Assembly: GCF_004348595.1 (NCBI RefSeq) | Contig: NZ_SMKD01000001.1 | Coordinates: forward strand, 1-64,000 | Direction of reading: 5' to 3' | DNA from: Micromonospora sp. KC723 | Lineage (GTDB): Bacteria; Actinomycetota; Actinomycetes; Mycobacteriales; Micromonosporaceae | DNA: 64,000 bases | Shown here: one piece after another, positions 1 through 64,000 of the stretch | Numbering within the stretch: position 1 is the stretch's first letter | How the letters are laid out: each line of letters opens with the position of its first letter | Notes under the pieces: model-generated | The model's input: only the letters and a program-made list of their open reading frames with translations | Told to the model about the DNA's origin: nothing | Databases searched by the model: none | Position numbers and translations under genes: made by a program

Positions 1-485
1 GGTCGGGTGGGGGCTGTCGCTTCGGCGGCCCGCACGGCGGCGGCGAGGCCGCGCAACTGGTCGGCGGGGACGTGTTGGCGTAGCCGGGGGAACTCGTAGC
101 GTTCCTCGTAGCGGGCGTGCGTGAGCACGGCGTCGCGCAGCAGGATGACGCCGGTCTCGAAGCCGTCGGCGTCCACACCGCCCGCGATCAGCGTCCGCAG
201 CGTCTCCTTGGCCTGACGTTCCTCGGCCAACCGCTCGTCGACCATCGCGTCGCCGCCACCCCCGGGCAGGCCTCGGGCCAGCGGATGGACAACCTCCTCC
301 TCGGCGGTCTCGTGCGCCGCGAGCAGCCTGACCAGGTCGTCGAAGGCTTCCCGTCGGGTGTCGCCGGTGCCGCCGATGACGAGCAGGAACAGTTGCTCGA
401 TCCGCGCGTGCTGGGCGAGCAGCAGATCGACCACGTCCTCCTCCCCCGGGGAGTTCGGCGTGGCCGGGGCGCCGGTGTCAGTCAT
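1..485 (-). CDS. Hemerythrin HHE domain protein (3' end outside window)
   Basis: Reading leftwards from an ATG at 485 gives an open frame that runs off the window start. It is all-helical in character and has the spaced His/Glu motifs of hemerythrins: HARIEQ near residue 26, HETAEEE near 58, and HARYEERYEFP near residue 124. These would ligate a non-heme di-iron centre used for O2, NO or iron sensing. The ATG overlaps the end of the ferritin-like gene before it (ATGACTGA), so the two are probably translated together. About 160 residues are visible, close to the usual length of single-domain HHE proteins. The family call is firm; the physiological role is unknown. Confidence 0.85.
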   Translation of the reverse strand, partial: MTDTGAPATPNSPGEEDVVDLLLAQHARIEQLFLLVIGGTGDTRREAFDDLVRLLAAHETAEEEVVHPLARGLPGGGGDAMVDERLAEERQAKETLRTLIAGGVDADGFETGVILLRDAVLTHARYEERYEFPRLRQHVPADQLRGLAAAVRAAEATAPTR

Positions 486-1695
486 GGCTGCCTCCGTCTC
501 CGGCGCGCAGACCCGCCACCGGGTGCGGGCCCTCGGTCTCGATCCGGTACTCGTCGCCGAAGCGGTCCCGGTGCATGTCGATGACCTGCTCGCTCGGTGG
601 CTGCTGGCCGTCGTGCAGCTGCCGCTGCATCCACTCGAAGCGCTCGTGCGCCTCCCGTACGTACCCCTCGCCGAGCTTGGTGAGGTCGATCTGGGTCGCC
701 AACAGGTGGCGTAGGTACTCCTTGTTGGGTTCGAAGGTCAGCGGCTCGGGCAGGCCCGTGCCGCCGACGATCTCCTCCGGTTCCCGGCCGTCGTGCCGGC
801 GCAACAGGTCGGCGGCCTGCTGGAGGTGGGCCAGCTCCATCTGCAGGTGCAGTTCCCACACCGCCTTGATCCGCGGGTCGCTCTCCTGCTGGAGGAAGGA
901 GTAGTAGAGCCAGCATTCGTTGTACTCGTGGGTGAGCAGCCGCTCCCACCAGGTCTCGCCCGGGTCCACGAGGGACTCGTAGTGGGTGACGTGTTCCTGT
1001 TCGATCAGGCTGATCTCCTGGTAGAGCTGGCGGGCGATCGGCTCCATGTACTGCGGGCCGACGTTCATGTAGTAGAACATCACCTGCTGCTCGGCTGACA
1101 GGATCGTCAGTGCGTTCAGCTTCGACCGTGGGTCGACGCCGTTCCGGTCGTAGGGGGTACGGACCTCGTCGAACGGGTGTCGGTGCTCCCGCACGGTGGG
1201 TCGACCCGGCATGACCTCGGTGAGCCCGTCGACGACCTTCTCAGCCTTGCGGCGCTCGACCATCTCGTACAGGTTGGCGTAGCGGTACAGATGGTCGAAG
1301 TCCTCCAGGACACCGAACTCGTACGCCTGCTTCAGGTACGGGTCGGGTTCGTGGCGGGCAACCCAGGCGGTCAGGTCCACCGCCACCTGTTCGTAGCCCA
1401 GGGTCGTCTCCAGCACGCTGGCCACGCCGGGCAACAACCAGTTCACCACCCGCTGCTGCTGGCTCTCGACGTACCGGACGTACGCCAGCTGGCGGCGGAC
1501 CTCCTGGTCGGGGCAGTTGCGGGCGAACTGGTGCTGGAAGTTGATCGCCTCCACCTCGATGCCGTTCATCGTGATGATCCGACAGCGGGTGTAGGGGTCG
1601 ACCGCCTCCGGGTCGATCGGTTCCACGTTCAGCTCGCGCCAGTTGCGGATCTGGTTCTCCAGGGGAATCCCCTTGTGGTCCAGTGGATTGAACAT
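478..1695 (-). CDS. Ferritin-like di-iron domain protein
   Basis: This is a 405-residue cytoplasmic protein. Two ExxH motifs on predicted long helices (EQEH in the segment EISLIEQEHVTHYE, and ELAH in WELHLQMELAHLQQ) form a ferritin/rubrerythrin-type di-iron signature. An upstream GTG at 1710 is in frame, but GGAGAGG lies six bases before the ATG at 1695, so I use 1695. The downstream hemerythrin gene overlaps its stop codon. Both are non-heme iron proteins, which suggests a shared role in iron, oxygen or peroxide handling; that is inference. The N-terminal third (about 1-190) is helical and not assigned to a domain. Confidence 0.75.
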   Translation of the reverse strand: MFNPLDHKGIPLENQIRNWRELNVEPIDPEAVDPYTRCRIITMNGIEVEAINFQHQFARNCPDQEVRRQLAYVRYVESQQQRVVNWLLPGVASVLETTLGYEQVAVDLTAWVARHEPDPYLKQAYEFGVLEDFDHLYRYANLYEMVERRKAEKVVDGLTEVMPGRPTVREHRHPFDEVRTPYDRNGVDPRSKLNALTILSAEQQVMFYYMNVGPQYMEPIARQLYQEISLIEQEHVTHYESLVDPGETWWERLLTHEYNECWLYYSFLQQESDPRIKAVWELHLQMELAHLQQAADLLRRHDGREPEEIVGGTGLPEPLTFEPNKEYLRHLLATQIDLTKLGEGYVREAHERFEWMQRQLHDGQQPPSEQVIDMHRDRFGDEYRIETEGPHPVAGLRAGDGGSHD

Positions 1696-1862
1696 CGCCT
1701 CTCCGTTCACTTCGGGGTCTACCAGGGCGTCACCGGCCTTGCTCCACCTTGGGTCCTACCCACAGTGATGTGTCTTACACGAAGAGCGTCACCGCACGCC
1801 GGAAGCCAGTCCGGCGATCCCTACGTGGGGCCCACCCGACGAGGTGCGGAAAGGACCGTGAG

Positions 1863-1905
1863 GTCAGCGGATTTTCAGTGGTCGATCAGCGGTGACCGGT
1901 ACGTT
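1863..1905 (+). promoter_or_regulatory. Predicted SARP-type promoter: three 11-bp phased NTCAG repeats plus -10
   Basis: GTCAG (1863), TTCAG (1874) and ATCAG (1885) are spaced exactly 11 bp apart. A 10-bp gap follows, then TACGTT (1900-1905) as a possible -10 element. The same arrangement lies at 8003-8045 before the other secreted-protein gene. SARP regulators bind 11-bp direct repeats placed just upstream of the -10, and a SARP gene lies between the two sites. The rest of the 388-bp gap between 1695 and 2084 shows no other feature. Confidence 0.6.
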
Positions 1906-2083
1906 CCGTCGGCCCAATGGCGGGCACGCCAGTTCCGCACCACCAACGCTCCGTCGACATCGGCACGGGCCGGGCCTTCTCGTCGAGGCAATGAGGTCCT
2001 GACGTCAGCCTTCCCCCGCGCGGACCCGACGGTGTCCGGTGCCGGTGCGCCCGCCTCGCCCACCCCCGGCAGCGAGGAGCAGC

Positions 2084-5029
2084 GTGAGACACATCCTGGC
2101 AATGGGTACAGCCGCGGTCACCCTGGCCGCGACCGTACTGGTCGGCGGCCCGTCACAGGCCACACCGCCCGACGGCGCCGCACGCCCCGTCGGCGCCCGA
2201 CCGGCGCCGTCGGCGCCCGAACCCACGCACGACACCGGCCAGTACGCGCCGCAGCGCGCGAAGCCGTACCAGCCGGTGACCCCGGACCGCAAGGCCAAGC
2301 GGCCGAAGGCGAGCCCGCCGGACTTCGGGCCGCACGAGAGGATCGTCCGCGCCTACCACCGTGGCCAGCTCTCCCTCGACGAGACCGTGCGGTACGGCAC
2401 GATGTCGATCGACTCCCCGGCTTCGGTGCCCGCGCGCCTGCGTCCCACCGGCCCCGTCAAGAACCCCACGACGTACCTGAAGTACCTGTCGATGCTGTCG
2501 GCCAGGGCGACGCCGGACGCGTCCCGCGCCATGACACCGACGATCACCGCGCCCGCACCCGCCGCCGCGGCCGCCGCGTACGACGACTGCGGGGCCGAGG
2601 ACTACGAGTACCTCGACGTCAACTACAAGTGCCGGGCCAGCGCCGGCGAGTTCCTCATCCTGTACAACGTCGCCGGCGGCGGCCAGCCCGGCATCCCGCC
2701 GGTGTACAACCCGAACGGGCGGCCGGAGGCCGTGCAGCACATGCTGAACTCGCTGTCGATCGCGGTCGGCGAGTACCGGGAGATGGGGTACCCCCTGCCG
2801 GTTCGCGCCGACAAGCCGTACGTGCTCGTGTACGGCGTGGACAAGCTCGGCCGGGCGGAGGTCACCGCGCCGATGGTGTTGCCGTTGGGCATGAACCAGC
2901 AGCCCACCATCCTGGTGCCGACCAGCGAGACCGAGTGGGACTACATGCCCCGGCACGAGCTGTTCCACGTCATGCAGTACCAGTACTGGGACCGCTCCGA
3001 CGTCGTCGCGGACTGGCTCTGGGACTTCGTGGGCGGCAAGGAGTTCGGCTCGATGAACTGGTGGATGGAAGCCACCGCGGAGTGGGCGGCCCACCAGACC
3101 TACGCCCGCACCGGCGGGTGGAGCCCGCTCGGCGAGGACGACCTCTACGCCCGCAACGTGCCCGACGTGCTGAGAAAGCCGGGGCAGGCACTGAACTCGT
3201 GGGGCGGGCTCGGTACCGGTTCACAGTACGGATCGTTCCTGCTTCCCGCGTATCTCACCGAGCGAACCGACGGCGCGTTCGTTCGGCACACCTGGGAGAG
3301 CGTCCGGGACCACGACCACCTGCCGATCGAAGCGATCCGTAACGCGGTCGCGGGCTACGGCATGAACTTCAAGCACATGCTGCTGGGCTACCACATCGCC
3401 AACTACCGGCTGGCGAAGGCGAACAATCCCTCCCTACCGACCCCGCCGGGCAGTTGGGACCTCTACGGCTACCAGGACTCCGACTCCACCCTGTGGCGGT
3501 CGAACCTGTACGGCTACACCGAGACCAACGACGACGGGTTGGGTGATGCCCGGCCGGCGCGCAAGAAGCACACCGTCGCGGCCGGTACGCACACCGAGTA
3601 CCAGGACATCCTGCGCAAGGGCGGCGCGGTCTACCACGACTTCTGGGCCAAGGCGCAGTCCGGCGACCCGAGCTGTGGTTACTGCTCCACCCTGCTGGTG
3701 GACACCACCAAGGACCCGAACCGCAGCTCCGCCATCATCATCTGGTCGCCCAAGGGCAGCCCCGGCTCACTGGCCGAGTACCCGACCATCGAGACGGTGA
3801 AGTACCCCGACGCCGGCGGGCTCATCACGGTGTCGAACTTCGCGTACCCGATGGTGGCCACGCTGGTGACCACCTGGACCGAGCTGGAGGTCCACTCCCA
3901 GGACGCCGCCGACTCCCCCAAGACGTTCAGCACCTACATGGAGACCACGCTGCCGCTGAAGGAACGGCAGTGCTCGCTGCGGGCCCCCAACGTCACCAGC
4001 CTGAGTCTGAACGTCGCCCCCGAGTCGACGTTCAACAACTACGCGGCCAGCACCCCGGACGGCTGGACCGGCGGCGACTCCACCTACTCGGTGAAGCTGC
4101 CGGACGGCCGCATCATCTGGCTGTTCTCCGACACCTGGCTCGGCCCACTCAACGCCAACGGCACCCGGCCAACGACGGCGCCACTGGTGAACAACACGTT
4201 CGTGGTGCAGAACGGCAACAACCTCACGACGTACCACGGCGGGACGGCCGGGGCGCCCAGACCCATCATGGGCCCCACCTCCACGACCACCTGGTTCTGG
4301 ATCGGTGACGGCCACCTCTCCGGCGGCCGGTTGCAGGCGGTGTACCAGGAGTACCTGAAGTTCGGCCCCGGGTCGTGGGACTTCCGGTTCAACCGCAACG
4401 TCGTGGCGGACTTCGACCTGAGCAACCTGCGCACCCCCGTCCGGGTCCGCGACCTGCCCTCGGCCAGTGGAGTGGCGTGGGGTTCGGCGCTGTTGCCGGC
4501 GAGCCGAAGCGGTGACGGCTACACCTACATCTACGGCGTCGACGACTCGCCGACGCACAAGCAGATGCGCATCGCGCGGGTCCAGGGCGACGACCTCGGC
4601 TCCGGCACCTGGCAGTACTACACGCCCTGGGGCTGGTCGTTCCGGGAGCAGAACGCCCGCAACACGCTCACCGGCATCGCGAACGAGTACAGCGTGACGC
4701 CGTGGAACGGCCAGTACCTGCTGCTCAGCCAGGACAGCACGGAGGCGTTCAGCGGCCGGATCATGGCGTACACGTCGTGCTCGCCGTTCGGGCCGTTCAC
4801 CAACCGCACCGAGGTCTACCGGATGCCCGAACCGGGCCCGTACGGCAGCTACTGGGACGGTGACATCATCTCGTACAACGCGCACGTCCACGCGTCACTG
4901 AGTTCGGGCAACACCTTCGTCGCCTCGTACAACGTGAACAGTATGGACACCAGGGTGAGCCCCGAAGGGGACCACTACCGGGACCCGGGGATCTACCGCC
5001 CGAGGTTCTTCCGGTTCACGCTCGGATAG
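2084..5029 (+). CDS. Secreted HExxH metallopeptidase-like protein with C-terminal DUF4185/DUF5005-like propeller
   Basis: About 981 residues. The GTG at 2084 follows GAGGAG and starts a signal peptide (hydrophobic core, then GGPSQA). A Pro/Ala-rich segment leads to a gluzincin-like zinc site: HELFH at about 291-295 and a candidate third ligand in WMEATAEW (Glu about 329). From about residue 640 the sequence changes to repeated aromatic/Gly motifs such as GRIIWLFSDTW and DGDIISYNAHVHA. These resemble the DUF4185/DUF5005 beta-propeller found in secreted glycan-active proteins. The fusion suggests an extracellular enzyme that acts on, or is targeted to, polysaccharide or glycoprotein. Substrate is unknown. 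The upstream promoter repeats suggest control by the neighbouring SARP gene. Confidence 0.7.
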   Translation: MRHILAMGTAAVTLAATVLVGGPSQATPPDGAARPVGARPAPSAPEPTHDTGQYAPQRAKPYQPVTPDRKAKRPKASPPDFGPHERIVRAYHRGQLSLDETVRYGTMSIDSPASVPARLRPTGPVKNPTTYLKYLSMLSARATPDASRAMTPTITAPAPAAAAAAYDDCGAEDYEYLDVNYKCRASAGEFLILYNVAGGGQPGIPPVYNPNGRPEAVQHMLNSLSIAVGEYREMGYPLPVRADKPYVLVYGVDKLGRAEVTAPMVLPLGMNQQPTILVPTSETEWDYMPRHELFHVMQYQYWDRSDVVADWLWDFVGGKEFGSMNWWMEATAEWAAHQTYARTGGWSPLGEDDLYARNVPDVLRKPGQALNSWGGLGTGSQYGSFLLPAYLTERTDGAFVRHTWESVRDHDHLPIEAIRNAVAGYGMNFKHMLLGYHIANYRLAKANNPSLPTPPGSWDLYGYQDSDSTLWRSNLYGYTETNDDGLGDARPARKKHTVAAGTHTEYQDILRKGGAVYHDFWAKAQSGDPSCGYCSTLLVDTTKDPNRSSAIIIWSPKGSPGSLAEYPTIETVKYPDAGGLITVSNFAYPMVATLVTTWTELEVHSQDAADSPKTFSTYMETTLPLKERQCSLRAPNVTSLSLNVAPESTFNNYAASTPDGWTGGDSTYSVKLPDGRIIWLFSDTWLGPLNANGTRPTTAPLVNNTFVVQNGNNLTTYHGGTAGAPRPIMGPTSTTTWFWIGDGHLSGGRLQAVYQEYLKFGPGSWDFRFNRNVVADFDLSNLRTPVRVRDLPSASGVAWGSALLPASRSGDGYTYIYGVDDSPTHKQMRIARVQGDDLGSGTWQYYTPWGWSFREQNARNTLTGIANEYSVTPWNGQYLLLSQDSTEAFSGRIMAYTSCSPFGPFTNRTEVYRMPEPGPYGSYWDGDIISYNAHVHASLSSGNTFVASYNVNSMDTRVSPEGDHYRDPGIYRPRFFRFTLG

Positions 5030-5044
5030 CTCGGCCGGCGGTGT

Positions 5045-5067
5045 GGCGGCGCGGGACCCGCGCCGCC
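5045..5067. terminator. GC-rich hairpin between convergent genes
   Basis: GGCGGCGCGGG and CCCGCGCCGCC form an 11-bp inverted repeat around a single A; in RNA the innermost pairs would open into the loop. It lies 16 bp after the metallopeptidase stop and before the SARP stop, and probably terminates from both sides. There is no T tract, as is common in actinomycetes. Confidence 0.6.
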
Positions 5068-5090
5068 GCACCGCCGCCGTGGCCGACGGG

Positions 5091-7919
5091 TCATCCCGGC
5101 CCAGTCTGCCGGGCCGGAGGCCGGGGTGCCTCCTCCGACACCCGGGCGGATCCCTGCCGCGACAACCGCCGCATCCGCTCGGCCAGCGCGGCGGCCGCGG
5201 CGGCGTCCAGGCCGTGCAGCAGGGCCAGCGCCCGTCGCCACGCTCGCCCGCACTCGGCCACCTCGCCGGCGGCGAGCCGGCTCTCCCCGAGGCTGATCAG
5301 GGTGCGCGCCGAACCCATCCGGTCGCCGCACTCCTGCCACATCTCCAGGCTGTGCTCGTAGCACCGGATGGCCAGGGAATACGCGCCGCGCTGGTGGTGG
5401 ATGTACCCCATGCTGTCCCATCCGGCCGCCTCGCCGTGGCGGTCCGCGCTCGCCCGGAGCAACGCCAGCCCTGCCCGGCAGTGCACCAGCGCCTCACCGT
5501 ACTCGCCGAGCTGGGCGTGCTCCCAGCCCAGCGCGGCGAGGGTCCGGGCCTCGCCGACGTCATCGCCCTCGGCGCGGAACAGGTCCAGGGCGAGCTTCAG
5601 ATGGCCGACCGCCTCCCGGTGGCGGTTCTGCCGGTCGCGCATCCTGGCGACGTCCAGTTGCACGTGCGCCTGCCCGGCCCGGTCGTCGACCGCCCGGTAG
5701 CGGTCGAGCGCGTACCGGTAGTTCGTTTCGGCGTCGTCGTGCCGACCGAGCCGGTCGTAGCCGTCGGCCAGGTACCGGTACGCCACCGCCTCTGCCGCGG
5801 TGTCCCCGACCTTCGTCGCCATCGCGACCGCCGTGCGCTGGGCCCGCACCTGGTCGTGGCGGTGCCACTGCCGGCTCAGCCACGGCTTGATCGCCCAGGC
5901 GAGCTGCCAGGCGTGGGCGGCGAACCCCTCGGCCGCGGCGCGGTCGATCGCGGCCAGGACCGCCACGCGTTCGGCGGCGAACCACGCGAGGGCCTGCTTC
6001 CGGTCGGTCGGTTCGTCGACGTGCACGTCGTCGACGCGGGGCTCGAACCGGACCGGCGGGCGGTTCGGCTCCACGAGCGTGGCGACGTGCCCGGCGCTGT
6101 GCAGGTAGTGGTCGAGGAGCCGGCGTAGCGCCCGGCGGCGGTCCTCCGCCGGCTCGGTGGCCCGCGCCAGTTCTTCCGCGTACGCCCGGAGCAGGTCGTG
6201 GAACAGGTACCGGCCCGGGGTGTGCTCCTCGATCAGGTGTGCCCGGATCAGCTCGCCGATCAGTGCCCGCGCCCGCGACACCGGCAGCCCCGTGAGGTTG
6301 GCCGCCGCGGACAGGCTGATGTCGGGGCCGATGTGCAGGCCGAGCCACCGGAACACCCGGGCGGTCGCCGGCCCGAGCGACCGGTAGGACCAGGAGAAGA
6401 CGGTCCGCACGTCGGTGGCGGAGTCACCGTTGGCCAGGGCGTCGAGGCGGCCACGGCTCTCCCGCAACTCGGCCGCGAGCGAGGCCAGCGTCAGCCGGGG
6501 ATTGGTGGCGGCGCGGGCGGCGACCACGGCCAGCGCCAGATGCAGCCGCCCGCATGATTCGACGATCTCCGCGGCTGCCCGCGATTCGCCGGTCACCCGC
6601 TCGCCACCGAGGCGCTTGGCGAGGAAGGCTCGCGCCTCCACCGCGGAGGGGCGCCCGAGCGGAAGCGGGGTTGCGCCGTGTCCGGCCACCAGTCCGGCCA
6701 GCTGGTCACGGCTGTTCACCAGGACGAAGCAACCCGGCGCTCCCGGCAGCAGCGGGCGGACCTGCGCCGCGTCCCGTGCGTTGTCCAGCACGATCAGGAC
6801 GCGTCGCTGCGCGACGACCGTGCGGAAGAGGGTGGACTGCTCGTCCACGCTCGCCGGAAGTCGTTTTGCCGGGACGCCCAGGCCGGCCAACAGCCGGCGG
6901 AGGGCCTCCGCCGGATCCATCGCGGCGTCCCTGGTGTCGAAGCCGCGCAGGTTCACGAAGAGCTGCCCGTCCGGGAAGCGATCGACGACCCGGTGGGCCC
7001 AGTGCACGGTGAGTGCCGTCTTGCCCGCTCCGGGAGCGCCACTGACCACGGCGATCGCGACACCGGCGTGCCGCGACTCCAGCAGCGCGTCGAGCGCGGC
7101 CAGCTCGGCGGTACGACCGGTGAAGTGGGGTACCTCCGTGGGCAACTGCCGGGAGCAGGGAGTGTCCCGGACCGGCGGCGTCACCGGGAGATCGTCTGCC
7201 AGCACCGCCTGATGGACGCGGTGTAGTTCGTCGCTCGGCTCGATGCCGAGATCCCTGGTCAGCCGGAGCCGGGTTTCCCGGAACACCTCCAGAGCTTCGG
7301 TACGCCTGCCCGCGCGATGCAGCGCGGTCATCCACAGCGCTACCGCGTTCTCCCGCATCGGGTGCTCGGCGACGACAGCGGCCAGCCGGGCCACCGCGTC
7401 GGCGGTCCGCCCCGCGCTCAGCTCGGCCCGGGACAGCTCCTCGATGGCGGCGACCCGCTCCTGCTCGAGCGTCTGCCCGAGGGTCGCCGGCAGCCACTCG
7501 CCGGCGACGTCGGCGAACGCCGGACCGCGCCACAGGCCGACGGCGGAGCGCAGCAGTTCGTCGGGCGAGGTGAGACCGTTCTGCGCCTGCTCGACCAGCC
7601 CCCTGAACCGGTGCAGGTCCACCGATTCACGCGGCACGGTCAGCTGGTAGCCGTGACCCGCCGTCGCCAACTCCACTCCCGGGATGCCCCGGACGAGCCG
7701 ACGGAGTCGGGACACGTGCCCCTGGATGGCGTTGCGCGCGGAGGCGGGCGGACCGTCGCCCCACAGCGCGGTGACCATCTGGCCGAGGGGCACCACGTGC
7801 CCCGGGGCCAGCAGGAGCATCGCCAGGATGGTCCGCTGCTGCGCGTTCGTCGGACGTAGCTGTTGCCCGTCCCGCCACGCGCCGACCGGCCCCAGCACCC
7901 GGAACTCGACACCGTCCAC
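5091..7919 (-). CDS. SARP-family regulator (AfsR-like: winged helix, BTAD, NB-ARC, TPR)
   Basis: About 942 residues. Domains in order: OmpR-like winged-helix DNA-binding domain (about 1-95, FRVLGPV at the start), bacterial transcriptional activation domain (about 100-245), NB-ARC ATPase with Walker A SGAPGAGKTAL near 290 and LIVLDNARD as Walker B, and C-terminal tetratricopeptide-type helical repeats (about 700-930). This is the architecture of AfsR-type Streptomyces antibiotic regulatory proteins, which activate promoters carrying 11-bp direct repeats. I place the start at the GTG 7919, just after GGGGGA; an in-frame GTG at 7970 has a weaker ribosome site. Two promoters with triple 11-bp repeats flank the gene, so its targets are probably the adjacent secreted-protein genes. 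Confidence 0.88.
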   Translation of the reverse strand: MDGVEFRVLGPVGAWRDGQQLRPTNAQQRTILAMLLLAPGHVVPLGQMVTALWGDGPPASARNAIQGHVSRLRRLVRGIPGVELATAGHGYQLTVPRESVDLHRFRGLVEQAQNGLTSPDELLRSAVGLWRGPAFADVAGEWLPATLGQTLEQERVAAIEELSRAELSAGRTADAVARLAAVVAEHPMRENAVALWMTALHRAGRRTEALEVFRETRLRLTRDLGIEPSDELHRVHQAVLADDLPVTPPVRDTPCSRQLPTEVPHFTGRTAELAALDALLESRHAGVAIAVVSGAPGAGKTALTVHWAHRVVDRFPDGQLFVNLRGFDTRDAAMDPAEALRRLLAGLGVPAKRLPASVDEQSTLFRTVVAQRRVLIVLDNARDAAQVRPLLPGAPGCFVLVNSRDQLAGLVAGHGATPLPLGRPSAVEARAFLAKRLGGERVTGESRAAAEIVESCGRLHLALAVVAARAATNPRLTLASLAAELRESRGRLDALANGDSATDVRTVFSWSYRSLGPATARVFRWLGLHIGPDISLSAAANLTGLPVSRARALIGELIRAHLIEEHTPGRYLFHDLLRAYAEELARATEPAEDRRRALRRLLDHYLHSAGHVATLVEPNRPPVRFEPRVDDVHVDEPTDRKQALAWFAAERVAVLAAIDRAAAEGFAAHAWQLAWAIKPWLSRQWHRHDQVRAQRTAVAMATKVGDTAAEAVAYRYLADGYDRLGRHDDAETNYRYALDRYRAVDDRAGQAHVQLDVARMRDRQNRHREAVGHLKLALDLFRAEGDDVGEARTLAALGWEHAQLGEYGEALVHCRAGLALLRASADRHGEAAGWDSMGYIHHQRGAYSLAIRCYEHSLEMWQECGDRMGSARTLISLGESRLAAGEVAECGRAWRRALALLHGLDAAAAAALAERMRRLSRQGSARVSEEAPRPPARQTGPG

Positions 7920-8002
7920 CGTCCCCCGCTCCCGAGCAGACCGCCTCGAGCGGCTCAGCTTACTGTCCACACCCGATTCGGCGTTGGCCCGACCGCGTCA
8001 TG

Positions 8003-8045
8003 TTCAGCGGGATTTCAGGGCCCTTTCACGGGTCGCCGGTACGGT
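8003..8045 (+). promoter_or_regulatory. Predicted SARP-type promoter: three 11-bp phased repeats plus -10
   Basis: TTCAG (8003), TTCAG (8014) and TTCAC (8025) are exactly 11 bp apart. A 10-bp gap follows, then TACGGT (8040-8045). The following bases (CCGGTACGGTTCCG) almost repeat those at the 1863-1905 site. It lies between the divergent SARP gene and the small secreted-protein gene, 42 bp before the latter's ATG. Confidence 0.65.
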
Positions 8046-8086
8046 TCCGGCGATCCAGATCGGACACCGACCACGGGAGCACCACT

Positions 8087-8548
8087 ATGACTTTCCGTAC
8101 CCTTCGTCGTGCCGGCGTGCTGGCCGCCTGCCTCACCACCCTGGGTGCCGCCAGTCTGGTCACCGCCGGTCCCGCCCAGGCCGCGGTCTCCTGCTCGGGC
8201 ACCGTGACCTTCAGCAAGACGGTGCCGAGCAGCAACCCCGTCGGCGAGCTGGTCATCTACTACAACAGCAGCAACGGTGGCACCAACAGCGCCTGCTTCT
8301 ACCACCGGGGGGCCACCTACGGGAACTCCGCGTTGACCGGGGTGCAGATCGCGCGGTGCACGCAGCGCTCGGGTGAGGGACGGCCCTGCGACTTCGCCGC
8401 GATCTCCGCCCCGGACGAGGGCACCTACGCCTACCACGCCGGGCCGGTCGGCGTCACCGGCACCGCCAACTACTGCGTTTCGGCGAAGGGCTGGATCGCG
8501 TGGGGCGGCCGGGTCCACTCCGTGGACAGCCTCACCCAGGGTTGCTGA
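8087..8548 (+). CDS. Small secreted protein, similar in pattern to spore-associated protein A
   Basis: 153 residues; the ATG at 8087 follows GGGAGC. It begins with a clear signal peptide (RRAGVLAACLTTLGA, cleavage after AGPAQA). The mature part is about 120 residues with six cysteines (likely disulphides) and motifs such as IYYNSSNGG, YHAGPV and WIAWGG. That layout resembles the spore-associated protein A family of Streptomyces; I recognise the pattern, not a proven homologue. It is probably exported and folded outside the cell. The upstream triple repeat places it under the adjacent SARP regulator. Confidence 0.65.
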   Translation: MTFRTLRRAGVLAACLTTLGAASLVTAGPAQAAVSCSGTVTFSKTVPSSNPVGELVIYYNSSNGGTNSACFYHRGATYGNSALTGVQIARCTQRSGEGRPCDFAAISAPDEGTYAYHAGPVGVTGTANYCVSAKGWIAWGGRVHSVDSLTQGC

Positions 8549-8774
8549 CGAGCGCCATCTCGCACGCCCGCCGGCAGCGGCTCCCAGACGCGGGGCCTAC
8601 GTCAACGACGTGGAGGTGACCGCTGACTCCGACGCCACCGTGGGACGCGACGCGTCGACACCGAGGGCACCGCCCCGCGTAGCCACTGCGGCGGTGCCGG
8701 CTCGGGGATGTCGACCTCCCGCGAGGTACGGCGACCAGCCCACGCAACTCCCCCGACGGGCCAATCAGGTCACG

Positions 8775-9416
8775 TCAACCGGCGATCCCAACCCGTCGCC
8801 CGACACCTGGCGGGCGAGGTGGCCCGCCTGGCCGTCGCTGCACCCTCCCGTTCCACTGCCACTGCTTGCGGCGACCGAGGTGGGGCAGGGCGATCCGACC
8901 GGTGCACCACAGCAGGGTGTCGGCGGCGGTGGGACCGGCCGGGGCGTCCGGGAACAGCCGCTCGACGGCGGGGCCGCACAGCCAGTCCGGTGGCGTCCAG
9001 TCGAGTTCGAGGGCCCGGGCGATGTCATGGGTGTGCACGACCAACTCGACGATCCCCATCGCGGCGAAGCCGGTGCCGTCGGAGTGCCCCCACGGGTGCC
9101 AGGCGCGGACATCGGGGGTCGCCTCGCGAACGGCCCAGGCGAGGACGGTTCCGGCGATCCGGAGGCCTTCCAGGCAGACCGGGGTCGGTGCGTGCGGGTC
9201 GAGCGAGGCGAAGAGCGCGATGTACCGGTCGGCTGGCTGGGCGATGAGCAGCCCGGCGTAGCCGACGACGCCGAGCGCCACGTGGTCGAGCGTCTCGCGA
9301 CAGGTCCACTCCAGTCCGGCGGCGTTACGGGACCAGTCCTGGTCGGTCGCCTTCTCCAGCACCCGGATGCATTCGCCGGCCGCCGACAAGACCAGGTTGG
9401 GCCAGGAGTTGTTCAT
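8775..9416 (-). CDS. Mycothiol-dependent maleylpyruvate isomerase / DinB-like protein
   Basis: 213 residues. The N-terminal four-helix DinB-like domain has the family pattern (WTCRETLDHVA near 40-50, and VVHTHDIARAL near 140, where the His residues would bind a metal). Proteins of the MDMPI N-terminal family use mycothiol as cofactor, which suits an actinomycete. The ATG overlaps the stop of the upstream oxidoreductase gene (ATGA), so they form an operon. The last 30 residues are Arg/Pro-rich and may be an unconserved tail. The substrate cannot be read from sequence. Confidence 0.7.
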   Translation of the reverse strand: MNNSWPNLVLSAAGECIRVLEKATDQDWSRNAAGLEWTCRETLDHVALGVVGYAGLLIAQPADRYIALFASLDPHAPTPVCLEGLRIAGTVLAWAVREATPDVRAWHPWGHSDGTGFAAMGIVELVVHTHDIARALELDWTPPDWLCGPAVERLFPDAPAGPTAADTLLWCTGRIALPHLGRRKQWQWNGRVQRRPGGPPRPPGVGRRVGIAG

Positions 9417-10297
9417 GCCCGGCGTGCCGGCGCGAAGTGCTCGACGATGCGCGCGTAGCTGTCGAGGGCATGACCGTCGGCGACCGCCTCTTCGACGAGC
9501 CTCTTGGTGTACTCGGCTGCCGTGGCGTCGATGCCCCGGGCCCGGCTCTCCTCGATCAGGTGCTCGACCGGGGAGAGATGGGTCTCCAGCGTGGCGTCGC
9601 TCGCCGGGTAGTCGCCGGTGTCGATCTGCTCGGCGTACGGCGTGAGGAACGAGGCGACTCCGGTGAGCCACTGCCTGGCCAACGGCAGGAAGGCGGTCGC
9701 CGGGACGTTCTCGCTGCCCACCAGCGCCGCGGCGTGCATGAAACCGTTGAAGGTGCTCCACATGATGCCGAGCAGCGCCACGTCGTACACCGACGCGAGA
9801 CCCACGTCGGCACCCAGGTGAGTGGTGCCACCGCCAAGGGCCGTCAGCGCCGGCCGGTGTGCCGCGAATGTCTCCGACGGACCGCTGTAGAGGATGAGCG
9901 CCTCCGCAGTGCCGATGCCCGGTGGGGTCATCATGATGGCCCCGTCGAGGTATCCGGCGCCGCGTTCGGCGGCCCAGCCGGCCATCGCCCGCGCCTGCGC
10001 CGACGTGCCGGACGTCAGGTTGACCAGCACCCGGCCGGCGAGGGTATCGCTCACCGGGCCGAGGATCTCGTACGCGGCCTGGTAGTCGCGTACGCAGACC
10101 ACCACCAGCGGACTGGCCGACACGGCGGCGGCGACGTTGTCCGTGCTTGTCGCTCCGGCGGCCACGAGTTCCTCGGCCCGGCCAGCCGTACGGTTCCACA
10201 CCGTCGTCGGGTGCTCGCCGGACAGAAAGGCCCGGGCCAGCGCCCGGCCCATCATGCCGAGGCCGATCACCGTCACCGGCACACGTCCGTCACCCAT
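9413..10297 (-). CDS. NAD(P)-dependent imine-reductase-like oxidoreductase
   Basis: About 294 residues. The N-terminal Rossmann fold has VTVIGLGMMGRALA, followed by NLTSGT and GYLDGAIMMTP, which are typical of the 6-phosphogluconate / beta-hydroxyacid dehydrogenase superfamily. The helical C-terminal domain (TLETHLSPVEHLIEES and onward) resembles imine reductases. GGGGA lies seven bases before the ATG at 10297, so I prefer it over the in-frame ATG at 10303. The gene is divergent from an AraC/GATase1 regulator 129 bp away and overlaps the MDMPI-like gene, so the regulator probably controls the pair. Confidence 0.8.
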   Translation of the reverse strand: MGDGRVPVTVIGLGMMGRALARAFLSGEHPTTVWNRTAGRAEELVAAGATSTDNVAAAVSASPLVVVCVRDYQAAYEILGPVSDTLAGRVLVNLTSGTSAQARAMAGWAAERGAGYLDGAIMMTPPGIGTAEALILYSGPSETFAAHRPALTALGGGTTHLGADVGLASVYDVALLGIMWSTFNGFMHAAALVGSENVPATAFLPLARQWLTGVASFLTPYAEQIDTGDYPASDATLETHLSPVEHLIEESRARGIDATAAEYTKRLVEEAVADGHALDSYARIVEHFAPARRA

Positions 10298-10426
10298 CTT
10301 CATGTCCCCACTTCGTACGGGGCCGCTTTCCGGCCCGGCGGGAACAACGCTCGCATCGGATCACCTCGCCGGACAGTGGCAGGCCTGACGACATTCGCCA
10401 GTTTCCTGCCAACTACTCTGGCGATC

Positions 10427-11455
10427 ATGAACCGGCACACGGTGGCGGCATCCGTCATCGACGACGCACCCCTGACCCCGTGGGACGTGTACGAGTTGGG
10501 CATCGCGTGCGCGGTCTTCGGCGGGTCGCACAACGACCTGGCCGACCCCTGGTACGACTTCCGGCTGTGCGGGATCCGACCGGGCAGCGCCCACGGCGGG
10601 CCGGGCCTCGTGGTGAACACCAACCACGGCATGGCCGAGCTCGCCGACGCCGACACCGTGATCGTGCCGTCGGTGCCGGACGACTGCGTCACCGGCGACC
10701 GACCGTTCCCACCCGAACTGATCGAGGCGCTCCGTCGCGCCGGCACCGCAGGGGCGCGGATCGTCTCGCTGTGCAACGGCGCATTCGCCCTCGCCGCCGC
10801 CGGCCTACTCGACGGCCGTCGGGCCACCGCCCACTGGGCCCACACGGAGTTGCTGGCGGAACGCTATCCGGCGGTCCACGTCGACGACTCCGTGCTGTAC
10901 GTCGACGAGGGGCAGGTCCTCACCAGCGCCGGGCTCAGCGCGGGGCTCGACCTTTGCCTGCACCTCGTACGGCGCGACCTCGGTGCGCACGTCGCGAACC
11001 AGTTGGCCCGCCGCATGGTGGTCCTCGCCCATCGGCCCGGCGGGCAGGCGCAGTTCATCGAGCGCCCGGTCATGCCCAGCGACGACGACAGCCTCACCCC
11101 GGTGCTGCACTGGGCCATGGAGAAACTCGACCGGCCGCTGTCGGTGGATGCCCTGGCCGCGCGGGCACGGATGAGCCCCCGCACCTTCCACCGCCGGCTG
11201 CTCGCCGCAACCGGACTCACGCCGATGAAGTGGCTGCTCACCCAGCGCATTGCCCGGGCGCAGGCGCTGCTGGAAACCACCGACCTACCGATCGACGAGG
11301 TCAGCCGGCGGGCCGGGCTGGGCACCGCGAACAATCTGCGCCGGCACTTCTCCCTCCATGTCGGGCTGTCACCGACGGACTACCGGCGGGGGTTTCCCGC
11401 TGCCGGGGAGCGCCCACCGCCGCCGGTCGTCATGGCGGCGCTCCGGGCCGCCTGA
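10427..11455 (+). CDS. GATase1-like AraC family transcriptional regulator
   Basis: 342 residues. The N-terminal DJ-1/PfpI-like domain (about 1-190) keeps the nucleophile-elbow-like segment SLCNGAFALAAAGLLDGR. The C-terminal AraC domain holds two helix-turn-helix motifs (MSPRTFHRRLLAATGLTP near 250, and IDEVSRRAGLGTANNLRRHF near 295). Proteins of this FtrA/CdhR type sense small metabolites. The ATG at 10427 is the first in frame after a stretch without good coding signal. It is divergent from the imine-reductase-like operon, its most likely target. Confidence 0.85.
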   Translation: MNRHTVAASVIDDAPLTPWDVYELGIACAVFGGSHNDLADPWYDFRLCGIRPGSAHGGPGLVVNTNHGMAELADADTVIVPSVPDDCVTGDRPFPPELIEALRRAGTAGARIVSLCNGAFALAAAGLLDGRRATAHWAHTELLAERYPAVHVDDSVLYVDEGQVLTSAGLSAGLDLCLHLVRRDLGAHVANQLARRMVVLAHRPGGQAQFIERPVMPSDDDSLTPVLHWAMEKLDRPLSVDALAARARMSPRTFHRRLLAATGLTPMKWLLTQRIARAQALLETTDLPIDEVSRRAGLGTANNLRRHFSLHVGLSPTDYRRGFPAAGERPPPPVVMAALRAA

Positions 11456-11546
11456 ACCAGGGCGAGCGGGAGCGGGCCGGCCAGCCACACCGGCAGGCGA
11501 TGCCCGCATCGTTCGCCGGGCCGGAAGATGTCCCGACGACGGCGCG

Positions 11547-12044
11547 CTACCGGTGCGACAGCTGCTCGCGCAGGATGTCCGCGTGCCCGCAGTGCTGAGC
11601 GAGCTCACGCAGCACGTGGAGGTACACCCAGCGCAGCGGGAGCGGGCCACGCCGGTTCCCGTGCACCGTGTCGTCCAGCCCGAGCGACGACGTCGCGCGA
11701 CGGGAAGCCGCACACGCTTCACGATGCGCGTGCTGGACGGTGGCGATGGTGTCGTCGTCGTGCAGGACAAAGGACTCGTCCGGCGTGGCCGGAATGCCGA
11801 TCTCGGTACGCGGCCGGCACGTGATGGCCTCGTCGAACCAGACCTTCTCGACGAACGTGGCGTGCTTGACCAGGCCGAGCAGCGTGGTCCGGGAGGGCAC
11901 CAGGGACCGGCGAGCCTGTTCCTCGGTCAGCCCGTCCAGGCAGTCATGCAGCGCCCTCCGGTGCTCGTCCAGGAACGCCTCGAACTGAACCCGGGCCGGC
12001 TGACCGATGACGTCTTCGGCGAACGTGGCGGGTGGGGAGGACAT
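11547..12044 (-). CDS. DinB family protein (DUF664)
   Basis: 165 residues. The helical bundle has the DUF664 pattern: RTTLLGLVKHATFVEKVWFD near 50, and LRWVYLHVLRELAQHCGHADILREQL at the C-terminus, with His residues placed to bind a metal. DinB superfamily members are thiol-dependent transferases or of unknown role. I start at the ATG 12044 because the longer frame (to 12125) lacks conserved sequence; no strong ribosome site is seen. It stands alone between an AraC gene and a broken SnoaL-like gene. Confidence 0.75.
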   Translation of the reverse strand: MSSPPATFAEDVIGQPARVQFEAFLDEHRRALHDCLDGLTEEQARRSLVPSRTTLLGLVKHATFVEKVWFDEAITCRPRTEIGIPATPDESFVLHDDDTIATVQHAHREACAASRRATSSLGLDDTVHGNRRGPLPLRWVYLHVLRELAQHCGHADILREQLSHR

Positions 12045-12151
12045 GCGGGAAGCATCGCAAAGGCCTTCGCCGCAGAGCAACTGCTGCCACCGACCCGCCC
12101 ATGGACGTCGGGCACTCCCGGTCAACCCAGAATGGGCGGTCGCAGCACGGG

Positions 12152-12432
12152 TCAGTCACTCAGCTGCCGCACAAGACCCGCCCGGTCGATCTGCATCCAG
12201 TACTGCGTGATGACTCCGTCCTCCACCTGGTAGACGACGGAGTTGATCTGCCGGACGACCTTTCCGTGGCGGCATGGCCGTCGACGGTCGCCAGGTGACG
12301 CCCGGTCTGCGTCACCCGAACGTACGCCCGCGCGCCGTCCACCAGAAACTCGTCGGCTTCGAGGCGGAAGTCGCCCCAGGCCGTCCGCGTGAGTTCGACG
12401 CCGGTCAGGTACCACCAGGCTTGCGCCGACAT
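12152..12432 (-). pseudogene. SnoaL-like (NTF2-fold) protein fragment, frameshifted
   Basis: Two minus-strand frames together give an NTF2-like C-terminal half. The first reads ELTRTAWGDFRLEADEFLVDGARAYVRVTQTGRH, and the second continues INSVVYQVEDGVITQYWMQIDRAGL to a stop at 12152. The frames join near 12265-12285 if one base is restored, giving GHA-x-RHGKVV. No convincing N-terminal half is found upstream, so the gene is both truncated and frameshifted, or the sequence carries errors. Confidence 0.45.
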
Positions 12433-12623
12433 CGCACCGCGGTCCGGCGAACGCCGCCCAGGTCGTCACCGCGACCAGGGGAGCGCCGAGGCCGACCGCC
12501 ACCGGGGCGCGAGAACACCCCGGACAGTCCGCTCCCCGCAAGGCCATCAGAGGTGTCCCTGTGGTCACGGGGAGAACAGCTAGGCTGTGCGGGTGCGTGC
12601 AGTGGTGTCCTGGAGCGACCTCG

Positions 12624-13067
12624 ATGACTGACGCCGGGGATGTCCGCCGGCTGGCGCTGGCACTGCCGCACGTGGTGGAGATCGACAGTGACGGCTTCGA
12701 CTTCCGGGTCGCCGACAAGGGCTTCGTCTGGTCCTACCCCGAGCGCCGGCCCGGGATGTCGCGCCGCATCCGCACCGACATCGCCGTGCTGTACGTCGGC
12801 GACGAGGCGGAGAAGCAGGCGTTACTCCTCGGCGAGCCCGAGCTCTTCTTCACCACTCCGGCGTACGACGGGTCTCCCCTGGTCATGCTACGGCTGGCAG
12901 CGGTGAGCGTTGACCGCCTGGCGGAACTCGTCACCGACGCGTGGCGCATGCGAGCCCCGGAGTCGCTCGTCGGTGACCTCAACGATGGAGTGGACGGGTC
13001 AACGGGTCCGGACAAGCCGTTGGTCGCCATTGCTCCTGCCGCCTATCCGCGTGCCGATCCGGGCTGA
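12624..13067 (+). CDS. MmcQ/YjbR family DNA-binding protein
   Basis: 147 residues. The sequence follows the MmcQ/YjbR fold: LALALPHVVEIDS at the start, FRVADKGFVWSYPER, then FFTTPAYDGSPLVMLRL and LAELVTDAWRMRAPESLV at the C-terminus. Members have a CyaY-like fold and are annotated as DNA-binding, with poorly known function. ATG at 12624, with TGGAGC about eight bases upstream. It contains a TTA leucine codon (in QALLLG), rare in such genomes and dependent on the bldA-type tRNA. Confidence 0.8.
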   Translation: MTDAGDVRRLALALPHVVEIDSDGFDFRVADKGFVWSYPERRPGMSRRIRTDIAVLYVGDEAEKQALLLGEPELFFTTPAYDGSPLVMLRLAAVSVDRLAELVTDAWRMRAPESLVGDLNDGVDGSTGPDKPLVAIAPAAYPRADPG

Positions 13068-13150
13068 CCCTGCGCCCGAAATCGACGTTTCGTCGCGATG
13101 CTCCCGGGTAGCCCCACGACGGACGACACCGACGCAGCGGGAGGTAGCGC

Positions 13151-13381
13151 ATGGGATATCGGGCGCGCGACGGTGAGCTGCCGGTCGACCCGGAGCACGC
13201 CGAGGACGAGGCCGGCCAGGCGCGGCTGGTCCAGGTCGAAGCGGACACCGAGGTGCCGACACCGGACGGGGCGCAGCCGGACGTGGTCACCGAGGACGAC
13301 GGCTCAGGTGTGGCCGGTGGCGCCTCGGGCGGCAGCGGCGGCGGCTCCAGCATGCCGGGGCACCCGGACGCCGCCCGCTGA
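13151..13381 (+). CDS. Small acidic Gly/Ser-rich hypothetical protein
   Basis: 76 residues, starting MGYRARDGELPVD. GGGAGGT precedes the ATG with good spacing. The protein is acidic, has no hydrophobic segment, and ends in a Gly/Ser-rich stretch (SGVAGGASGGSGGG), so it is probably disordered. I do not recognise a family. The ribosome site and third-position GC bias support it as a real gene; no function can be proposed. Confidence 0.5.
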   Translation: MGYRARDGELPVDPEHAEDEAGQARLVQVEADTEVPTPDGAQPDVVTEDDGSGVAGGASGGSGGGSSMPGHPDAAR

Positions 13382-13512
13382 CGACCGGCAGGACCGTGGA
13401 CGTCGGCGAGGCGGTGGGCATCATCGCCGCCGGGTCGATCCGCGGTTCGACCAGCGCGGCGACGAGCCGGCTACCGCCGCCATGATCCTGCCCGGTCTCG
13501 CCGGGCGGCGGG

Positions 13513-14151
13513 CTACCCGGTGGTCGGCCGGCCGAGGTAGGTGACCGGGCCCGGATCGGGCACCGGAATCTCGTGGAAGCCCAACCGGTCGTAGAAGCCA
13601 CGGGCCCGCACGTTCGCGGTCACCATGCCGACGTGCAGTGCGCCCGCCCCGGCCCGCGCGACGGCGGCGAGGAACGTCTCGATCAGCCGGCGACCGTGGC
13701 CCCCGCCCTGGGCCTCGGGCAGCAGGTCGATGTGCAGGTGGGCCGGGTAGTCGGCCAGTTGCGGCAGCAGCATCCGCTCCGGCCGGTGGTGCAGGGCGAT
13801 CATCTCCTCGTCAGGCGTCCGGGGCGACCGCGTGGGTGCCGGGTACCGGTGGGCCAGTCGGGGAATCCACTCCGCACGGCAGGCGCGTACGAAAGAGGCG
13901 GTGTCCGCCGTGCCGAGGACGTACCCGACGACCCGCTCTCCCCGCGCCAACACGAAGGCCAGATCCGGTTCGAGATGGAGGTAGGGGCCGGCGAACAGAT
14001 CGGGCATCAGGTCGTCGCTGGCGTACTTCCCGCGGGCGTCACCGCCCGCGTCGGCGGTGCGGACGCAGATGTCGTAGACCGCGTCGTGGTCCTCGTTTCG
14101 GTATCGCCGGATCACCGTGACCGGCCGTTCGCCCAGCGGCGTGCTGTCCAT
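13513..14151 (-). CDS. GNAT family N-acetyltransferase
   Basis: 212 residues from the ATG at 14151 (MDSTPLGERPVTVIRRY). It has the GNAT fold: FVLARGERVVGYVLG as strand 4, LHIDLLPEAQGGGHGRRLIETFL with the acetyl-CoA-binding Q/RxxGxG/A site near 155, and NVRARGFYDRLGFHEI at the C-terminus. The insertion between 85 and 130 is typical of the YjaB/mycothiol-type and O-GlcNAcase-associated acetyltransferases. Substrate is unknown. It stands alone, downstream of and in the same direction as the two-component operon, 80 bp after the lipoprotein stop. Confidence 0.85.
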   Translation of the reverse strand: MDSTPLGERPVTVIRRYRNEDHDAVYDICVRTADAGGDARGKYASDDLMPDLFAGPYLHLEPDLAFVLARGERVVGYVLGTADTASFVRACRAEWIPRLAHRYPAPTRSPRTPDEEMIALHHRPERMLLPQLADYPAHLHIDLLPEAQGGGHGRRLIETFLAAVARAGAGALHVGMVTANVRARGFYDRLGFHEIPVPDPGPVTYLGRPTTG

Positions 14152-14231
14152 ACGGGGACCGTAAGCGGTGTAACCGGTTCCAGCGCAAGCGGCTGATCGG
14201 CGCCGGCAGGAGGTTTCCCGACCCCCGACGG

Positions 14232-15113
14232 TCACCGACTCGCGGTGAGCCGTACGGGCACCGCGACGAGCTTGGTCCGTGACCCGTCCGCCGGCGACAC
14301 CTCGTAGACCTCGACCGTGCCGGCCTGCTCCCGGTCGAGCCGGTAGCCCACGGAGACGTGGTAGTCGCGCCGGCAGCCGGTGCCGCAGGTGGCGGTGGTG
14401 AACGTGGTGGCGATCTCGCGGCCGGAGGCGTCCAGGACGCGGACGTTGACGGTGGCCTCGAACACGTCCGCCGTCCCGGCCACCGTGACCGGGCTGGTGA
14501 CGAGCGCGCCGATCGCGGGCGTGGCCACGACAATCGGCGGAAGCAGGTCGGTGTAGTCGGCGCGGTCCACCGGGGCGGCGGTGCCGAAACGGACCCGCCG
14601 CACGGTGGGGAACTGGGTCAGCGTCCAGACGATCTGCGCCTCGCGCAGCCGTGCCGCGGCCGGCCCGCCGGGCGTCGGCACCGTCGCGAGCAGCGCCGTC
14701 CCGTCGGTGATCCGGGTGACCTCGACGCCGGCGGGCACCAGCGTGCCCAGCCCGACGGACGCCTCCACCGCCGTCGGTCCGGCCGCCAGTTCGTCCAACG
14801 CCAGGCGGGAGGTGGCCAGGGTCGCCGGACGGGTACGCCGGGTCGGCGTGATCCGCCCGTCCCGGACGTACCACAGCTCGACGGCGACCGTACCGGCCGG
14901 CGGCCGGGGCGGAGCCGGCGGCGTGCTGCGGGCGGTCGGGCGTGACGGTGCGGGTGGGCTGGTTGGCGGCGGTTCCGGGGTCGCGGCGGGCGGCATCGAC
15001 GTGGTCGCCGGCGCCACCGTCGGGGCCGGCCCGAGAGAGCCCGACCGGGGCTCGCCACACCCGCCGACCAGGACCAGGGTGACGACGCCCAACGCGACCG
15101 CCGCGCGCCTCAC
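14232..15113 (-). CDS. GerMN/Gmad2 domain lipoprotein
   Basis: 293 residues. A signal peptide ends in a lipobox (LVLVGGC), so the protein should be lipidated and outside the membrane. A Pro/Thr-rich linker (about 30-75) leads to a GerMN domain (about 80-185: VELWYVRDGRITPTRR to WTLTQFPTVRRVRF). An immunoglobulin-like Gmad2 domain follows (about 205-290: PAIGALVTSPVTVAGTADVFEATVNV). The GTG at 15113 overlaps the kinase stop (GTGA). GerMN lipoproteins often accompany envelope-sensing kinases, as LpqB does with MtrAB, so it probably modulates the kinase. Confidence 0.85.
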   Translation of the reverse strand: MRRAAVALGVVTLVLVGGCGEPRSGSLGPAPTVAPATTSMPPAATPEPPPTSPPAPSRPTARSTPPAPPRPPAGTVAVELWYVRDGRITPTRRTRPATLATSRLALDELAAGPTAVEASVGLGTLVPAGVEVTRITDGTALLATVPTPGGPAAARLREAQIVWTLTQFPTVRRVRFGTAAPVDRADYTDLLPPIVVATPAIGALVTSPVTVAGTADVFEATVNVRVLDASGREIATTFTTATCGTGCRRDYHVSVGYRLDREQAGTVEVYEVSPADGSRTKLVAVPVRLTASR

Positions 15114-16570
15114 GGCGCACCTCCCGGCCAATCGGCGCGCGGTTCCCCGACGGTAGTGTCCGGAGGGCCCGCGGTGGGGAGCGCGAGCCGGAACAGGGTG
15201 CCGCCGCCGGGTTCGCTGTCCACACTCAACCGCCCGCCGAGCAGGCGGGCGTTCTCCCGGGCGATCGCCAGTCCGAGCCCGCTGCCAGGCCCGCAGCGGG
15301 CCGGGTCGACCTTGTAGAAACGGTCGAAGAGCCAGGGCAGGTGCTCGGCGGGGATGCCAGGGCCCTCGTCGGTGATGTCGAAGACGACGTCCGCGCCGGC
15401 GCGGCGGGCACCGACGCGCACCTCGCCGCCGCCGTGCTCGACCGCGTTGGCGAGCAGGTTCCCGAGGACCCGTTCCAGCCGGCGGGGGTCGGTGCGCAGG
15501 TCGACGCGGGCCGCGTCGACGGCCACCCGCTCGGTCCAGCCACGGGCGCGCAGGATCGATCGCAGCAGCGCCGAGGCGTCGACCGTGGTCACGGCCAGTG
15601 GTTCCCGGCCCGCGTCCAGGCGGGAGATCTCCATCAGGTCCTCCACCAGTCGACGCAGCCGGACCACGTCGGTGACCAGCAGCTCCCCGGCGCGCCGGGT
15701 GTCGGCCGGAAGTTGGTCCAGGTGCTCGCGCAGCAGCGAGGCGGCGGCCACCAGGGCGGTGACGGGGGTACGCAGTTCGTGCGCGACGTCGGCGGTGAAC
15801 CGCCGTTCCCGGGCCTGCGCCCGGGACAACGCCTCGATTTTGGTCTGGAGCGCCTCGGCCATCTCGTTGAACGAGGCCGCCCAGACGCTGAACTCGTCCC
15901 GACCGCGCACCGGTAGCCGGGTGGCGAGCAGCCCCTCGGTGAGCGCCCGGGCAGCCCGGCTGGCCCGGCCCACCGGGTCGAGGGTGCGGCGGGCGAGGGT
16001 GTGCCCCACGGCGGCGGCGAGCAGCACGACCAGCACCCAGCCGGCCAGCAGCGCGGTGCGGAGCTGGTCGAGTTCGACGGCGATCTCGTCCTCGACGGTG
16101 ACCACGTACAGCTCGGCGGTCGAGCCGGGGACGCGACCGCCGACCACGAGCAACCGGGGCCGGGCCTGCGGGGCCGCGCGTTCGTAGCCGAGCTGTCCGG
16201 CCGCCACGGTTGCCCGCAGCCGTCCGCCCAGCGACGGCGCGTACCCGGGGTTCGACGGGTAGGTCCCGCCGTCGACGAGTACCACGTGCCGGCCGCTGCC
16301 CTCGAAGCTGTTCAGCAGCTCACTCCGACGCTCCGCGGTGAGCGGCACGAACTGCGCGGCGAGCACCAGCCGGTAGCGAGCGTCCGCCGCGGCCTGCTGG
16401 ACCGACGCGTCGAACCGGGCCTGCCGCAGCAGCGTGTACGACCCGCCGGCGAGCAGCCCGGCGGAGACCCCGGCGACCAGCACGAACGCCACGGTCAGCC
16501 GGCGGCGCAGGCGATCGGGGACGACCGGATCCGCTGTCGGGTGCCCGCTGCTCTGCTGCCATCCACGCAC
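15110..16570 (-). CDS. Sensor histidine kinase of an AfsQ/Cse-like two-component system
   Basis: 486 residues. There are two membrane segments (about 26-50 and 173-195) around an extracytoplasmic sensor, then a HAMP domain. The H-box is FTADVAHELRTPV near 265, the N-box NLLANAVEHGG, and the ATPase motifs DEGPGIPAEH and GPGSGLGLAI. It should autophosphorylate on the H-box His and pass phosphate to the response regulator encoded 12 bp upstream. The C-terminus overlaps the lipoprotein gene by four bases. Confidence 0.92.
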   Translation of the reverse strand: MRGWQQSSGHPTADPVVPDRLRRRLTVAFVLVAGVSAGLLAGGSYTLLRQARFDASVQQAAADARYRLVLAAQFVPLTAERRSELLNSFEGSGRHVVLVDGGTYPSNPGYAPSLGGRLRATVAAGQLGYERAAPQARPRLLVVGGRVPGSTAELYVVTVEDEIAVELDQLRTALLAGWVLVVLLAAAVGHTLARRTLDPVGRASRAARALTEGLLATRLPVRGRDEFSVWAASFNEMAEALQTKIEALSRAQARERRFTADVAHELRTPVTALVAAASLLREHLDQLPADTRRAGELLVTDVVRLRRLVEDLMEISRLDAGREPLAVTTVDASALLRSILRARGWTERVAVDAARVDLRTDPRRLERVLGNLLANAVEHGGGEVRVGARRAGADVVFDITDEGPGIPAEHLPWLFDRFYKVDPARCGPGSGLGLAIARENARLLGGRLSVDSEPGGGTLFRLALPTAGPPDTTVGEPRADWPGGAP

Positions 16571-16582
16571 CGGGCACCTCCC

Positions 16583-17263
16583 TCACGCCGGCGACAGCTT
16601 GTAGCCGACACCCCGCACCGTCCGGACCAGCCGCGGGTGGGCCGGGTCGTCCTCGACCTTGGCGCGCAGGCGCTGCACCGCCACGTCGACCAGCCGGGAG
16701 TCGCCGAGGAAGTCGTGTTGCCACACCCGCTCCAGCAGCAGTTCGCGGGTGAAGACCTGGCCGGGCCGGCGGGCCAGCTCCAGCAGGAGCCGGAACTCGG
16801 TGGCCGTCAACGCGAGGTCCCGCCCGTGCTTACGGGCCACGAAACTGGCCGGGTCGATCTCCAACCCAGCGACCTCGATGGCGGTCGGTGCGGGCGGCTC
16901 GGTGGCCCGACGCAGCACCGACCGGACCCGGGCGACCAGCTCCGGCAGGTCGAACGGCTTGCGCAGGTAGTCGTCGGCGCCGCACTCGAGCCCGACGACC
17001 ACGTCGATGGTGTCCGTACGGGCGGTCAGCATGAGGATCGGCACCCGGCTGGTCCGCCGGATCTCCCGGCAGACCTCGAACCCGTCCAGGCCGGGCAGCA
17101 TCACGTCGAGGACGATCAGGTCGACCGGCCTGGCCCGCCACCCGGCCAGCCCCGACCGACCGTCGGCGGCGGTGTCCACCCGGAAGCCGGCGCGTCGCAG
17201 GCCGAGGGCGGTGACCTCACGGATGGAGGCGTCGTCCTCGACGATGAGCACCCGGCCTTCCAT
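16583..17263 (-). CDS. OmpR-family response regulator (AfsQ1/CseB-like)
   Basis: 226 residues. The receiver domain has the acidic pair EDD near 9-11, the phospho-acceptor Asp in LIVLDVMLPGLDG near 52, and Lys in LRKPF near 101. The C-terminal winged helix (LTATEFRLLLELARRPGQVFTRELLLERVWQ to RTVRGVGYKL) is the DNA-binding domain. The segment GDSRLVDVAVQRLRAKVEDDP is very like AfsQ1. An AfsQ1-type site (GTAAC-N6-GTAAC) lies upstream of the first gene of this operon, so autoregulation is likely. Confidence 0.92.
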   Translation of the reverse strand: MEGRVLIVEDDASIREVTALGLRRAGFRVDTAADGRSGLAGWRARPVDLIVLDVMLPGLDGFEVCREIRRTSRVPILMLTARTDTIDVVVGLECGADDYLRKPFDLPELVARVRSVLRRATEPPAPTAIEVAGLEIDPASFVARKHGRDLALTATEFRLLLELARRPGQVFTRELLLERVWQHDFLGDSRLVDVAVQRLRAKVEDDPAHPRLVRTVRGVGYKLSPA

Positions 17264-17350
17264 GCGCTGAGCGTAGCCCGGTGAGCCTCCCCGCTGACCT
17301 GCCGAAACGGTTGGCGTGGCGGGCCCGGTCGGGACCGGGCCCGCCAGTCG

Positions 17351-17932
17351 TCACTCCTGCCACTGGTGGGCGACGTCGAGCGCGATCCGGCTGTGCGAGC
17401 CGGGGCCGGCCAGCACGAGCACCCGGAACGGCAGCCGCGCCCGCACCCCGACGGCGAAGGTGGTGTAGCCCTCGAAGCTGCCGCCGAACACCACGTCCCG
17501 CAGCGTCCGGTGGCGCAGCACGTTGGCCGTGTGCTCGCCGACCCGGTAGGGGACGGTGGCGGCGTGACCGTCGTCGTACGCCGGGGCCTGCAACGAGACC
17601 CGCAGCAGCTCGTCCCCGGCGGTGTACGGCGACAGCGGCAGCCCTTCGCCCTCGGTCCACGTCTCGCCGTAGGTGACGGTGTAGCCGCTCACCGGGCCGG
17701 CGAACTCGAAGACCACCCGGTCGAAGCAGTCGTGCCGGCCCGTCCGCACCTCCACCAGGGCGGCGCTGCTCAGCGAGCCGGCCGCCTTCGTCCCGCTGCC
17801 CCAGGTGATACCGCAGTACGGCGAACCGGTCGCCGCCTTCGCCGTCGCGGCGGTGCGCGCGGCCGTGCCGGTGCCGGCGACCAGCCCGGCGGTCACGACC
17901 ACCAGCACCGTGAGTCCACTCCTGATCCGCAT
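17351..17932 (-). CDS. Secreted AMIN-like domain protein
   Basis: 193 residues. The ATG at 17932 follows AGGAGGAG. A signal peptide (LTVLVVVTAGLVAGTGTAA) precedes a mature domain with CFDRVVFEFAGPVSGYTVTYG, VRTGRHD and FEGYTTFAVGVRARLPFRVLVLAGP. That is the pattern of the actinobacterial AMIN-like beta domain, a possible envelope or polysaccharide binder. It is first in the run secreted protein, response regulator, kinase, lipoprotein, 87 bp before the regulator. It probably reports or maintains the envelope state that the kinase senses; that role is inference. Confidence 0.8.
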   Translation of the reverse strand: MRIRSGLTVLVVVTAGLVAGTGTAARTAATAKAATGSPYCGITWGSGTKAAGSLSSAALVEVRTGRHDCFDRVVFEFAGPVSGYTVTYGETWTEGEGLPLSPYTAGDELLRVSLQAPAYDDGHAATVPYRVGEHTANVLRHRTLRDVVFGGSFEGYTTFAVGVRARLPFRVLVLAGPGSHSRIALDVAHQWQE

Positions 17933-18032
17933 CTGTCTCCTCCTTGTCCGGTCCGTTCCGGCACCGAACTCCGTCGCTGCGGCACCGTGGGTCCACGATG
18001 GAAACGGTTCACGGCAGCGACTTCGCCGGGGC

Positions 18033-18052
18033 GTAACAGCCGGGTAACAGCC
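18033..18052. promoter_or_regulatory. GTAAC-N6-GTAAC tandem repeat (AfsQ1-type site)
   Basis: GTAACAGCC occurs twice, 11 bp apart (18033-18041 and 18044-18052). It fits the published AfsQ1 consensus GTNAC-N6-GTNAC. It lies in the divergent gap between the AMIN-like gene and the second response regulator gene, 101 bp upstream of the AMIN-like start. Confidence 0.6.
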
Positions 18053-18117
18053 AGTCGGCGGCGTCGGGTCCCTGATCCGGCGCGGGCGGTCTCGCCTGGG
18101 GCGTGTCGTGGGGCAAC

Positions 18118-18134
18118 CTTCACGACTTCTTCAC
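18118..18134 (+). promoter_or_regulatory. CTTCAC-N5-CTTCAC direct repeat before response regulator operon
   Basis: CTTCAC at 18118 and 18129, 11 bp apart, 32 bp before the response regulator ATG. A near copy (CTTGAC-N5-CTTCAC, 15 of 17 positions identical) precedes the dioxygenase gene at 20590. Tandem 11-bp repeats are the usual targets of OmpR-type regulators. Confidence 0.55.
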
Positions 18135-18166
18135 CCCCGCCGCGGTCCCGCCGGCCAGAATGAGGC

Positions 18167-18865
18167 ATGAACGCCCGGATCCTGATCGCCGAGGACGATC
18201 CCAAGCAGGCCCGTCTGATCCAGCTCTATCTGGAACGGGAAGGACACCGCACGCTGGTGGTCGGCGACGGCCGCTCCGCACTCGAGCAGTGCCAGGCCCG
18301 CCGCCCCGACCTGGTCGTGCTCGACATCATGATGCCCAGGGTCGACGGGCTGGACGTGTGCCGGAGGTTGCGGGCGGAGTCGGACATGCCGGTCCTCCTG
18401 CTCACCGCCCGGAGCACCGAGGACGACGTCCTGCTCGGCCTCGACGTCGGGGCCGACGACTACGTGACCAAGCCGTACAGCCCACGCGAGCTGGTGGCCC
18501 GGGTGCGGGCTCTGCTGCGGCGCTCCGGAGTGGTCGGCGCGGGCAACCGGGAGGTGCTCGCCGTGGGCGACCTGGAGGTCGACGCGGGCCGGTTCGAGGT
18601 ACGGGTGGCCGGACGGCCGGTGACGCTGACGGCCAAGGAGTTCGGCATCCTGGAGGTGCTCGCCGCGGCCCCGGGCCGGGTCTTCACCCGATCCCAGATC
18701 ATTGACAAGGCCTTCGGGTTCGACCACTTCGTGCTGGAACGTACGGTCGACGCGCACGTGATGAACCTGCGTCGCAAGATCGAGGCGGACGTCTCCCGAC
18801 CGCGCTACGTGCAGACCGTCCACGGTCGCGGATACCGGCTGGCGGAGCACAGGCCATCCCGATGA
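18167..18865 (+). CDS. OmpR-family response regulator
   Basis: 232 residues. The receiver domain has EDD near 8-10, phospho-Asp in LVVLDIMMPRVDG near 51, and Lys in VTKPY near 100. The winged-helix output domain has LTAKEFGILEVLAAAPGRVFTRSQII and TVHGRGYRL. It differs clearly from the regulator at 16583-17263, so the two systems are not recent duplicates. The stop overlaps the kinase start (ATGA). A tandem CTTCAC repeat just upstream suggests autoregulation. Confidence 0.92.
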   Translation: MNARILIAEDDPKQARLIQLYLEREGHRTLVVGDGRSALEQCQARRPDLVVLDIMMPRVDGLDVCRRLRAESDMPVLLLTARSTEDDVLLGLDVGADDYVTKPYSPRELVARVRALLRRSGVVGAGNREVLAVGDLEVDAGRFEVRVAGRPVTLTAKEFGILEVLAAAPGRVFTRSQIIDKAFGFDHFVLERTVDAHVMNLRRKIEADVSRPRYVQTVHGRGYRLAEHRPSR

Positions 18866-20565
18866 GTTTCCGCCTCCGGGTGCTCGCGCTGGTGGCGCTC
18901 GTCGCGTTGACCGCCACCGCCGCGACCGCGTGGCTGGTCCTGCGACAGGCGTCGCAGCAGATCACCGAGTCGGTGACGGCCGACCAGAAGACCACCGCGA
19001 TGATCACCGACGAGCTTCGTGGGTACGGGATGCGACACGGCACCTGGGAGGGCGTCGCCAGCGTCGTGGAGCGGCTGCACGGGCAGACCGGGCAGCGGAT
19101 CCGGCTCATCACCGAGGGTGGCGAGGTGTTGGTGGACACCGACCACCTCCAGGGGAGAAGGGCCCGCGAGGTGACCGACCCGCCGATCTCGGTCAACCCC
19201 CGCCACGTGCTGCACCTGCCGGAGACGGAGCTGCCACCCGGCATCGTTTCCGCGGTCACCGCCCAGATCGACGACTACCGGCAGGGCATCTTCCACGCCG
19301 CCTGCCTCACCCGCAGCGGCGCGCAGGTTCTCGTGACCGACGGCCCGTACGGCGTGCCCCGGTACTCGGCCAGCCCCGCCGACGGTCTCCAGGCCGTGGC
19401 CGACTGCGCGGCCCCGACGTCGTCGGACGTCGCGCGCCGCCGTGACCAGGAGATGGTGTCGGCGTGTGTCGGGCCCACGCGCGCGCCTGCCGTGTTCCCC
19501 AGCCCAACGCCGGGGAAACCGAGGGATGACGAGCCCGCCGACGGGAAGCCGCTCACGCGCTGCCTCCGGCAGGCTTTCAGCCAGCGCGTCGTCGAGTTCG
19601 CCCCGCAGACGCTGGCGGTCTACGTCGGCGCGCGCGACGAGCCCACGCCTTCACCGCTGGCGGTGGGGCCGGTGCTGGTTGCCACCGGCCTGGTCGCGGT
19701 GCTCGCGATCGCGGGCTCACTGCTGGTCAGCCGGCGGGTGCTGCGCCCGATCGAAGCGCTCACCAGTGCCTCCCGCCGGCTCGGGGCAGGCGACCTCACC
19801 GAGCGGGTGCCCGTGGTCGGCCAGGACGAGTTGGCCGTGCTCGCCCGCTCCTTCAACCGGATGGCCGACTCGCTACAACGGGGTGAGGAACGGCAGCGCC
19901 GGCTGGTCGCGGACGTGGCGCACGAGCTGCGTACCCCGCTGGCCAACCTCCGGGGATATCTGGAGGCGCTCAAGGACGGGGTGGTGCCGCCGGACCCGGC
20001 GCTGTTCGCCTCCCTGCACGAGGAGGCGGTGCTGCAGCAGCGGATCGTGGACGACCTGCAGGACCTGGCCCTGGCCGAGGCGGGCACCCTGGTCTACCAC
20101 CGCTCGGTGGTGGACCTCGCCGAGCTGCTGGAGACCTGCCGGATCGCCCATCAGGCGGTGGCCGACGCCGCCGGGGTGCTCCTGGTGACGTCGGCAGCCG
20201 ATCCGGTTCATGTGAACGCGGATCCGGACCGGCTGCGGCAGGTGCTGGGAAACCTCCTCAGCAACGCGCTGCGGGCGACCGCCGGCGGCGCGGTGACCCT
20301 GGCCGCCACCGGGGCAGGGCAGCAGGCGGTGATCACCGTGGCCGACACGGGCACCGGTATCACGCCGGAACACCTGCCGTACGTCTTCGACCGGTTCTGG
20401 CGCGCCGACGCGGCGCGTGGCCGGAGCACCGGCGGCAGCGGTCTGGGACTCGCGATCGTCCGCCAGATCGTGGCCGACCACGGCGGCACCGTGTCGGTCG
20501 CGAGCGAGTTCGGGGTCGGGACCACGTTCACCATCCATCTACCGCTTCTTCTGACGGTCCACTGA
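18862..20565 (+). CDS. Sensor histidine kinase (BaeS-like)
   Basis: 567 residues. A membrane segment at about 5-27 and another at about 270-290 enclose a large extracytoplasmic sensor of roughly 240 residues, which contains several cysteines. HAMP follows (RRVLRPIEALTSASRRLGAGDLTERV). The H-box is LVADVAHELRTPLANLRGYL near 350, with N-box NLLSNALRATAGG, and DTGTGITPEH and GGSGLGLAIV in the ATPase domain. It should phosphorylate the regulator encoded just before it. The ligand of the sensor is unknown. Confidence 0.92.
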   Translation: MSFRLRVLALVALVALTATAATAWLVLRQASQQITESVTADQKTTAMITDELRGYGMRHGTWEGVASVVERLHGQTGQRIRLITEGGEVLVDTDHLQGRRAREVTDPPISVNPRHVLHLPETELPPGIVSAVTAQIDDYRQGIFHAACLTRSGAQVLVTDGPYGVPRYSASPADGLQAVADCAAPTSSDVARRRDQEMVSACVGPTRAPAVFPSPTPGKPRDDEPADGKPLTRCLRQAFSQRVVEFAPQTLAVYVGARDEPTPSPLAVGPVLVATGLVAVLAIAGSLLVSRRVLRPIEALTSASRRLGAGDLTERVPVVGQDELAVLARSFNRMADSLQRGEERQRRLVADVAHELRTPLANLRGYLEALKDGVVPPDPALFASLHEEAVLQQRIVDDLQDLALAEAGTLVYHRSVVDLAELLETCRIAHQAVADAAGVLLVTSAADPVHVNADPDRLRQVLGNLLSNALRATAGGAVTLAATGAGQQAVITVADTGTGITPEHLPYVFDRFWRADAARGRSTGGSGLGLAIVRQIVADHGGTVSVASEFGVGTTFTIHLPLLLTVH

Positions 20566-20589
20566 GGCCGCACTCCATCCGCACGCGCT

Positions 20590-20606
20590 CTTGACGGCTT
20601 CTTCAC
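20590..20606 (+). promoter_or_regulatory. CTTGAC-N5-CTTCAC direct repeat before dioxygenase gene
   Basis: CTTGAC (20590) and CTTCAC (20601) are 11 bp apart, 51 bp before the dioxygenase ATG. It matches 15 of 17 positions of the repeat upstream of the adjacent response regulator gene. This suggests that regulator controls the dioxygenase. Confidence 0.5.
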
Positions 20607-20657
20607 GACCGGTGACTAGCTTCGGCGCCACCGAACGGAACGAAGGATGGGCGAGAG

Positions 20658-21560
20658 ATGGAGCTGGCGACCGAGTACCCGCGTTTGACCGGGTTTGAGC
20701 CGATCACCGAGGTGGACCGTAAGGAGTTCCATGCGCAGGGCTTCCTGCTGCTACGTAACGTGCTCACCGAGCGTCACCGGGAGCGGTTGGCGGCGGCGGT
20801 CGACCGGATCCACGCGGAGGAGGTCGCGGCCGGTCGATCGACCGAGGACGGCACGGTGCACCTTCTGGGGTTCCTGGACCGGGACGAGCTCTTCGCCGAC
20901 CTGCTCGTCCATCCGACCACCTTCCCGTACGTGTGGGGCCTCCTGGGCTGGAACATCTACACCCATCACCACCACCTGGACGTCACGCCGCCGGCTCGGG
21001 AGCCGGAGCGGCCGTACTGGGGCTGGCACCAGGACGGCTACCGGCAGAACTCGGATCCGGAGACGCTCGACGGATCCCCTCGGCCGATGTTCTCCCTGAA
21101 GATCGCGTACGTGCTCTCGGACCTCTCGGAGACCGGCCGTGGCGCGACCAAGGTGATCCCCGGCAGTCACCTGCAGAACACGCTCGACCGGCCCGCCTCG
21201 CTGCCCCACCCGGATCCCGCCGGGACGGTGGAGATCACCGCGAGGCCCGGCGACGCGTTCGTCTTCGACCGCCGGCTGTGGCACTCCCGGTCGACCAACC
21301 TGTCCTCGATCAGCCGGAAGATGCTCTTCATCGGGTACACGTACCGGTGGATCCGGCCGCTGGACGAGCTGTCGATCGACCGGGCCGGCCCGTGGTGGGC
21401 GCGGCGGTCGCCGCTGCAGCGCCAGCTGCTGGGTGACGGTACGCACACCGCGAACCACTGGGGCGTCGGGTGGGACGGGTACGTCGATGAGGAGATCCCG
21501 CTGCGCCGGGAACTCGTGCAGCGGGGCCTGCTCGACCGCTCGGTCCCCTGGCTCCGCTGA
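20658..21560 (+). CDS. Phytanoyl-CoA dioxygenase (PhyH) family Fe(II)/2-oxoglutarate oxygenase
   Basis: 300 residues. The metal-binding triad is visible: HxD in WGWHQDGY near 121-123 and the distal His in FDRRLWHSRSTN near 211. A candidate 2-oxoglutarate-binding Arg lies in the RSTN segment after it. TKVIPGSHL is also characteristic of PhyH proteins. Family members hydroxylate varied small molecules; the substrate here is not evident. It sits alone after the kinase gene, and the shared tandem repeat suggests control by that two-component system. It is not part of a recognisable pathway. Confidence 0.85.
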   Translation: MELATEYPRLTGFEPITEVDRKEFHAQGFLLLRNVLTERHRERLAAAVDRIHAEEVAAGRSTEDGTVHLLGFLDRDELFADLLVHPTTFPYVWGLLGWNIYTHHHHLDVTPPAREPERPYWGWHQDGYRQNSDPETLDGSPRPMFSLKIAYVLSDLSETGRGATKVIPGSHLQNTLDRPASLPHPDPAGTVEITARPGDAFVFDRRLWHSRSTNLSSISRKMLFIGYTYRWIRPLDELSIDRAGPWWARRSPLQRQLLGDGTHTANHWGVGWDGYVDEEIPLRRELVQRGLLDRSVPWLR

Positions 21561-21707
21561 GGCCCTCCGGGCCGCCGGGACCGCCCTCACCGACATCCTC
21601 GCCATCGCCGCCCCGGCGAGGCGGTGACGACCCGGGCAGGGGCAGCACCTGGTCCTCCGTCGCCACGGCTCGACCCGTGGGCACCGTGCGACCGGGATGG
21701 GAACGGG

Positions 21708-21737
21708 GGAAGCCCCGGCCCGTGGGCCGGGGCTTCC
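21708..21737. terminator. 13-bp perfect hairpin between convergent genes
   Basis: GGAAGCCCCGGCC and GGCCGGGGCTTCC flank the tetraloop CGTG. It lies 15 bp beyond the protease stop and 147 bp beyond the dioxygenase stop. Its symmetry suits bidirectional termination. Confidence 0.8.
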
Positions 21738-21751
21738 GATGAGCACGTGAC

Positions 21752-22759
21752 TCACGCCGGGGAGAGAGCCTCGGCGTAGTCGTACAGGCTCTTGATGTCG
21801 TTGTCGAAGTACGGGCCGTCGAACTGTCCGTTGCCCGGGTTGTCGCCGTGACTCACGACGCTGTTGATGTACCCGTAGCCGGTCTGGTCGTTGTACTCCT
21901 GCAGCCAGGGTCCGCCGCTGGAGCCGTAGGTCATGTTGCAGTACATCCGGATCTGCTGGCCGCCGGCGTGCCAGGTGTTGCCCTGGCAGTAGTACTGGCT
22001 CTCGCCGCCGCCCAGGTTGGAGGGGTAGCCGAGCGCGGTGACGTAGACGTTGTAGCCGTAGTTCCAGCGCAGCCCGTTGCCGCCGACCGTCTCGACCACC
22101 TTCGCGCCGTAGATACCGCCGTTGTTCATGATGGCGATACCCATGTCCTCGTCGAGGTTGCTGTTGCTGACCCAGGCGGTACGAGCCGTCAGGTTGTACG
22201 CCACGAACGTGCCGAACGGACGCGCGCCGTTGCGGTACCGCGGGACGAACTGCCAGTTGCTGTACCACTGGCCGCCGCGGCCCTGGTGCACGCAGTGCCC
22301 GGCGGTGACGACCAGGCGCCGCTTGCCGCTGGCAACGGTGCTGGCGGAGCACGAGGCGAGCCCGCCGGTGGGAGTGGTGAAGTAGACCTTGCCGACGGTC
22401 TGCGACTCGTTGAGCATGACGCGGACGTCGTCACCGCTGGCGATGCTCGGCTTCACCGGCGCGACCGCGCCCACCGGTCCGTCGGGCTTCGGCGCACGGA
22501 GCGACGACTCGGTGGAGCGGGCGGGCCTGGCGAAGTCCAGGTTGACGGCCTTCGCCATGCGCTCCGGGGTCCAGAACGCGGCGACCTCCTTCGCGACGGC
22601 TTCGTTGGTGATCGCCCGACCGTCACTGGTGCGGGCGACGCTGGTCGTGTTGCCGTTCCGGTCGGTCGTGGACGGCTTCGCCTCGACGGCCGGTGCGCCG
22701 GTCACGATCAGCGCGAGGGCCAGGCTGGCCATTGCGGACCATTGCAGAGCGGGTTTCAA
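21752..22759 (-). CDS. Secreted trypsin-like serine protease
   Basis: 335 residues from a TTG at 22759, which follows GGGAGA at good spacing; the frame is open further upstream but has no conserved sequence there. The signal peptide is ALQWSAMASLALALIVTGAPAVEA. A propeptide-like region (about 30-115) precedes the S1 domain. The catalytic triad is visible: His in VVTAGHCVH, Asp in DEDMGIAIM, Ser in TYGSSGGPW. Paired cysteines flank the His and Ser sites. The substrate pocket cannot be judged reliably. It should be exported by the Sec pathway and act extracellularly. Confidence 0.88.
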   Translation of the reverse strand: MKPALQWSAMASLALALIVTGAPAVEAKPSTTDRNGNTTSVARTSDGRAITNEAVAKEVAAFWTPERMAKAVNLDFARPARSTESSLRAPKPDGPVGAVAPVKPSIASGDDVRVMLNESQTVGKVYFTTPTGGLASCSASTVASGKRRLVVTAGHCVHQGRGGQWYSNWQFVPRYRNGARPFGTFVAYNLTARTAWVSNSNLDEDMGIAIMNNGGIYGAKVVETVGGNGLRWNYGYNVYVTALGYPSNLGGGESQYYCQGNTWHAGGQQIRMYCNMTYGSSGGPWLQEYNDQTGYGYINSVVSHGDNPGNGQFDGPYFDNDIKSLYDYAEALSPA

Positions 22760-23888
22760 GAGGTTCTCCCTTGTCCGTGGTGCTCCATTCGGGCTATCGC
22801 AGCATATTGAACGGACTGGATTGATCGGAATACCAACGCGATGACGGATCACCGACATTTTCTTTCCGGCAACCAGAAAGGTCAAAAGCGAGATCGCGTG
22901 GCGCTCTCCCGCAAACCCGCCAGAGGACCAGCAGTCGGGACCGAAACAACTGACTGGCCACATTCCATCCAAACAGGAACGAGGCAGCGAGCCGAGCCAG
23001 CAGGAGCGATCGGCGCCAATCGGGCGCTTCAATCACTTCTATCAACAAGTCGACCCGCCCGCCCGGCGACAGTCGAATGACGCGACCAAGAAACAGTTGA
23101 CCCAATTAATGCCAATGTCACATGCCGGTTGCGTAACGCAGATTGCGGCCCGCTCGAGGGAAACACCGGCGCCATCGAAACCTGCATCCACACAGTTATT
23201 GCAACGGCGTGGATTCCCGTGGGGACGGGCTCTTTCCCACCGGGGAGTGGCCGTGGCGTTAACCGGCGAGGCCACGCACGCGCGTCACCGATGATGTCGA
23301 GACTGAGCCACACTGGTCGTCGGCGGCGGATGCCTTCTGCGGCATGACGGGTGAGGACGGCTCGCGCGACCGGCGTCGCCTGCCCGGGTGACCGCATAGC
23401 CTGACCCGGGCCGGGCCCTTCCAGGTCCGTCCCCCGATGCGGTCACGATGTCGCCTGCCCGGGGGTGGGTGGGAACGGCGCGCTCACCGAGGCCTCGGAT
23501 CTTGGGGCGGTGCCGTCGACCGACTCTGGCCAGGGCGGCGGGTGCGGCGACATGTCACCCGGGGCCCAGACGGTGCGCTCGCGGCCTGGTCGCCCTTGTC
23601 CACGAACGTCGGCACGGTCCTGCCGGCCAGGGCATCGACCAGGCCGTGGATGCGCGTCGTGGTGGGATCGTGGACCGCGCCGGGCAGTGTGGCCGACGTC
23701 CAGCTCAGCCGTCCACGGTGGCGGTCAGGACCTACACGTCCACCCGTGGTGCTGGTGCCTGCCGGGGCAGGAGGGCCGCTGGTCGGCTACGCGACCGATC
23801 GGAATCGACGTGTCTCGGGGGTGGCCTACACCAACGGGGCGACCGGTCCGTCGGGCGGGTGACCACGCCGCCCGACGGACATCGGGCA
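22760..23888. other. 1.1-kb stretch with no supportable gene
   Basis: The part next to the protease (about 22790-23110) is lower in GC than its surroundings and probably holds the protease promoter. Beyond 23110 several frames are open on both strands, but none has a ribosome site, recognisable domain or sensible composition. I see no repeat array or RNA gene here. Confidence 0.5.
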
Positions 23889-25613
23889 TCAGATGCCGGC
23901 GGCGGTGTCGACCCGCTCGGGCGCGGCCGAGGCGAGGGGGACGGCCCCCTCCGGGGTGGCACGAGCGATCATCCGACCGTCGCCATGCCAGGCCTCCGGA
24001 CCGGCGTACTTCTCGCGAAGCTGACGCTTGAGCACCTTGCCGGTGTAACCGACCGGCAGGTCGGCCTCGCCACGGGCGACCTCGAGCAGGGTCACCGCAG
24101 GCTGGCCGGCGGCGACGAGTTGCTTGTTGATCCGGTTGAGCAGTTCCGGGGCCTCGGCGTTCGAGGCGTCGGAATCCGGACGAACCACCGCCACGGCGAC
24201 CGGCTCGCCGTCGTATCGCGCCGCGACCACCGCGCATTCAACGATCTCCGGCAACTCGGCGAGGATGACCTCCTCCATCAGGACGGAGTAACCGGTGCCA
24301 GCTGCGGTGGGTACCACGTCGACTGCCCGGTCTACCTGGTAGAACAGGTTCTCCTCGTCCTGGAACCCGACGTCTCCCGTGAGCCAGTAGCCAGCCAGAC
24401 GGCTACGGACCGTCGCGTCCGAGTCGTTCCAGTAGCCGGGGGTCAGGCTGGGACTGCGCACCCCCAGGAGCCCGTACTCGCCGACATCGGCCCGGGTGCC
24501 GTCCTCGCGCAGCACCGCGAACTCGGCCAGCGGATCCGGGGTGCCCATGCAGCGATCCCGCCGGGGCGTGTCGAGGGTACGCATCCGCACCATCAACCCC
24601 CAGCCCAGCTCGGTGCTGCCGAAGCGATCATAGAAGGCGGCTCGCGGCAGGTGCGGGCTGCGCAGGCTCAGGATGCGGCGCATGTGCCCCTCGTGCACCG
24701 CGTCGGCCATGCTGACCCAGCCGTCGACCGAGTCGACCGAGCCGGGCGCCAGGCGCTCCGCCGCCAGATCCGCATAGACATGAGCGAACGCGAGCACCAT
24801 CGTCGGCTGGTACCTGGCGATGGCGGCGGCCAGTTCGGGCCCGGTCGGATCGAACAACGGCACCAGCGGTGTGCCGGCCAGGATCGCGTACATGCTGTAA
24901 CCGATGAAGCCGGTGTGCGACTGCGGCTGGGCGGCCAGCATCAGCGAACCAGGCTGCTCGGTGAAGTGCGCCAGCCGGTACCGCGGACCGGCGAAGCTGC
25001 CGGCGTGCGTCTGGATCACTGGTTTGGGCTGCCCCGTGGTCCCCGAGGAGTGCAGGATCACCACCGGGTCCTCCGGCGCGTGCCGGAAGTAGGCATTCTC
25101 GGGCAGGGCCGCGGCGGGCGGCGCGGGCAGTTCCTCGGCGAGCTGGACCCAGCGCAGGCCGGACAGCGCGTCACCGAGCCGCTCGCTGCGCGCCCGGTCG
25201 GTGTACATCCCGACCGGGGCGGTCCGGCGCAGGTGCTCGGCTGCGACGGGCCGCGACATCCGGCTGTTCATCAGGACCGGGATCGCGCCGATCTGCGACA
25301 GCGCGTAGAAGTGCACCGCGTAGGCGAAGCTGTCCTCCAGGAAGACGGCGACCCGGTCCCGCGGACGCACGCCCTGCTCCCGATACCACACCGACCAGCT
25401 CTGCGCGAGCCGATCGAGGTCGCGCAGGCTCAGTTCGTCACGCGCCTGCCCCGTGGAGTCGACCACCGGCCGGCCGAGCCGCAGGAACGGGACGTCTGGC
25501 CGAGGGTGTACCGCCATCGCGTGACGCAGGACGTTGCCACCACCGAGTTGCTCGTTTCGCGCCAGGGTGAGCCGCAGGTCGGCTGGGAGGAGGGCATCAG
25601 CAAGCAGCGACAT
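23889..25613 (-). CDS. AMP-dependent acyl-CoA ligase / synthetase
   Basis: 574 residues, ANL superfamily. The P-loop VILHSSGTTGQPKPV is near 190, the adenylate-binding segment FYDRFGSTELGWG near 325, YWLTGDVGFQDE near 405, and the catalytic Lys motif GYTGKVLKRQLREKY near 535. It should activate a carboxylic acid as adenylate and load it on CoA or a carrier. The start overlaps the oxoamine synthase gene by 17 bp. As the last gene of a three-gene operon in the 4-aminophenylalanine cluster, it could supply the acyl-CoA that the synthase condenses with an amino acid. The acid is unknown. Confidence 0.85.
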   Translation of the reverse strand: MSLLADALLPADLRLTLARNEQLGGGNVLRHAMAVHPRPDVPFLRLGRPVVDSTGQARDELSLRDLDRLAQSWSVWYREQGVRPRDRVAVFLEDSFAYAVHFYALSQIGAIPVLMNSRMSRPVAAEHLRRTAPVGMYTDRARSERLGDALSGLRWVQLAEELPAPPAAALPENAYFRHAPEDPVVILHSSGTTGQPKPVIQTHAGSFAGPRYRLAHFTEQPGSLMLAAQPQSHTGFIGYSMYAILAGTPLVPLFDPTGPELAAAIARYQPTMVLAFAHVYADLAAERLAPGSVDSVDGWVSMADAVHEGHMRRILSLRSPHLPRAAFYDRFGSTELGWGLMVRMRTLDTPRRDRCMGTPDPLAEFAVLREDGTRADVGEYGLLGVRSPSLTPGYWNDSDATVRSRLAGYWLTGDVGFQDEENLFYQVDRAVDVVPTAAGTGYSVLMEEVILAELPEIVECAVVAARYDGEPVAVAVVRPDSDASNAEAPELLNRINKQLVAAGQPAVTLLEVARGEADLPVGYTGKVLKRQLREKYAGPEAWHGDGRMIARATPEGAVPLASAAPERVDTAAGI

Positions 25614-26910
25614 CGCTCACCTTCTCGGAGTCAGAAGAGGGGGAAGAAGACACCGGGCCCGACTCGGACCTGTCCTGGCCCAGCACCCGCGCCGCGAGGG
25701 CCAACTGGTCGGGCTCGTGCAGGCTGGACAACGCGAAGCGCAGGAGGCCGGTCCCGGCGGCCACGGTGGGATAGAACGCGGGGAGGATCAGGATCCCGGC
25801 GTCCCGGAGCCGCTCGGCGAGGGCGAAGGCGCTGTCCTCGTCGTCACAGTGCACACCCCGGATGGGGCACCGCAGGCCAGCGTTGACCAGGGTGCCCCCG
25901 GTCAACGCGTCGAAGCTGGCGGCGTTGGCCCAGAGCTGTTCCTGCCGGCGTGCGACCTCGCCGCTGAGGTGCAGCCGCGCCGCGGCCACCGTCGCGGCGA
26001 GCATCGGCACCGGCACCGACTGGCCGAAGACCAGGGGGTTGGCGAACTTGCGCAGCACCAGCATGTCCGCGTCGCCGCTGACCAGGACGAACCCGCCGAT
26101 CCCGCCGAACGCCTTGGACAACGAGCCGGTGATCAGCACTCCCGGCGGCAGCGCGCCGCCGAAGGCCTCGAACGCGTAGCCGGCTCCGTGCCGGCCGGTG
26201 ATCGAGGTGCCGTGGGCGTCGTCGACGTAGAGAATCCCGCCGTAGGGGGCCACCACCGAGTGCAGGTGGCGAACGTCCACCAGGCCGCCCATCGACCCGA
26301 CCCCGTCGACCAGCAGCACCGGCGTCCGGTCGGCGACGCTGGCCTCCCGCAGCTCGTGCGCCAGCCCGTCCGGGTCCCCGAGTTCGAACCGGCGTACCGG
26401 CCCGAGCTGTTCGAGCATGCCCCTGAGGACCTGCATGGACGCGTGCGCGGTCTTCTCCACCAAGAACGTCACGCCCCCCGGGGCGATCGGGTAGCCGGGC
26501 AGCGCGCCCGCGCCGAGCAGCGGGAGGGTGCCGAGATGGGTGCTGCTGACCGTGCCGAACACGACCGCCCGGCTGCCCGGGTAGATCTCCCCCAACAGTT
26601 GCTCCAGTTCGGCGAGATACACCGGTCGGGCGCGGTTACGCGCGATGGAGAAGTGCACCCCGAAGCGCCGCAGCGCCTCGTGCGCCGCGTCGACCAGTTC
26701 GGGATGCTGCTCCAGCCCGAGGTACGAGCAGGACACGAATTCGATGGCCGAGCTGCCGTCGGCGAGGGTCACCCGCTTGCCGGCACGTTCGGCGATGACG
26801 TGCCCGGTCAGTCCGCGGTCGAAGGCGCGGTCCAGCACGTCGGAGGTCTTGCTGATCCGCGCAGCCACCCAGTTTGTGGGCTCGGCCGCCGTGACGCTAG
26901 ATTGCCCCAC
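25597..26910 (-). CDS. Alpha-oxoamine synthase family PLP enzyme (KBL/BioF-like)
   Basis: 437 residues from a GTG at 26910 preceded by GGGAGCAGGA. Fold-type I PLP enzyme: VDDAHGTS holds the cofactor-binding Asp and His, and TGSLSKAFGG holds the Schiff-base Lys near 255. Conserved segments such as FVSCSYLGLEQHP and EKTAHASM place it with 2-amino-3-ketobutyrate ligase, AONS and CqsA. These enzymes condense an amino acid with an acyl-CoA, with decarboxylation, to an alpha-aminoketone. Neighbouring genes encode two acid-activating enzymes and a 4-aminophenylalanine pathway, so this is the likely bond-forming step of the cluster. It lies 19 bp after the PaaK-like gene. Confidence 0.85.
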   Translation of the reverse strand: MGQSSVTAAEPTNWVAARISKTSDVLDRAFDRGLTGHVIAERAGKRVTLADGSSAIEFVSCSYLGLEQHPELVDAAHEALRRFGVHFSIARNRARPVYLAELEQLLGEIYPGSRAVVFGTVSSTHLGTLPLLGAGALPGYPIAPGGVTFLVEKTAHASMQVLRGMLEQLGPVRRFELGDPDGLAHELREASVADRTPVLLVDGVGSMGGLVDVRHLHSVVAPYGGILYVDDAHGTSITGRHGAGYAFEAFGGALPPGVLITGSLSKAFGGIGGFVLVSGDADMLVLRKFANPLVFGQSVPVPMLAATVAAARLHLSGEVARRQEQLWANAASFDALTGGTLVNAGLRCPIRGVHCDDEDSAFALAERLRDAGILILPAFYPTVAAGTGLLRFALSSLHEPDQLALAARVLGQDRSESGPVSSSPSSDSEKVSDVAAC

Positions 26911-26929
26911 TCCTGCTCCCTTCGGTCGT

Positions 26930-28267
26930 TCAGAACCGCTGGTAGAAGACGGGCACCTTGCCCCGCTCGTTCTGGGCGAAGGCGCCCAGGTCGACGTACT
27001 CGACGGTGACGCTCGCGCTCCGTCGCCCGGTGAGGACGGCGTTCAGTTGGAAGTGCGCCCGAGCCTGCTCCAGGAAGGCCTCGGGTGTCGCGCCGGCCGG
27101 GACCGACGGAGCCAGCAGCAGCCGTACGGCGTACCGGGGGAAGTCCCACAGGATCTGTAGTTGACACTGACTGATGTCGCTGACACCCAGCGGTCGCAGT
27201 GCGGCGAGCAGCTGATCCGCCGAGATGGTCCAGACGTCGATGGTGGCGGACTGACCGGCGCGTCCCATGAGGGTGAGAAGCCGGGCCGCGCTGCCGCAGG
27301 CGCACGGGGCCGTCTCGATGCGTGCCCGGTCGCCGATCCGGTAGCGGAACAGCGCCATCCCGGTGTCCTTCAACGGGGTGATCAACAGCTCGCCGACCTC
27401 ACCGTCGGGCACCGGACGCCCGGTCTCCTGGTCGACCACCTCCACGATGACCGCGTCCTCGTGGATGTGGTGGGTGGCGCCCGACTGCCGTGCGCACTGG
27501 TAGCCGATCGGGCCGGTCTCGTTGGTGGAGTACGCGACCGATCGCACGGTGACGTCGGGCAGCGCCTCGGCAACCAGCCGTTCCCGCTCCTGGCCGATCG
27601 CCTCGCCCAGGTAGAGGAAGTGACGCAGCGACCGGAGCTGGTCGGCGGGGGTGCAGGTGAGCACCTCCGTGCCGTAGGCCGGGCTGGCGACGATGGTGTC
27701 CACCTGGTGTGCGGCGATGACGGCGGCGGTCTCCTCCGGGCGGGCGATGCTGCCCAGCGGGAAGGCCAGGGCACCGAGCCGCTCGGCGAGCCCCAGCACG
27801 AACATGAACGCACCGTTGAGGTTGCCGGGGTACATGCAGTTGGCCAGCCGCCGGGGCGGATCAGGCAACAGGGCCCGCAGGCCCCGCATGCCGAGAGTGT
27901 CGACCTGGTGCTTGAACTCCCACGAGTGGAACATGGTCTTGGCCTCGCCGGCGGTGCCGCTGGACCGCAGCACCATGCCCCCGTCCGGCCCGAGGAGAAA
28001 CTCGGTCGACCGGGGCGGCGAGCCGGCTGCCAGCGCCGCCGGGGTCAGGATCGGCATTCGGGGCAGGTCCGCCGGCGTACGCACCTCGGCCAGTTCCGGG
28101 TACCGGGCGCTGACCGCCTCGACCGCACGGGCGGCTGCCACGGTACGGGCGAAGTTCGCCGCCCGGAGGGCCTCGACCTCCTCCGCGCCCAGCACGTCCA
28201 GGTCGGATGCGAGGCGGACCCCCGCCGAGGCTGCCGGGACCGCCTCCGGAACAACCGTCGTGACCAT
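26930..28267 (-). CDS. PaaK-like phenylacetate-CoA ligase family enzyme
   Basis: 445 residues from the ATG at 28267, which follows GGGGGAGC; the in-frame extension to 28354 has no ribosome site. It has the glycine-rich adenylation loop MVLRSSGTAGEAKT near 110, AYSTNETGPIG near 250, and RYRIGDRARIE followed by PCACGS, resembling the zinc site of PaaK enzymes. Such enzymes activate aromatic acids (phenylacetate, hydroxyanthranilate, phenazine precursors). It is first in the minus-strand operon with the oxoamine synthase and acyl ligase, and divergent from the tyrosine-hydroxylase-like gene. An aromatic acid substrate is likely; its identity is unknown. Confidence 0.8.
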   Translation of the reverse strand: MVTTVVPEAVPAASAGVRLASDLDVLGAEEVEALRAANFARTVAAARAVEAVSARYPELAEVRTPADLPRMPILTPAALAAGSPPRSTEFLLGPDGGMVLRSSGTAGEAKTMFHSWEFKHQVDTLGMRGLRALLPDPPRRLANCMYPGNLNGAFMFVLGLAERLGALAFPLGSIARPEETAAVIAAHQVDTIVASPAYGTEVLTCTPADQLRSLRHFLYLGEAIGQERERLVAEALPDVTVRSVAYSTNETGPIGYQCARQSGATHHIHEDAVIVEVVDQETGRPVPDGEVGELLITPLKDTGMALFRYRIGDRARIETAPCACGSAARLLTLMGRAGQSATIDVWTISADQLLAALRPLGVSDISQCQLQILWDFPRYAVRLLLAPSVPAGATPEAFLEQARAHFQLNAVLTGRRSASVTVEYVDLGAFAQNERGKVPVFYQRF

Positions 28268-28772
28268 TCTGCTCCCCCGTAATCCCCGAACCGTCGGTGT
28301 CATCGGGTCTGCCCAGGCCCGACGTCGGACCAACAGTAATATGACGCCCGCCATGGATGACGAAAATCAGTGAGCGGATCAACCAGCGGCTCCGGAATTG
28401 CCGAGGGGCGGGCGGAGCCATCTGTGTATAACGGGGCCCCTGGCGTCGAGTCAAGGCCTTCGCGATCATTCCCACCGGCGCGCGATCATCGGAATTGATT
28501 GGCTTTCCGACCAATCAAACAACCGCACCACGACTGCCTGCGGCGGCACCGGGCAGGCGGCCCCACCAACCCTTGAGGTCTTGGCGCGCCCGCCGGCCCT
28601 GCTGTACGCTCCCGATGGTTTGCACCGAAATTGCCGCGAGTGCCGTCCGATACGACCCGGCGCACATTATTCGAGTGGTCTTATTGGTGACAGATTAACG
28701 CATGCTGATGTGCGTGCTCTTCTCGTACGTCCTGCGCGCACCGCTGTCACCAGTCGAGGAGGGACGCTGACC
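28268..28772. promoter_or_regulatory. Divergent promoter region with an 8-bp inverted repeat
   Basis: A 505-bp gap between the ligase operon (leftwards) and the hydroxylase-like gene (rightwards), lower in GC than its surroundings. TTGATTGG (28495-28502) and CCAATCAA (28511-28518) form a perfect inverted repeat with an 8-bp spacer, a likely operator. CGCGATCAT also occurs twice, 20 bp apart (28461 and 28481). No gene is evident. Confidence 0.55.
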
Positions 28773-29696
28773 GTGACGCTGCCCACCACCGCCGAACGGC
28801 GTCTGCCGGAATGGGAGTTCGGTGGCTACCCGTACGGCCTGATGCCGTTGACGCTGCCCGCGCCCGGACTGCGGTGGCTCTGCGGGGACATGAGTGGGGT
28901 GCTGCGTCAGCAGTCGCTGCTGGATGCCGACGCCGACGCTCCGCTGGATCCCGAGCCGGATTCGACCGACCAACTCCTGTGGTTCCGCTGGATCATCGGC
29001 AACCAGGCGTCGTCGGCGCTGTGGCAACTGCTCGACGACGAGTTGGGCCTGGTGCTCGGCGAGGAGCTGCCGACCGCCTGCCGTAACGCCGCGGCGCTGC
29101 TCGACGGCTACTCGGCACTGCTGATCTACGCCGGGGTGCCCACCCGGGAGGCCTACGCCCGGCTGATCCGCCCGGCGATGGCACTCCAGCACCGCTCCTT
29201 CTCCGGCCGCTGGGCTGTTGACTACGTCCCGGTCATGGCGAAGCTGCAGGCGCTGCGGGCGGCCTACCGGAGCCGACCGGCCCCGGCGGAGGTCGCCCGG
29301 ACGATCGAGGCGAGCCGGACCAACCACCGGGTGCATGTGGCCGTTGCCGCGAAACTCGTGCCGAGCGACGACTCGCTCCTGCGGGCGAATGACGGCCTGG
29401 CCCTGGGCAAGGCCACCGATGAGAACGTGGCTCTCTACGACGCCTTCTACAGCACCGCCCGGGCGGTGACCTCCCGGGAGCGGGTGGTGGAACAACTTCT
29501 CCAGCGGGTTCGCGCCATCAAGCGTGATCTACGCGTCAACGGTTTGTATCCTGACGGCTCCCCCAGTCAGGACGAACGGCCGGCGCACCTGTGGGAGACC
29601 AAGGTCGAGAACGTCGAGGTACGCGTTGAGGAACTGCTACACAAAGCCGCCACGGCGGCGGTCGCCGCACTGCGCAGCCACCCGGCATCGAGCTGA
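28773..29696 (+). CDS. Heme-dependent L-tyrosine 3-hydroxylase-like protein (LmbB2/Orf13 type)
   Basis: 307 residues from a GTG at 28773 preceded by GAGGAGGGA. From memory, the overall pattern (EWEFGGYPYGLMPLTLPAPG at the start, LWFRWIIGNQ near 69-78, RPAMALQHRSFSG near 133-145, and a C-terminal VRAIKRDLRVNGLYP) resembles the heme-histidyl tyrosine hydroxylases of lincomycin, anthramycin and related clusters. His140, His185 and His188 are candidate heme ligands. These enzymes use H2O2 or O2 to add a 3-hydroxyl to tyrosine. No extradiol dioxygenase is nearby, so the proline-forming branch of those pathways is absent. Here 4-aminophenylalanine or a related aromatic is a plausible substrate. Confidence 0.6.
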   Translation: MTLPTTAERRLPEWEFGGYPYGLMPLTLPAPGLRWLCGDMSGVLRQQSLLDADADAPLDPEPDSTDQLLWFRWIIGNQASSALWQLLDDELGLVLGEELPTACRNAAALLDGYSALLIYAGVPTREAYARLIRPAMALQHRSFSGRWAVDYVPVMAKLQALRAAYRSRPAPAEVARTIEASRTNHRVHVAVAAKLVPSDDSLLRANDGLALGKATDENVALYDAFYSTARAVTSRERVVEQLLQRVRAIKRDLRVNGLYPDGSPSQDERPAHLWETKVENVEVRVEELLHKAATAAVAALRSHPASS

Positions 29697-29789
29697 CGGG
29701 AGCTCACGACTGTCGGCGCCGCGCGTCGGACCACTCGACGCAGACGTGCGGAAATTCCACAAGTGTGCGGCGAGGAAAGGATTCGGCCG

Positions 29790-31070
29790 GTGAAGATTGG
29801 CATAGGCAAGTCTCTGGGCGCGTACCGGGAACTGCTGAAGATCCGCGGTGCTCCCGGCTTCGTCATCGCCGGCCTGATCGGCCGGTTTCCCATCTCGATG
29901 CGGGCGCTGGCCGCCATGCTCCTGGTGCTTGCCGCCACCGGCTCGTACGCCACCGCCGGCGCCATCGGCTCCGTGGTGACCCTCTCCAACGCGTTCGCGG
30001 TGCCGGCGCTGGGCCGCCTGTCCGACCGGCGCGGCCAACGCTGGCTGATCTTCACCGCGTTGATCGTCCATGCCGGCGGCCTGATCGCACTGGTCCTGTT
30101 GACCCGGCTGGGCGCCCCGCTGTGGACGCTCTTCGCCGCCGCCGCGGTGTTCGGCGCGTCCGGGCTACCCCTGGGCTCGCTGGTACGTGCCCGGTGGACG
30201 GCCCTGGTCGGCGGCACACCCCGGCAGTCCACGGCGTACGCCCTGGAGGCGTTCATCGACGACATCATCTACCTGACCGGGCCGGTCATCGTCACGCTGC
30301 TCGCGGGATACCTCGCGCCGACCGCCAGCATGCTGGTCATCCTCGGCATGGTGCTGGTCGGCTGGACCGCGCTCGCGCTGCAGCGTTCCACGCAACCCGA
30401 ACTGGCACCGGTCCCCGCCGGCCCGCGCAGGGGCGCGATCAGCGAGCCGGGGCTCCGGGCGCTGCTGCTGGTCTGCCTGGCGCTCGGCGCCTGGCTCGGG
30501 GCCAGCAACGTGGCTCTCGTCGCCTTCGCCGACGAGCAGGGCAACCGGAGTCTGGGCGGCATCCTGATCGGCCTGACGATCCTCGGCGGCATGATCGCCG
30601 GCCTGGTCTACGGCGGCATCACGTGGAACATCCCCCTGGTCCGGCGCCTGCTGGGCACGGCGGTGCTGCTGGGTGTGGGTACGCTGCCCCTGATCTTCGC
30701 GGCCTCTTTCTGGTGGATGGTGCCGTTCGCGGTGATCGCGGGCCTTGCCATCACGCCCACCTTGATCGGTATCTACTCCGTGCTGTCCAACGTCGTACCG
30801 AAGTCCTCGGTCACTGAGGGGTTCGCCTGGATCGCCTCGTCGATCGCGGTCGGCAGCTCCGCCGGCGTGGCCGTCTCCGGCTGGCTGGTCGAGCGCTTCG
30901 ACAGCCGTAGTGCCCTGATCTTCATGGCCGCCGCCGGGCTCCTGTCCCCCCTGGTGGTCGCTGTCAACGAGCGTCTGCTCGGCCGTACCCCGCACGCGGA
31001 GGTCGTGGCGACGGGTGCGCCTGACCGGGTGCCGGTGAAGGAAACGGCGGTCTCCCCCTCGGGGGAGTGA
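29790..31070 (+). CDS. MFS transporter
   Basis: 426 residues from a GTG at 29790 with AGGAAAGGA upstream. About twelve hydrophobic segments span the sequence, with LGRLSDRRGQRWLIF near 70-85 matching the MFS loop 2-3 motif. Length and layout suit drug/proton antiporters. Placed between the hydroxylase-like gene and the chorismate-branch genes, it probably exports the product and gives self-protection. The substrate is inferred from location only. Confidence 0.85.
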   Translation: MKIGIGKSLGAYRELLKIRGAPGFVIAGLIGRFPISMRALAAMLLVLAATGSYATAGAIGSVVTLSNAFAVPALGRLSDRRGQRWLIFTALIVHAGGLIALVLLTRLGAPLWTLFAAAAVFGASGLPLGSLVRARWTALVGGTPRQSTAYALEAFIDDIIYLTGPVIVTLLAGYLAPTASMLVILGMVLVGWTALALQRSTQPELAPVPAGPRRGAISEPGLRALLLVCLALGAWLGASNVALVAFADEQGNRSLGGILIGLTILGGMIAGLVYGGITWNIPLVRRLLGTAVLLGVGTLPLIFAASFWWMVPFAVIAGLAITPTLIGIYSVLSNVVPKSSVTEGFAWIASSIAVGSSAGVAVSGWLVERFDSRSALIFMAAAGLLSPLVVAVNERLLGRTPHAEVVATGAPDRVPVKETAVSPSGE

Positions 31071-31075
31071 GAGGT

Positions 31076-31134
31076 GGCCCACCCCGAGGGTTGGTGGCGG
31101 GCTCAGCCGGCCCGAGCCACCATCGGGGTGGGCC
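31076..31134. terminator. Large nested inverted repeat between convergent genes
   Basis: Outer arms GGCCCACCCCGA (31076-31087) and TCGGGGTGGGCC (31123-31134); inner arms TGGTGGC (31092-31098) and GCCACCA (31116-31122). It begins 5 bp after the transporter stop and overlaps the last codons of the regulator gene on the other strand. It probably ends transcription from both sides. Confidence 0.7.
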
Positions 31135-32485
31135 CGAAGTGCAACGGAAACGTCTGCTGCGCGGCCATGTCGGCGGCGAAGAGCCGGAACAGGACGGGCA
31201 TCCGGTAGCTGCCGGGCACTGGCGTGCCGATCAGCAGACCGACGTCGACCAGGGACTCCAACAGCTCCTCGGCGCCGTGCCACGACAGCCGCATCCTGCT
31301 GGCCAGTGTTTTGGCGTCGGGTTCGCACCCCTGCGTCGCCGAGATCACCCGCCAGGCGGAGGCGGGCAGCGGATCCAGGGTTGCGTACGTGTCACGCAGC
31401 CTTCTGCCCAGTGCCATCTCCCCACAGTCGAACTGCGCCAACCTGCGGGACCTGTCCCGGAGCTGCTCGACGGCGTAGCCGAGACTCCAGCCCGGCCGCA
31501 TCGCGACACAGCCGGCAGCCGTCCAGAGTGCCAGCGGCAGGTGGTCGCAGAGCTCGGCGAGCTGACAGGCCGCCTCGTACTCGGCGGCCACCTGCTCCGG
31601 CCCGACGACCGCTCCGATCAGCGTGAGCGACTGATCCAGCGGCAGGGCGTCGAGGGCGAGGCGTTCCACGCCGTCCAGCCCGGCCAGCCGGTCGCGACTG
31701 GTGACCAGGACCTGGCTGCCGGACGATCCGGCCAGCAGCGGGCGGACCTGCGCCTCGTCGACGGCGTTGTCGAGCAGCACCAGCACCCGGCGGTCGGCCA
31801 GTAGTGACCGGTACAGGGCGGACCGGTGCTGCTCGCTGGTGTTGATCTGGTCGCGGTGGCAGCCGAGGGTCTGGAGGAAGTGCGTGACGATGTCGCGCGC
31901 GTCAATCTGCTGGGACAGATCGGCATACAGCACCCCGTCCCGGAAGTGCGCACCGTGCTGCTGGCCCCAGCGGATGGCCAGGGCGCTCTTGCCGACACCG
32001 ACTGGGCCGCTGATCATCAAGGGTGTCCGGTTGCCGCCGCCGAGGACGAAGCCGCTCAGTCTGGCCAGCTCGGCGCCCCGCCCCGCGAAGTGCCGTGGCC
32101 CGACCGGTAGCTGGGCCGGGATCAGCGGCGCGGCCTCCGCAACCCGCCGGTGTTCGGAGGCGATGTCCTCGCCGACGGCGAACGCCTCGGGCGTGCGCCG
32201 CTGGCGGGATCGGGAGCGTCGTTCCCACCCGGCAACCTCCCGCCAGCGTCGGGCCCATTCTTCCCGGTCGCCACCGCATGCCTCCACCAGCGCGAGGGTG
32301 ACCTGAAGGGTGGGCAGGCTGAAGCCGCTGGCCGCGGCGGACAGCACCGAGGGCGAGAAGTTCGCCCGCCCGGACAGCTTCCGGTACGACGGATTGCCGG
32401 CTTGTTCCCTGAGTCGCCTCAGATCGAGGGCGAACGCCGCGATCGGTCCACCCGCAGGATCCACCGGCCGCTCCGGTCGGCCCAT
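31103..32485 (-). CDS. XRE-type HTH plus NB-ARC ATPase regulator
   Basis: 460 residues. The ATG at 32485 follows GGGGGA. An N-terminal helix-turn-helix (about 20-75: LRRLREQAGNPSYRKLSGRANFSPSVLSAAASG) precedes an NB-ARC module with Walker A SGPVGVGKSALAIRW near 170, Walker B RVLVLLDNAVDEAQVRPLL near 240, and LVTSRDRLAGL. It lacks the long TPR tail of full-size relatives. Such proteins resemble AfsR-type pathway regulators with the DNA-binding domain exchanged. It lies inside the aminophenylalanine cluster, divergent from papB, so it is the probable cluster-situated regulator. Confidence 0.8.
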   Translation of the reverse strand: MGRPERPVDPAGGPIAAFALDLRRLREQAGNPSYRKLSGRANFSPSVLSAAASGFSLPTLQVTLALVEACGGDREEWARRWREVAGWERRSRSRQRRTPEAFAVGEDIASEHRRVAEAAPLIPAQLPVGPRHFAGRGAELARLSGFVLGGGNRTPLMISGPVGVGKSALAIRWGQQHGAHFRDGVLYADLSQQIDARDIVTHFLQTLGCHRDQINTSEQHRSALYRSLLADRRVLVLLDNAVDEAQVRPLLAGSSGSQVLVTSRDRLAGLDGVERLALDALPLDQSLTLIGAVVGPEQVAAEYEAACQLAELCDHLPLALWTAAGCVAMRPGWSLGYAVEQLRDRSRRLAQFDCGEMALGRRLRDTYATLDPLPASAWRVISATQGCEPDAKTLASRMRLSWHGAEELLESLVDVGLLIGTPVPGSYRMPVLFRLFAADMAAQQTFPLHFGPTPMVARAG

Positions 32486-36376
<3,891 letters not shown>

Positions 36377-36429
36377 GAACGCCGGGGGGGTGGGCTCTGT
36401 TCGAGTCCCGGTCTCGTCGCACCGCCATC

Positions 36430-36460
36430 GCCGACCACGGTCATCCCGACCGTGGTCGGC
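36430..36460 (+). terminator. 13-bp perfect hairpin after papC
   Basis: GCCGACCACGGTC and GACCGTGGTCGGC around loop ATCCC, 53 bp after the papC stop. Probably the terminator of the papB-papA-papC transcript. The 210 bp between it and the next remnant hold no gene. Confidence 0.8.
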
Positions 36461-36669
36461 CCACCCCTCCGGTGCCTACAGCGACCCGCGTAGCCGTCCA
36501 CGCCGTGGTCGAATACGACGAAGAGACTCCCGACGATCGCGCTGGGAACGAGGGGCCGGCGGTGGGCAGCACCCGGGGTCGAGGTGTGTGCGAGCGCGAC
36601 GAAAGCTGGACGCCCGGGACCGGGGCCGGTGGTCGTGATCGCACAGCGGCCAATCTCGTCGGCCACCCC

Positions 36670-36960
36670 TCAGTGGGAACTACCCGCAGTGGTCGCGACC
36701 ACCGGTTGCGACGACCCCGGGTACGTGGTCGGCACGGCGTTCCCGTCCCGGATACGGGGCTTGAACCCGGGACACTCGATGAGTGGAGTGTGGGTGCAGG
36801 CGGAGGCGTGGCGGAGGCGTGCCGGAGGCTGTCTCGCATGCGGGTGAGCCGGGCGAGGTCCTGCTCCAACGCTTCGGCCTTCTGCGCCATCCGCTCGCGC
36901 AACTCGGCGTCGCCGGGGATCGCGACGAGGAACCGCGAGATCTGCGCCAGGGTGAACATC
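36670..36960 (-). pseudogene. MerR family regulator, C-terminal remnant with frameshift
   Basis: Reading left from 36960: GMFTLAQISRFLVA and the long helix LRERMAQKAEALEQDLARLTRMRDSLRHA match the MerR dimerisation region. After a net one-base loss near 36810 another frame continues ACTHTPLIECPGFKPRI to a stop at 36670, as in MerR proteins with a C-terminal Cys pair. The N-terminal winged helix (about 70 residues) is missing. Confidence 0.6.
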
Positions 36961-37017
36961 CCCGGGCGGCGATGAGGGGGTCGGCAGCGGTGAACCGGTG
37001 CCGACCCCCTCAGGCGG

Positions 37018-37403
37018 TCACTGCCGGGCGGGTGGTACGACGCGGTACCGCGCGATGTCCTGCTCGGTGCGCGTCCGCTGGAAACCAACCTTCTCCAGAA
37101 CCCGGACCGAGGCAGGGTTCGACAGGTCCACGTTGGCGTAGACGCCGTCGACGCCCGGTGCGGTGAAGGCGCGTTCGGACAGGGCACGTACGGCCTCGGG
37201 GGCATGGCCGCGGCCACACCGGGAGAGCACGACGCCGTACCGGATTTCCAGCGCGCCGTCGATGGGCGGCCAGAACAGACCGATCGACCCGCCCACCAAG
37301 CCGCTGTCCCGCTCGATGATCTGGCGGTGGCCGGCGGGCGCGATCCCGAGGTTACGGCTCCGACGAGGATGAGCAGCACCTCGATCTCGGCGCGTTCCGG
37401 CAT
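37018..37403 (-). pseudogene. GNAT acetyltransferase, internally deleted and frameshifted
   Basis: An ATG at 37403 with GGGAGGG upstream begins MPERAEIEVLL, but the frame then loses meaning. A frame one base off continues APAGHRQIIERDSGLVGGSIGL, then YGVVLSRCGRGHAPEAVRAL and VDLSNPASVRVLEKVGFQ, the GNAT acetyl-CoA site and C-terminus. Roughly 50 residues of the normal N-terminal half are absent, so this is a decayed gene even if the frameshift is an error. Confidence 0.65.
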
Positions 37404-37518
37404 CCGCCCTCCCACCGTCACGTCGTACGCGACGATGGGAGCCGTAGGCGTTCTTGATGCCTTCCCGCGTGCACGCAAAGCAATGCGTCACTGATCGTGT
37501 ACATGTCAGGAGAGAGTC

Positions 37519-38172
37519 ATGGAACTCATCGTTCATGCCTTCATCAGTCTCGACGGCGTCATGCAGGGCCCGGCCGGCGCCGAGGAGGACTCCCGCAACA
37601 CCTTCGAGCGAGGTGGCTGGCTCGTGCCGCACAGCGACGCCGGCCAGCTCAGCCCCGTTGAGGGATGGATGGCCAAGGCCGACGCCATCCTCCTGGGCCG
37701 CACCACCTTCGAGGTGATGCGCAGGTACTGGCAACAGGTGACCGATCCTCACAACCTCGTGGCCACGGTTCTCAACAGGGGACGGAAGTACGTCGTCAGC
37801 AATACCCTGTCCGACAGTGACGCGGCGTGGGGGAACACCACGGTCCTACGCGGCGACATCATCGAACAGGTGCGGCGTGTCAAGGAGCAGCCGGGTGGTG
37901 AGCTGCAGGTGCACGGGAGCTGGCAGTTGGCACGCGCCCTGCACGACGCCGGGCTGGTCGACACCTATCGGTTGCTACAGGTACCGGTCTTCGTCGGTGA
38001 AGGCAAACGCCTGTTCGCCGACGGCGGTATCCCCGCGACGTACCGGATCACCGAGTCGCAGACGCTCAACAAGGGTGCCGGCGCGCTGTCGCTCGTCCTG
38101 CGTCAGGCTCAGTTCGGCACCATCGGCACCGGCGAGTTCGTGGTACGCGAGGGCCAGGAGGCGATCGCTTGA
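37519..38172 (+). CDS. Dihydrofolate reductase family protein (RibD C-terminal domain)
   Basis: 217 residues with AGGAGAGA before the ATG. Pattern: FISLDGVMQGP at the start, DAILLGRTTFEVMRRYW near 55, LQVHGSWQLARALHDAGLVDTYRLLQVPVFVGEGKRLF near 125. This is the DHFR-like RibD C-terminal family, small NADPH-dependent reductases of mostly unknown substrate in actinomycetes. A second member of the family lies at 56726-57304. It stands alone between decayed genes. Confidence 0.85.
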   Translation: MELIVHAFISLDGVMQGPAGAEEDSRNTFERGGWLVPHSDAGQLSPVEGWMAKADAILLGRTTFEVMRRYWQQVTDPHNLVATVLNRGRKYVVSNTLSDSDAAWGNTTVLRGDIIEQVRRVKEQPGGELQVHGSWQLARALHDAGLVDTYRLLQVPVFVGEGKRLFADGGIPATYRITESQTLNKGAGALSLVLRQAQFGTIGTGEFVVREGQEAIA

Positions 38173-38265
38173 GTCCCTCGTGAAACGGTTTCGGACGACC
38201 ACCGGCCGAGCACGGTCAGTCGGGCGTTACGGTGGGCCCTGGGACCTCCGGTTTGGTGGTGGGCG

Positions 38266-38480
38266 TCAGCACCTCGCACCTCGCCGGAGGTCTCGTCTCG
38301 TACCAGCCCCACACCGTGGACAACGCCCGGCGTCGATGGGCCGCAGGTCGTCCACGTCTTCGATGCCGACCGAGATGCGGATGGCGCCGGCGCTGATGCC
38401 GACGGCGCTCAGTCCGCCGGCGCCGAGCTGAAGGTGGGATGTGCTCGCCGGATGCAGGACCAGGGTCTCGTGCCGCCGAG
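38266..38480 (-). pseudogene. Cys/Met metabolism PLP enzyme, C-terminal remnant
   Basis: The translated segment HETLVLHPASTSHLQL, then GISAGAIRISVGIEDVDDL, is the conserved C-terminus of cystathionine gamma-synthase / O-acetylhomoserine sulfhydrylase proteins. The PLP-binding domain and more than 80 percent of the protein are absent. Only this piece remains, so it is not functional. Confidence 0.65.
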
Positions 38481-38641
38481 CGACGGGGCAAGCCGAAGCT
38501 TCTCCGGGAAGGACCGGCCGGCCGCGTATCCCGCCGCTCGCGTACGCCTTTGCCGAAGGTGTTCCAGGGATGTCGAGATCCGGTAGCTTGCGCCGTCCCC
38601 GTGGTGAACGTGACCAGAATGGGTCGTACCAGCATCGAGGA

Positions 38642-38797
38642 GTGCCCCGCCACACCGCGGCGGCGGCGTACCTCCACGAGCGCGACGGCGACCTGGTCAG
38701 GGCGGCACGGCTGTACGCCGAAGCGGCCCACGAGGCACCCAACCTCGCCGAACGCGACCACCTGACCCGTCAGGCAGCCCGACTCAACGCCCACCGG
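38642..38797 (+). pseudogene. Sigma-70 family (SigJ/DUF6596-type) C-terminal remnant
   Basis: The segment AAAAYLHERDGDLVRAARLYAEAA followed by NLAERDHLTRQAARLN matches the helical C-terminus of ECF-like sigma factors with a DUF6596 tail. Sigma regions 2 and 4 are not found upstream. The remnant reads out of its natural end into the antisense of the DoxX gene. Confidence 0.5.
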
Positions 38798-38809
38798 CCG
38801 CGCTGTGGT

Positions 38810-39253
38810 TCAGCCCGCGACGACGGCCACCGCCAGGGCGATGAAGAGCACCTGCTCCACGCTTCGCAAGCCCAGCGGGGTGGCCGGTTCGCCGCCAAGG
38901 GTGAGCTTGCGCCGGGCGGCGTGGATGTTGGCCGGGAACATGGCGACCATGAGCAGCGCCAGCCCGGCGGCGGCCCACCGCGCGGTCGTCGGAACCAACA
39001 GGCCGGCGGCACCCGCGAACTCCAGGATGCCGGTCGCGGTGACCAGTAGGTCGGGGCGGGGCAGCGGCGGCGGCACCATCGCGATCAGGTCGCCGCGGAA
39101 CGACGGAACGAAGTGGGCCACGCCGGTGACGACGAACATCAACGCGAGGCCGACCCGCAGCGCGGGGTGCCAGCCGTCCAGACCGGCCACGCCGAGCAGG
39201 CCGGCCAGACGGGCGGCGCCGAAGCCGAGCAGCAGTGAGATCAGGGGAGCCAT
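38810..39253 (-). CDS. DoxX family membrane protein
   Basis: 147 residues, four hydrophobic segments. Conserved DoxX features: GLALMFVVTGVAHFVPS near 35-50 and ATGILEFAGAAGLLVP near 75-90. GGAGGGCGG precedes the ATG at 39253. DoxX-type proteins are inner-membrane proteins linked to redox stress or quinone use in some bacteria; no specific role is evident here. A 51-residue frame with its own ribosome site lies 21 bp upstream. Confidence 0.85.
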   Translation of the reverse strand: MAPLISLLLGFGAARLAGLLGVAGLDGWHPALRVGLALMFVVTGVAHFVPSFRGDLIAMVPPPLPRPDLLVTATGILEFAGAAGLLVPTTARWAAAGLALLMVAMFPANIHAARRKLTLGGEPATPLGLRSVEQVLFIALAVAVVAG

Positions 39254-39274
39254 GATCCGCCCTCCGGTGCGAGA

Positions 39275-39430
39275 CTAGCCGCTGTAAAGATTCCAGGCGA
39301 GAATCATCTTGTCCATGGCAAGATAGATTGCCGGTCGTGCCGGGAAGAAGGCGGCTGCCGTCGAGAGGCCGACCACGCCTCCGGCGATGAGCCCGAAGGG
39401 CGCCGGTGACCTGTCGGTGATGACAGACAT
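39275..39430 (-). CDS. Possible small membrane protein upstream of DoxX gene
   Basis: 51 residues from an ATG at 39430 with GAGAGGG six bases upstream, ending 21 bp before the DoxX start. One hydrophobic stretch (FGLIAGGVVGLSTAAAFF) suggests a single membrane segment. No family is recognised; it could be a remnant. A palindrome at 39306-39324 lies within it and may instead mark regulatory DNA of the DoxX gene. Confidence 0.3.
   Translation of the reverse strand: MSVITDRSPAPFGLIAGGVVGLSTAAAFFPARPAIYLAMDKMILAWNLYSG
39306..39324. promoter_or_regulatory. Palindrome, possible operator of the DoxX gene
   Basis: ATCTTG and CAAGAT flank TCCATGG, a 19-bp imperfect palindrome 53 bp upstream of the DoxX start. 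Its size suits a TetR- or MarR-type dimer. It also lies inside the small frame 39275-39430. Confidence 0.35.
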
Positions 39431-39465
39431 CAGCGCCCTCTCGCCGTACCAGAACGCACACCTGC

Positions 39466-39960
39466 TCAACGGGCCGGGTGAGCACAGCTCACCGCTCGCT
39501 CTACGAGCCCGGCGATCCTCGCCTCGTCGGCGGGGGTCAACCGCGTCAGGGCGAAGGCGGTCGGCCACATGGTGCCCTCGTCGAGGTTCGCGGTGTCGTT
39601 GAAGCCGAGCGTCGCGTACCTCGACTTGAACTTCTGGGCGCTCTGGAAGAAGCAGACGACCTTGCCGTCCTTGGCGTACGCCGGCATCCCGTACCACAGT
39701 TTCGGAGACAGGACCGGCGCGGTGGCTCTGATGATGGCGTGCAGCCGCTCGGCCATGACCCGGTCCGTCTCGGGCATCTCGGCGATCTTCGCGAGCACGT
39801 CCCGTTCCCCGTCCGCCTTGGCCGCGCGCGGGCCCCGCCGCGTGGCCGCCTTCAGCTCCTCGGCGTGCTCCTTCATCGCGGCGCGTTCCTCGTCGCTGAA
39901 TCCCTCGTACGCCCGGCCGGTCGCGGTGGCGTTCTTGACGGGCTTCTTCGCGTCCTTCAT
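39466..39960 (-). CDS. DUF1801 domain protein
   Basis: 164 residues. Lys/Ala-rich N-terminus, then [50 protein letters not shown], the DUF1801 (YdhG/PF08818) core. Family members include the YdhG-like iron chaperone homologues; function is otherwise unknown. A second DUF1801-type gene lies at 55099-55464. The ATG at 39960 follows AGGAGAGG. Confidence 0.8.
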
Positions 39961-40128
39961 GGAATCCCTCTCCTACTGGTTGCTATCCAATTCCAACCGG
40001 CCGGGTTCGCTGTCCGTCCGGCGGTGGCGAGGCCCGACGGCTGTCCACGGGCACGTTGGTGGTGGTGACCGACCCGGCCGATGCTCGGCGACGTGCTGAC
40101 GCCGAGCACCGAGCGCGAGGGGCCGCTG

Positions 40129-40485
40129 TCATTCGTCCTGGAGCAGTCCGAGGATGTTGCCGTCGAGGTCGGCGACGGTAGCCACCAGGCGGCCACCACC
40201 GACATCGCGCACGGGCTCCTTGACGGTGGCGCCCGCGGCGGTCACCTCGGCCAGCTTCGCCTCGATGTCCGGCACGTGCCAGTAGGTCACCGGTGAGGTC
40301 ATCCCCTGCGGTCCACCGCCCGGAACCAGTCCGATCTGCTGACCCTCGGCCTCGAAGCCGACGTAGTAGGAACTGTCGGTCTGCGGCGCGACCCCGAGCA
40401 GGGCGGCATAGACCGCCTTGGCCGCCGCCAGGTCGGAGACGGGATGCAGCACGGTCTTGATCCCCTGGGTGGAAGAGTTCGTCAT
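40129..40485 (-). CDS. VOC family (glyoxalase-like) protein
   Basis: 118 residues; CAGGAGC precedes the ATG at 40485. VOC-fold pattern: LHPVSDLAAAKAVYAALLGVAP, YYVGFEAEGQQIGL, then LVATVADLDGNILGLLQ. It has the single-domain length of glyoxalase / bleomycin-resistance-like proteins. Ligand or substrate is unknown. It is divergent from a broken LuxR-type regulator gene. Confidence 0.85.
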   Translation of the reverse strand: MTNSSTQGIKTVLHPVSDLAAAKAVYAALLGVAPQTDSSYYVGFEAEGQQIGLVPGGGPQGMTSPVTYWHVPDIEAKLAEVTAAGATVKEPVRDVGGGRLVATVADLDGNILGLLQDE

Positions 40486-40638
40486 GATCGCTCCTGAGGC
40501 TGGCGGGTCATCCGAGTTGGGAATCTGCTCGGTACGTGGCCGGTGACGACCACGGGTAGAGCCTCTCCCAGCACAGACCGGGGACACATCCGTGGCGACC
40601 ACGGGGACCACCACGGAGCCGACCACCGGTAGGGCAGG

Positions 40639-43281
40639 ATGAAGCCCGTGGTGACTCAGGGAGGGATCTCGGTCCGGGAGGCTGAGGTGCTGTCCCTGCT
40701 CGGGGAGCACCTCAGCAATGCGGAGATCGGCCCCGCCTGTTCATCTCCGTACGCACCGTCGAGACGCACGTGTCCTCGCTGCTGCGCAAACTCGGTGCGT
40801 CGGATCGGCGAGGGCTCGCGCAGCTCGCGGCAGATTGGAGCCGGGCGGCACGCGGGGGCAGGGTCGCCCCGGGACTGCCGGCGCCGGTGACCTCGTTCGT
40901 CGGCCGGGCACGAGAGCGGGCGGCGCTGGCCGAGGCGGTCACCGCGCACCGGCAGGTGAGCGCGGTCGGCCCGGGAGGGGTGGGGAAGACCCGGTTGGCG
41001 CTGGCGGCCGCGGCGGAGGTGGCCAGCGACTTCGCCGACGGAGTGTGGTTCGTCGATCGGGTCCCGGTGACCGACCCCGCGATGGTCGGAGCGGCGGTGG
41101 CCGGGGCTGTCGGCATCGGCGAGCAGCAGGGTCGTGGCGTGGACGAGTCGGTGATCGTCGCGCTGGCCGACCGGCACGCCCTGCTCGTGCTGGACAACTG
41201 TGAGCATGTACGAGACGGCGTCGCGCCGTTCTTGGAGCGGCTGCTCGCCGGCTGCCCGCGGGTCACGGTGCTCGCCACCAGCCGGGCCCGGTTGATGGTG
41301 CCGTTCGAACGTGTCCATCCCATCCCGCCGCTGTCACTCGCCGGCGACAGCGACTCGGACGCGGTCGCCCTGTTCCTCGACCGGGCGGCGGCGGTGGGCG
41401 CGACGGTGGCGCCGGAGCAGCGCGACCAGGCCGCCGAGATCTGCCGTGGCCCGGACGGCGTGGCGCTCGCGATCGAGCTGGCGGCCGCCCGGTTGCCCAC
41501 GCTCGGCCTGGACGGCCTCGCCAACGTGCTCTCCGACCAACTGCGGCTGTTGACCGGCGGCGCCCGGGCAACCGACCGGCACCGGTCGGTACGGGCCATG
41601 TTGGACTGGAGCCACGCCCTGCTCGAGCCGGCCGACCGTACGCTGCTGCGTCGCATCGCGGTGTTCGTGGCTCCGTTCACGGTAGACGCCGCCGGGCAGG
41701 TCGCCGGGTTCGCACCGCTCGAACCGGCCGCGGTGATGGACGGGCTGGCCCGCCTCGCCGAACAGAGCCTGCTGACGGCGACACCGTCCGCCGGAGGTAC
41801 CCGTTATCGCACGGTCGAGACCATCCGCCAGTACGGAGTGGAGCAGCTGACCCACGCCGGCGAGCTCGTCGATGTCCGTTCTCGCCACCTGGGCTGGTGC
41901 CTGGCGACCGCCACCGAGCTGGTGCGGATCACCCCGCCGGGCACCGGTGGGTGGCGGGCCACGTTCGACGCGGCGGCCGACGACATCCGGGCCGCCCTCC
42001 ACTGGGCGGCCGACGAGCCCGATCACCGCGCCGATGCCTGCGGGTTGGCACTGTCCCTGGCTCAGCTGACCTTCACCAGGAATCTGGTCGGCGAGGCGCA
42101 GCAGCGGTACGAGCAGGCGGCATCGCTCACCGGCGACCCGGCCGCCGCGGAGTCTGCACTCCGGTCCGCCGCAGCGGTGGCGGGTTCGCACGGACGCCGT
42201 CGATTCCGACCGGGTCGAGCCGGAAACGGCCGTACCGGAGGCGGTCGCGCTGGCCCAGCGGGCAGTCGACCTGGCCGACCGGACCGGGGATCCGCTGGCC
42301 CAGAGCGCGGCGCTCGACGCGCTCACCGCTGCCCTGTGCTGGGCGGGCGACACCTTCGCCACCACGGACGCGACCCGTCGGCGAGTCGAGCTGCTCGCCG
42401 CCGGGCCGGTGACGCCCGCCAGCGCGCACGAGCGGGCGAACGCGCTTTCCGAGGCGGCCGAGACCTGCGTCGGGGTGGGCGACCTGGCGGGGGCACGCCG
42501 GTGGGGCGAGCAGCTCCGCGACTTGCCGCTACTGGCCGAACGGGGTGACTTCGCCACGTCCCGGCTGCTGGTGGCGGATGCGCTGATCGGCAACGTCGAC
42601 GAGGTGCTCGCCAGCAGCAGGCGGTTCCTCGACGCGTGGGAACGCTCCGGGAGCCGGCACGCACCCCACCTCGCTATGGCGGCGGCCGCGGTGGCTATGG
42701 TCCACGGCCTGCGTGGTGACGACGGGGCGAGAGCCGAGTGGCTGGCCATCGTCGACGGACTCGAGACGGCACCAGAGCAGAAGGCCGGCTACAACAGGGT
42801 GTTCGACGCGATCGTGCTGCTTCACCACGGTCTGGCCGAGCGGGCCTTGGCGGGGCTGCTGGCCGAGCCCGAGGAGATGGACGAGCGGGTCGTCTGGGTG
42901 TGGCGGCACTGGTACCTCGCGCTGCGTGCCGAGGCAGCCGCGCTCACCGTGAACCCAGAAGCACGCCATTGGATCGCCGCCGCCCGGGCGATCGTGGCCG
43001 GCAATCCGATCGCCGGCGCCCACCTGGAGCGGGCAGAGGCCCTGCTCGACGGCGACCGGGACCGGATGCTCGCCGCGGCGGCGTTCCGCGCCGCCGGCTG
43101 CCGCTACCAGTGGGCACGGACGCTCGCGCTCACCGATGGTGACCATGCCGCAACCGGCGTGACGGCCCTGGCCGACCTCGGTCTGGCCCCGATGACGGAG
43201 GCCGCACGCCTGATCCCGGCGGGCGTGCCGATCCCGCCCACGGTGTCCGATCGCGTCGTCCACGAGCCCTCGCTGCCGTGA
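40639..43281 (+). pseudogene. LuxR-type HTH plus ATPase regulator, broken by two frameshifts
   Basis: Three frames join into one protein of about 880 residues. The first (from ATG 40639) begins the LuxR helix-turn-helix: ISVREAEVLSLLGEHLSNAEIG. A one-base loss near 40730 moves the rest (ISVRTVETHVSSLLRKLGAS) into the second frame, which continues into an NB-ARC-like ATPase with Walker A VGPGGVGKTRLA and Walker B LLVLDNCEH. Near 42180 a net +1 shift leads to the third frame, a TPR-like tail ending at 43281. Each junction can be read through with one base changed. The gene is either a pseudogene or wrongly sequenced. Confidence 0.75.
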
Positions 43282-43394
43282 CCACCCTGCGTCTCCCCGC
43301 CACGACTGGTCCTCGACCTCTGTGGCACGGTCGGGAACTGGCCCGAGTTCCGGACCGACTAACCGCAGAAGGTGTTGCCGGAGAATGGGGCTCA

Positions 43395-44177
43395 GTGGTG
43401 GCGAGTGTGGATGGTGGGCGGCGGGCGGTGCTGCGGGCAGCGGCGGCCGGTGCCGTGGGAGCGGGACTGGGCGCGACCGGGGTGGCGGTCCCGGCGGTCG
43501 CGGACCGTCGCCAGTCGGAGCGGGCTAAGGGTCCGCGCATCGTGATCCTGTTGTACGACGGGTTGACGGCATTGGACGCGGTGGGCCCGTACGAGGTGTT
43601 GTGCCGGGTGCCGGACGCCGAGGTGGTGACGGTGGCCAAGCGGGCCGGTGAGTTGCGCACCGACACCGGCGTGTTGGGACTGGTGGCCGACCGGGCGCTG
43701 CACCAGGTCCGGCACGCGGATGTGCTGCTCGTGCCCGGTGCCGGCAATCGCGGCGTGATCGCGGCAATGGGCGACGCCGAGATCGTCGACTGGGTACGGC
43801 GCATGCACCGGCGGACGACGTGGACCGCCTCGGTCTGTACCGGCACCCTGATCCTCGGTGCGGCGGGCCTGCTGCGCGGGGTGCCGGCCACCACGTACTG
43901 GGCGTCACGCTCCTACCTGGAGGCAACGTTCGGGGCGGTCATCACTCCTGGCCGGTTCGTCGAGTCCGGCAAGATCATCACTGCGGCGGGTGTCTCCGCG
44001 GGCATCGACATGGCACTGCACCTGGCAGCCAAGCTGGCCGGCGATCGGGTGGCGCAGGCCCTACAGCTCGCCGTCGAGTACGACCCGGATCCGCCGTTCG
44101 ACACCGGGAGCCCGGAGAAGGCTGGACCTGAGCTGCGGCAGTTGGCGCTGGAACTGCTGGAGGCGGCCGCCCGCTAG
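43395..44177 (+). CDS. Secreted DJ-1/PfpI family protein (isonitrile-hydratase-like)
   Basis: About 260 residues from a GTG at 43395 or 43398. It opens with a twin-arginine-type signal (GGRRAVLRAAAAGAVGAGLG). The DJ-1/PfpI domain then has RIVILLYDGLTALDAVGPYEVL, LLVPGAGNRGV and the nucleophile elbow SVCTGTLILGAAGLL near 152. Closest in pattern to isonitrile hydratase InhA and the sensor domains of GATase1-AraC regulators, but without a DNA-binding domain. Export of such a domain is uncommon. Confidence 0.8.
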   Translation: MVASVDGGRRAVLRAAAAGAVGAGLGATGVAVPAVADRRQSERAKGPRIVILLYDGLTALDAVGPYEVLCRVPDAEVVTVAKRAGELRTDTGVLGLVADRALHQVRHADVLLVPGAGNRGVIAAMGDAEIVDWVRRMHRRTTWTASVCTGTLILGAAGLLRGVPATTYWASRSYLEATFGAVITPGRFVESGKIITAAGVSAGIDMALHLAAKLAGDRVAQALQLAVEYDPDPPFDTGSPEKAGPELRQLALELLEAAAR

Positions 44178-44202
44178 CCGAGAAGGGCTGGTTGTCAGGT
44201 TG

Positions 44203-44250
44203 CGGTGGGTGGCCGGCGGCGGGCCAGGGCGGCCCCGCGGCCACCCACCG
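44203..44250. terminator. Nested hairpin between convergent genes
   Basis: CGGTGGGTGGCC (44203-44214) pairs with GGCCACCCACCG (44239-44250); inside, GGGCC (44221) pairs with GGCCC (44231). It lies 25 bp after the PfpI-like stop and 74 bp from the acetyltransferase stop. Confidence 0.75.
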
Positions 44251-44324
44251 AATCGGGGGCGCGCAGGAAGATCCACACGGTGGAACCCTGGATCGGGTTG
44301 GAGTCGGTGACCCCGAAGAGTTCG

Positions 44325-44867
44325 TCACCACCGCCGACGCAGGGTGGCCTTACTGCCGGTCACCAGGCTTGCCGGCGGAACGTCATCGGCCACGACCGCG
44401 CCCGCGGCGACCACGGCATCGCGGCCAATGCTGACGCCGGGCAGGATCGTGGCACCTGCGCCGATCCATACGTTCTCCGCCACGTCGATGGGTGCGCCGC
44501 TCAGCCACCCCCGTCGATCCTCAGGATCGACCGGGTGACCGACGGTGATGAAGGTGGCCTTCGGGCCGACCATCACGCGTTCGCCGAGCCGGATGCCGGC
44601 GTAGTCCAGGAACGTGCAGTTCTGGTTGATGAACACGCGCTCCGCGAGGTCCAGGTGAAGGCCGTGGTCCGTGTAGAAGGGCGGATAGATCGTGACCCTC
44701 GCCGGCAGCGGCCGGCCGAGGATCTGTTCGAACAGTTCCGCCTTGCCCTCTTCGTCCTCGAAAGGTAGGACGTTCAGGCGGGAGGTGAGTTCGGTGACCC
44801 GCAGGACCCTCTCGGCCATGGCCTGGAACTCGGCGCTGTGGATGCGCATGAGACGGTCACTGGACAT
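44325..44867 (-). CDS. Maltose/galactoside O-acetyltransferase family (left-handed beta-helix)
   Basis: 180 residues; AAGGAGGGCAACC precedes the ATG at 44867. Hexapeptide-repeat pattern: FINQNCTFLDYAGIRLGERVMVGPKATFITVGHP, then VWIGAGATILPGVSIGRDAVVAAGAVVADDVPP. The His in FITVGHP is the catalytic residue of the LacA/Maa family. It should acetylate a sugar hydroxyl with acetyl-CoA. It stands alone beside decayed genes; the acceptor is unknown. Confidence 0.88.
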   Translation of the reverse strand: MSSDRLMRIHSAEFQAMAERVLRVTELTSRLNVLPFEDEEGKAELFEQILGRPLPARVTIYPPFYTDHGLHLDLAERVFINQNCTFLDYAGIRLGERVMVGPKATFITVGHPVDPEDRRGWLSGAPIDVAENVWIGAGATILPGVSIGRDAVVAAGAVVADDVPPASLVTGSKATLRRRW

Positions 44868-45137
44868 GGTTGCCCTCCTTCGAGGTGCACCGGCAACTGG
44901 ATGAGACTCACTTGGCGATCGAACCTCCGTCGGCACCCCGCTCCAGGCCGCATGCCCGCTGCTGGTTCGACCGCCTGGTGGTCGAGCGGGTCTAGCCGGA
45001 CACTACCGGTGACCCGGTGGTGGACTGTTCCACCGGATGAGAGCAGGCGCGATACTGCCCGAAGTGCGGGCAGCCGGCGGCCCGGGTCAAGCAACGGGCC
45101 ATGGGGGTGCGGGGGACGCGGCCGAGGTTCGCTGTCT

Positions 45138-45240
45138 TTGAGTCGGTAGCTGTCGCCCTCGAGGGAGATGACTGCGGTGTGGTGGACGAAGCGGTCGGTC
45201 ATCAACGCCGCGGCGTGGTAACGCGCAGCAATGGCGGCTG
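45138..45240 (-). pseudogene. IstB-like (IS21 family) ATPase, C-terminal remnant
   Basis: The segment AAALMTDRFVHHTAVISLEG followed by DSYRLKD matches the C-terminus of IstB, the helper ATPase of IS21-type insertion sequences. No Walker motifs or IstA transposase are nearby. It marks an old insertion at the left side of the azasugar cluster. Confidence 0.6.
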
Positions 45241-45280
45241 GGGCATAGGTGAGGTCGGGACCCCGGCCCAGGGGCGATGA

Positions 45281-45432
45281 TGGAACCCGAACTGGTCGTC
45301 CGGTGTGCGACCAACATTGCCGGACTCGACATCGAACACCTCGGCCCCGCCGGCCACCACGCGCCCGAGGACCAGCCGGAAGCAATCGCGGCCGCGGCGC
45401 GTGACTGGGCCGACCGGCAGGCGCTCCTGTAG
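45281..45432 (+). pseudogene. Alpha/beta hydrolase, C-terminal remnant
   Basis: ELVVRCATNIAGLD and then LGPAGHHAPEDQPEAIAAAA, ending at a stop at 45432, matches the end of haloalkane-dehalogenase-like alpha/beta hydrolases. The catalytic His would be in AGHHAPED. The nucleophile half is absent. Confidence 0.55.
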
Positions 45433-45594
45433 CCCCGATGTTGGGTCAGCGCCCGTGGACTCGCCGGCTCTGGCGGGTTGCGGTCCTCACGGTGGATCGG
45501 AAACCAGACCCGGCCGCGAGAGGCGGAAGGCTGCCGGCGTCCCGCGTCGTTGTCGGAGACGTACGACTCGTACGCTTCCTCGTCCTCGTCGTGT

Positions 45595-45807
45595 GCCTAC
45601 GGACGCGTGCCCATCTACGTGGTGGCCTTCGAGAGCAAGGATCCGGTCCTCGTGACCGGCGGCGCGGACCGGACGGCCCGGTTGTGGAACGTCGACCCCG
45701 AGCAGGTGGCGGCGTATGTATGCGCCACGACCGGTGACGACATCAGTCGGGGGGAGTGGGAGAAGTACCTGCCGAACGTACCGTACGCCCCGCCCTGTGC
45801 TCGCTGA
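45595..45807 (+). pseudogene. WD40-repeat protein, C-terminal remnant
   Basis: VVAFESKDPVLVTGGADRTA, RLWNVDPEQVA and then GEWEKYLPNVPYAPPC before the stop form the typical last WD40 blade and tail of actinobacterial WD40/NTPase proteins. All earlier blades are missing. Confidence 0.6.
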
Positions 45808-46209
45808 CCGGCCGGTCAGCGGACTCCGCGCCGCCCCCAGCGGGCCAGCCCGGAAGCAACCAACCCCTCAACTCCGGTCGCCGAGTACCGCCGGTCGGCA
45901 TGCCTGGCGACGGCCACGCCCGGATCGCCCCGGTTTCGACCGGCCATGATCGTGAAACATATCGACGGGTTTACGGCACCTCATGCCGCACCAGCAGTCA
46001 GGCCACATTTTAGCCATTCGCCGAAACAATTCGTTCTCGGGGCGGAAATGTCTGATCAACCCGCGAGAAACATGCGGGAACAGCGCGCGGACAAATCCAG
46101 GAACGCGAGCGTCCGCACACCACTCACGTGACCCATGACACATGCCTTTCCTTGGCGACATAACTACTGCCCAAGGCCACTCCGGGCACCGGCTCGGCCG
46201 ATATACGCC

Positions 46210-46263
46210 TTGACACCCATTCGGCGGAAGCGCAATCTAATGGCACCCATGGGAGCGCTTCCA
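46210..46263 (+). promoter_or_regulatory. Promoter with CebR-like LacI-family operator
   Basis: TTGACA (46210-46215) is a good -35 element, and TCTAAT (46236-46241) a -10 candidate, though the 20-bp spacing is long. TGGGAGCGCTTCCA (46250-46263) differs at one position from the CebR consensus TGGGAGCGCTCCCA. GGAAGCGC (46226) and GCGCTTCC (46255) also form an inverted repeat. The site sits at the expected transcription start, 240 bp before the aminotransferase ATG, so a LacI-type repressor probably controls the cluster. The 390 bp before it hold no gene. Confidence 0.55.
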
Positions 46264-46380
46264 ACTGCGGCCGGCAAACCGGAGGCAACACGCGGGTGAA
46301 TCAATCTGGAGTGCGGAGGCAAGGTCGACCGGCCTCGACCGAGCCCTCGCTCCAGCCGACCACCCGAGACGGCCACACCG

Positions 46381-46437
46381 CACCTGACCTGCGGCCTCAC
46401 AGGTCAGGTGAGCTGCGGATACACGGAGCCGCAGCTC
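46381..46437 (+). other. Two tandem hairpins in the leader of the azasugar operon
   Basis: CACCTGACCTG (46381-46391) pairs with CAGGTCAGGTG (46400-46410), an 11-bp stem with 8-nt loop. Directly after it AGCTGCGG (46411-46418) pairs with CCGCAGCT (46429-46436). Both lie between the predicted transcription start and the first ATG. They could act as attenuator, stabiliser or protein target. No U tract follows. Confidence 0.6.
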
Positions 46438-46502
46438 AGTGGCGGCGCAGACCGGCCCGCCTCACGGCCGCGTCCGCCGCCTCGACACGAAAGGAGCGAC
46501 CA

Positions 46503-47756
46503 ATGACTTCTGCGGTGACTCAGACGCCATCGACAGCATTAAGTGGATACGTGGGCCAGGGAATCTACCTGCATGCCCAGGGAACGCGATACATCGACTG
46601 CGCCTCAGGAACGTTCAACCTTTCCCTGGGGTATTCCGCGAAGGAGGTCATAGCAGCCCTACACGAGCAACTGGACCGCTGCTCCCACCTCTCCTCGGAC
46701 TTCACGAGAAGCAAGTCGGCAGACATCTTCGAGTCGATGCGGGAGTTCCTTCCGGCCCACATCAAGTCCTTCTGGTTCCGAGACGTGACCGGATCCGGCG
46801 CCAACGAGGGCGCGATCCGGATCGCGCAGAAGGCCACCGGTAAGACCGACATCTTCTCGCTGTTCCTGTCGCATCACGGTCAGACCGTGGGGTCGACCGG
46901 CGTGTCCGGGAACGCATTCCGGCACCGGAGCTTCTCGCTCCCCTTCACCAACTCCGTCAAGATCCCCGCGCCCGACTGCGCGAACTGCTTCTACGCCCAG
47001 ACCCCCGACCGCTGCGGCATGCTCTGCGCGCAGCGATTGGAGGACTTCGTCGAGTACGCCTCCAGCGGCCGGGTGGCCGCCCTGATCGTCGAGCCGGTGC
47101 TCGGCAACGGCGGCAACATCGTGCCGCCCGACGGCTGGTTCGCCGCCGTCCGGGAGTCCTGCGACAAGCTGGGCGTCCTCATCATCGCCGACGAGGTGCA
47201 GACCGGCTTCGGCCGAACTGGGTCGTTCTTCGCCTCCACCGGATTCGCCGCGGACCTGCGGCCGGACCTCATCACCTTCGCCAAGGGGGCCGGCGGAGTA
47301 GGCATCCCCGTCGCCGGCGTGCTCATGCGCCCGGACCTTGACGTGCTCGAACCCTGGGAACACTCCACCACCTCCGGGGCGAACCCGCTCGCCCTGGTCG
47401 CTCTGGAGGAGACGATCAGATACATCAGGAACCACGACGTGCTGGCCAACGTGGTCGCCGTCTCGACGCCGCTGCTGCGCGGGCTCGGCGACCTCTCCCG
47501 CCGGTTCCGTTGCATGTCGAACGTCCGGGGGGTCGGCCTGATGCAGGCCTTCGACCTGCCCACCAGTCTCGACGTGCGGACCTTCATCGAGGTGGCGAAA
47601 CGGCATGGGTTGATCCTGCGCGGCAGCCGATACGGATTCGGCAGGACAGTCAAGGTCCGCCCCCCGCTGATCATCACCGAGGACGAGGTGGGCGAACTCC
47701 TCGTCCGCCTCAGCGACGCCCTGCGCGCGTACGAGAAGGAGATCCTCCAGTCATGA
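46503..47756 (+). CDS. Class III aminotransferase (GabT1-like, azasugar signature)
   Basis: 417 residues; AAAGGAG precedes the ATG at 46503, and the longer open frame upstream covers the leader hairpins without conserved sequence. Class III PLP features: DVTGSGANEGAIRIAQKATG, LIIADEVQTGFGRTGSFF with the cofactor Asp near 227, and the Schiff-base Lys in ITFAKGAGGVG near 260. A Cys cluster (CANCF to CGMLC) lies near 160-175. In Bacillus GabT1 aminates fructose 6-phosphate at C2 to start nojirimycin-type synthesis. The alcohol dehydrogenase and phosphatase in the same operon support that role here. A generic omega-amino acid aminotransferase is the alternative. Confidence 0.78.
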   Translation: MTSAVTQTPSTALSGYVGQGIYLHAQGTRYIDCASGTFNLSLGYSAKEVIAALHEQLDRCSHLSSDFTRSKSADIFESMREFLPAHIKSFWFRDVTGSGANEGAIRIAQKATGKTDIFSLFLSHHGQTVGSTGVSGNAFRHRSFSLPFTNSVKIPAPDCANCFYAQTPDRCGMLCAQRLEDFVEYASSGRVAALIVEPVLGNGGNIVPPDGWFAAVRESCDKLGVLIIADEVQTGFGRTGSFFASTGFAADLRPDLITFAKGAGGVGIPVAGVLMRPDLDVLEPWEHSTTSGANPLALVALEETIRYIRNHDVLANVVAVSTPLLRGLGDLSRRFRCMSNVRGVGLMQAFDLPTSLDVRTFIEVAKRHGLILRGSRYGFGRTVKVRPPLIITEDEVGELLVRLSDALRAYEKEILQS

Positions 47757-48817
47757 GAGCACTGACGTACCTCGGTCCGTGGAACGTCGAGCTCCGCGAG
47801 GTGCCCGACCTGCACGTGGTCGGCGACGACGACGTGGTGGTCGAGGTGAAGTTCTGCGGAATCTGCGGCACCGACCTCGGCATCGTCTCGGGCACCTATC
47901 CGGTGGCCGTCCCCGGCGTGACCCTCGGGCACGAGGCCAGCGGCGTCGTGGCCGAGATCGGCCCGGCCGTGACCGAAGTCAGGGTCGGGGACCGGGTGGT
48001 CATCAACCCGACGCCATTCTGTGGCCGCTGCCGTATGTGCCGGACCCAACGGATCAACCACTGCGTCAACAAGCACGGCACCGAGAGCGGGGTGAGTTAC
48101 GACGGCGCATTCGCCGGCCGGTACCGCACCACGTCCGCGTTCGTCCACGTCGTACCGGACCACATCAGCCTGGAGGCCGCAGCGCTGACCGAACCGCTCA
48201 GCTGCGTCCTGGCCGGCGTCCGGAAGATCCGACCGCCGTCGCTGTCCGCGTTCACCTACGTGTTCGGCGCCGGTCCCCTCGGTCTGCTGTACGCCTGGGC
48301 GCTCTCGCTGAGCGGCCTGACACCGGTCGTCGTCGAACGCTCACCGGCCCGGCTGGAGTTCGCGCGGGACCGGCTTCCCACCGGCACCCGGGCGTACGCC
48401 TCACTCGACGAGGCGCGGTCGGCGTTCTTCGGCGACCCGAAGGCCCCGCTGGACGTCGTCGTGGACACCACCTCGGTCATGCTGGAGCCGCTCTTTCCGG
48501 AGCTGGCCTGCGGCGGCACGTTCATGTCCATCGGCCTGAAGCGGCAGCGGGCGTCGATCGACACGATGCTGCTGGCCGACCGCAGCCTCTCCGTCATCGG
48601 TTCGATCGACTCCCTGCACGGCTCGTTCGTCGAGGCGTTCCATCTCGTCACCTCCGGCCGGATCCCGACCGGGCGCCTGGTGACCCACGTCCTGCCTCTG
48701 GACGACCACCGGAAGGGCTTCGCGGCGCTGGGCTGTGACATCGCCGGCCAGGCGATGGGATCGACCGACGAGGCGAGCTGCAAGGTCCTGCTGACCCCTG
48801 GAGACGGTGATGGTTGA
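47753..48817 (+). CDS. Zinc-dependent medium-chain alcohol dehydrogenase (GutB1-like)
   Basis: 354 residues; ATG overlaps the aminotransferase stop (ATGA). Catalytic zinc ligands in FCGICGTDLG and GHEASGVV, structural zinc site CGRCRMCRTQRINHC, and cofactor site YVFGAGPLGLLYAW near 165. Resembles sorbitol/threonine dehydrogenases. In azasugar pathways GutB1 oxidises the C6 hydroxyl of 2-amino-2-deoxymannitol, after which the amine closes the ring. Translational coupling to the aminotransferase supports a shared substrate. Confidence 0.82.
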   Translation: MRALTYLGPWNVELREVPDLHVVGDDDVVVEVKFCGICGTDLGIVSGTYPVAVPGVTLGHEASGVVAEIGPAVTEVRVGDRVVINPTPFCGRCRMCRTQRINHCVNKHGTESGVSYDGAFAGRYRTTSAFVHVVPDHISLEAAALTEPLSCVLAGVRKIRPPSLSAFTYVFGAGPLGLLYAWALSLSGLTPVVVERSPARLEFARDRLPTGTRAYASLDEARSAFFGDPKAPLDVVVDTTSVMLEPLFPELACGGTFMSIGLKRQRASIDTMLLADRSLSVIGSIDSLHGSFVEAFHLVTSGRIPTGRLVTHVLPLDDHRKGFAALGCDIAGQAMGSTDEASCKVLLTPGDGDG

Positions 48818-49964
48818 CCCGAAGATCAGCGTCGTCATCCCGTACCGGAACCGACTGGACAACCTGCGGATCGCGCTCGCGGCCCTGGCGGACCAGACCC
48901 TCGACGCGGGCGAGTTCGAGGTCGTCGTCGGCGTGCTGGAGCTCGACGACGAGTATCTGGCGCTGTGCCGCGAGTACGCCGACCGGCTCACTCTCGTCTC
49001 GGTGCTCGCGTCACGACCATGGCAGGTCGGGTATGCCCGGAACCTCGCCATCCGGCAGGCGGCCGGCGACGTGCTGGTGCTCATGGACGTCGACATGGCG
49101 CTGCCGTCGTGGTGCCTGGAGAACCTCTACGACCAGCACTTCGCATACGGGCAGCAGGTGTGCGTGGTCGGCCAGATGATCGACTACGACAACAACACCG
49201 GCGACGTCGTCGAGGTGGAGGTCAAGCCGTACGAGCACTACCGGAAGGTTCTCGACGACCTGGGGGCCGGCGATCCCGTCCAGGCGGATCCGCGCCTCGC
49301 CGCCCGGCACGTCATTCCCTGGTCTTTCGCCTGGACCGCGCTGGTAGCCCTGCCCCGAGTCCTGGTCACCCGCCATGACCTGCTCTTCGACCCCGGGTTC
49401 CACGGTTACGGCGTGGAGGACCTGGAGTGGGCCTACCGGGTGTGCCGGACCGCCACGCCGATCGTCATGGGCCGTGACTTCCTCGGCATACACCTGCCCC
49501 ACGTGCGTAGCGTCGCCGCGAACAGACGGACCGAGACGGCCAACTACCGGTACTTCCTGCGGAAGTGGCCGGGGACGGACGTCGAACTGGCGGGGGCGCT
49601 CGGTGACTTCGAGGCCAACGAGGCGTACCTCGACTTCCGCCGCGAGGTCGCCCGGGCTGCCGGTGCCGGCGCTTCCCTCGCCGTGGTGCGGGGTACGGTC
49701 GCCGGTGAACACCGCCTGGTGGTCGGGGTGACCGTCGACGCGCGGTCACGGTGGGACGATCCCACCGTCGCCGCGCTGCTGGGTCGCGACGCGGCTGTCG
49801 AGGTCCTGCCGATCGCCGGGGTCATGCTGCCGTACGACGACGACAGCGTGCGGCACTGCACGGTGCTTCCGCCGGCACTGCGGCTGACGGCCGCGTACCG
49901 GGACCGGGTCCTGGCCGAAGCACGCCGCGTCAGCGCGACGCCCCTCTCCCTCCCGGAGGGCTGA
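48810..49964 (+). CDS. Family 2 glycosyltransferase with galactosyltransferase-like C-terminal domain
   Basis: 384 residues from ATG 48810 (a GTG at 48807 is also possible); TGGAGAC lies upstream. GT-A fold: ISVVIPYRNRLDNLRIALAAL at the start, the metal-binding DxD-type segment VLMDVDMALP near 95, then a WAYRVCR region with GYGVEDLEW near 205, as in chondroitin-polymerase and GT27-like enzymes. No membrane segment. It sits between the dehydrogenase and phosphatase genes, so it probably glycosylates the azasugar or an intermediate. That would be unlike the minimal Bacillus pathway. Confidence 0.82.
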   Translation: MVDPKISVVIPYRNRLDNLRIALAALADQTLDAGEFEVVVGVLELDDEYLALCREYADRLTLVSVLASRPWQVGYARNLAIRQAAGDVLVLMDVDMALPSWCLENLYDQHFAYGQQVCVVGQMIDYDNNTGDVVEVEVKPYEHYRKVLDDLGAGDPVQADPRLAARHVIPWSFAWTALVALPRVLVTRHDLLFDPGFHGYGVEDLEWAYRVCRTATPIVMGRDFLGIHLPHVRSVAANRRTETANYRYFLRKWPGTDVELAGALGDFEANEAYLDFRREVARAAGAGASLAVVRGTVAGEHRLVVGVTVDARSRWDDPTVAALLGRDAAVEVLPIAGVMLPYDDDSVRHCTVLPPALRLTAAYRDRVLAEARRVSATPLSLPEG

Positions 49965-49965
49965 C

Positions 49966-50823
49966 GTGCCGACGGAACAGGAGCGCCAACTCGTCGACGT
50001 GGCCGTCGAGGCCGCCCACGCGGCCGGCGCGGTGCTGCTTCGCCAGGCCGGCGCGGTACGGCTGCTGCACCACAAGTCCACCGACACCGATCCCGTCACC
50101 GAGGCGGACCTGGCGGCGGAGCGGGCCGTCGTGGCGGTGCTCGGCCGGGCCAGGCCAGACGACGGCCTGGTGGGTGAGGAGGGTGCGACGCGCCCGAGCG
50201 GCACCGGACTGCGCTGGGTCGTCGACCCGATGGACGGCACCACCAACTACCTCTACGGTCTGCCGCACTATGCGGTGAGCATCGCCTGTGAGCGGCAGGT
50301 GGGGGCGGAACCCGACGGCCGACCCGCCTGGCGACCGGTCGTCGGCGTGGTCTACGACCCGGTGCTGACCGAGCTGTTCACCGCGATCCACGGCCAAGGC
50401 GCCCGGCTAGACGGGAAGCCGATCAGGGTCAACGACCCGGTGCCGCTGGCCACGGCGCTGGTCGCCACCGGCTTCGCGTACGACCCGACGTCCCGGGCCC
50501 GGCAGGCAAGCACGGTCGCGTCGCTGCTTCCCCGGGCCCGGGACATCCGCAGCCATGGCAGCGCCGCCCTCGCGCTGTGCTGGGTCGCCGCGGGCCGCTG
50601 GGACGCCTACTACGAGGACGAGCTGGCGACCTGGGACTGGGCTGCCGGCGCCCTCATCGCACGGGAGGCCGGCGCCGCGGTATCCCCGCTCAACACCGGC
50701 GTGCTGGCCGCCAGCCCCACCCTGCACCGCCACCTCGCCGGCCTCGTCACCCGCCCCGACCAGGTGACGACCGCGACCACCACCGGCATGACGGCCCCAC
50801 CGACACCCAGGAGGCAGGGATGA
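49966..50823 (+). CDS. Inositol monophosphatase family phosphatase (YktC1-like)
   Basis: 285 residues. Metal-binding motifs: DTDPVTEADLAAE and GEEGA, then WVVDPMDGTTNYLYGLPHYAVSIA near 90, and the C-terminal ELATWDWAAGALIAREAGA near 225. The family removes phosphate from inositol or sugar phosphates with Mg2+. In azasugar synthesis YktC1 dephosphorylates 2-amino-2-deoxymannitol 6-phosphate. The gene starts 1 bp after the glycosyltransferase stop, and its own stop overlaps the next ATG. Confidence 0.85.
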   Translation: MPTEQERQLVDVAVEAAHAAGAVLLRQAGAVRLLHHKSTDTDPVTEADLAAERAVVAVLGRARPDDGLVGEEGATRPSGTGLRWVVDPMDGTTNYLYGLPHYAVSIACERQVGAEPDGRPAWRPVVGVVYDPVLTELFTAIHGQGARLDGKPIRVNDPVPLATALVATGFAYDPTSRARQASTVASLLPRARDIRSHGSAALALCWVAAGRWDAYYEDELATWDWAAGALIAREAGAAVSPLNTGVLAASPTLHRHLAGLVTRPDQVTTATTTGMTAPPTPRRQG

Positions 50824-52445
50824 CCACCCTGAACCCCTACCGCGTCCGACAGGTCGCGGACCGCGATCCCCGCTACTTCCCGCTGCTCTTCGTGGCTTTC
50901 CTGGCCCTGGCCGCGATGTACGTCGTCTGGCGGACGGCGGTCGTCAACTGGGGCGTCTGGTACGGGCCGGTCGCCTGGCTGGCGGAGATCTTCGGCCTGA
51001 CCACGGCGATCATGTTCGTCGTCACCCTGCGCCGGAGCGCCCGTCCGGTGCCCCGGGCCGCCGGTGCGCCGAGGTCGGTTGACGTCCTGATTCCCACGGC
51101 CAACGAGCCGCTGTCCGTTCTGGAACCGACCGTCATCGGGGCCACCCGGCTGCGCGGTGTCCGCCGGGTGTTCGTCCTCGACGACGGCGACCGGGCCGAG
51201 GTACGCGAGATGGCCCGGCGGCTCGGCACGGAGTACCTGGCGAGGGCGGGCAACGAGGGCGCCAAGGCGGGAAACCTCAACCATGGCCTGACCGCGACCG
51301 ACGCCGAGTTCATCGTCACGCTCGACGCGGACCACGTGCCACTTCCCGGGTTCATCGAGCAGACCCTCGGCTACTTCGACGACCCGCGGGTCGGGTTCGT
51401 CCAGTCTCCGCAGTCGTTCTACAACACCGAGTCCTTCACGTTCCGGCACCGCCGGGGCAGGGCGGCCGGCTGGCACGAGCAGGGCATGTTCTACGGCGGC
51501 ATCCAACCCACCAAGAACAGCACCAACAGCGCGATCTACACGGGCACCTCGGCGATGCTGAGGCGCAGCGCGATCGACTCGGTCGGCGGCTTCGCGCCGG
51601 ACACCCCGACCGAGGACATCCACACCTCGTTGCGCCTGCACGCCCGGGGTTGGCGGTCGGTCTACCTGAGGATGCCGCTGGCCTACGGGCTGGAGGTGGA
51701 GAACCTGGAGGAGTACTACCGGACCCGACGTCGCTGGGCCGCGGGCAGCCTCCGCCTGCTGTTCCGGCACCCGGACTCCCCGCTGCGGGTGCGCGGGCTC
51801 AGCGCCTTCCAGCGGTTGAACTACCTCAGCGCGATGGTCACCCATCTACAGGGCCCGAACCGGGTGCTCTACCTGGTGGCACCGATCGCCGCGCTGATCA
51901 CCGGCGTACCGCCGGTGCACGGCCCGTATGCCTGGTACGGTTTCGCGTTCCTGCTGTTCACGGTGCTATCCATCTGGACCGTCGTGGTGTTCGGCCGGGG
52001 TCACTACCACCTGGTCCACAGCGAGGCCTTCGGCATCGCGGACACCCTGCCAATGATCACCGCCCTGGGCAGCCTGTTCTACCCGGATCGGTCGTTCGGA
52101 GTCAGCCGGAAACGGACCGGACGCACCGGCGGCGGCCGGCTGAAGGCCGCGTACCAGCTGTTCGCGGCGGTCAACCTGGCCGGCCTCGGACTCGCCGTGG
52201 TCCGGCTGGTCCGGGGCGAACACGTGGTCATCGCCGGCTGGTCGGCGGCCTTCCTGGCCCTCGGCACCGCGTACGTCCTGGTTTTCCTCGTGTCGTTGCA
52301 CCGGTACGAACGCCGGGCGGGGGCGCCGTCGTACATCCGGTTCACTCCCGAGCAGCTCTACCACCACGTCGTCGCGCTCTCGACCGATTCCGCGGCCGTC
52401 CGCTCGGTCCGCGCGGCCGAGCCCGAGCCGGTACCGACGCTCTAG
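50820..52445 (+). CDS. Cellulose-synthase-like membrane glycosyltransferase (GT2)
   Basis: 541 residues; ATGA overlap with the phosphatase gene. Two N-terminal membrane segments (about 20-42 and 52-72), a cytoplasmic GT2 domain, and four or five C-terminal segments (about 340-520). Processive GT2 motifs are present: FVLDDGD near 115, LDADH near 168, TED near 263, and RRRW near 302, corresponding to the D, DxD, TED and Q/RxxRW motifs. It lacks a PilZ domain. It should use a nucleotide sugar at the membrane, possibly making a short glucan or extending a glycosylated azasugar. Its inclusion in this operon is unusual. Confidence 0.85.
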   Translation: MTTLNPYRVRQVADRDPRYFPLLFVAFLALAAMYVVWRTAVVNWGVWYGPVAWLAEIFGLTTAIMFVVTLRRSARPVPRAAGAPRSVDVLIPTANEPLSVLEPTVIGATRLRGVRRVFVLDDGDRAEVREMARRLGTEYLARAGNEGAKAGNLNHGLTATDAEFIVTLDADHVPLPGFIEQTLGYFDDPRVGFVQSPQSFYNTESFTFRHRRGRAAGWHEQGMFYGGIQPTKNSTNSAIYTGTSAMLRRSAIDSVGGFAPDTPTEDIHTSLRLHARGWRSVYLRMPLAYGLEVENLEEYYRTRRRWAAGSLRLLFRHPDSPLRVRGLSAFQRLNYLSAMVTHLQGPNRVLYLVAPIAALITGVPPVHGPYAWYGFAFLLFTVLSIWTVVVFGRGHYHLVHSEAFGIADTLPMITALGSLFYPDRSFGVSRKRTGRTGGGRLKAAYQLFAAVNLAGLGLAVVRLVRGEHVVIAGWSAAFLALGTAYVLVFLVSLHRYERRAGAPSYIRFTPEQLYHHVVALSTDSAAVRSVRAAEPEPVPTL

Positions 52446-52566
52446 CTTCCTCTGCCGATCGGGCCGGCCATGCCGGCACCGCCCGACCGGCGTACCGCGT
52501 TCCGGCGCGGTGGCCGGCCCGGTCGGCGACCCATCACCACTTCATCCCGACGTGAGGACCCCTGTC

Positions 52567-53439
52567 ATGACGACCCTCGGTGCCGTGTACCTGCCCCAAC
52601 TGCCTCCAGAGCGGCTACGCGCCGTGGCCCGGGCGGCCGACGAGGCGGGCCTCGACGAACTCTGGCTGTGGGAGGACTGCTTTCTGAGCAGCGGCATCGC
52701 CAGCGCGGCGACAGCCCTGGCCTCGACCCACCGGTTGCGGGTGGGGATCGGGCTGCTGCCCGTGCCGCTCCGGAACGTCGCGTTGAGCGCGATGGAGGCG
52801 GCGACGCTGCACCGGCTCTTCCCGGGCCGGGTGCACATCGGCGTGGGGCACGGCGTCCAGGACTGGATGGGTCAGGTCGGCGCTCGGGTGGAATCGCCGC
52901 TGACCCTGCTGCGGGAGTACGTGACGGCGTTGCGCGGGCTGCTCGCCGGCGCACCGGTGACAGCGGCCGGCCGGTACGTCCGGCTGGACGAGGTGGCGCT
53001 GGACTGGCCGCCCGCGGGTCCGGCGCCGGTCCGGGTCGGCGCGGTTGGCGCGCGTACCCTGCGCCTGGCCGGTGAGGTGGCCGACGGCACGATCCTGACC
53101 GGCGGCACCACCCCGGAGCAGGTACGCGAGGCGCGCCGGTGGGTGGACGAGGGCCGTCGTACGGCGGGTCGGACCGACGATCATCCGATCACCGTCTACC
53201 TGCACGCCGCGACCGGGCCGGACGCCGACGCCCGGATGGAGAAAGAGCGGGTCCGCTGGGGGTACGGGTCGGCCGACGACCGGATGGTCACCGGCGACGC
53301 CCCGGCGATCGCCGGCCAGGTCCGGCGCTGGGCAGCGGCCGGCGCGGACACGGTGGTCCTGCAACCCACCCCGGACGACCCAGACCCCGAGGGTTTCGTC
53401 CGGTTCGTCGCCCGGGAGGTGCGTCCGTTGCTCGGCTGA
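52567..53439 (+). CDS. LLM class F420-dependent oxidoreductase
   Basis: 290 residues from the ATG at 52567 (GAGGA upstream). Luciferase-like TIM barrel: LGAVYLPQLPPERLRAVARAADEAGLDELWLWEDCF, LRVGIGLLPVPLRNVALSAMEAATLHRLFPGRVHIGVGHG and VGAVGARTLRLAGEVADGTIL. Actinobacterial members usually use coenzyme F420. It follows the glycosyltransferase by 121 bp in the same direction and could be the last gene of the cluster, adding a redox step to the product; this link is inference. Confidence 0.85.
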   Translation: MTTLGAVYLPQLPPERLRAVARAADEAGLDELWLWEDCFLSSGIASAATALASTHRLRVGIGLLPVPLRNVALSAMEAATLHRLFPGRVHIGVGHGVQDWMGQVGARVESPLTLLREYVTALRGLLAGAPVTAAGRYVRLDEVALDWPPAGPAPVRVGAVGARTLRLAGEVADGTILTGGTTPEQVREARRWVDEGRRTAGRTDDHPITVYLHAATGPDADARMEKERVRWGYGSADDRMVTGDAPAIAGQVRRWAAAGADTVVLQPTPDDPDPEGFVRFVAREVRPLLG

Positions 53440-53647
53440 CCGCGTCCGCGTTGCGGTGATCGGGTGCAGGAACGTCGTCCGCGCGGGTGGTGGTGACCGA
53501 CTGTTTGTTGGTCGAGGTGAGCCGGAGGTGGTTGTACCCGCGCCCGGCGGGGCAGCAGCGCCGCCCGGCTCACCGTCATCGACGGAGTCCCGTGGCGCTG
53601 CCGCGGTCACCAGGGCCGTCCTGCCGATCAGATGACTCAAAGCGTGA

Positions 53648-53988
53648 GCGTCACCGATGACGGTGTACCGGCACTTCGCGACGAAGGAGGACCTCGTGCC
53701 GGTCGATCAGAACGGCCCGCTGGTCGCCGAGCGGATCACCGCCACGCCAGCCGGGCAGCCCTTGGCGCGCCGCATCGGTAGCGCGCTCATCGACTCGGCA
53801 CGGACGCTGACCGCAGGGAACGACCGGTTCCGGCCTTCCAAGCCGAGGCTGCGGCCAGCGCCTGCCTGGCCGCCATGCACACGGCACTGATTCGATGGGC
53901 GAAGGACGACGGGCGCACCGATCTGCCCGACTTGATCGCGAAGGCGCTAGCGGCGGCTCTCGGCGACGAGGTACCCCGGGAGGGGTAG
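53648..53988 (+). pseudogene. TetR family regulator, truncated and frameshifted
   Basis: The frame around ATG 53657 reads SPMTVYRHFATKEDLV, the end of a TetR helix-turn-helix. It then runs about 50 residues into ligand-domain-like sequence (ALIDSARTLTAGNDRF). A one-base loss near 53835 moves the rest (AFQAEAAASACLAAMHTALI) to another frame, ending at 53988. The first 35 residues or so of the DNA-binding domain are replaced by stops. The 200 bp before it hold no gene. Confidence 0.6.
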
Positions 53989-54066
53989 CCGGAGAAAGCT
54001 TGATCGACCGCATGCGACGCGAACACAAACCGCACCCGCGAACGCCTGGTGTGCCGGGACGGTTTC

Positions 54067-54969
54067 TCAGGCTCTCGCCACGGGGGCAGGCGTGTTGGCG
54101 TCGGTCGCGGCGCGGACGAACTCCCGTACCCGGGCGGTCGTGTTCGACTCCAGCCAGACCGGTCCCCGCTCGATCGGCGGGGCGTCGTGGATCGGCACGT
54201 AGACGATGTCCGGGCGGGGGTGGTAGCGCTCGGTCTGCTCGCCCACTGGTAGCACACCCCGACCGAACGCGACCAGCGACAGCATCTCCGAGAACGTGTT
54301 GCCACGCGGGCCCTTGGGGACGGGTCGACCGGACGGCGTGTGCTCGGGTGTGCGGTCGCGCTTGAACTCGGCCGAGGTCACCTCCGGGTACTGCACGACC
54401 GGGTGATCGGCGAGCACTTCCAGCGACACCGACTCCCGGCCGGCCAGCGGGTGCGTGGCGGCCACAGCGAGTACGCGTCGCTCCACCATCAGGGCGGGTC
54501 CTCGGGCCATGCCGTCGAAGGGGTACGCGGCGACGAGTATGTCGACCGAGCCGTCCAACAGGTTGGCCCGCGAGTTGTAGAGCTGCGCCTCGCGCACGTC
54601 GACCTCGCAGTCGGGATGCCGCGCGGTGAAGAGTTTGACCGCGTTGAGCAGCACCGGCGCGAGGTACTCACCGAGGAACGCCACCCGCAGTTGGCCGGTC
54701 ACGCCGCGACCCGCGTCGACCGCCCGGTTCAGGGCCGAGTCCATCTGCGCGACCAGCGGAGCCAGGTCGTCGGCCAACTGCCGGCCGATGGGCGTGATGC
54801 GGACGACCCGGCTGGTGCGCTCGAACAGCGCAGCACCGACCCGCCGCTCCAGTTTCTTGATGACGCGGCTGATCCGGCCGGTGGTCACCCGCAGGCGCTC
54901 GGCGGCACGGCCGAAGTGCATCTCCTCGGCGAGCGTCAGGAACGTCTCGATCTCGTGGCGCTCCAGCAC
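54067..54969 (-). CDS. LysR family transcriptional regulator
   Basis: 300 residues. N-terminal winged helix: IETFLTLAEEMHFGRAAERLRVTTGRISRVIKKLERRVGAALFERTSR. The effector-binding domain follows (about 90-300: GQLRVAFLGEYLAPVLLNAVKLF onward). It is divergent from the DUF1801/VOC operon, and a GTTGA-N7-TCAAC operator lies between, so it probably controls that operon and itself. Confidence 0.9.
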   Translation of the reverse strand: MLERHEIETFLTLAEEMHFGRAAERLRVTTGRISRVIKKLERRVGAALFERTSRVVRITPIGRQLADDLAPLVAQMDSALNRAVDAGRGVTGQLRVAFLGEYLAPVLLNAVKLFTARHPDCEVDVREAQLYNSRANLLDGSVDILVAAYPFDGMARGPALMVERRVLAVAATHPLAGRESVSLEVLADHPVVQYPEVTSAEFKRDRTPEHTPSGRPVPKGPRGNTFSEMLSLVAFGRGVLPVGEQTERYHPRPDIVYVPIHDAPPIERGPVWLESNTTARVREFVRAATDANTPAPVARA

Positions 54970-54981
54970 CCGTCCCCCTTT

Positions 54982-54998
54982 GTTGAATCCGGCTCAAC
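54982..54998. promoter_or_regulatory. LysR-type operator GTTGA-N7-TCAAC
   Basis: A 17-bp inverted repeat 12 bp upstream of the LysR start and about 100 bp upstream of the divergent gene. It fits the T-N11-A pattern of LysR boxes. Confidence 0.6.
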
Positions 54999-55098
54999 GA
55001 TCGTAATCCGATCATGGCTTGGTCGCCGGCGCCGGTTGGCGAATCGTGGAGGGCGTCACCGGGGCGACCCGGCGGACAGGCTCTGCGACAGGAGAATC

Positions 55099-55464
55099 AT
55101 GAAGACCATTGACATCGACTCCTATCTGACCGGGCTGGACACCGGGCTGCGGGTGATCGGCGAGGCCGCCCGCCCGCTGATCGACGACGCGCTACCCGAC
55201 GCGACCGGCGTGATGTGGCACGGCCATCCGGTGTGGGGACTTGGCGAGGTGCCCGGACGGCGGCCCATCTGCCTGCTGAAGGCCTACACCTCGTACGTCA
55301 CCTTCGGGCTGTGGCGGGGGCAGCAGGTCAGCGACCCGTCTGGCCGCCTGATCCCGGGCGCCCGGCAGATGGCCTCGGTACGGCTCACGTCCGCCACCGA
55401 CATCGACGTGCCGCTGTTCACCGACTGGCTGCACCAGGCCCGCGCCCTGGAGGAGGGGAGGTGA
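55099..55464 (+). CDS. DUF1801-like protein
   Basis: 121 residues; AGGAG precedes the ATG at 55099. LRVIGEAARPLIDDALPDATGVMWHGHPVWGLG and ICLLKAYTSYVTFGLWRGQQV match the DUF1801 fold. Function unknown. The stop overlaps the VOC gene start (GTGA), so the two are co-translated under the divergent LysR regulator. Confidence 0.75.
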   Translation: MKTIDIDSYLTGLDTGLRVIGEAARPLIDDALPDATGVMWHGHPVWGLGEVPGRRPICLLKAYTSYVTFGLWRGQQVSDPSGRLIPGARQMASVRLTSATDIDVPLFTDWLHQARALEEGR

Positions 55465-55850
55465 CCGCCGTACGGGTCCGGGAGTTCGACCATCTGGTGC
55501 TGAACGTCGAGGATGTCGAGCGGTCGCTGGCGTTCTACTGCGGGGTACTCGGCCTCGAACCGGTGCGTGTCGAGCAGTGGCGGGGCGGGCGGATCGCATT
55601 CCCCTCGGTACGCGTCACCCCGGACACCATCATCGACCTGGTCCGCCGTGACCGGGGCGAGTCGAACGTCGACCACATCTGCCTGGTGGTCGACCCGCTG
55701 GACTGGCACGAGGTCGTCGACTCCGGCGTCTTCACCGTCCTCGAAGGGCCGGTGGGCCGGTACGGCGCCCGGGGCGAGGCCGTCTCCCTCTACGTCCAGG
55801 ACCCCGACCGCAACACCGTCGAACTGCGCTGGTACCCCGCCGACGCGTAA
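55461..55850 (+). CDS. VOC family (glyoxalase-like) protein
   Basis: 129 residues from a GTG overlapping the DUF1801-like stop; GAGGAGGGGAG is upstream. FDHLVLNVEDVERSLAFYCGVLGLEPVRVE and VSLYVQDPDRNTVELRWYP are typical VOC motifs; candidate metal ligands are the His of FDHLVL, the His of VDHICL and the Glu of NTVELRW. Single-domain length. Substrate unknown. Confidence 0.88.
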   Translation: MTAVRVREFDHLVLNVEDVERSLAFYCGVLGLEPVRVEQWRGGRIAFPSVRVTPDTIIDLVRRDRGESNVDHICLVVDPLDWHEVVDSGVFTVLEGPVGRYGARGEAVSLYVQDPDRNTVELRWYPADA

Positions 55851-56033
55851 CCGATTCCGTAACTTCCGCGACGCCTTCGGCGATCTGGTAGCCGGCGCTG
55901 GTGCGATTGCGCTCGATTGGCCAGACCGCCTGGTCGAGTTCGAAACCCGGTCTAGCGGAGTCTGCACTGCTCTCCGCAGCGCAAGGCCGCACAGCCCGGC
56001 CAGCCACCAGAACGTGAGGCGTATCCTTCGCCC

Positions 56034-56744
56034 GTGGGGCTGCGGTTCGAGACGCGTCGGTCCGACTCGCCGTGGGTCGACACCGTGTGGACATGCACGA
56101 GCGAGCAGGTCACTGCGATGACGTCCGTCGCAGGGGTTCGTTGGGGCCTGGTGTTCTGGGAGCAGGCTGGCCGGGCGTACGCGGGCATCACCGGTCCCGA
56201 GACCCGGACCGGCACGGCACCGGTGCCGGAGGGCGCGACCTTTACGGGAATCGAGTTCGCCGTGGGCACCTCGTTGCGGGCCGTTCCCACACCGGCGCTG
56301 GTCGACGGCGGCATCGCGCTCCCCGACACCACGCGTCGGACGTTCCGGCTGGACGCCGCGCGCTGGGAGATGCCCGGCCCCGACGACGCCGAGGCCCTGG
56401 TCGACAGTCTCGTCCGGGCCGGGACCGTGGTCCGTGACATGCTCGTCGCCGATGTGCTGCGGGGTCACTGCCCGGCTGTCTCGGGGCGCACCGTCGAACG
56501 CCGGTTCCGGGCCGCGACTGGACTGACGCGAGGCGCGGTCCGGCAGATCGAGCGGGCCCGCACAGCGGCGGAGCTGCTGGCTGCCGGCGACCCAGCCGCC
56601 GACGTCGTTGCCAAGCTCGACTACTTCGACGAGCCGCACCTAGCCCGGGCACTGCGCTCCTACGTCGGACGCACCGCCAGGCAGTTACGCGAGGGCGCCG
56701 GCGGCGCGATCGCCCTCGACCTCAATCAGCGCTTGACGTCGTAG
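56034..56744 (+). CDS. AraC family regulator
   Basis: 236 residues from a GTG at 56034; the ribosome site is weak. The N-terminal part (about 1-130) is a beta-rich sensor-like region (VWTCTSEQVTAMTSVAGVRWGLVFWEQAG). The C-terminal HTH carries SGRTVERRFRAATGLTRGAVRQIERARTAAELLAAG and the second helix pair LDYFDEPHLARALRSYVGRTARQLR. It contains a TTA codon near the C-terminus. The stop overlaps the convergent DHFR-like gene by 19 bp; such pairs are common in actinomycetes. Confidence 0.8.
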   Translation: MGLRFETRRSDSPWVDTVWTCTSEQVTAMTSVAGVRWGLVFWEQAGRAYAGITGPETRTGTAPVPEGATFTGIEFAVGTSLRAVPTPALVDGGIALPDTTRRTFRLDAARWEMPGPDDAEALVDSLVRAGTVVRDMLVADVLRGHCPAVSGRTVERRFRAATGLTRGAVRQIERARTAAELLAAGDPAADVVAKLDYFDEPHLARALRSYVGRTARQLREGAGGAIALDLNQRLTS

Positions 56745-57304
56745 ACCAGCTTTAGGATCCCGTTCGAGTAGCTCTCCGACTCCCGCAGCGTCAGCATGTG
56801 CTTGTCTCGGTCGGCCCGGCCGAACAGGCTCTTCCCGGCACCGAGCAGCACGGGGAAGACGAGCAGGTTGTACTGGTCGATCAGGCCCGCGTCCGACAGC
56901 CGCCGGGCCAGCTCCGCGCTCCCGTGGATGAAGATCGCGCCGCCCTCGCCCTCCTTGAGCGCAGCGACGTCCTCGGTCGAGCGCAGGATCGTCGTCGGCC
57001 CCCACCCGTCGACTAGGGCGTCGTCGGACAGCGTGGTCGACACCACATACTTGGGCAACTCCTTGTAACCGGCGTGGTCCTCCGAACCGGGCCAGACCGG
57101 CGCGAACGCCTCGTAGCTGCGGCGGCCGAACATCAGCGCCGTCGTGTCGGCGAGTTCCTCGCCCTTCAGCGACCAGGCTTCCGGGACGAACTCGAGGTCC
57201 TTGACCACCCACCCGCCGCTGCGGTGCTCCTCCCCCGGCCCGCCGCCGGGCGAGTCCACGACGCCGTCGAGCGACATGAAACCGGTGTAGACCAGGCTAC
57301 GCAT
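56726..57304 (-). CDS. Dihydrofolate reductase family protein
   Basis: 192 residues. Pattern: VYTGFMSLDGVVDSPGG, ADTTALMFGRRSYEAFAPVW, AIFIHGSAELARRLSDAGLIDQYNLLVFPVLLGAGKSLF. This is the RibD C-terminal/DHFR-like reductase family with unknown substrate. It converges on, and overlaps, the AraC gene. Similar to, but clearly distinct from, the protein encoded at 37519-38172. Confidence 0.87.
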   Translation of the reverse strand: MRSLVYTGFMSLDGVVDSPGGGPGEEHRSGGWVVKDLEFVPEAWSLKGEELADTTALMFGRRSYEAFAPVWPGSEDHAGYKELPKYVVSTTLSDDALVDGWGPTTILRSTEDVAALKEGEGGAIFIHGSAELARRLSDAGLIDQYNLLVFPVLLGAGKSLFGRADRDKHMLTLRESESYSNGILKLVYDVKR

Positions 57305-57839
57305 TGTGCTGTCTCCTCATGCTCGGGTGGGCTGCTGGGCCCAGGCTAGATCGCCGCCGCGGCGGCCGTCTTGGACGAAAACGACAGCGGTCCAGAACTC
57401 ACGTGGGGGCTCTCAGCGCCACGCGCGGCACAGTGAACCACCAGCGCCGCCGCCGACGACGAGCACGACCGGCTCCGCGCCGAATGGAACGCCCAGACAG
57501 CCGCCGCCTCGGCGTCGACCGGAGCGGGCCGGGCAGCCGCCCGCGCTGGACTGGCCCCCAGTGCCGCGCGCCGCCAGCCGGCCGCGCCAGACGAGTGCGA
57601 CTGCCCCGAGGTCGCAGCCCAGCACCGCCCACCGCCCGGCCGCGCCGCTAGTCGGCGGTGGACCGCAGCGCGGCACAGGCGAACCGGGCGAGTCGTTCGG
57701 GCAGGTCGTGCGGGCCATGGTGAGAGATGAACAGCCATCCCGGATCAGCCCAAGGTCGCTGCCCTGTGCGCCGTCAGCCCCCAACCGTCAAGGTTGATCG
57801 CGGACCGGGGCCACCATCGAGCAGCCCGGCACCGGCAAT
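57305..57839. other. 535-bp stretch without a supportable gene
   Basis: Open frames here are compositional. A short minus-strand piece (57651-57725) reads HDLPERLARFACAALRS and stops, which looks like the tail of a lost protein, but it is too short to assign. Confidence 0.35.
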
Positions 57840-58862
57840 TCAGTTGAGTCGATCGGTCCAGGCAGTATCGAGGATCACCTGATACGCGTTCATTCGTACC
57901 GGCGAGAGGGTTATCTGCTCGTAGGCGAGCAGTTCACCGGTGTTGGGGTCAAAGATCAGGAGGGACTGCTGCGTGTGCTCGCGGTCGTCGAAGGTGATGG
58001 CTACACCCTTCCGGCCGGCCCGATCGGACACCTGGCCCCGCCACAGGAATCCGGGCACGTCGGCAAGGACCCGCAAGATCTCAGCCCGCGTCTGACGCGG
58101 AACGACATACTGCCCGTACACCATGCCGACCTGCTTGCTGACGGCGCCGCCGCCAAACCTGACCTTGAGTAGCTCGTCTAGCTGTGCTCGGCCCGACGGC
58201 AGTGGTGCGAGGTCCATCGGTGGCAGCGGAATGCTGTCAGGCGCGGGAGTGGCGGAGGCGGCAGCCGTGGGCTTAAGGGTGCGCTGCCAGTAGTCCCGGG
58301 ACTCCTGGTCCGGATACTGCGGCTCAACTTGAACCGTGACCTGTTTACCGGTCGCCCCGTCGGCCGTCTGCCATTCCTTGATCTCGTCCGCGAAAGCGAC
58401 GCGGTGGCGACCGTCAGGAGACGTCATCACTGGGTCGCCCCACGTCTTCCTGTGGTGGTACATGTACCGGCCCGTACGGTTGTCGTACTCCGCATCGACA
58501 AGGCTGCCCGCCAATGCGCGCAGCGGGCCCCCAGCATCACGGGCAGCAGAGCCGTACGCCACCGGCACGAGCACCACCCCCGGATCCGCCCCGGGCGGGC
58601 TGGCGATCCCAGAGGTGTCCGGGCTGGACGGGCCGAACGTTTGGGCGATTGCTGCGGCGCCCACCGCGACGGCCAGCGTCCCGGCCGTCAGAACTAGCCT
58701 GCGCGTCGGGCGTGCCTGGCGGCTATGGGCGACCGGCTCGGCGATAGCCTCGGCGCGGACGATCAGATCGTGTGCCGAAAGCCGGGGCGGTGCGATGGTG
58801 CTGTGCCGGGCCGGGTCAGCCGGGCCGAGGAGGGTACGCGTTCGCTCTTCTCCGAACATCAC
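57840..58862 (-). CDS. CU044_5270 family protein (sigma factor partner)
   Basis: 340 residues from a GTG at 58862 (or ATG 58859). A cytoplasmic N-terminus of about 50 residues, one membrane segment (LVLTAGTLAVAVGAAAIA near 57-75), and a large external domain with YMYHHRKTWGDPV and DVPGFLWRGQVSDRAGRKGVAI. This matches the CU044_5270 family, often encoded after ECF sigma genes. The start overlaps the sigma stop. It may act as anti-sigma factor or envelope reporter; not proven. Confidence 0.8.
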   Translation of the reverse strand: MMFGEERTRTLLGPADPARHSTIAPPRLSAHDLIVRAEAIAEPVAHSRQARPTRRLVLTAGTLAVAVGAAAIAQTFGPSSPDTSGIASPPGADPGVVLVPVAYGSAARDAGGPLRALAGSLVDAEYDNRTGRYMYHHRKTWGDPVMTSPDGRHRVAFADEIKEWQTADGATGKQVTVQVEPQYPDQESRDYWQRTLKPTAAASATPAPDSIPLPPMDLAPLPSGRAQLDELLKVRFGGGAVSKQVGMVYGQYVVPRQTRAEILRVLADVPGFLWRGQVSDRAGRKGVAITFDDREHTQQSLLIFDPNTGELLAYEQITLSPVRMNAYQVILDTAWTDRLN

Positions 58863-59413
58863 ATGGCCTTTCGAGGACTCGCCAACACCGGCTGCTGCGC
58901 CGGCGGTACAGCTCGGTGTGACATCGCTTCGTTGAGGCGCCTACGGGCGCGGTGCAGACGCACCGCAGCGGTGGTACGGGTACAGCCCAGGACCTGAGCG
59001 GCCTCGGACACTGTCAGTTCCTCCCAACCGACCAGCCGGAGGATTTCCTGGTCGAGGTCGGCGAGAGTGGCTAGAGCGGCCTGGACGTCGGCGACGCCCA
59101 CTGTCCCATCGGCACCGGACGAACCCGGCTTCTGCAGAAGGCCAACCTCGGTAATCGGTAGCACATCCGGCGCAGCTCTCCGAGCTCGCCATTCGTTCGC
59201 GAGCAGACGACGAGCCACCCCGTACAGCCAGGGCAGGCTGCGGTCCGGGACCTCGCGGCGACGCCGCCAGGCGATGACGAACACCTCCTGAGCGAGTTCA
59301 GCCGCCGCGTCCAGATCGGCAAGCCGACGCTGGCCGTACTTCACAACGTGTCCGTAATCGGCCGCGTAGACCCTGGTGAACCAATCCTCATCGCGTTCTC
59401 CCGGTGGACCCAT
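58859..59413 (-). CDS. ECF RNA polymerase sigma factor
   Basis: 184 residues from the ATG at 59413 (GGGAGT upstream). Region 2: DAAAELAQEVFVIAWRRRREVPDRSLPWLYGVARRLLANEWRARR. Region 4: ALATLADLDQEILRLVGWEELTVSEAAQVLGCTRTTAAVRLHRARRRLNEAM. Translationally coupled to the CU044_5270 membrane protein, which probably controls it. Targets are unknown. Confidence 0.9.
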   Translation of the reverse strand: MGPPGERDEDWFTRVYAADYGHVVKYGQRRLADLDAAAELAQEVFVIAWRRRREVPDRSLPWLYGVARRLLANEWRARRAAPDVLPITEVGLLQKPGSSGADGTVGVADVQAALATLADLDQEILRLVGWEELTVSEAAQVLGCTRTTAAVRLHRARRRLNEAMSHRAVPPAQQPVLASPRKAM

Positions 59414-59871
59414 CCAAGACTCCCGCCTGGTTGACGAACTCTCACCCTGGCTTGTGTCATCTCCGGCCCGATGATTACCGCCAACCACCCGCCAGATCCG
59501 CACGTCGCGATAAAGCTGCATCCGGCTGCAACGGCTCCGCCAGGTGGACCGTCGACGCTCCCACACGCTCACGTCTGCTTCCAATGCCTGCGGCTCAAGT
59601 CCCTGCGGACTCAAGCGACCAACAGCGATCAACACCGCCGGGCCGAAGAAGCCCCCGTCAGACGCGAATCATCGAGGCTCTCTCTACTTCTCCTTCTCAC
59701 CGGTCGCCTGGAACGCATCGCAGGCGCAGCTGGCTCGCGTACTCGGGCCTCATTCGCGTCACGGTGAACAGGCTCGACGCCGTCGCCGGGGACTGACCGA
59801 CCCCCACTCGGCCGGCTCGCGGATCGTTGCCGGCGACGGCGGCTGCTCGTCGGCCTGATCTCCACCCACCG
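59414..59871. other. 458-bp gap with no gene seen
   Basis: The part nearest 59413 probably contains the sigma operon promoter. No conserved frame, RNA gene or clear repeat is visible in the rest. Confidence 0.4.
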
Positions 59872-60120
59872 TCAGCCCGCGACCACCTTGTCCAGGAAGC
59901 CGGCCAGGTTGGTCCGGGTCCGGTCGATCTTCTCGGCCAGCGTGATCGACTCGTGGAGTCGACCGCCGAGTCCGGTCTGCTTCCGGCCCCGCAGGTAGAG
60001 CGAGCAGGCGAGGTCGGTGCAGATGTAGACGCCCACCGAGTTGCCCTGCTGTCCGGCCGGCCCAGCCTTGCGGGCGGTCATCAGCGTCAGGGGAACCATG
60101 CCTCGAAGCAGGAGTAACAA
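59872..60120 (-). pseudogene. FBP domain (EF-G-binding) protein, C-terminal remnant
   Basis: The frame contains TARKAGPAGQQGNSVGVYIC, TDLACSLYLRGR and the helix ESITLAEKIDRTRTNLAGFLDKVV. These match the C-terminal treble-clef zinc-finger part of FBP domain proteins, which bind elongation factor G. The first Cys pair and the N-terminal half are missing, so zinc could not be held normally. The 389 bp between it and the MarR gene hold only the MarR operator and a possible intron-like motif. Confidence 0.6.
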
Positions 60121-60473
60121 GACGTCATTTGCGGGTCCCGGATGCCTCGAACGGGGTCGTCGTTAAACCCGCATTTGTACGTTATGCCGCACTCAGCCCG
60201 TCACCGATGCCGACACGCAGACACAGACCCCGACGAGAAGGCCTCATGGGAGTCTCCCGGTTCCTCTGGCGCCACGCCTGACACACGGGAGTCGATCAAA
60301 GCGTTGAGCGATCGAGGATCCCAGGCGACCGGATGTGGTGAGGTGCAAGTCCCCAGCGGGAGAGCAAGCCCTCAGGTACTGACAGTAGGGCGGGGCTGAT
60401 CAGGGTCAGCCGGGGCGTGGCGTCGTCGCTGAACTCGCCGTGGGCGCGAGCCCGCGCTGGTGACCTACCATTA

Positions 60474-60489
60474 ATCATCCATGGAAGAT
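60474..60489. promoter_or_regulatory. Palindrome upstream of MarR gene
   Basis: ATCATCCATGGAAGAT is palindromic at seven of eight pairs, centred about 28 bp before the MarR ATG. ACCAT and ATGGT flank it. It is a likely autoregulatory MarR operator. Confidence 0.45.
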
Positions 60490-60509
60490 GGTTCTTCGGA
60501 AGATGAGCG

Positions 60510-61019
60510 ATGGCGGACCTGAAGCAGCTGTACCGGGAGCTGGTCTCGTTGGAGATCGAGCTGTGGAGCGGCATCGAGGGGCGGTTGCGGGCCGAGTTCG
60601 ACCTGCCGTTGACCTCGTTCGAGGTCCTGCACCTGCTGTTGCGTCGGCCTGGGCCGCGGATCCAGGACATTGCGGAGGAATTCTCGATCACGGTGGGCGG
60701 CACGAGCAAGGTGGTCGACCGTTTGGAGGCGGGGGGTCTGTGTGCGCGGCGGGCCAATCCGAACGACCGCCGTTCCTCGGTTGTCGAGTTGACGCCTGAG
60801 GGGCGAAGGCTGGTGGAAGGGGCGCTGGAGGTCTTCGAGGAAGAGCTGGAGCTGCGGATCGGGTCGGTGATTCCCGCGCGGGCCGTGCGCGAGGTGACGG
60901 CGGTCCTGCAAACGCTACGGGCGGCAGGACGGGCCCTGGACGTGGCGCGGAAGGCCGCCGAGCACACCCCGGCGCCGGGCATGCGGGCACCGAAGCAGCC
61001 CGGCCGGCCGGCGTCGTGA
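60510..61019 (+). CDS. MarR family transcriptional regulator
   Basis: 169 residues; GGAAG precedes the ATG at 60510. Winged helix: LTSFEVLHLLLRRPGPRIQDIAEEFSITVGGTSKVVDRLEAGGLCARRANPNDRRSSVVELTPEG, including the DxR wing motif. Dimerisation helices lie at both ends. No co-directed enzyme gene follows directly; targets may include the convergent small-enzyme genes to the right. Ligand unknown. Confidence 0.9.
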   Translation: MADLKQLYRELVSLEIELWSGIEGRLRAEFDLPLTSFEVLHLLLRRPGPRIQDIAEEFSITVGGTSKVVDRLEAGGLCARRANPNDRRSSVVELTPEGRRLVEGALEVFEEELELRIGSVIPARAVREVTAVLQTLRAAGRALDVARKAAEHTPAPGMRAPKQPGRPAS

Positions 61020-61081
61020 GCTGCCACGGCCGTGCGGTGACGGTCGAGACACTGTGCTCGCCGGCCCGTCAGCCCATGGCG

Positions 61082-61507
61082 TCAGTCGGCGATGCCGTCG
61101 AAGGCGATGACTTTGTCGATGCGGCCACGGACGAGTATGTTGCCGGGGCCGCCGTTACGAGCGGCGTACTCCTTCTCACGGTCGTCGCCCATGTAGCGGG
61201 CACCGAGCAGGCCACCCCAGCGCAGCATGTCGTCGGGGTCGTCGGAAATCTCGGCGCGTCCGTGGAGCAGGACGAACGCGTACGGCGGCCGATCCTCGTC
61301 GACGCAGAGGACGAACCGTTGGTCACGAGCGAGATTGCGGCCCTTGACGCCGCTCTTCTCGGTGGTGAGCACGATGTCATCGCCATCGAGGAGGAACCAG
61401 ACCGGTGTCACGTGGGGACTACCGTCAGCGCGGACGGTCGACAGCTTGCCGGTGCGAGTGCCGTGCGTGACGAACTCCCGCCATTGCTGGTCGGTCATCT
61501 TCCGCAT
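61082..61507 (-). CDS. PPOX class F420/FMN-dependent protein
   Basis: 141 residues. Split-barrel pattern: TGKLSTVRADGSPHVTPVWFLLDGDDIVLTTEKSGVKGRNLARDQRFVLCVDE and ARYMGDDREKEYAAR. This is the TIGR03618-type pyridoxamine 5'-phosphate oxidase-like family, in which actinobacterial members bind F420. Function is unassigned. It lies 73 bp after a SnoaL-like gene on the same strand. Confidence 0.85.
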   Translation of the reverse strand: MRKMTDQQWREFVTHGTRTGKLSTVRADGSPHVTPVWFLLDGDDIVLTTEKSGVKGRNLARDQRFVLCVDEDRPPYAFVLLHGRAEISDDPDDMLRWGGLLGARYMGDDREKEYAARNGGPGNILVRGRIDKVIAFDGIAD

Positions 61508-61580
61508 GCGGGTGCCTTTCGCGTTGGTACGGCCGGCTCGCGGTTGTCCGGGGCCGGCTCGGCCCCGGACAACCGGAGGG

Positions 61581-61973
61581 TCAGCCCCAGAAGGCGTCTT
61601 CGGTGGCCGGGTCGTCGGAGAACAGCCACATCTCGGTGATCTTGCCGTCGGTGATGCGCAGCAGGTCGACGCCGTCCATGCTCATCGACGCGTCGTCGTG
61701 ACGGCCGCTGAAGTGGATGGTCGCGGCGACCAGGTCACCGTTGGCCATGAGCGCGTGGATCTTGTCGATGGCGAAGGTGCCCCGGCTGGCCTCCATCATG
61801 CTGCCGAGCATCTGGAAGACGGCGTCGCGGCCCTTGTGCTCACCGGAGAACTGGTTGGCGCCGGGCTGGTGCCAGACGATCGCCTCGTCGAGGAGTCCGC
61901 CGAGCGTCGCCATGTCTCCGGTCTGCACGGCCTGGAAGTATGTGCGGGCGATGTCGATGTTCGTGCTGGTCAT
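61581..61973 (-). CDS. SnoaL-like (NTF2-fold) protein
   Basis: 130 residues. IDIARTYFQAVQTGDMATLGGLLDEAIVWHQPGANQFSGEHKGRDAVFQMLG and VDLLRITDGKITEMWLFSDDPATEDAFWG follow the SnoaL/NTF2 fold. Members are isomerases, cyclases or ligand binders. No activity can be assigned. TTCGGG is repeated three times in the 44-bp gap before the next gene. Confidence 0.85.
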   Translation of the reverse strand: MTSTNIDIARTYFQAVQTGDMATLGGLLDEAIVWHQPGANQFSGEHKGRDAVFQMLGSMMEASRGTFAIDKIHALMANGDLVAATIHFSGRHDDASMSMDGVDLLRITDGKITEMWLFSDDPATEDAFWG

Positions 61974-62017
61974 GGTGCATGCTCCTTAGGGTTCGGGTTC
62001 GGGTTCGGGGATGGTGG

Positions 62018-62787
62018 TCAGCGGGCGAAGTCGAGGCGTCCGGCCAGGCCGGCGTCGGCGAAGGCGGCCTGGATCTCGTTTCGGCCTTCCGTGAAGTGGG
62101 CCCAGCTGTCGTAGTGGGCGGGGACGACCCGGCGGGCACCGAGCATCTTCGTGGCCTCGGCGCCTTGGGCGCTGTCGAGGGTGAGCAGGGCGCCGTCGAA
62201 GGCGAAGGCCATGCGGGCGCCGCCGAGGAAGAGGATCGCGGTGTCGACGGGAGCGAACCTTTCGGCGATCTGTTTGACGTGGTCCAGGGCGGCGTTGTCG
62301 CCGCTGACGTAGACCGGGGGCAGGTCGTCGGCGGTGAGCATGAAGCCGACGACGTCGCCGGTGATCGGTTCGCAGCCGGCCGGGCCGTGCCGGGCCGGTA
62401 GGCCCGTGACGGTCACGATGCCGTCGGGCCGCGTGAGCTCGGCGGTCTGCCAGGAGGCCAGGCCGCGAGCGTTGCCGCCCAGGCGGCCGGCCCCGCTGAC
62501 CGTGGTGAGAACGACCGGTACCTGGGACAGGAAGGCACGGCCGGCGTGGTCGAGGTTGTCGTCGTGCTCGTCGTGGGACAGCAGGACGGCGTCGACGCAG
62601 CCCAGGTCGGCGGCGGTGACGGGGCGGGGGCGGTCTTGACGAGCTTGTGGTCGCCCGGGAGGGGCATGGGGTACTCGCCGGGCGGATCGAAGGTGGGGTC
62701 GGTGACGAATCTGAGCCCGCCGTACTCGATCAGGGTGGTCGGACCGCCGTAGACCCGGACGCGGATCTTTTCGCTGGCGCCGGACAT
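62018..62787 (-). pseudogene. MBL-fold metal-dependent hydrolase (UlaG-like), frameshifted
   Basis: From ATG 62787 (GGAGG upstream) the frame reads SEKIRVRVYGGPTTLIEYGG, RFVTDPTFDPPGEYP. It loses meaning near 62630, in a GGGGCGGGGG run. Another frame then gives VDAVLLSHDEHDDNLDHAGR, the metallo-beta-lactamase metal motif, and continues to ARRVVPAHYDSWAHFTEG and a stop at 62018. One missing base explains the split, so the gene may be intact in reality. UlaG-like hydrolases act on lactones or phosphate esters. Confidence 0.75.
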
Positions 62788-62836
62788 CGGGAACCTCCAG
62801 GGGTTTGAACAGTGCGAACGGGCCCTGCGGAACCGG

Positions 62837-63217
62837 TCAGGCAGCGGGTACGGAGAAAACGCCGAAGTGATTGCCGGCGGTGTCCCGCAGCCGGGCGAAG
62901 GTGAAGCCCGCGGTGTCGGAGACCGGTGCCATGAGCACCTCGGCACCCAGCTTCGCGGCGTGCTCGACAGTCGCGGCGACATCCTGGACGACGACGTAGA
63001 AGATCGCGTAGTCGGAGAAGCCGCCCTCCGAGTCCCACACACCGCCGGTCGGCTGCTGGGAGCCCGGCGTCATCACCGAGTGATAGGTGACACCCGGAGT
63101 GTTGGTGTTGAGGACGTACTTCCAGTCGAAAAGCTCGCCGTAGAACTCCTTGACCTTCTCCGGCTGGCCGGTGCCGAACTCGAACCAGGCGACCGAGTTG
63201 AAGGCGGGAACGGTCAT
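62837..63217 (-). CDS. VOC family protein
   Basis: 126 residues from ATG 63217, eight bases after GAGGAG; a GTG at 63226 is also in frame but too close to it. FNSVAWFEFGTGQPEKVKEFYGELFDWKY and ARLRDTAGNHFGVFSVP are VOC motifs, resembling the half-domain of Cfp30B-type proteins. Substrate unknown. It is upstream of the MBL-fold gene on the same strand, 49 bp apart. Confidence 0.85.
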   Translation of the reverse strand: MTVPAFNSVAWFEFGTGQPEKVKEFYGELFDWKYVLNTNTPGVTYHSVMTPGSQQPTGGVWDSEGGFSDYAIFYVVVQDVAATVEHAAKLGAEVLMAPVSDTAGFTFARLRDTAGNHFGVFSVPAA

Positions 63218-63499
63218 GACACTCACTCCTCACCCCCTTCCGGGGCGTAGTAACTCTATGTGGCGGACTGAACTCTCTGGGTGGCAGCAACTCTCGGCGT
63301 CAGCCCGGCAAGCCGAGCAGGTGGCCGCAAGCGCTGGTCAGTCGGTGCCCAGCAAACCACTTATCTTCCACGGAATCAACTTCTGGGGATTATTGTTCCC
63401 AGATGTGGGTTCGCGTGACCCGGCCGGCCGCTCCGCCCACAGCACGGAGTCCGGTCGCCATGAACGCGACCAGCGGGAACAACAGGAAGGACGTCGGCC

Positions 63500-64000
63500 A
63501 TGGAACCGGTCGAGATCGAGGCGAAGACCCTGATCCAGAAGTCGAAGACTCCGTCGAACGACTACGTGATCAACCCCTACACCGGCTGCGTCCTGGGCTG
63601 CGCCTACTGCTTCGCCAGCTTCGCCGGGCGGCAGTTCGGCCGATCCGTCAAGGAATGGGGTGACTACCTGTACGTCAAGACGAACGCGGTGGAACTGGCC
63701 CGCAAAGAGCTCGCGAAGATGCCGGAGGACAAGCGCCGGGGCACGATGCTGCTCAGCTCCGTCACCGACCCCTACCAGGGCCACGAGACGAAATACCGCC
63801 TCACCCGCGGCATCCTGCGCGAACTGAAGGCCGTCGAGTACCCGGGCCTGGTCCGCATCCTCACCAAGTCACCCGTCGTCACCCGCGACGTCGACCTGCT
63901 CACCAGCCTGCCCCGCGCCGAGGTCGGGATGACAGTGACCACCACCGACGACAAGGTCAGCCGCTGGCTGGAGGTACGCGCCCCGCTCGCCTCCCGCCGC
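63500..64000 (+). CDS. Radical SAM protein, spore-photoproduct-lyase-like (3' end outside window)
   Basis: 167 codons visible; AGGAAGGA precedes the ATG. CVLGCAYCFA near 35-44 is the radical SAM cluster motif (CxxxCxxC). SKTPSNDYVINPYTGC before it and LLSSVTDPYQGHETKYRLTRGIL after it match the SPL family, including Rv2578c-type proteins. The iron-sulphur cluster would cleave S-adenosylmethionine. Whether it repairs DNA or has another substrate cannot be told from the visible part. Confidence 0.88.
   Translation, partial: MEPVEIEAKTLIQKSKTPSNDYVINPYTGCVLGCAYCFASFAGRQFGRSVKEWGDYLYVKTNAVELARKELAKMPEDKRRGTMLLSSVTDPYQGHETKYRLTRGILRELKAVEYPGLVRILTKSPVVTRDVDLLTSLPRAEVGMTVTTTDDKVSRWLEVRAPLASRR

Follow-up and report, generated by a model that had tools for sequence, protein, structure and literature searches.

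The AfsR-type SARP encoded in the window (the whole stretch of DNA analysed, 64,000 nt) very probably activates directly the two secreted-protein genes that flank it, at 2084 and 8087, as judged from sequence comparison. An earlier note on this DNA had proposed such a local SARP regulon of secreted proteins, and the proposal is supported by conservation of the predicted footprints in four species, promoter geometry of the AfsR type, mostly conserved DNA-contact residues, exact sites exclusive to the locus, and a natural swap of regulator and repeats. Coordinates of all features are given in Table 1.

Table 1. Features of the SARP locus, in window coordinates
Feature	Coordinates	Strand	Remarks
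Site A, three 11-bp NTCAG repeats	1863..1895 (starts 1863, 1874, 1885)	+	cores invariant in four orthologous loci
Site A -10 hexamer TACGTT	1900..1905	+	26 nt 3' of TTCAGT (repeat 2, 1874)
Target 1, 981-aa secreted protein	2084..5029	+	HELFH motif, ATAEW downstream, C-terminal DUF5005/DUF4185-like hydrolase domain
AfsR-type SARP (OmpR-like DNA-binding domain, BTAD, NB-ARC/AAA, TPR)	5091..7919	-	~942 aa from GTG 7919
Likely SARP-gene -10, TAAGCT on the minus strand	7957..7962	-	predicted from alignment, TARGCT in all four loci
Site B, three 11-bp NTCA(G/C) repeats	8003..8035 (starts 8003, 8014, 8025)	+	cores invariant in four orthologous loci
Site B -10 hexamer TACGGT	8040..8045	+	26 nt 3' of TTCAGG (repeat 2, 8014)
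Target 2, 153-aa secreted protein	8087..8548	+	predicted all-beta fold after signal peptide

Site A, upstream of the 2084 gene, reads GTCAGCGGATT TTCAGTGGTCG ATCAGCGGTGA ccgg TACGTT (1863-1905), and site B, upstream of the 8087 gene, reads TTCAGCGGGAT TTCAGGGCCCT TTCACGGGTCG ccgg TACGGT (8003-8045), with the -10 box (TACGNT) at an equal offset from the repeats in both. The period, number and spacing of the repeats are as the earlier note described them, and the SARP gene does lie between the two sites, on the minus strand. The note also called the NTCAG triples identical; the triple 11-bp layout holds, but the six repeats are merely similar, and the NTCAG type fits the first five but not repeat 3 of site B, which is TTCAC. 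Direct repeats of 11-bp period close to a -10 box and overlapping the -35 position mark both sites as predicted SARP operators. NTCAG repeats are absent elsewhere in the 64-kb window, and RNA folding in the 2084-gene leader is unexceptional (z = 0.59).

The genome-wide search that the earlier note had suggested, run with the pattern TCAGN7TCAGN7TCAN11TACNNT, returns two exact matches, sites A and B alone, both at the SARP locus, against ~0.0008 expected from base composition. One-mismatch matches number zero and two-mismatch matches three, versus one for a reversed control pattern. Each triple by itself is modestly unusual (p ~0.01-0.02 versus shuffles of its own intergenic region), so the weight rests on the pairing of the sites and on their persistence before both genes in three additional species. 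One two-mismatch array, GTCAGCGCGCG ATCAGCGCGAT TTCATCGGTGG ctgc CAGCCT at G000:C132:33027-33068 (L173, minus strand), lies shortly upstream of a 373-aa secreted-protein gene, with CAGCCT in the place of the -10 box, and the same array occurs in a related genome (G142:C122, L174). No SARP was found within ~7 kb of either copy. The window SARP may act on this array in trans, and, since it precedes a secreted-protein gene, the regulon is perhaps not strictly local.

The window SARP is composed of an N-terminal OmpR-like DNA-binding domain (PF00486, 30.7 bits, cut-off 26.2) followed by a BTAD (PF03704, 114.5 bits, cut-off 22.1), which places it in the SARP family. A C-terminal NB-ARC/AAA and TPR region and a near full-length match to the AfsR chains 8k60 and 8jke place it among the large, AfsR-type members. 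It scores 545.1 bits against the AfsR equivalog NF053617, below the curated cut-off of 1430, and by these profile comparisons the protein is AfsR-type, yet not AfsR itself. The longest ORF of the gene begins at 7970; the start probably lies at GTG 7919, since relatives do not preserve the reading frame over 7920-7970. AfsR DNA-contact residues Q48, W74, P79, S91, R92 and R94 are kept and K95 is replaced by R. AfsR T88, which makes a specific base contact, corresponds to a glycine (G84), a substitution that, on alignment, counts against direct activation.

The large target has an HExxH region that is likely metalloprotease-like; its AlphaFold model is unusable (mean pLDDT 31.6). The 153-aa target yields a good predicted model beyond the signal peptide, with no Pfam family assigned and no confident PDB match to the model. 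The SARP gene is not situated in an antibiotic cluster, its neighbours being the two secreted-protein genes and unrelated genes. Further along the window, 23889-36376 encodes two AMP-binding enzymes, an aminotransferase, an MFS transporter, a chorismate mutase, a fused anthranilate/ADC-synthase-like enzyme and a prephenate dehydrogenase, a combination reminiscent of p-aminophenylalanine pathways and possibly a secondary-metabolite cluster. No NTCAG array is present in this group.

Three related genomes, G142, G141 (Micromonospora sp. KC213) and G131 (M. sonchi), carry the orthologous locus with the same three genes in unchanged order, at 84-93% identity for the large target and 79-85% for the SARP. 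Each contains exactly two exact matches to the pattern, both at this locus. Across the four loci, all core bases are invariant (12/12 at site A and 11/11 at site B, 23/23 together), as are the -10 bases (TAnnnT; 6/6 over both sites), compared with 47 of 160 bases (29%) in the two 80-nt upstream flanks. The pattern, which the earlier note expected upstream of orthologues in related strains, is thus present in all three species (3/3) that have the window's type of SARP, and it is absent upstream of the target orthologue where the SARP differs or is missing. The 153-aa protein has more distant homologues at 16 loci (54-64% identity); these have no such adjoining SARP, and the array is absent there.

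A search of 160 Micromonospora genomes with a 230-aa fragment of the 981-aa target recovered an orthologue in 14, distributed over four arrangements. Four genomes combine a window-type SARP with the triple NTCAG array; four have a divergent 1000-aa AfsR-like SARP and a triple GCAAG array scoring 13-14 of 15; four have a CCGATCRTTAACCG double repeat, three of them with a divergent 403-442-aa SARP and the fourth ending at a contig edge; and two have neither a SARP nor any of the three repeat arrays. SARP type and repeat type go together without exception among the 14 target orthologues, which represent few lineages rather than 14 independent events. This natural swap, read from sequence, supports the neighbouring SARP as the reader of the repeats. 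In Micromonospora sp. C28SCA-DRY-2 (L055:4938-6419 and 6406-7734) a different, 443-aa SARP likewise lies between two secreted-protein genes, and one of these encodes the orthologue of the 981-aa target.

The arrangement was surveyed over 76 loci around SARPs resembling the window SARP and 20 NB-ARC-TPR loci (L153-L172) selected as a SARP-free control, four of which (L166, L169, L170 and L171) proved to be SARPs and were counted with the SARP group. Genes were called by a hexamer model, Sec signal peptides were scored by a heuristic, and regulators were grouped at 60% identity before neighbours were counted. Where a divergent upstream neighbour exists, it is a signal-peptide gene in 13 of 21 SARP groups, versus 17 of 239 (7%) background divergently arranged genes (Fisher p = 5e-9), percentages that are approximate, as resemblance to the window SARP guided the sampling and an ad hoc signal-peptide score was used. 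The remaining NB-ARC-TPR regulators (L153-L165, L167, L168, L172) are XRE-type, HaaT-like proteins with no SARP domain and lie mostly divergent to a secreted-protein gene; a divergent signal-peptide gene is present in 4/5 of their groups. An 11-bp triple repeat (p<=0.05) occurs in 10/18 divergent signal-peptide intergenic regions beside SARPs but in 0/12 beside XRE-type regulators.

Repeat sequence follows the recognition helix, a correspondence judged by eye with no fitted model. Helix QxHVS[RY]LR accompanies TTCAG-type repeats (window, L080-L085, L090), Q[AV][LCM][VI]SR accompanies GGCAAG or GCAAG repeats (L089, L166, L170, M. tulbaghiae), and RTYVRGLR accompanies GTTGTGCGG-type repeats (L101-L106). 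In the first set, the paralogous SARPs of L080-L085 and L090 have their TTCAG-type repeats beside secreted-protein genes. The repeats at L166, L096 and L089 have a different sequence, and these loci were accordingly dropped as additional NTCAG candidates. At L175:3503-7339, in G142, a second AfsR-like SARP precedes a triple NTCAG array, with a small secreted-protein gene beyond the array (ATG at 6894); the SARP gene is also divergent from a further secreted-protein gene.

AfsR and the afsS promoter of Streptomyces coelicolor provide the closest comparison, combining a large SARP with NB-ARC and TPR domains and 11-bp direct repeats with a TTCAG core (PMC10936776). There the upstream repeat spans -40 to -30 and the downstream repeat -29 to -19, and the -35 element, TTCAGC at -38 to -33, falls within the upstream repeat (PMC10936776). 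Taking the afsS -10 at the usual -12 to -7, the distance from TTCAGC to the -10 is 26 nt, equal to that from repeat 2 to the -10 at both window sites; most AfsR DNA-contact residues are likewise common to both regulators. The window sites differ from the afsS promoter in having three repeats rather than two and a good TACGNT -10 rather than CACTGT, and the window SARP differs from AfsR in its targets, adjoining secreted-protein genes instead of afsS, as well as in the T88 position and the equivalog score given above.

Other three-repeat operators resemble the window sites in layout. The PimR/PimM operator of Streptomyces natalensis consists of three direct heptamer repeats that keep an 11-bp frame with their 4-bp spacers, and PimR, like the window protein, carries an N-terminal SARP domain and regulates a local gene; it differs in its CGGCAAG repeats located upstream of the -35, its control of a regulator of an antifungal cluster, and its LAL-type C-terminal half (PMC5930380). 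GGCAAG-type triples also precede secreted-protein genes at the Micromonospora SARP loci L089, L166 and L170. The sites of DnrI, ActII-ORF4, VlmI and FdmR1 likewise comprise three repeats, which overlap the -35 region of the promoters they control, but these regulators are cluster-situated and control antibiotic biosynthesis genes (PMC10972967).

By analogy with the solved AfsR-RNA polymerase-afsS complex, SARP protomers would line up next to each other, each on one 11-bp NTCAG repeat. In terms of the afs box, repeat 2 would stand for the upstream repeat and repeat 3 for the downstream one, a match that would make repeat 2 overlap the -35 position. The bound SARP would then bring sigma region 4 to a promoter with a poor -35 and a good TACGNT -10, while repeat 1 may accommodate a third protomer, as at other SARP operators with three repeats (PMC10972967, PMC5930380). 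The NB-ARC and TPR domains presumably gate this activity in response to a signal.

AfsR-like SARPs are numerous, with eight BTAD matches in the genome, so another SARP, such as a global AfsR orthologue, could bind sites A and B instead of the neighbour. The resemblance of the repeats to the afsS promoter with its TTCAGC -35 (PMC10936776) fits such a reader, as does a site of the same geometry before ftsH in three Micromonospora genomes (L176:3779 (-), L177:5780 (+), L178:6552 (+)), where two NTCAG repeats 11 bp apart are followed by a TAC -10 at the AfsR distance (GTTCAGCGGGCTCTCAGTCAGTCCGACTACGGT) and no SARP gene is nearby. Set against this are the confinement of exact triple sites to the SARP locus in four genomes and the switch in repeat type upstream of one and the same target gene where a SARP of a different type adjoins it; we consider a distant SARP an unlikely reader of these sites.

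Binding by a non-SARP factor, or an ordinary sigma-70-type promoter with chance repeats, would accord with the modest significance of each triple alone and with -10 boxes typical of housekeeping promoters. It is made very improbable by the invariance of the three repeat cores at both promoters in four species while the flanks diverge, and by the restriction of triple repeats to SARPs in the comparison with XRE-type regulators. The two promoters also have GTCAGCGG-like stretches and CCGGTACG around the -10 in common, as would follow if one had been copied by duplication and their likeness reflected recent shared origin rather than regulation. In the three other species, however, sites A and B diverge outside the NTCA cores and the -10 while the cores persist in both, leaving duplication barely credible as the explanation. 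Direct activation of both flanking genes by the SARP between them is the reading we favour.

The proposed mechanism belongs to a known family; what is unusual is the class of targets, together with the evidence for a common arrangement. To our knowledge, almost every described role of SARPs is the activation of antibiotic clusters, and the literature covered by our search, with subscription journals outside it, contained no report of SARPs controlling adjacent secreted proteins. AfsR-type genes serve as signposts in genome mining. On balance, with only a slight lean in its favour, the survey suggests that the Micromonospora NB-ARC-TPR regulators, AfsR-type SARPs and XRE-type proteins together, constitute a large, scattered class of private modules, each activating one or two adjacent secreted-protein genes, the SARP ones through their own 11-bp repeat sequence, so that many could coexist in a genome without cross-talk. 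If many AfsR-type SARPs do control adjacent secreted proteins, their annotation and their use as cluster beacons would need care. The matched sets of recognition helices and repeat sequences also offer a starting point for understanding DNA-site choice by SARPs.

Follow-up and report, generated by a model that had tools for sequence, protein, structure and literature searches.

A predicted azasugar-glycoside operon of Micromonospora sp. KC723, probably controlled together with cellulase genes

The 64,000-nucleotide stretch of Micromonospora sp. KC723 DNA analysed here (the window) contains a six-gene operon that, in our judgement, probably directs the synthesis of an azasugar glycoside under joint control with cellulase genes. 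The strongest clue to its biological role is a CebR-type operator that precedes it. The source organism is a soil actinobacterium and azasugars are natural blockers of sugar-cutting enzymes, the natural functions of which are yet to be established (Beal and Horenstein). This operator, which secreted cellulases share, suggests that the product is formed as the cell breaks down plant cellulose, and it connects a group of azasugar operons with feeding on cellulose.

The operon spans positions 46503–53439 of the + strand, and the six-gene run described there by the initial annotation proved real, as all genes are present with the boundaries given and with Pfam matches. It begins with a class III aminotransferase assigned to the azasugar type (AT; 46503–47756; PF00202, 259 bits), followed by a Zn-dependent dehydrogenase, predicted to act on aminopolyols, of the P. 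polymyxa GutB1 branch (DH; 47753–48817; PF08240, 90 bits), a GT2 glycosyltransferase (48810–49964; PF00535; DVD and GYGVED motifs), an inositol-monophosphatase (IMPase)-type phosphatase, presumed to be an aminopolyol-phosphate phosphatase (49966–50823; PF00459, 195 bits), a membrane glycosyltransferase with a cellulose-synthase-like core (CesA-like GT; 50820–52445; PF13641) and a luciferase-like, Mer-like oxidoreductase that is possibly F420-dependent (LLM; 52567–53439; PF00296, 156 bits). The first five genes overlap or nearly touch, also as annotated: the AT/DH and IMPase/CesA junctions overlap by 4 bp each and the DH/GT2 junction by 8 bp, GT2 and IMPase are spaced by 1 bp, and a gap of 121 bp separates the CesA-like GT from LLM. 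GTG at 48807 is a possible other start of GT2.

The operon was found, with conserved gene order, in 15 of the 301 Micromonosporaceae genomes sampled. Since this order is kept in other genera of the family, where the flanks are largely different, the gene set goes beyond a chance neighbourhood. AT-DH together with GT2 occurs also in Streptomyces (L061, L139, L176) and Eubacterium (L062), and all sampled GT2s of at least 56% identity adjoin AT-DH, whereas none of the five at 45–50% does. Four operons of one genus (g6) are without IMPase and LLM, which are therefore not strictly required beside the core; the g6 LLM orthologue lies elsewhere in the genome, unlinked to the operon. No local phosphatase was found in the g6 operons, which carry an extra 235-aa gene without Pfam match; this gene was considered as a HAD substitute and rejected, and the IMPase homologues present in g6 genomes are other ones only.

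The AT retains its catalytic residues (lysine K261 and D230) and the motif SGNAFRHRSFSLPFTNSVKIPAPDCANC. The pattern SGNAFR...F...IPAPDCANC is present in all 15 operon ATs and is close to the published azasugar-AT signature, SGNXFRXXXFPNXXXXXXXLXVPXPYCXRC (Beal and Horenstein, 2021; PMC8382821), from which it differs by lacking PN, by a stretch shortened by 2 residues and by PDC.NC in place of PYC.RC. The enzyme is 46% identical to the AT of P. polymyxa and 43% identical to the Bacillus GabT1 type, reaching the level (about 40% or more towards the GabT1 group) by which azasugar three-gene clusters (3GCs) are recognised, and a Zn-dependent aminopolyol DH adjoins it, as is likewise demanded of a 3GC (Beal and Horenstein, 2021). 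Both Zn sites of the DH are intact (C35, H60, E61, E147; C90, C93, C96, C104); its PF08240 match is above the cut-off, while those to PF00107 and PF16912 stay below theirs. In the AT tree the window enzyme falls with the 3GCs of Clostridium, Eubacterium, Xenorhabdus, Erwinia and P. polymyxa (99/95), the DH tree contains the identical clade (100/100), and AT and DH distances correlate across 32 loci with r = 0.91, against a maximum of 0.39 in 2000 permutations. The DH reference of P. polymyxa is annotated as 2-amino-2-deoxy-D-mannitol dehydrogenase, and P. polymyxa GutB1 was verified in vitro and yields mannojirimycin (PMC10904899).

The initial annotation had recognised in these genes the GabT1/GutB1/YktC1 signature of Bacillus, and had stated that grouping with unrelated amino-acid or inositol families would speak against it. 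Neither AT nor DH falls among such families; both belong with azasugar clusters, and the adverse outcome is therefore absent for these two enzymes. What does not hold is the Bacillus orthology, which is ruled out by identity (43% for AT, 28% between DH and Bacillus GutB1, a BLAST E of about 1e-4 for the phosphatase) and by separate clades. Because the two trees agree on a P. polymyxa-type clade, the azasugar reading stands, through the P. polymyxa/Xenorhabdus/Clostridium branch instead of the one first named. Relatives of the AT at 42–48% identity are found also in clusters that have no DH (L170, L171, L188, L189), so that azasugar chemistry is not proven by family membership alone. Searching the whole class for the AT at a strict E 1e-140 recovered no gene but the window's own and was uninformative.

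The phosphatase slot is filled, depending on the lineage, by IMPase, HAD or YktC1. The window enzyme was first taken for a YktC1 orthologue; it is of the inositol-monophosphatase type instead, with intact metal motifs (GEEG, DPMDGTTN, WDWAAG), and it stands in for the HAD phosphatase of the P. polymyxa/Xenorhabdus/Clostridium branch. This PF00459 protein is encoded one gene past the DH-GT2 pair, in keeping with the PF00459 or HAD phosphatase within at most three ORFs that characterises a 3GC (Beal and Horenstein, 2021). The HAD-branch 3GCs (AT-GutB1-HAD of P. polymyxa; Xenorhabdus, Erwinia, Clostridium) share the clade (AT 46–64%, DH 43–61% identity), the AT-DH order and a nearby phosphatase with the window, which differs from them in its IMPase, two additional GTs, LLM and upstream CebR-type operator, and in having neither an MFS transporter nor DUF1349. 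The gabT1-yktC1-gutB1 clusters of Bacillus and Streptomyces (1-deoxynojirimycin) have the three predicted activities and, in near-matching form, the AT signature in common with it, but their AT is distant (43–46%), their DH is 28–35% identical, the phosphatase of the window is not YktC1, the gene order differs and they occupy the opposite half of both trees. The Streptomyces AT-DH-GT2 clusters (L139 on the NBC_00715 plasmid, L061 of S. afghaniensis, and L176) resemble it with identities of 64–71% for AT, 70–73% for DH and 55–58% for GT2; L176 also has genes for an IMPase (62%) and an LLM-like protein (45%) next to this core, whereas DUF1349 and, in L139 and L061, a MATE exporter are found in place of the CesA-like GT.

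Gene linkage gives good grounds for a glycosylated product, as initially proposed, where GT2 is concerned, and weaker grounds in the case of the CesA-like GT. GT2 has an intact DVD motif and its nearest solved relatives are chondroitin synthases, though related GT2s are found in other pathways without AT-DH; from its conservation we infer that the product is glycosylated. The CesA-like GT retains the D, DAD and TED motifs, but QxxRW is changed to TRRRW in every operon copy, the profile search gave no match to a PilZ domain, and its TIGR03030 score of 277 bits is under the 699-bit cut-off, features that set it apart from bacterial cellulose synthase (BcsA). Structure models of GT2 (mean pLDDT 45, 4 alignment rows) and of the CesA-like GT (32, 2 rows) were discarded. 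LLM is an accessory enzyme, the closest relatives of which, by sequence similarity, are F420-dependent Mer enzymes, and an F420-dependent redox step is a guess from this similarity. In the literature searched (most subscription journals excluded) no glycosyltransferase was described in any azasugar cluster, nor were gene clusters for gualamycin or for azasugar glycosides found.

The CebR-type (LacI family) operator TGGGAGCGCTTCCA, 14 bp long, lies at 46250–46263 (+) and has 1 mismatch to TGGGAGCGCTCCCA, the box of the cellobiose repressor CebR (PMC4898821; PMC5332605); its reverse complement is the CebR box of S. scabies bglC. It had been overlooked in the initial annotation. Directly 5′ of it is a promoter-like element, TTGACA-17-CAATCT (46210–46238, +), proposed from conservation among relatives because the consensus promoter scan scored none at these positions; other operons have TTGAC...CACTGT at the equivalent place. 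A CebR-type box precedes 12 of the 15 operons, where 0.05 would be expected. Upstream of the Actinoplanes operons L044 and L045 no box is present, L039 has a degenerate copy only, and none was found upstream of the Streptomyces AT-DH-GT2 relatives. The genome of KC723 itself contains 7 box sites (0 with the reversed control), including those before cellulase genes of families GH48, GH9 and GH6. Of the 20 other sites in the Actinoplanes genome G237, 13 precede plant-polysaccharide enzymes, namely GH12, GH10 (2), GH6 (2), GH3-CBM2, GH5 (3), GH9 (2), an AA10 LPMO and a BNR-repeat/CBM2 protein, and one further site is upstream of a CBM2-fn3 protein. Since operons and cellulase genes have the box in common, the operon is probably a member of the cellulase regulon, as judged from this predicted CebR site. 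The Streptomyces CebR regulon likewise has the 14-bp operator before secreted cellulases and a specialised-metabolite locus, as CebR there also controls the thaxtomin genes (PMC4898821; PMC5332605); in the window the metabolite would be an azasugar glycoside, the hosts are Micromonosporaceae and the repressor is a predicted one. No link between CebR and azasugars was met in the literature searched (most subscription journals excluded), apart from co-mention in a barley malting study.

In the proposed pathway, AT would act on a ketose phosphate, fructose 6-phosphate being the probable one, and aminate it at C2. Dephosphorylation by the IMPase-type enzyme would then expose a terminal hydroxyl for oxidation by DH, and the resulting aminoaldehyde would cyclise into a nojirimycin- or mannojirimycin-type azasugar. 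A sugar would then be attached by GT2, and in Micromonosporaceae the CesA-like membrane GT may attach a further sugar or aid export, while LLM may tune the redox state, e.g., at C1. A CebR-like LacI-family protein would repress the operon, and cello-oligosaccharides would release it jointly with the secreted cellulases. It is conceivable, though we hold it only tentatively, that the product mimics a cello-oligosaccharide, carrying at least one glucose placed on a nojirimycin-type azasugar by the cellulose-synthase-like enzyme and released along with the cellulases. While its producer lives on cellulose, such a mimic would block the β-glucosidases or cellobiohydrolases of competitors, or protect the cellobiose set free.

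Might the two GTs instead build an uncyclised amino sugar or aminopolyol into an oligosaccharide, glycolipid or exopolysaccharide, with the CesA-like GT as polymerase? The presence of two GTs, one of them multi-spanning and cellulose-synthase-like, and the occurrence of related GT2s in pathways without AT-DH would fit this scheme. We nevertheless consider it unlikely, as AT and DH group with clusters that use free aminopolyols and spontaneous cyclisation (PMC8382821), genes for a flippase, a polymerase partner, PilZ or a BcsB-like protein are missing from the operon, QxxRW is replaced, and the GT2-bearing versions in Streptomyces and Eubacterium do without a CesA-like GT. Quite unlikely, too, is a plain mannojirimycin/deoxynojirimycin cluster in which the GTs and LLM lie alongside but serve functions of their own: GT2 sits beside AT-DH in three Streptomyces loci, in Eubacterium and in 15 of 15 Micromonosporaceae operons, and the genes overlap while their flanks vary, even if the closest HAD-type clusters (Clostridium, Xenorhabdus, Erwinia) are free of GTs and presumably make free azasugars.

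That AT uses a different substrate, the operon then being no azasugar pathway, is suggested by the GabT1-family ATs of Bacillales and Streptomyces in the clusters without DH or phosphatase mentioned above, yet these enzymes belong to the opposite half of the tree, and the window-type AT travels with DH (r = 0.91) and phosphatase across three phyla, which makes this possibility very improbable. A C7N aminocyclitol of the validamycin/acarbose type, with AT acting like ValM, is scarcely to be expected. Micromonosporaceae do include acarbose producers (Actinoplanes). ValM is placed within the GabT1 similarity cluster at 40% identity (PMC8382821), but DH groups with GutB1-type enzymes of P. polymyxa, to which ValN bears little resemblance (23% similarity to GutB1; PMC8382821). 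The aminocyclitol pathway was rejected since the scan of the operon's surroundings revealed no gene for a sugar-phosphate cyclase.

If the operon indeed makes an azasugar glycoside, the cellulase link supplies an inducer, cellobiose, and predicts the target enzymes, thus offering a testable answer to what azasugars do for bacteria. GT2 and the CesA-like GT are candidate enzymes for azasugar glycosylation, useful toward glycosidase inhibitors with built-in selectivity, and cultivable actinobacteria that bear the operon, e.g., Actinoplanes utahensis NBRC 13244, are at hand.

The six genes proposed at 46503–53439 in the initial annotation all lie where it had placed them, in a single run on the + strand: class III aminotransferase (AT), Zn-dehydrogenase (DH), GT2, inositol-monophosphatase-type phosphatase (IMPase), CesA-like glycosyltransferase and luciferase-like oxidoreductase (LLM). 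Neighbouring genes share 4 or 8 bp or are spaced by 1 bp, with a 121-bp gap 5′ of the LLM gene, and AT, DH, IMPase and GT2 keep all active-site residues. The AT motif, SGNAFR...IPAPDCANC, is near the published azasugar consensus SGNXFRXXXFPNXXXXXXXLXVPXPYCXRC (PMC8382821), with a shorter spacer and with D and N replacing Y and R. Among 84,980 genomes scanned, close named AT relatives came from Clostridium, Eubacterium and Streptomyces (62–65% identity) and from Xenorhabdus (about 50%).

It had been claimed that the operon carries the three-enzyme azasugar signature of Bacillus, i.e., GabT1, YktC1 and GutB1. Maximum-likelihood trees of AT and DH support the azasugar affiliation but not the branch: both proteins fall among the Clostridium, Eubacterium, Xenorhabdus, Erwinia and P. 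polymyxa clusters, opposite the gabT1-yktC1-gutB1 clusters of Bacillus and Streptomyces. The AT and DH distance matrices are correlated (r = 0.91; permutations ≤0.39). One P. polymyxa GutB1 oxidises 2-amino-2-deoxymannitol to mannojirimycin in vitro (PMC10904899), and the DH reference is a P. polymyxa plasmid gene annotated with this activity, possibly not identical to that protein. Azasugar chemistry is thus likely for the operon. The third enzyme differs, since in the clusters of the shared branch AT is followed by DH and then by a HAD phosphatase, whereas the window encodes an IMPase, which is almost unrelated to YktC1, so that this identity was abandoned; it shares 62% identity with the IMPase of a Streptomyces AT-DH-GT2 locus (L176). 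Across lineages the slot holds three phosphatase types, unrelated or barely related, as would be expected if AT, phosphatase and DH form a working unit. Operons of genus g6 contain no phosphatase gene, so one from outside the operon must act there if the model is right.

Several loci carry related genes in other settings. GabT1-like ATs (42–48% to the window's) head clusters L170, L171, L188 and L189, which are common to Bacillales and Streptomyces, are without dehydrogenase and encode a protein whose HIGH motif (MQPTPNGRMHIGHG) resembles that of class I tRNA synthetases. A DUF1349 protein, which may supply a missing pathway step or protect the producer itself, stands beside azasugar clusters of Eubacterium, Xenorhabdus, Paenibacillus, Erwinia and Streptomyces (L062, L063, L064, L139, L140, L141, L176, L061/L192) and is not found with the Micromonosporaceae operons. 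L052, L054 and L055 pair a GT2 with an IMPase (about 50% to the window's) in another kind of cluster, beside a class III AT (28%) and genes reading as thymidine-phosphorylase-like, dioxygenase-like and NRPS-type.

GT2 accompanies AT-DH not only in Micromonosporaceae but also in Streptomyces and Eubacterium, so the most straightforward interpretation, and on balance a probable one, is that the product is glycosylated. The CesA-like protein, confined to Micromonosporaceae among the loci compared, keeps the D, DAD and TED motifs; it was rejected as a cellulose synthase, since TRRRW replaces QxxRW and a domain profile search gave no PilZ match. Addition of one or a few sugars and polymerisation are equally likely for it; structure models of both glycosyltransferases were too poor for use. 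On a linear Streptomyces plasmid (L139, 9340–11927) a starch-synthase-like glycosyltransferase and a nucleotide-sugar epimerase precede AT-DH-GT2, hinting at another sugar decoration.

At 46250–46263 lies a predicted operator for CebR, the LacI-family cellobiose repressor, TGGGAGCGCTTCCA, one base off the palindrome TGGGAGCGCTCCCA, the box published for CebR at cellulase genes of Streptomyces (PMC4898821, PMC5332605). Such a box (≤2 mismatches, within 450 bp upstream) precedes 12 of 15 operons, which are not independent cases, the box being common to close relatives, yet it occurs in at least six lineages; shuffled regions gave a total of 0.05. In the window's genome TGGGAGCGCTYCCA has seven exact occurrences, before the azasugar operon and GH48 (two boxes), GH9 and GH6 genes and at two unclear sites; its reversed control has none. 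In one Actinoplanes genome (G237), 13 of 20 other boxes lie 5′ of genes for a cellulase, xylanase, beta-glucosidase, LPMO or BNR/CBM2 protein, and a fourteenth lies 5′ of a CBM2 protein gene. Since the same box stands before cellulase-type genes, the operon would very probably be expressed together with the cellulolytic system, and the candidate CebR-like site makes control common to both a likely arrangement. The two non-cellulase boxes (L214, 5239–5252; L213, 4901–4914; contigs C235 and C226) include one within a LuxR-type regulator gene. Two more conserved motifs, possible additional regulator sites that do not occur in the window, lie upstream of AT elsewhere: TTAACCGGTTCA (L040–L047 and L053) and GTGAYTMAGCGCACA (L041, L042, L046–L051, L053).

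With GT2 as query, 15 of 301 Micromonosporaceae genomes carry it (≥56% identity) adjoining AT and DH; relatives of 45–50% in five genomes are without both. The complete set occurs in the window's genus and in Actinoplanes (g29), with the order rearranged on a g33 contig, and g6 has a smaller AT-DH-GT2-CesA set. Flanks are unrelated between genomes, close-relative groups excepted, and among sampled genomes of its genus only the window's carries the operon, a pattern that suggests horizontal spread. LLM, the sixth gene of complete operons, is absent from 12 of 12 tested same-genus genomes without the operon, distant and unlinked in g6, and has a relative (63–64%) in 2 of 8 Actinoplanes genomes without the operon. 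It is an accessory gene of uncertain role; its Mer-like relatives suggest that it may use F420.

Azasugar clusters in Micromonosporaceae are not new, since a published survey counted five Micromonospora matches among putative producers (PMC8382821); the novelty lies in the branch to which the operon is assigned, in its conserved glycosyltransferases and in an operator of the cellulase type. Azasugar chemistry, glycosylation and cellulase-shared control, taken jointly, are favoured with moderate confidence, and the evidence allows the speculation that the product mimics a cello-oligosaccharide.

Elsewhere in the window (32896–36376), genes for chorismate mutase, a chorismate-binding/glutamine-amidotransferase fusion and a prephenate-dehydrogenase-like protein form in succession a papABC-like p-aminophenylalanine set, and together with nearby AMP-binding, class I aminotransferase and MFS genes (23889–31070) this region is a possible separate biosynthetic cluster.
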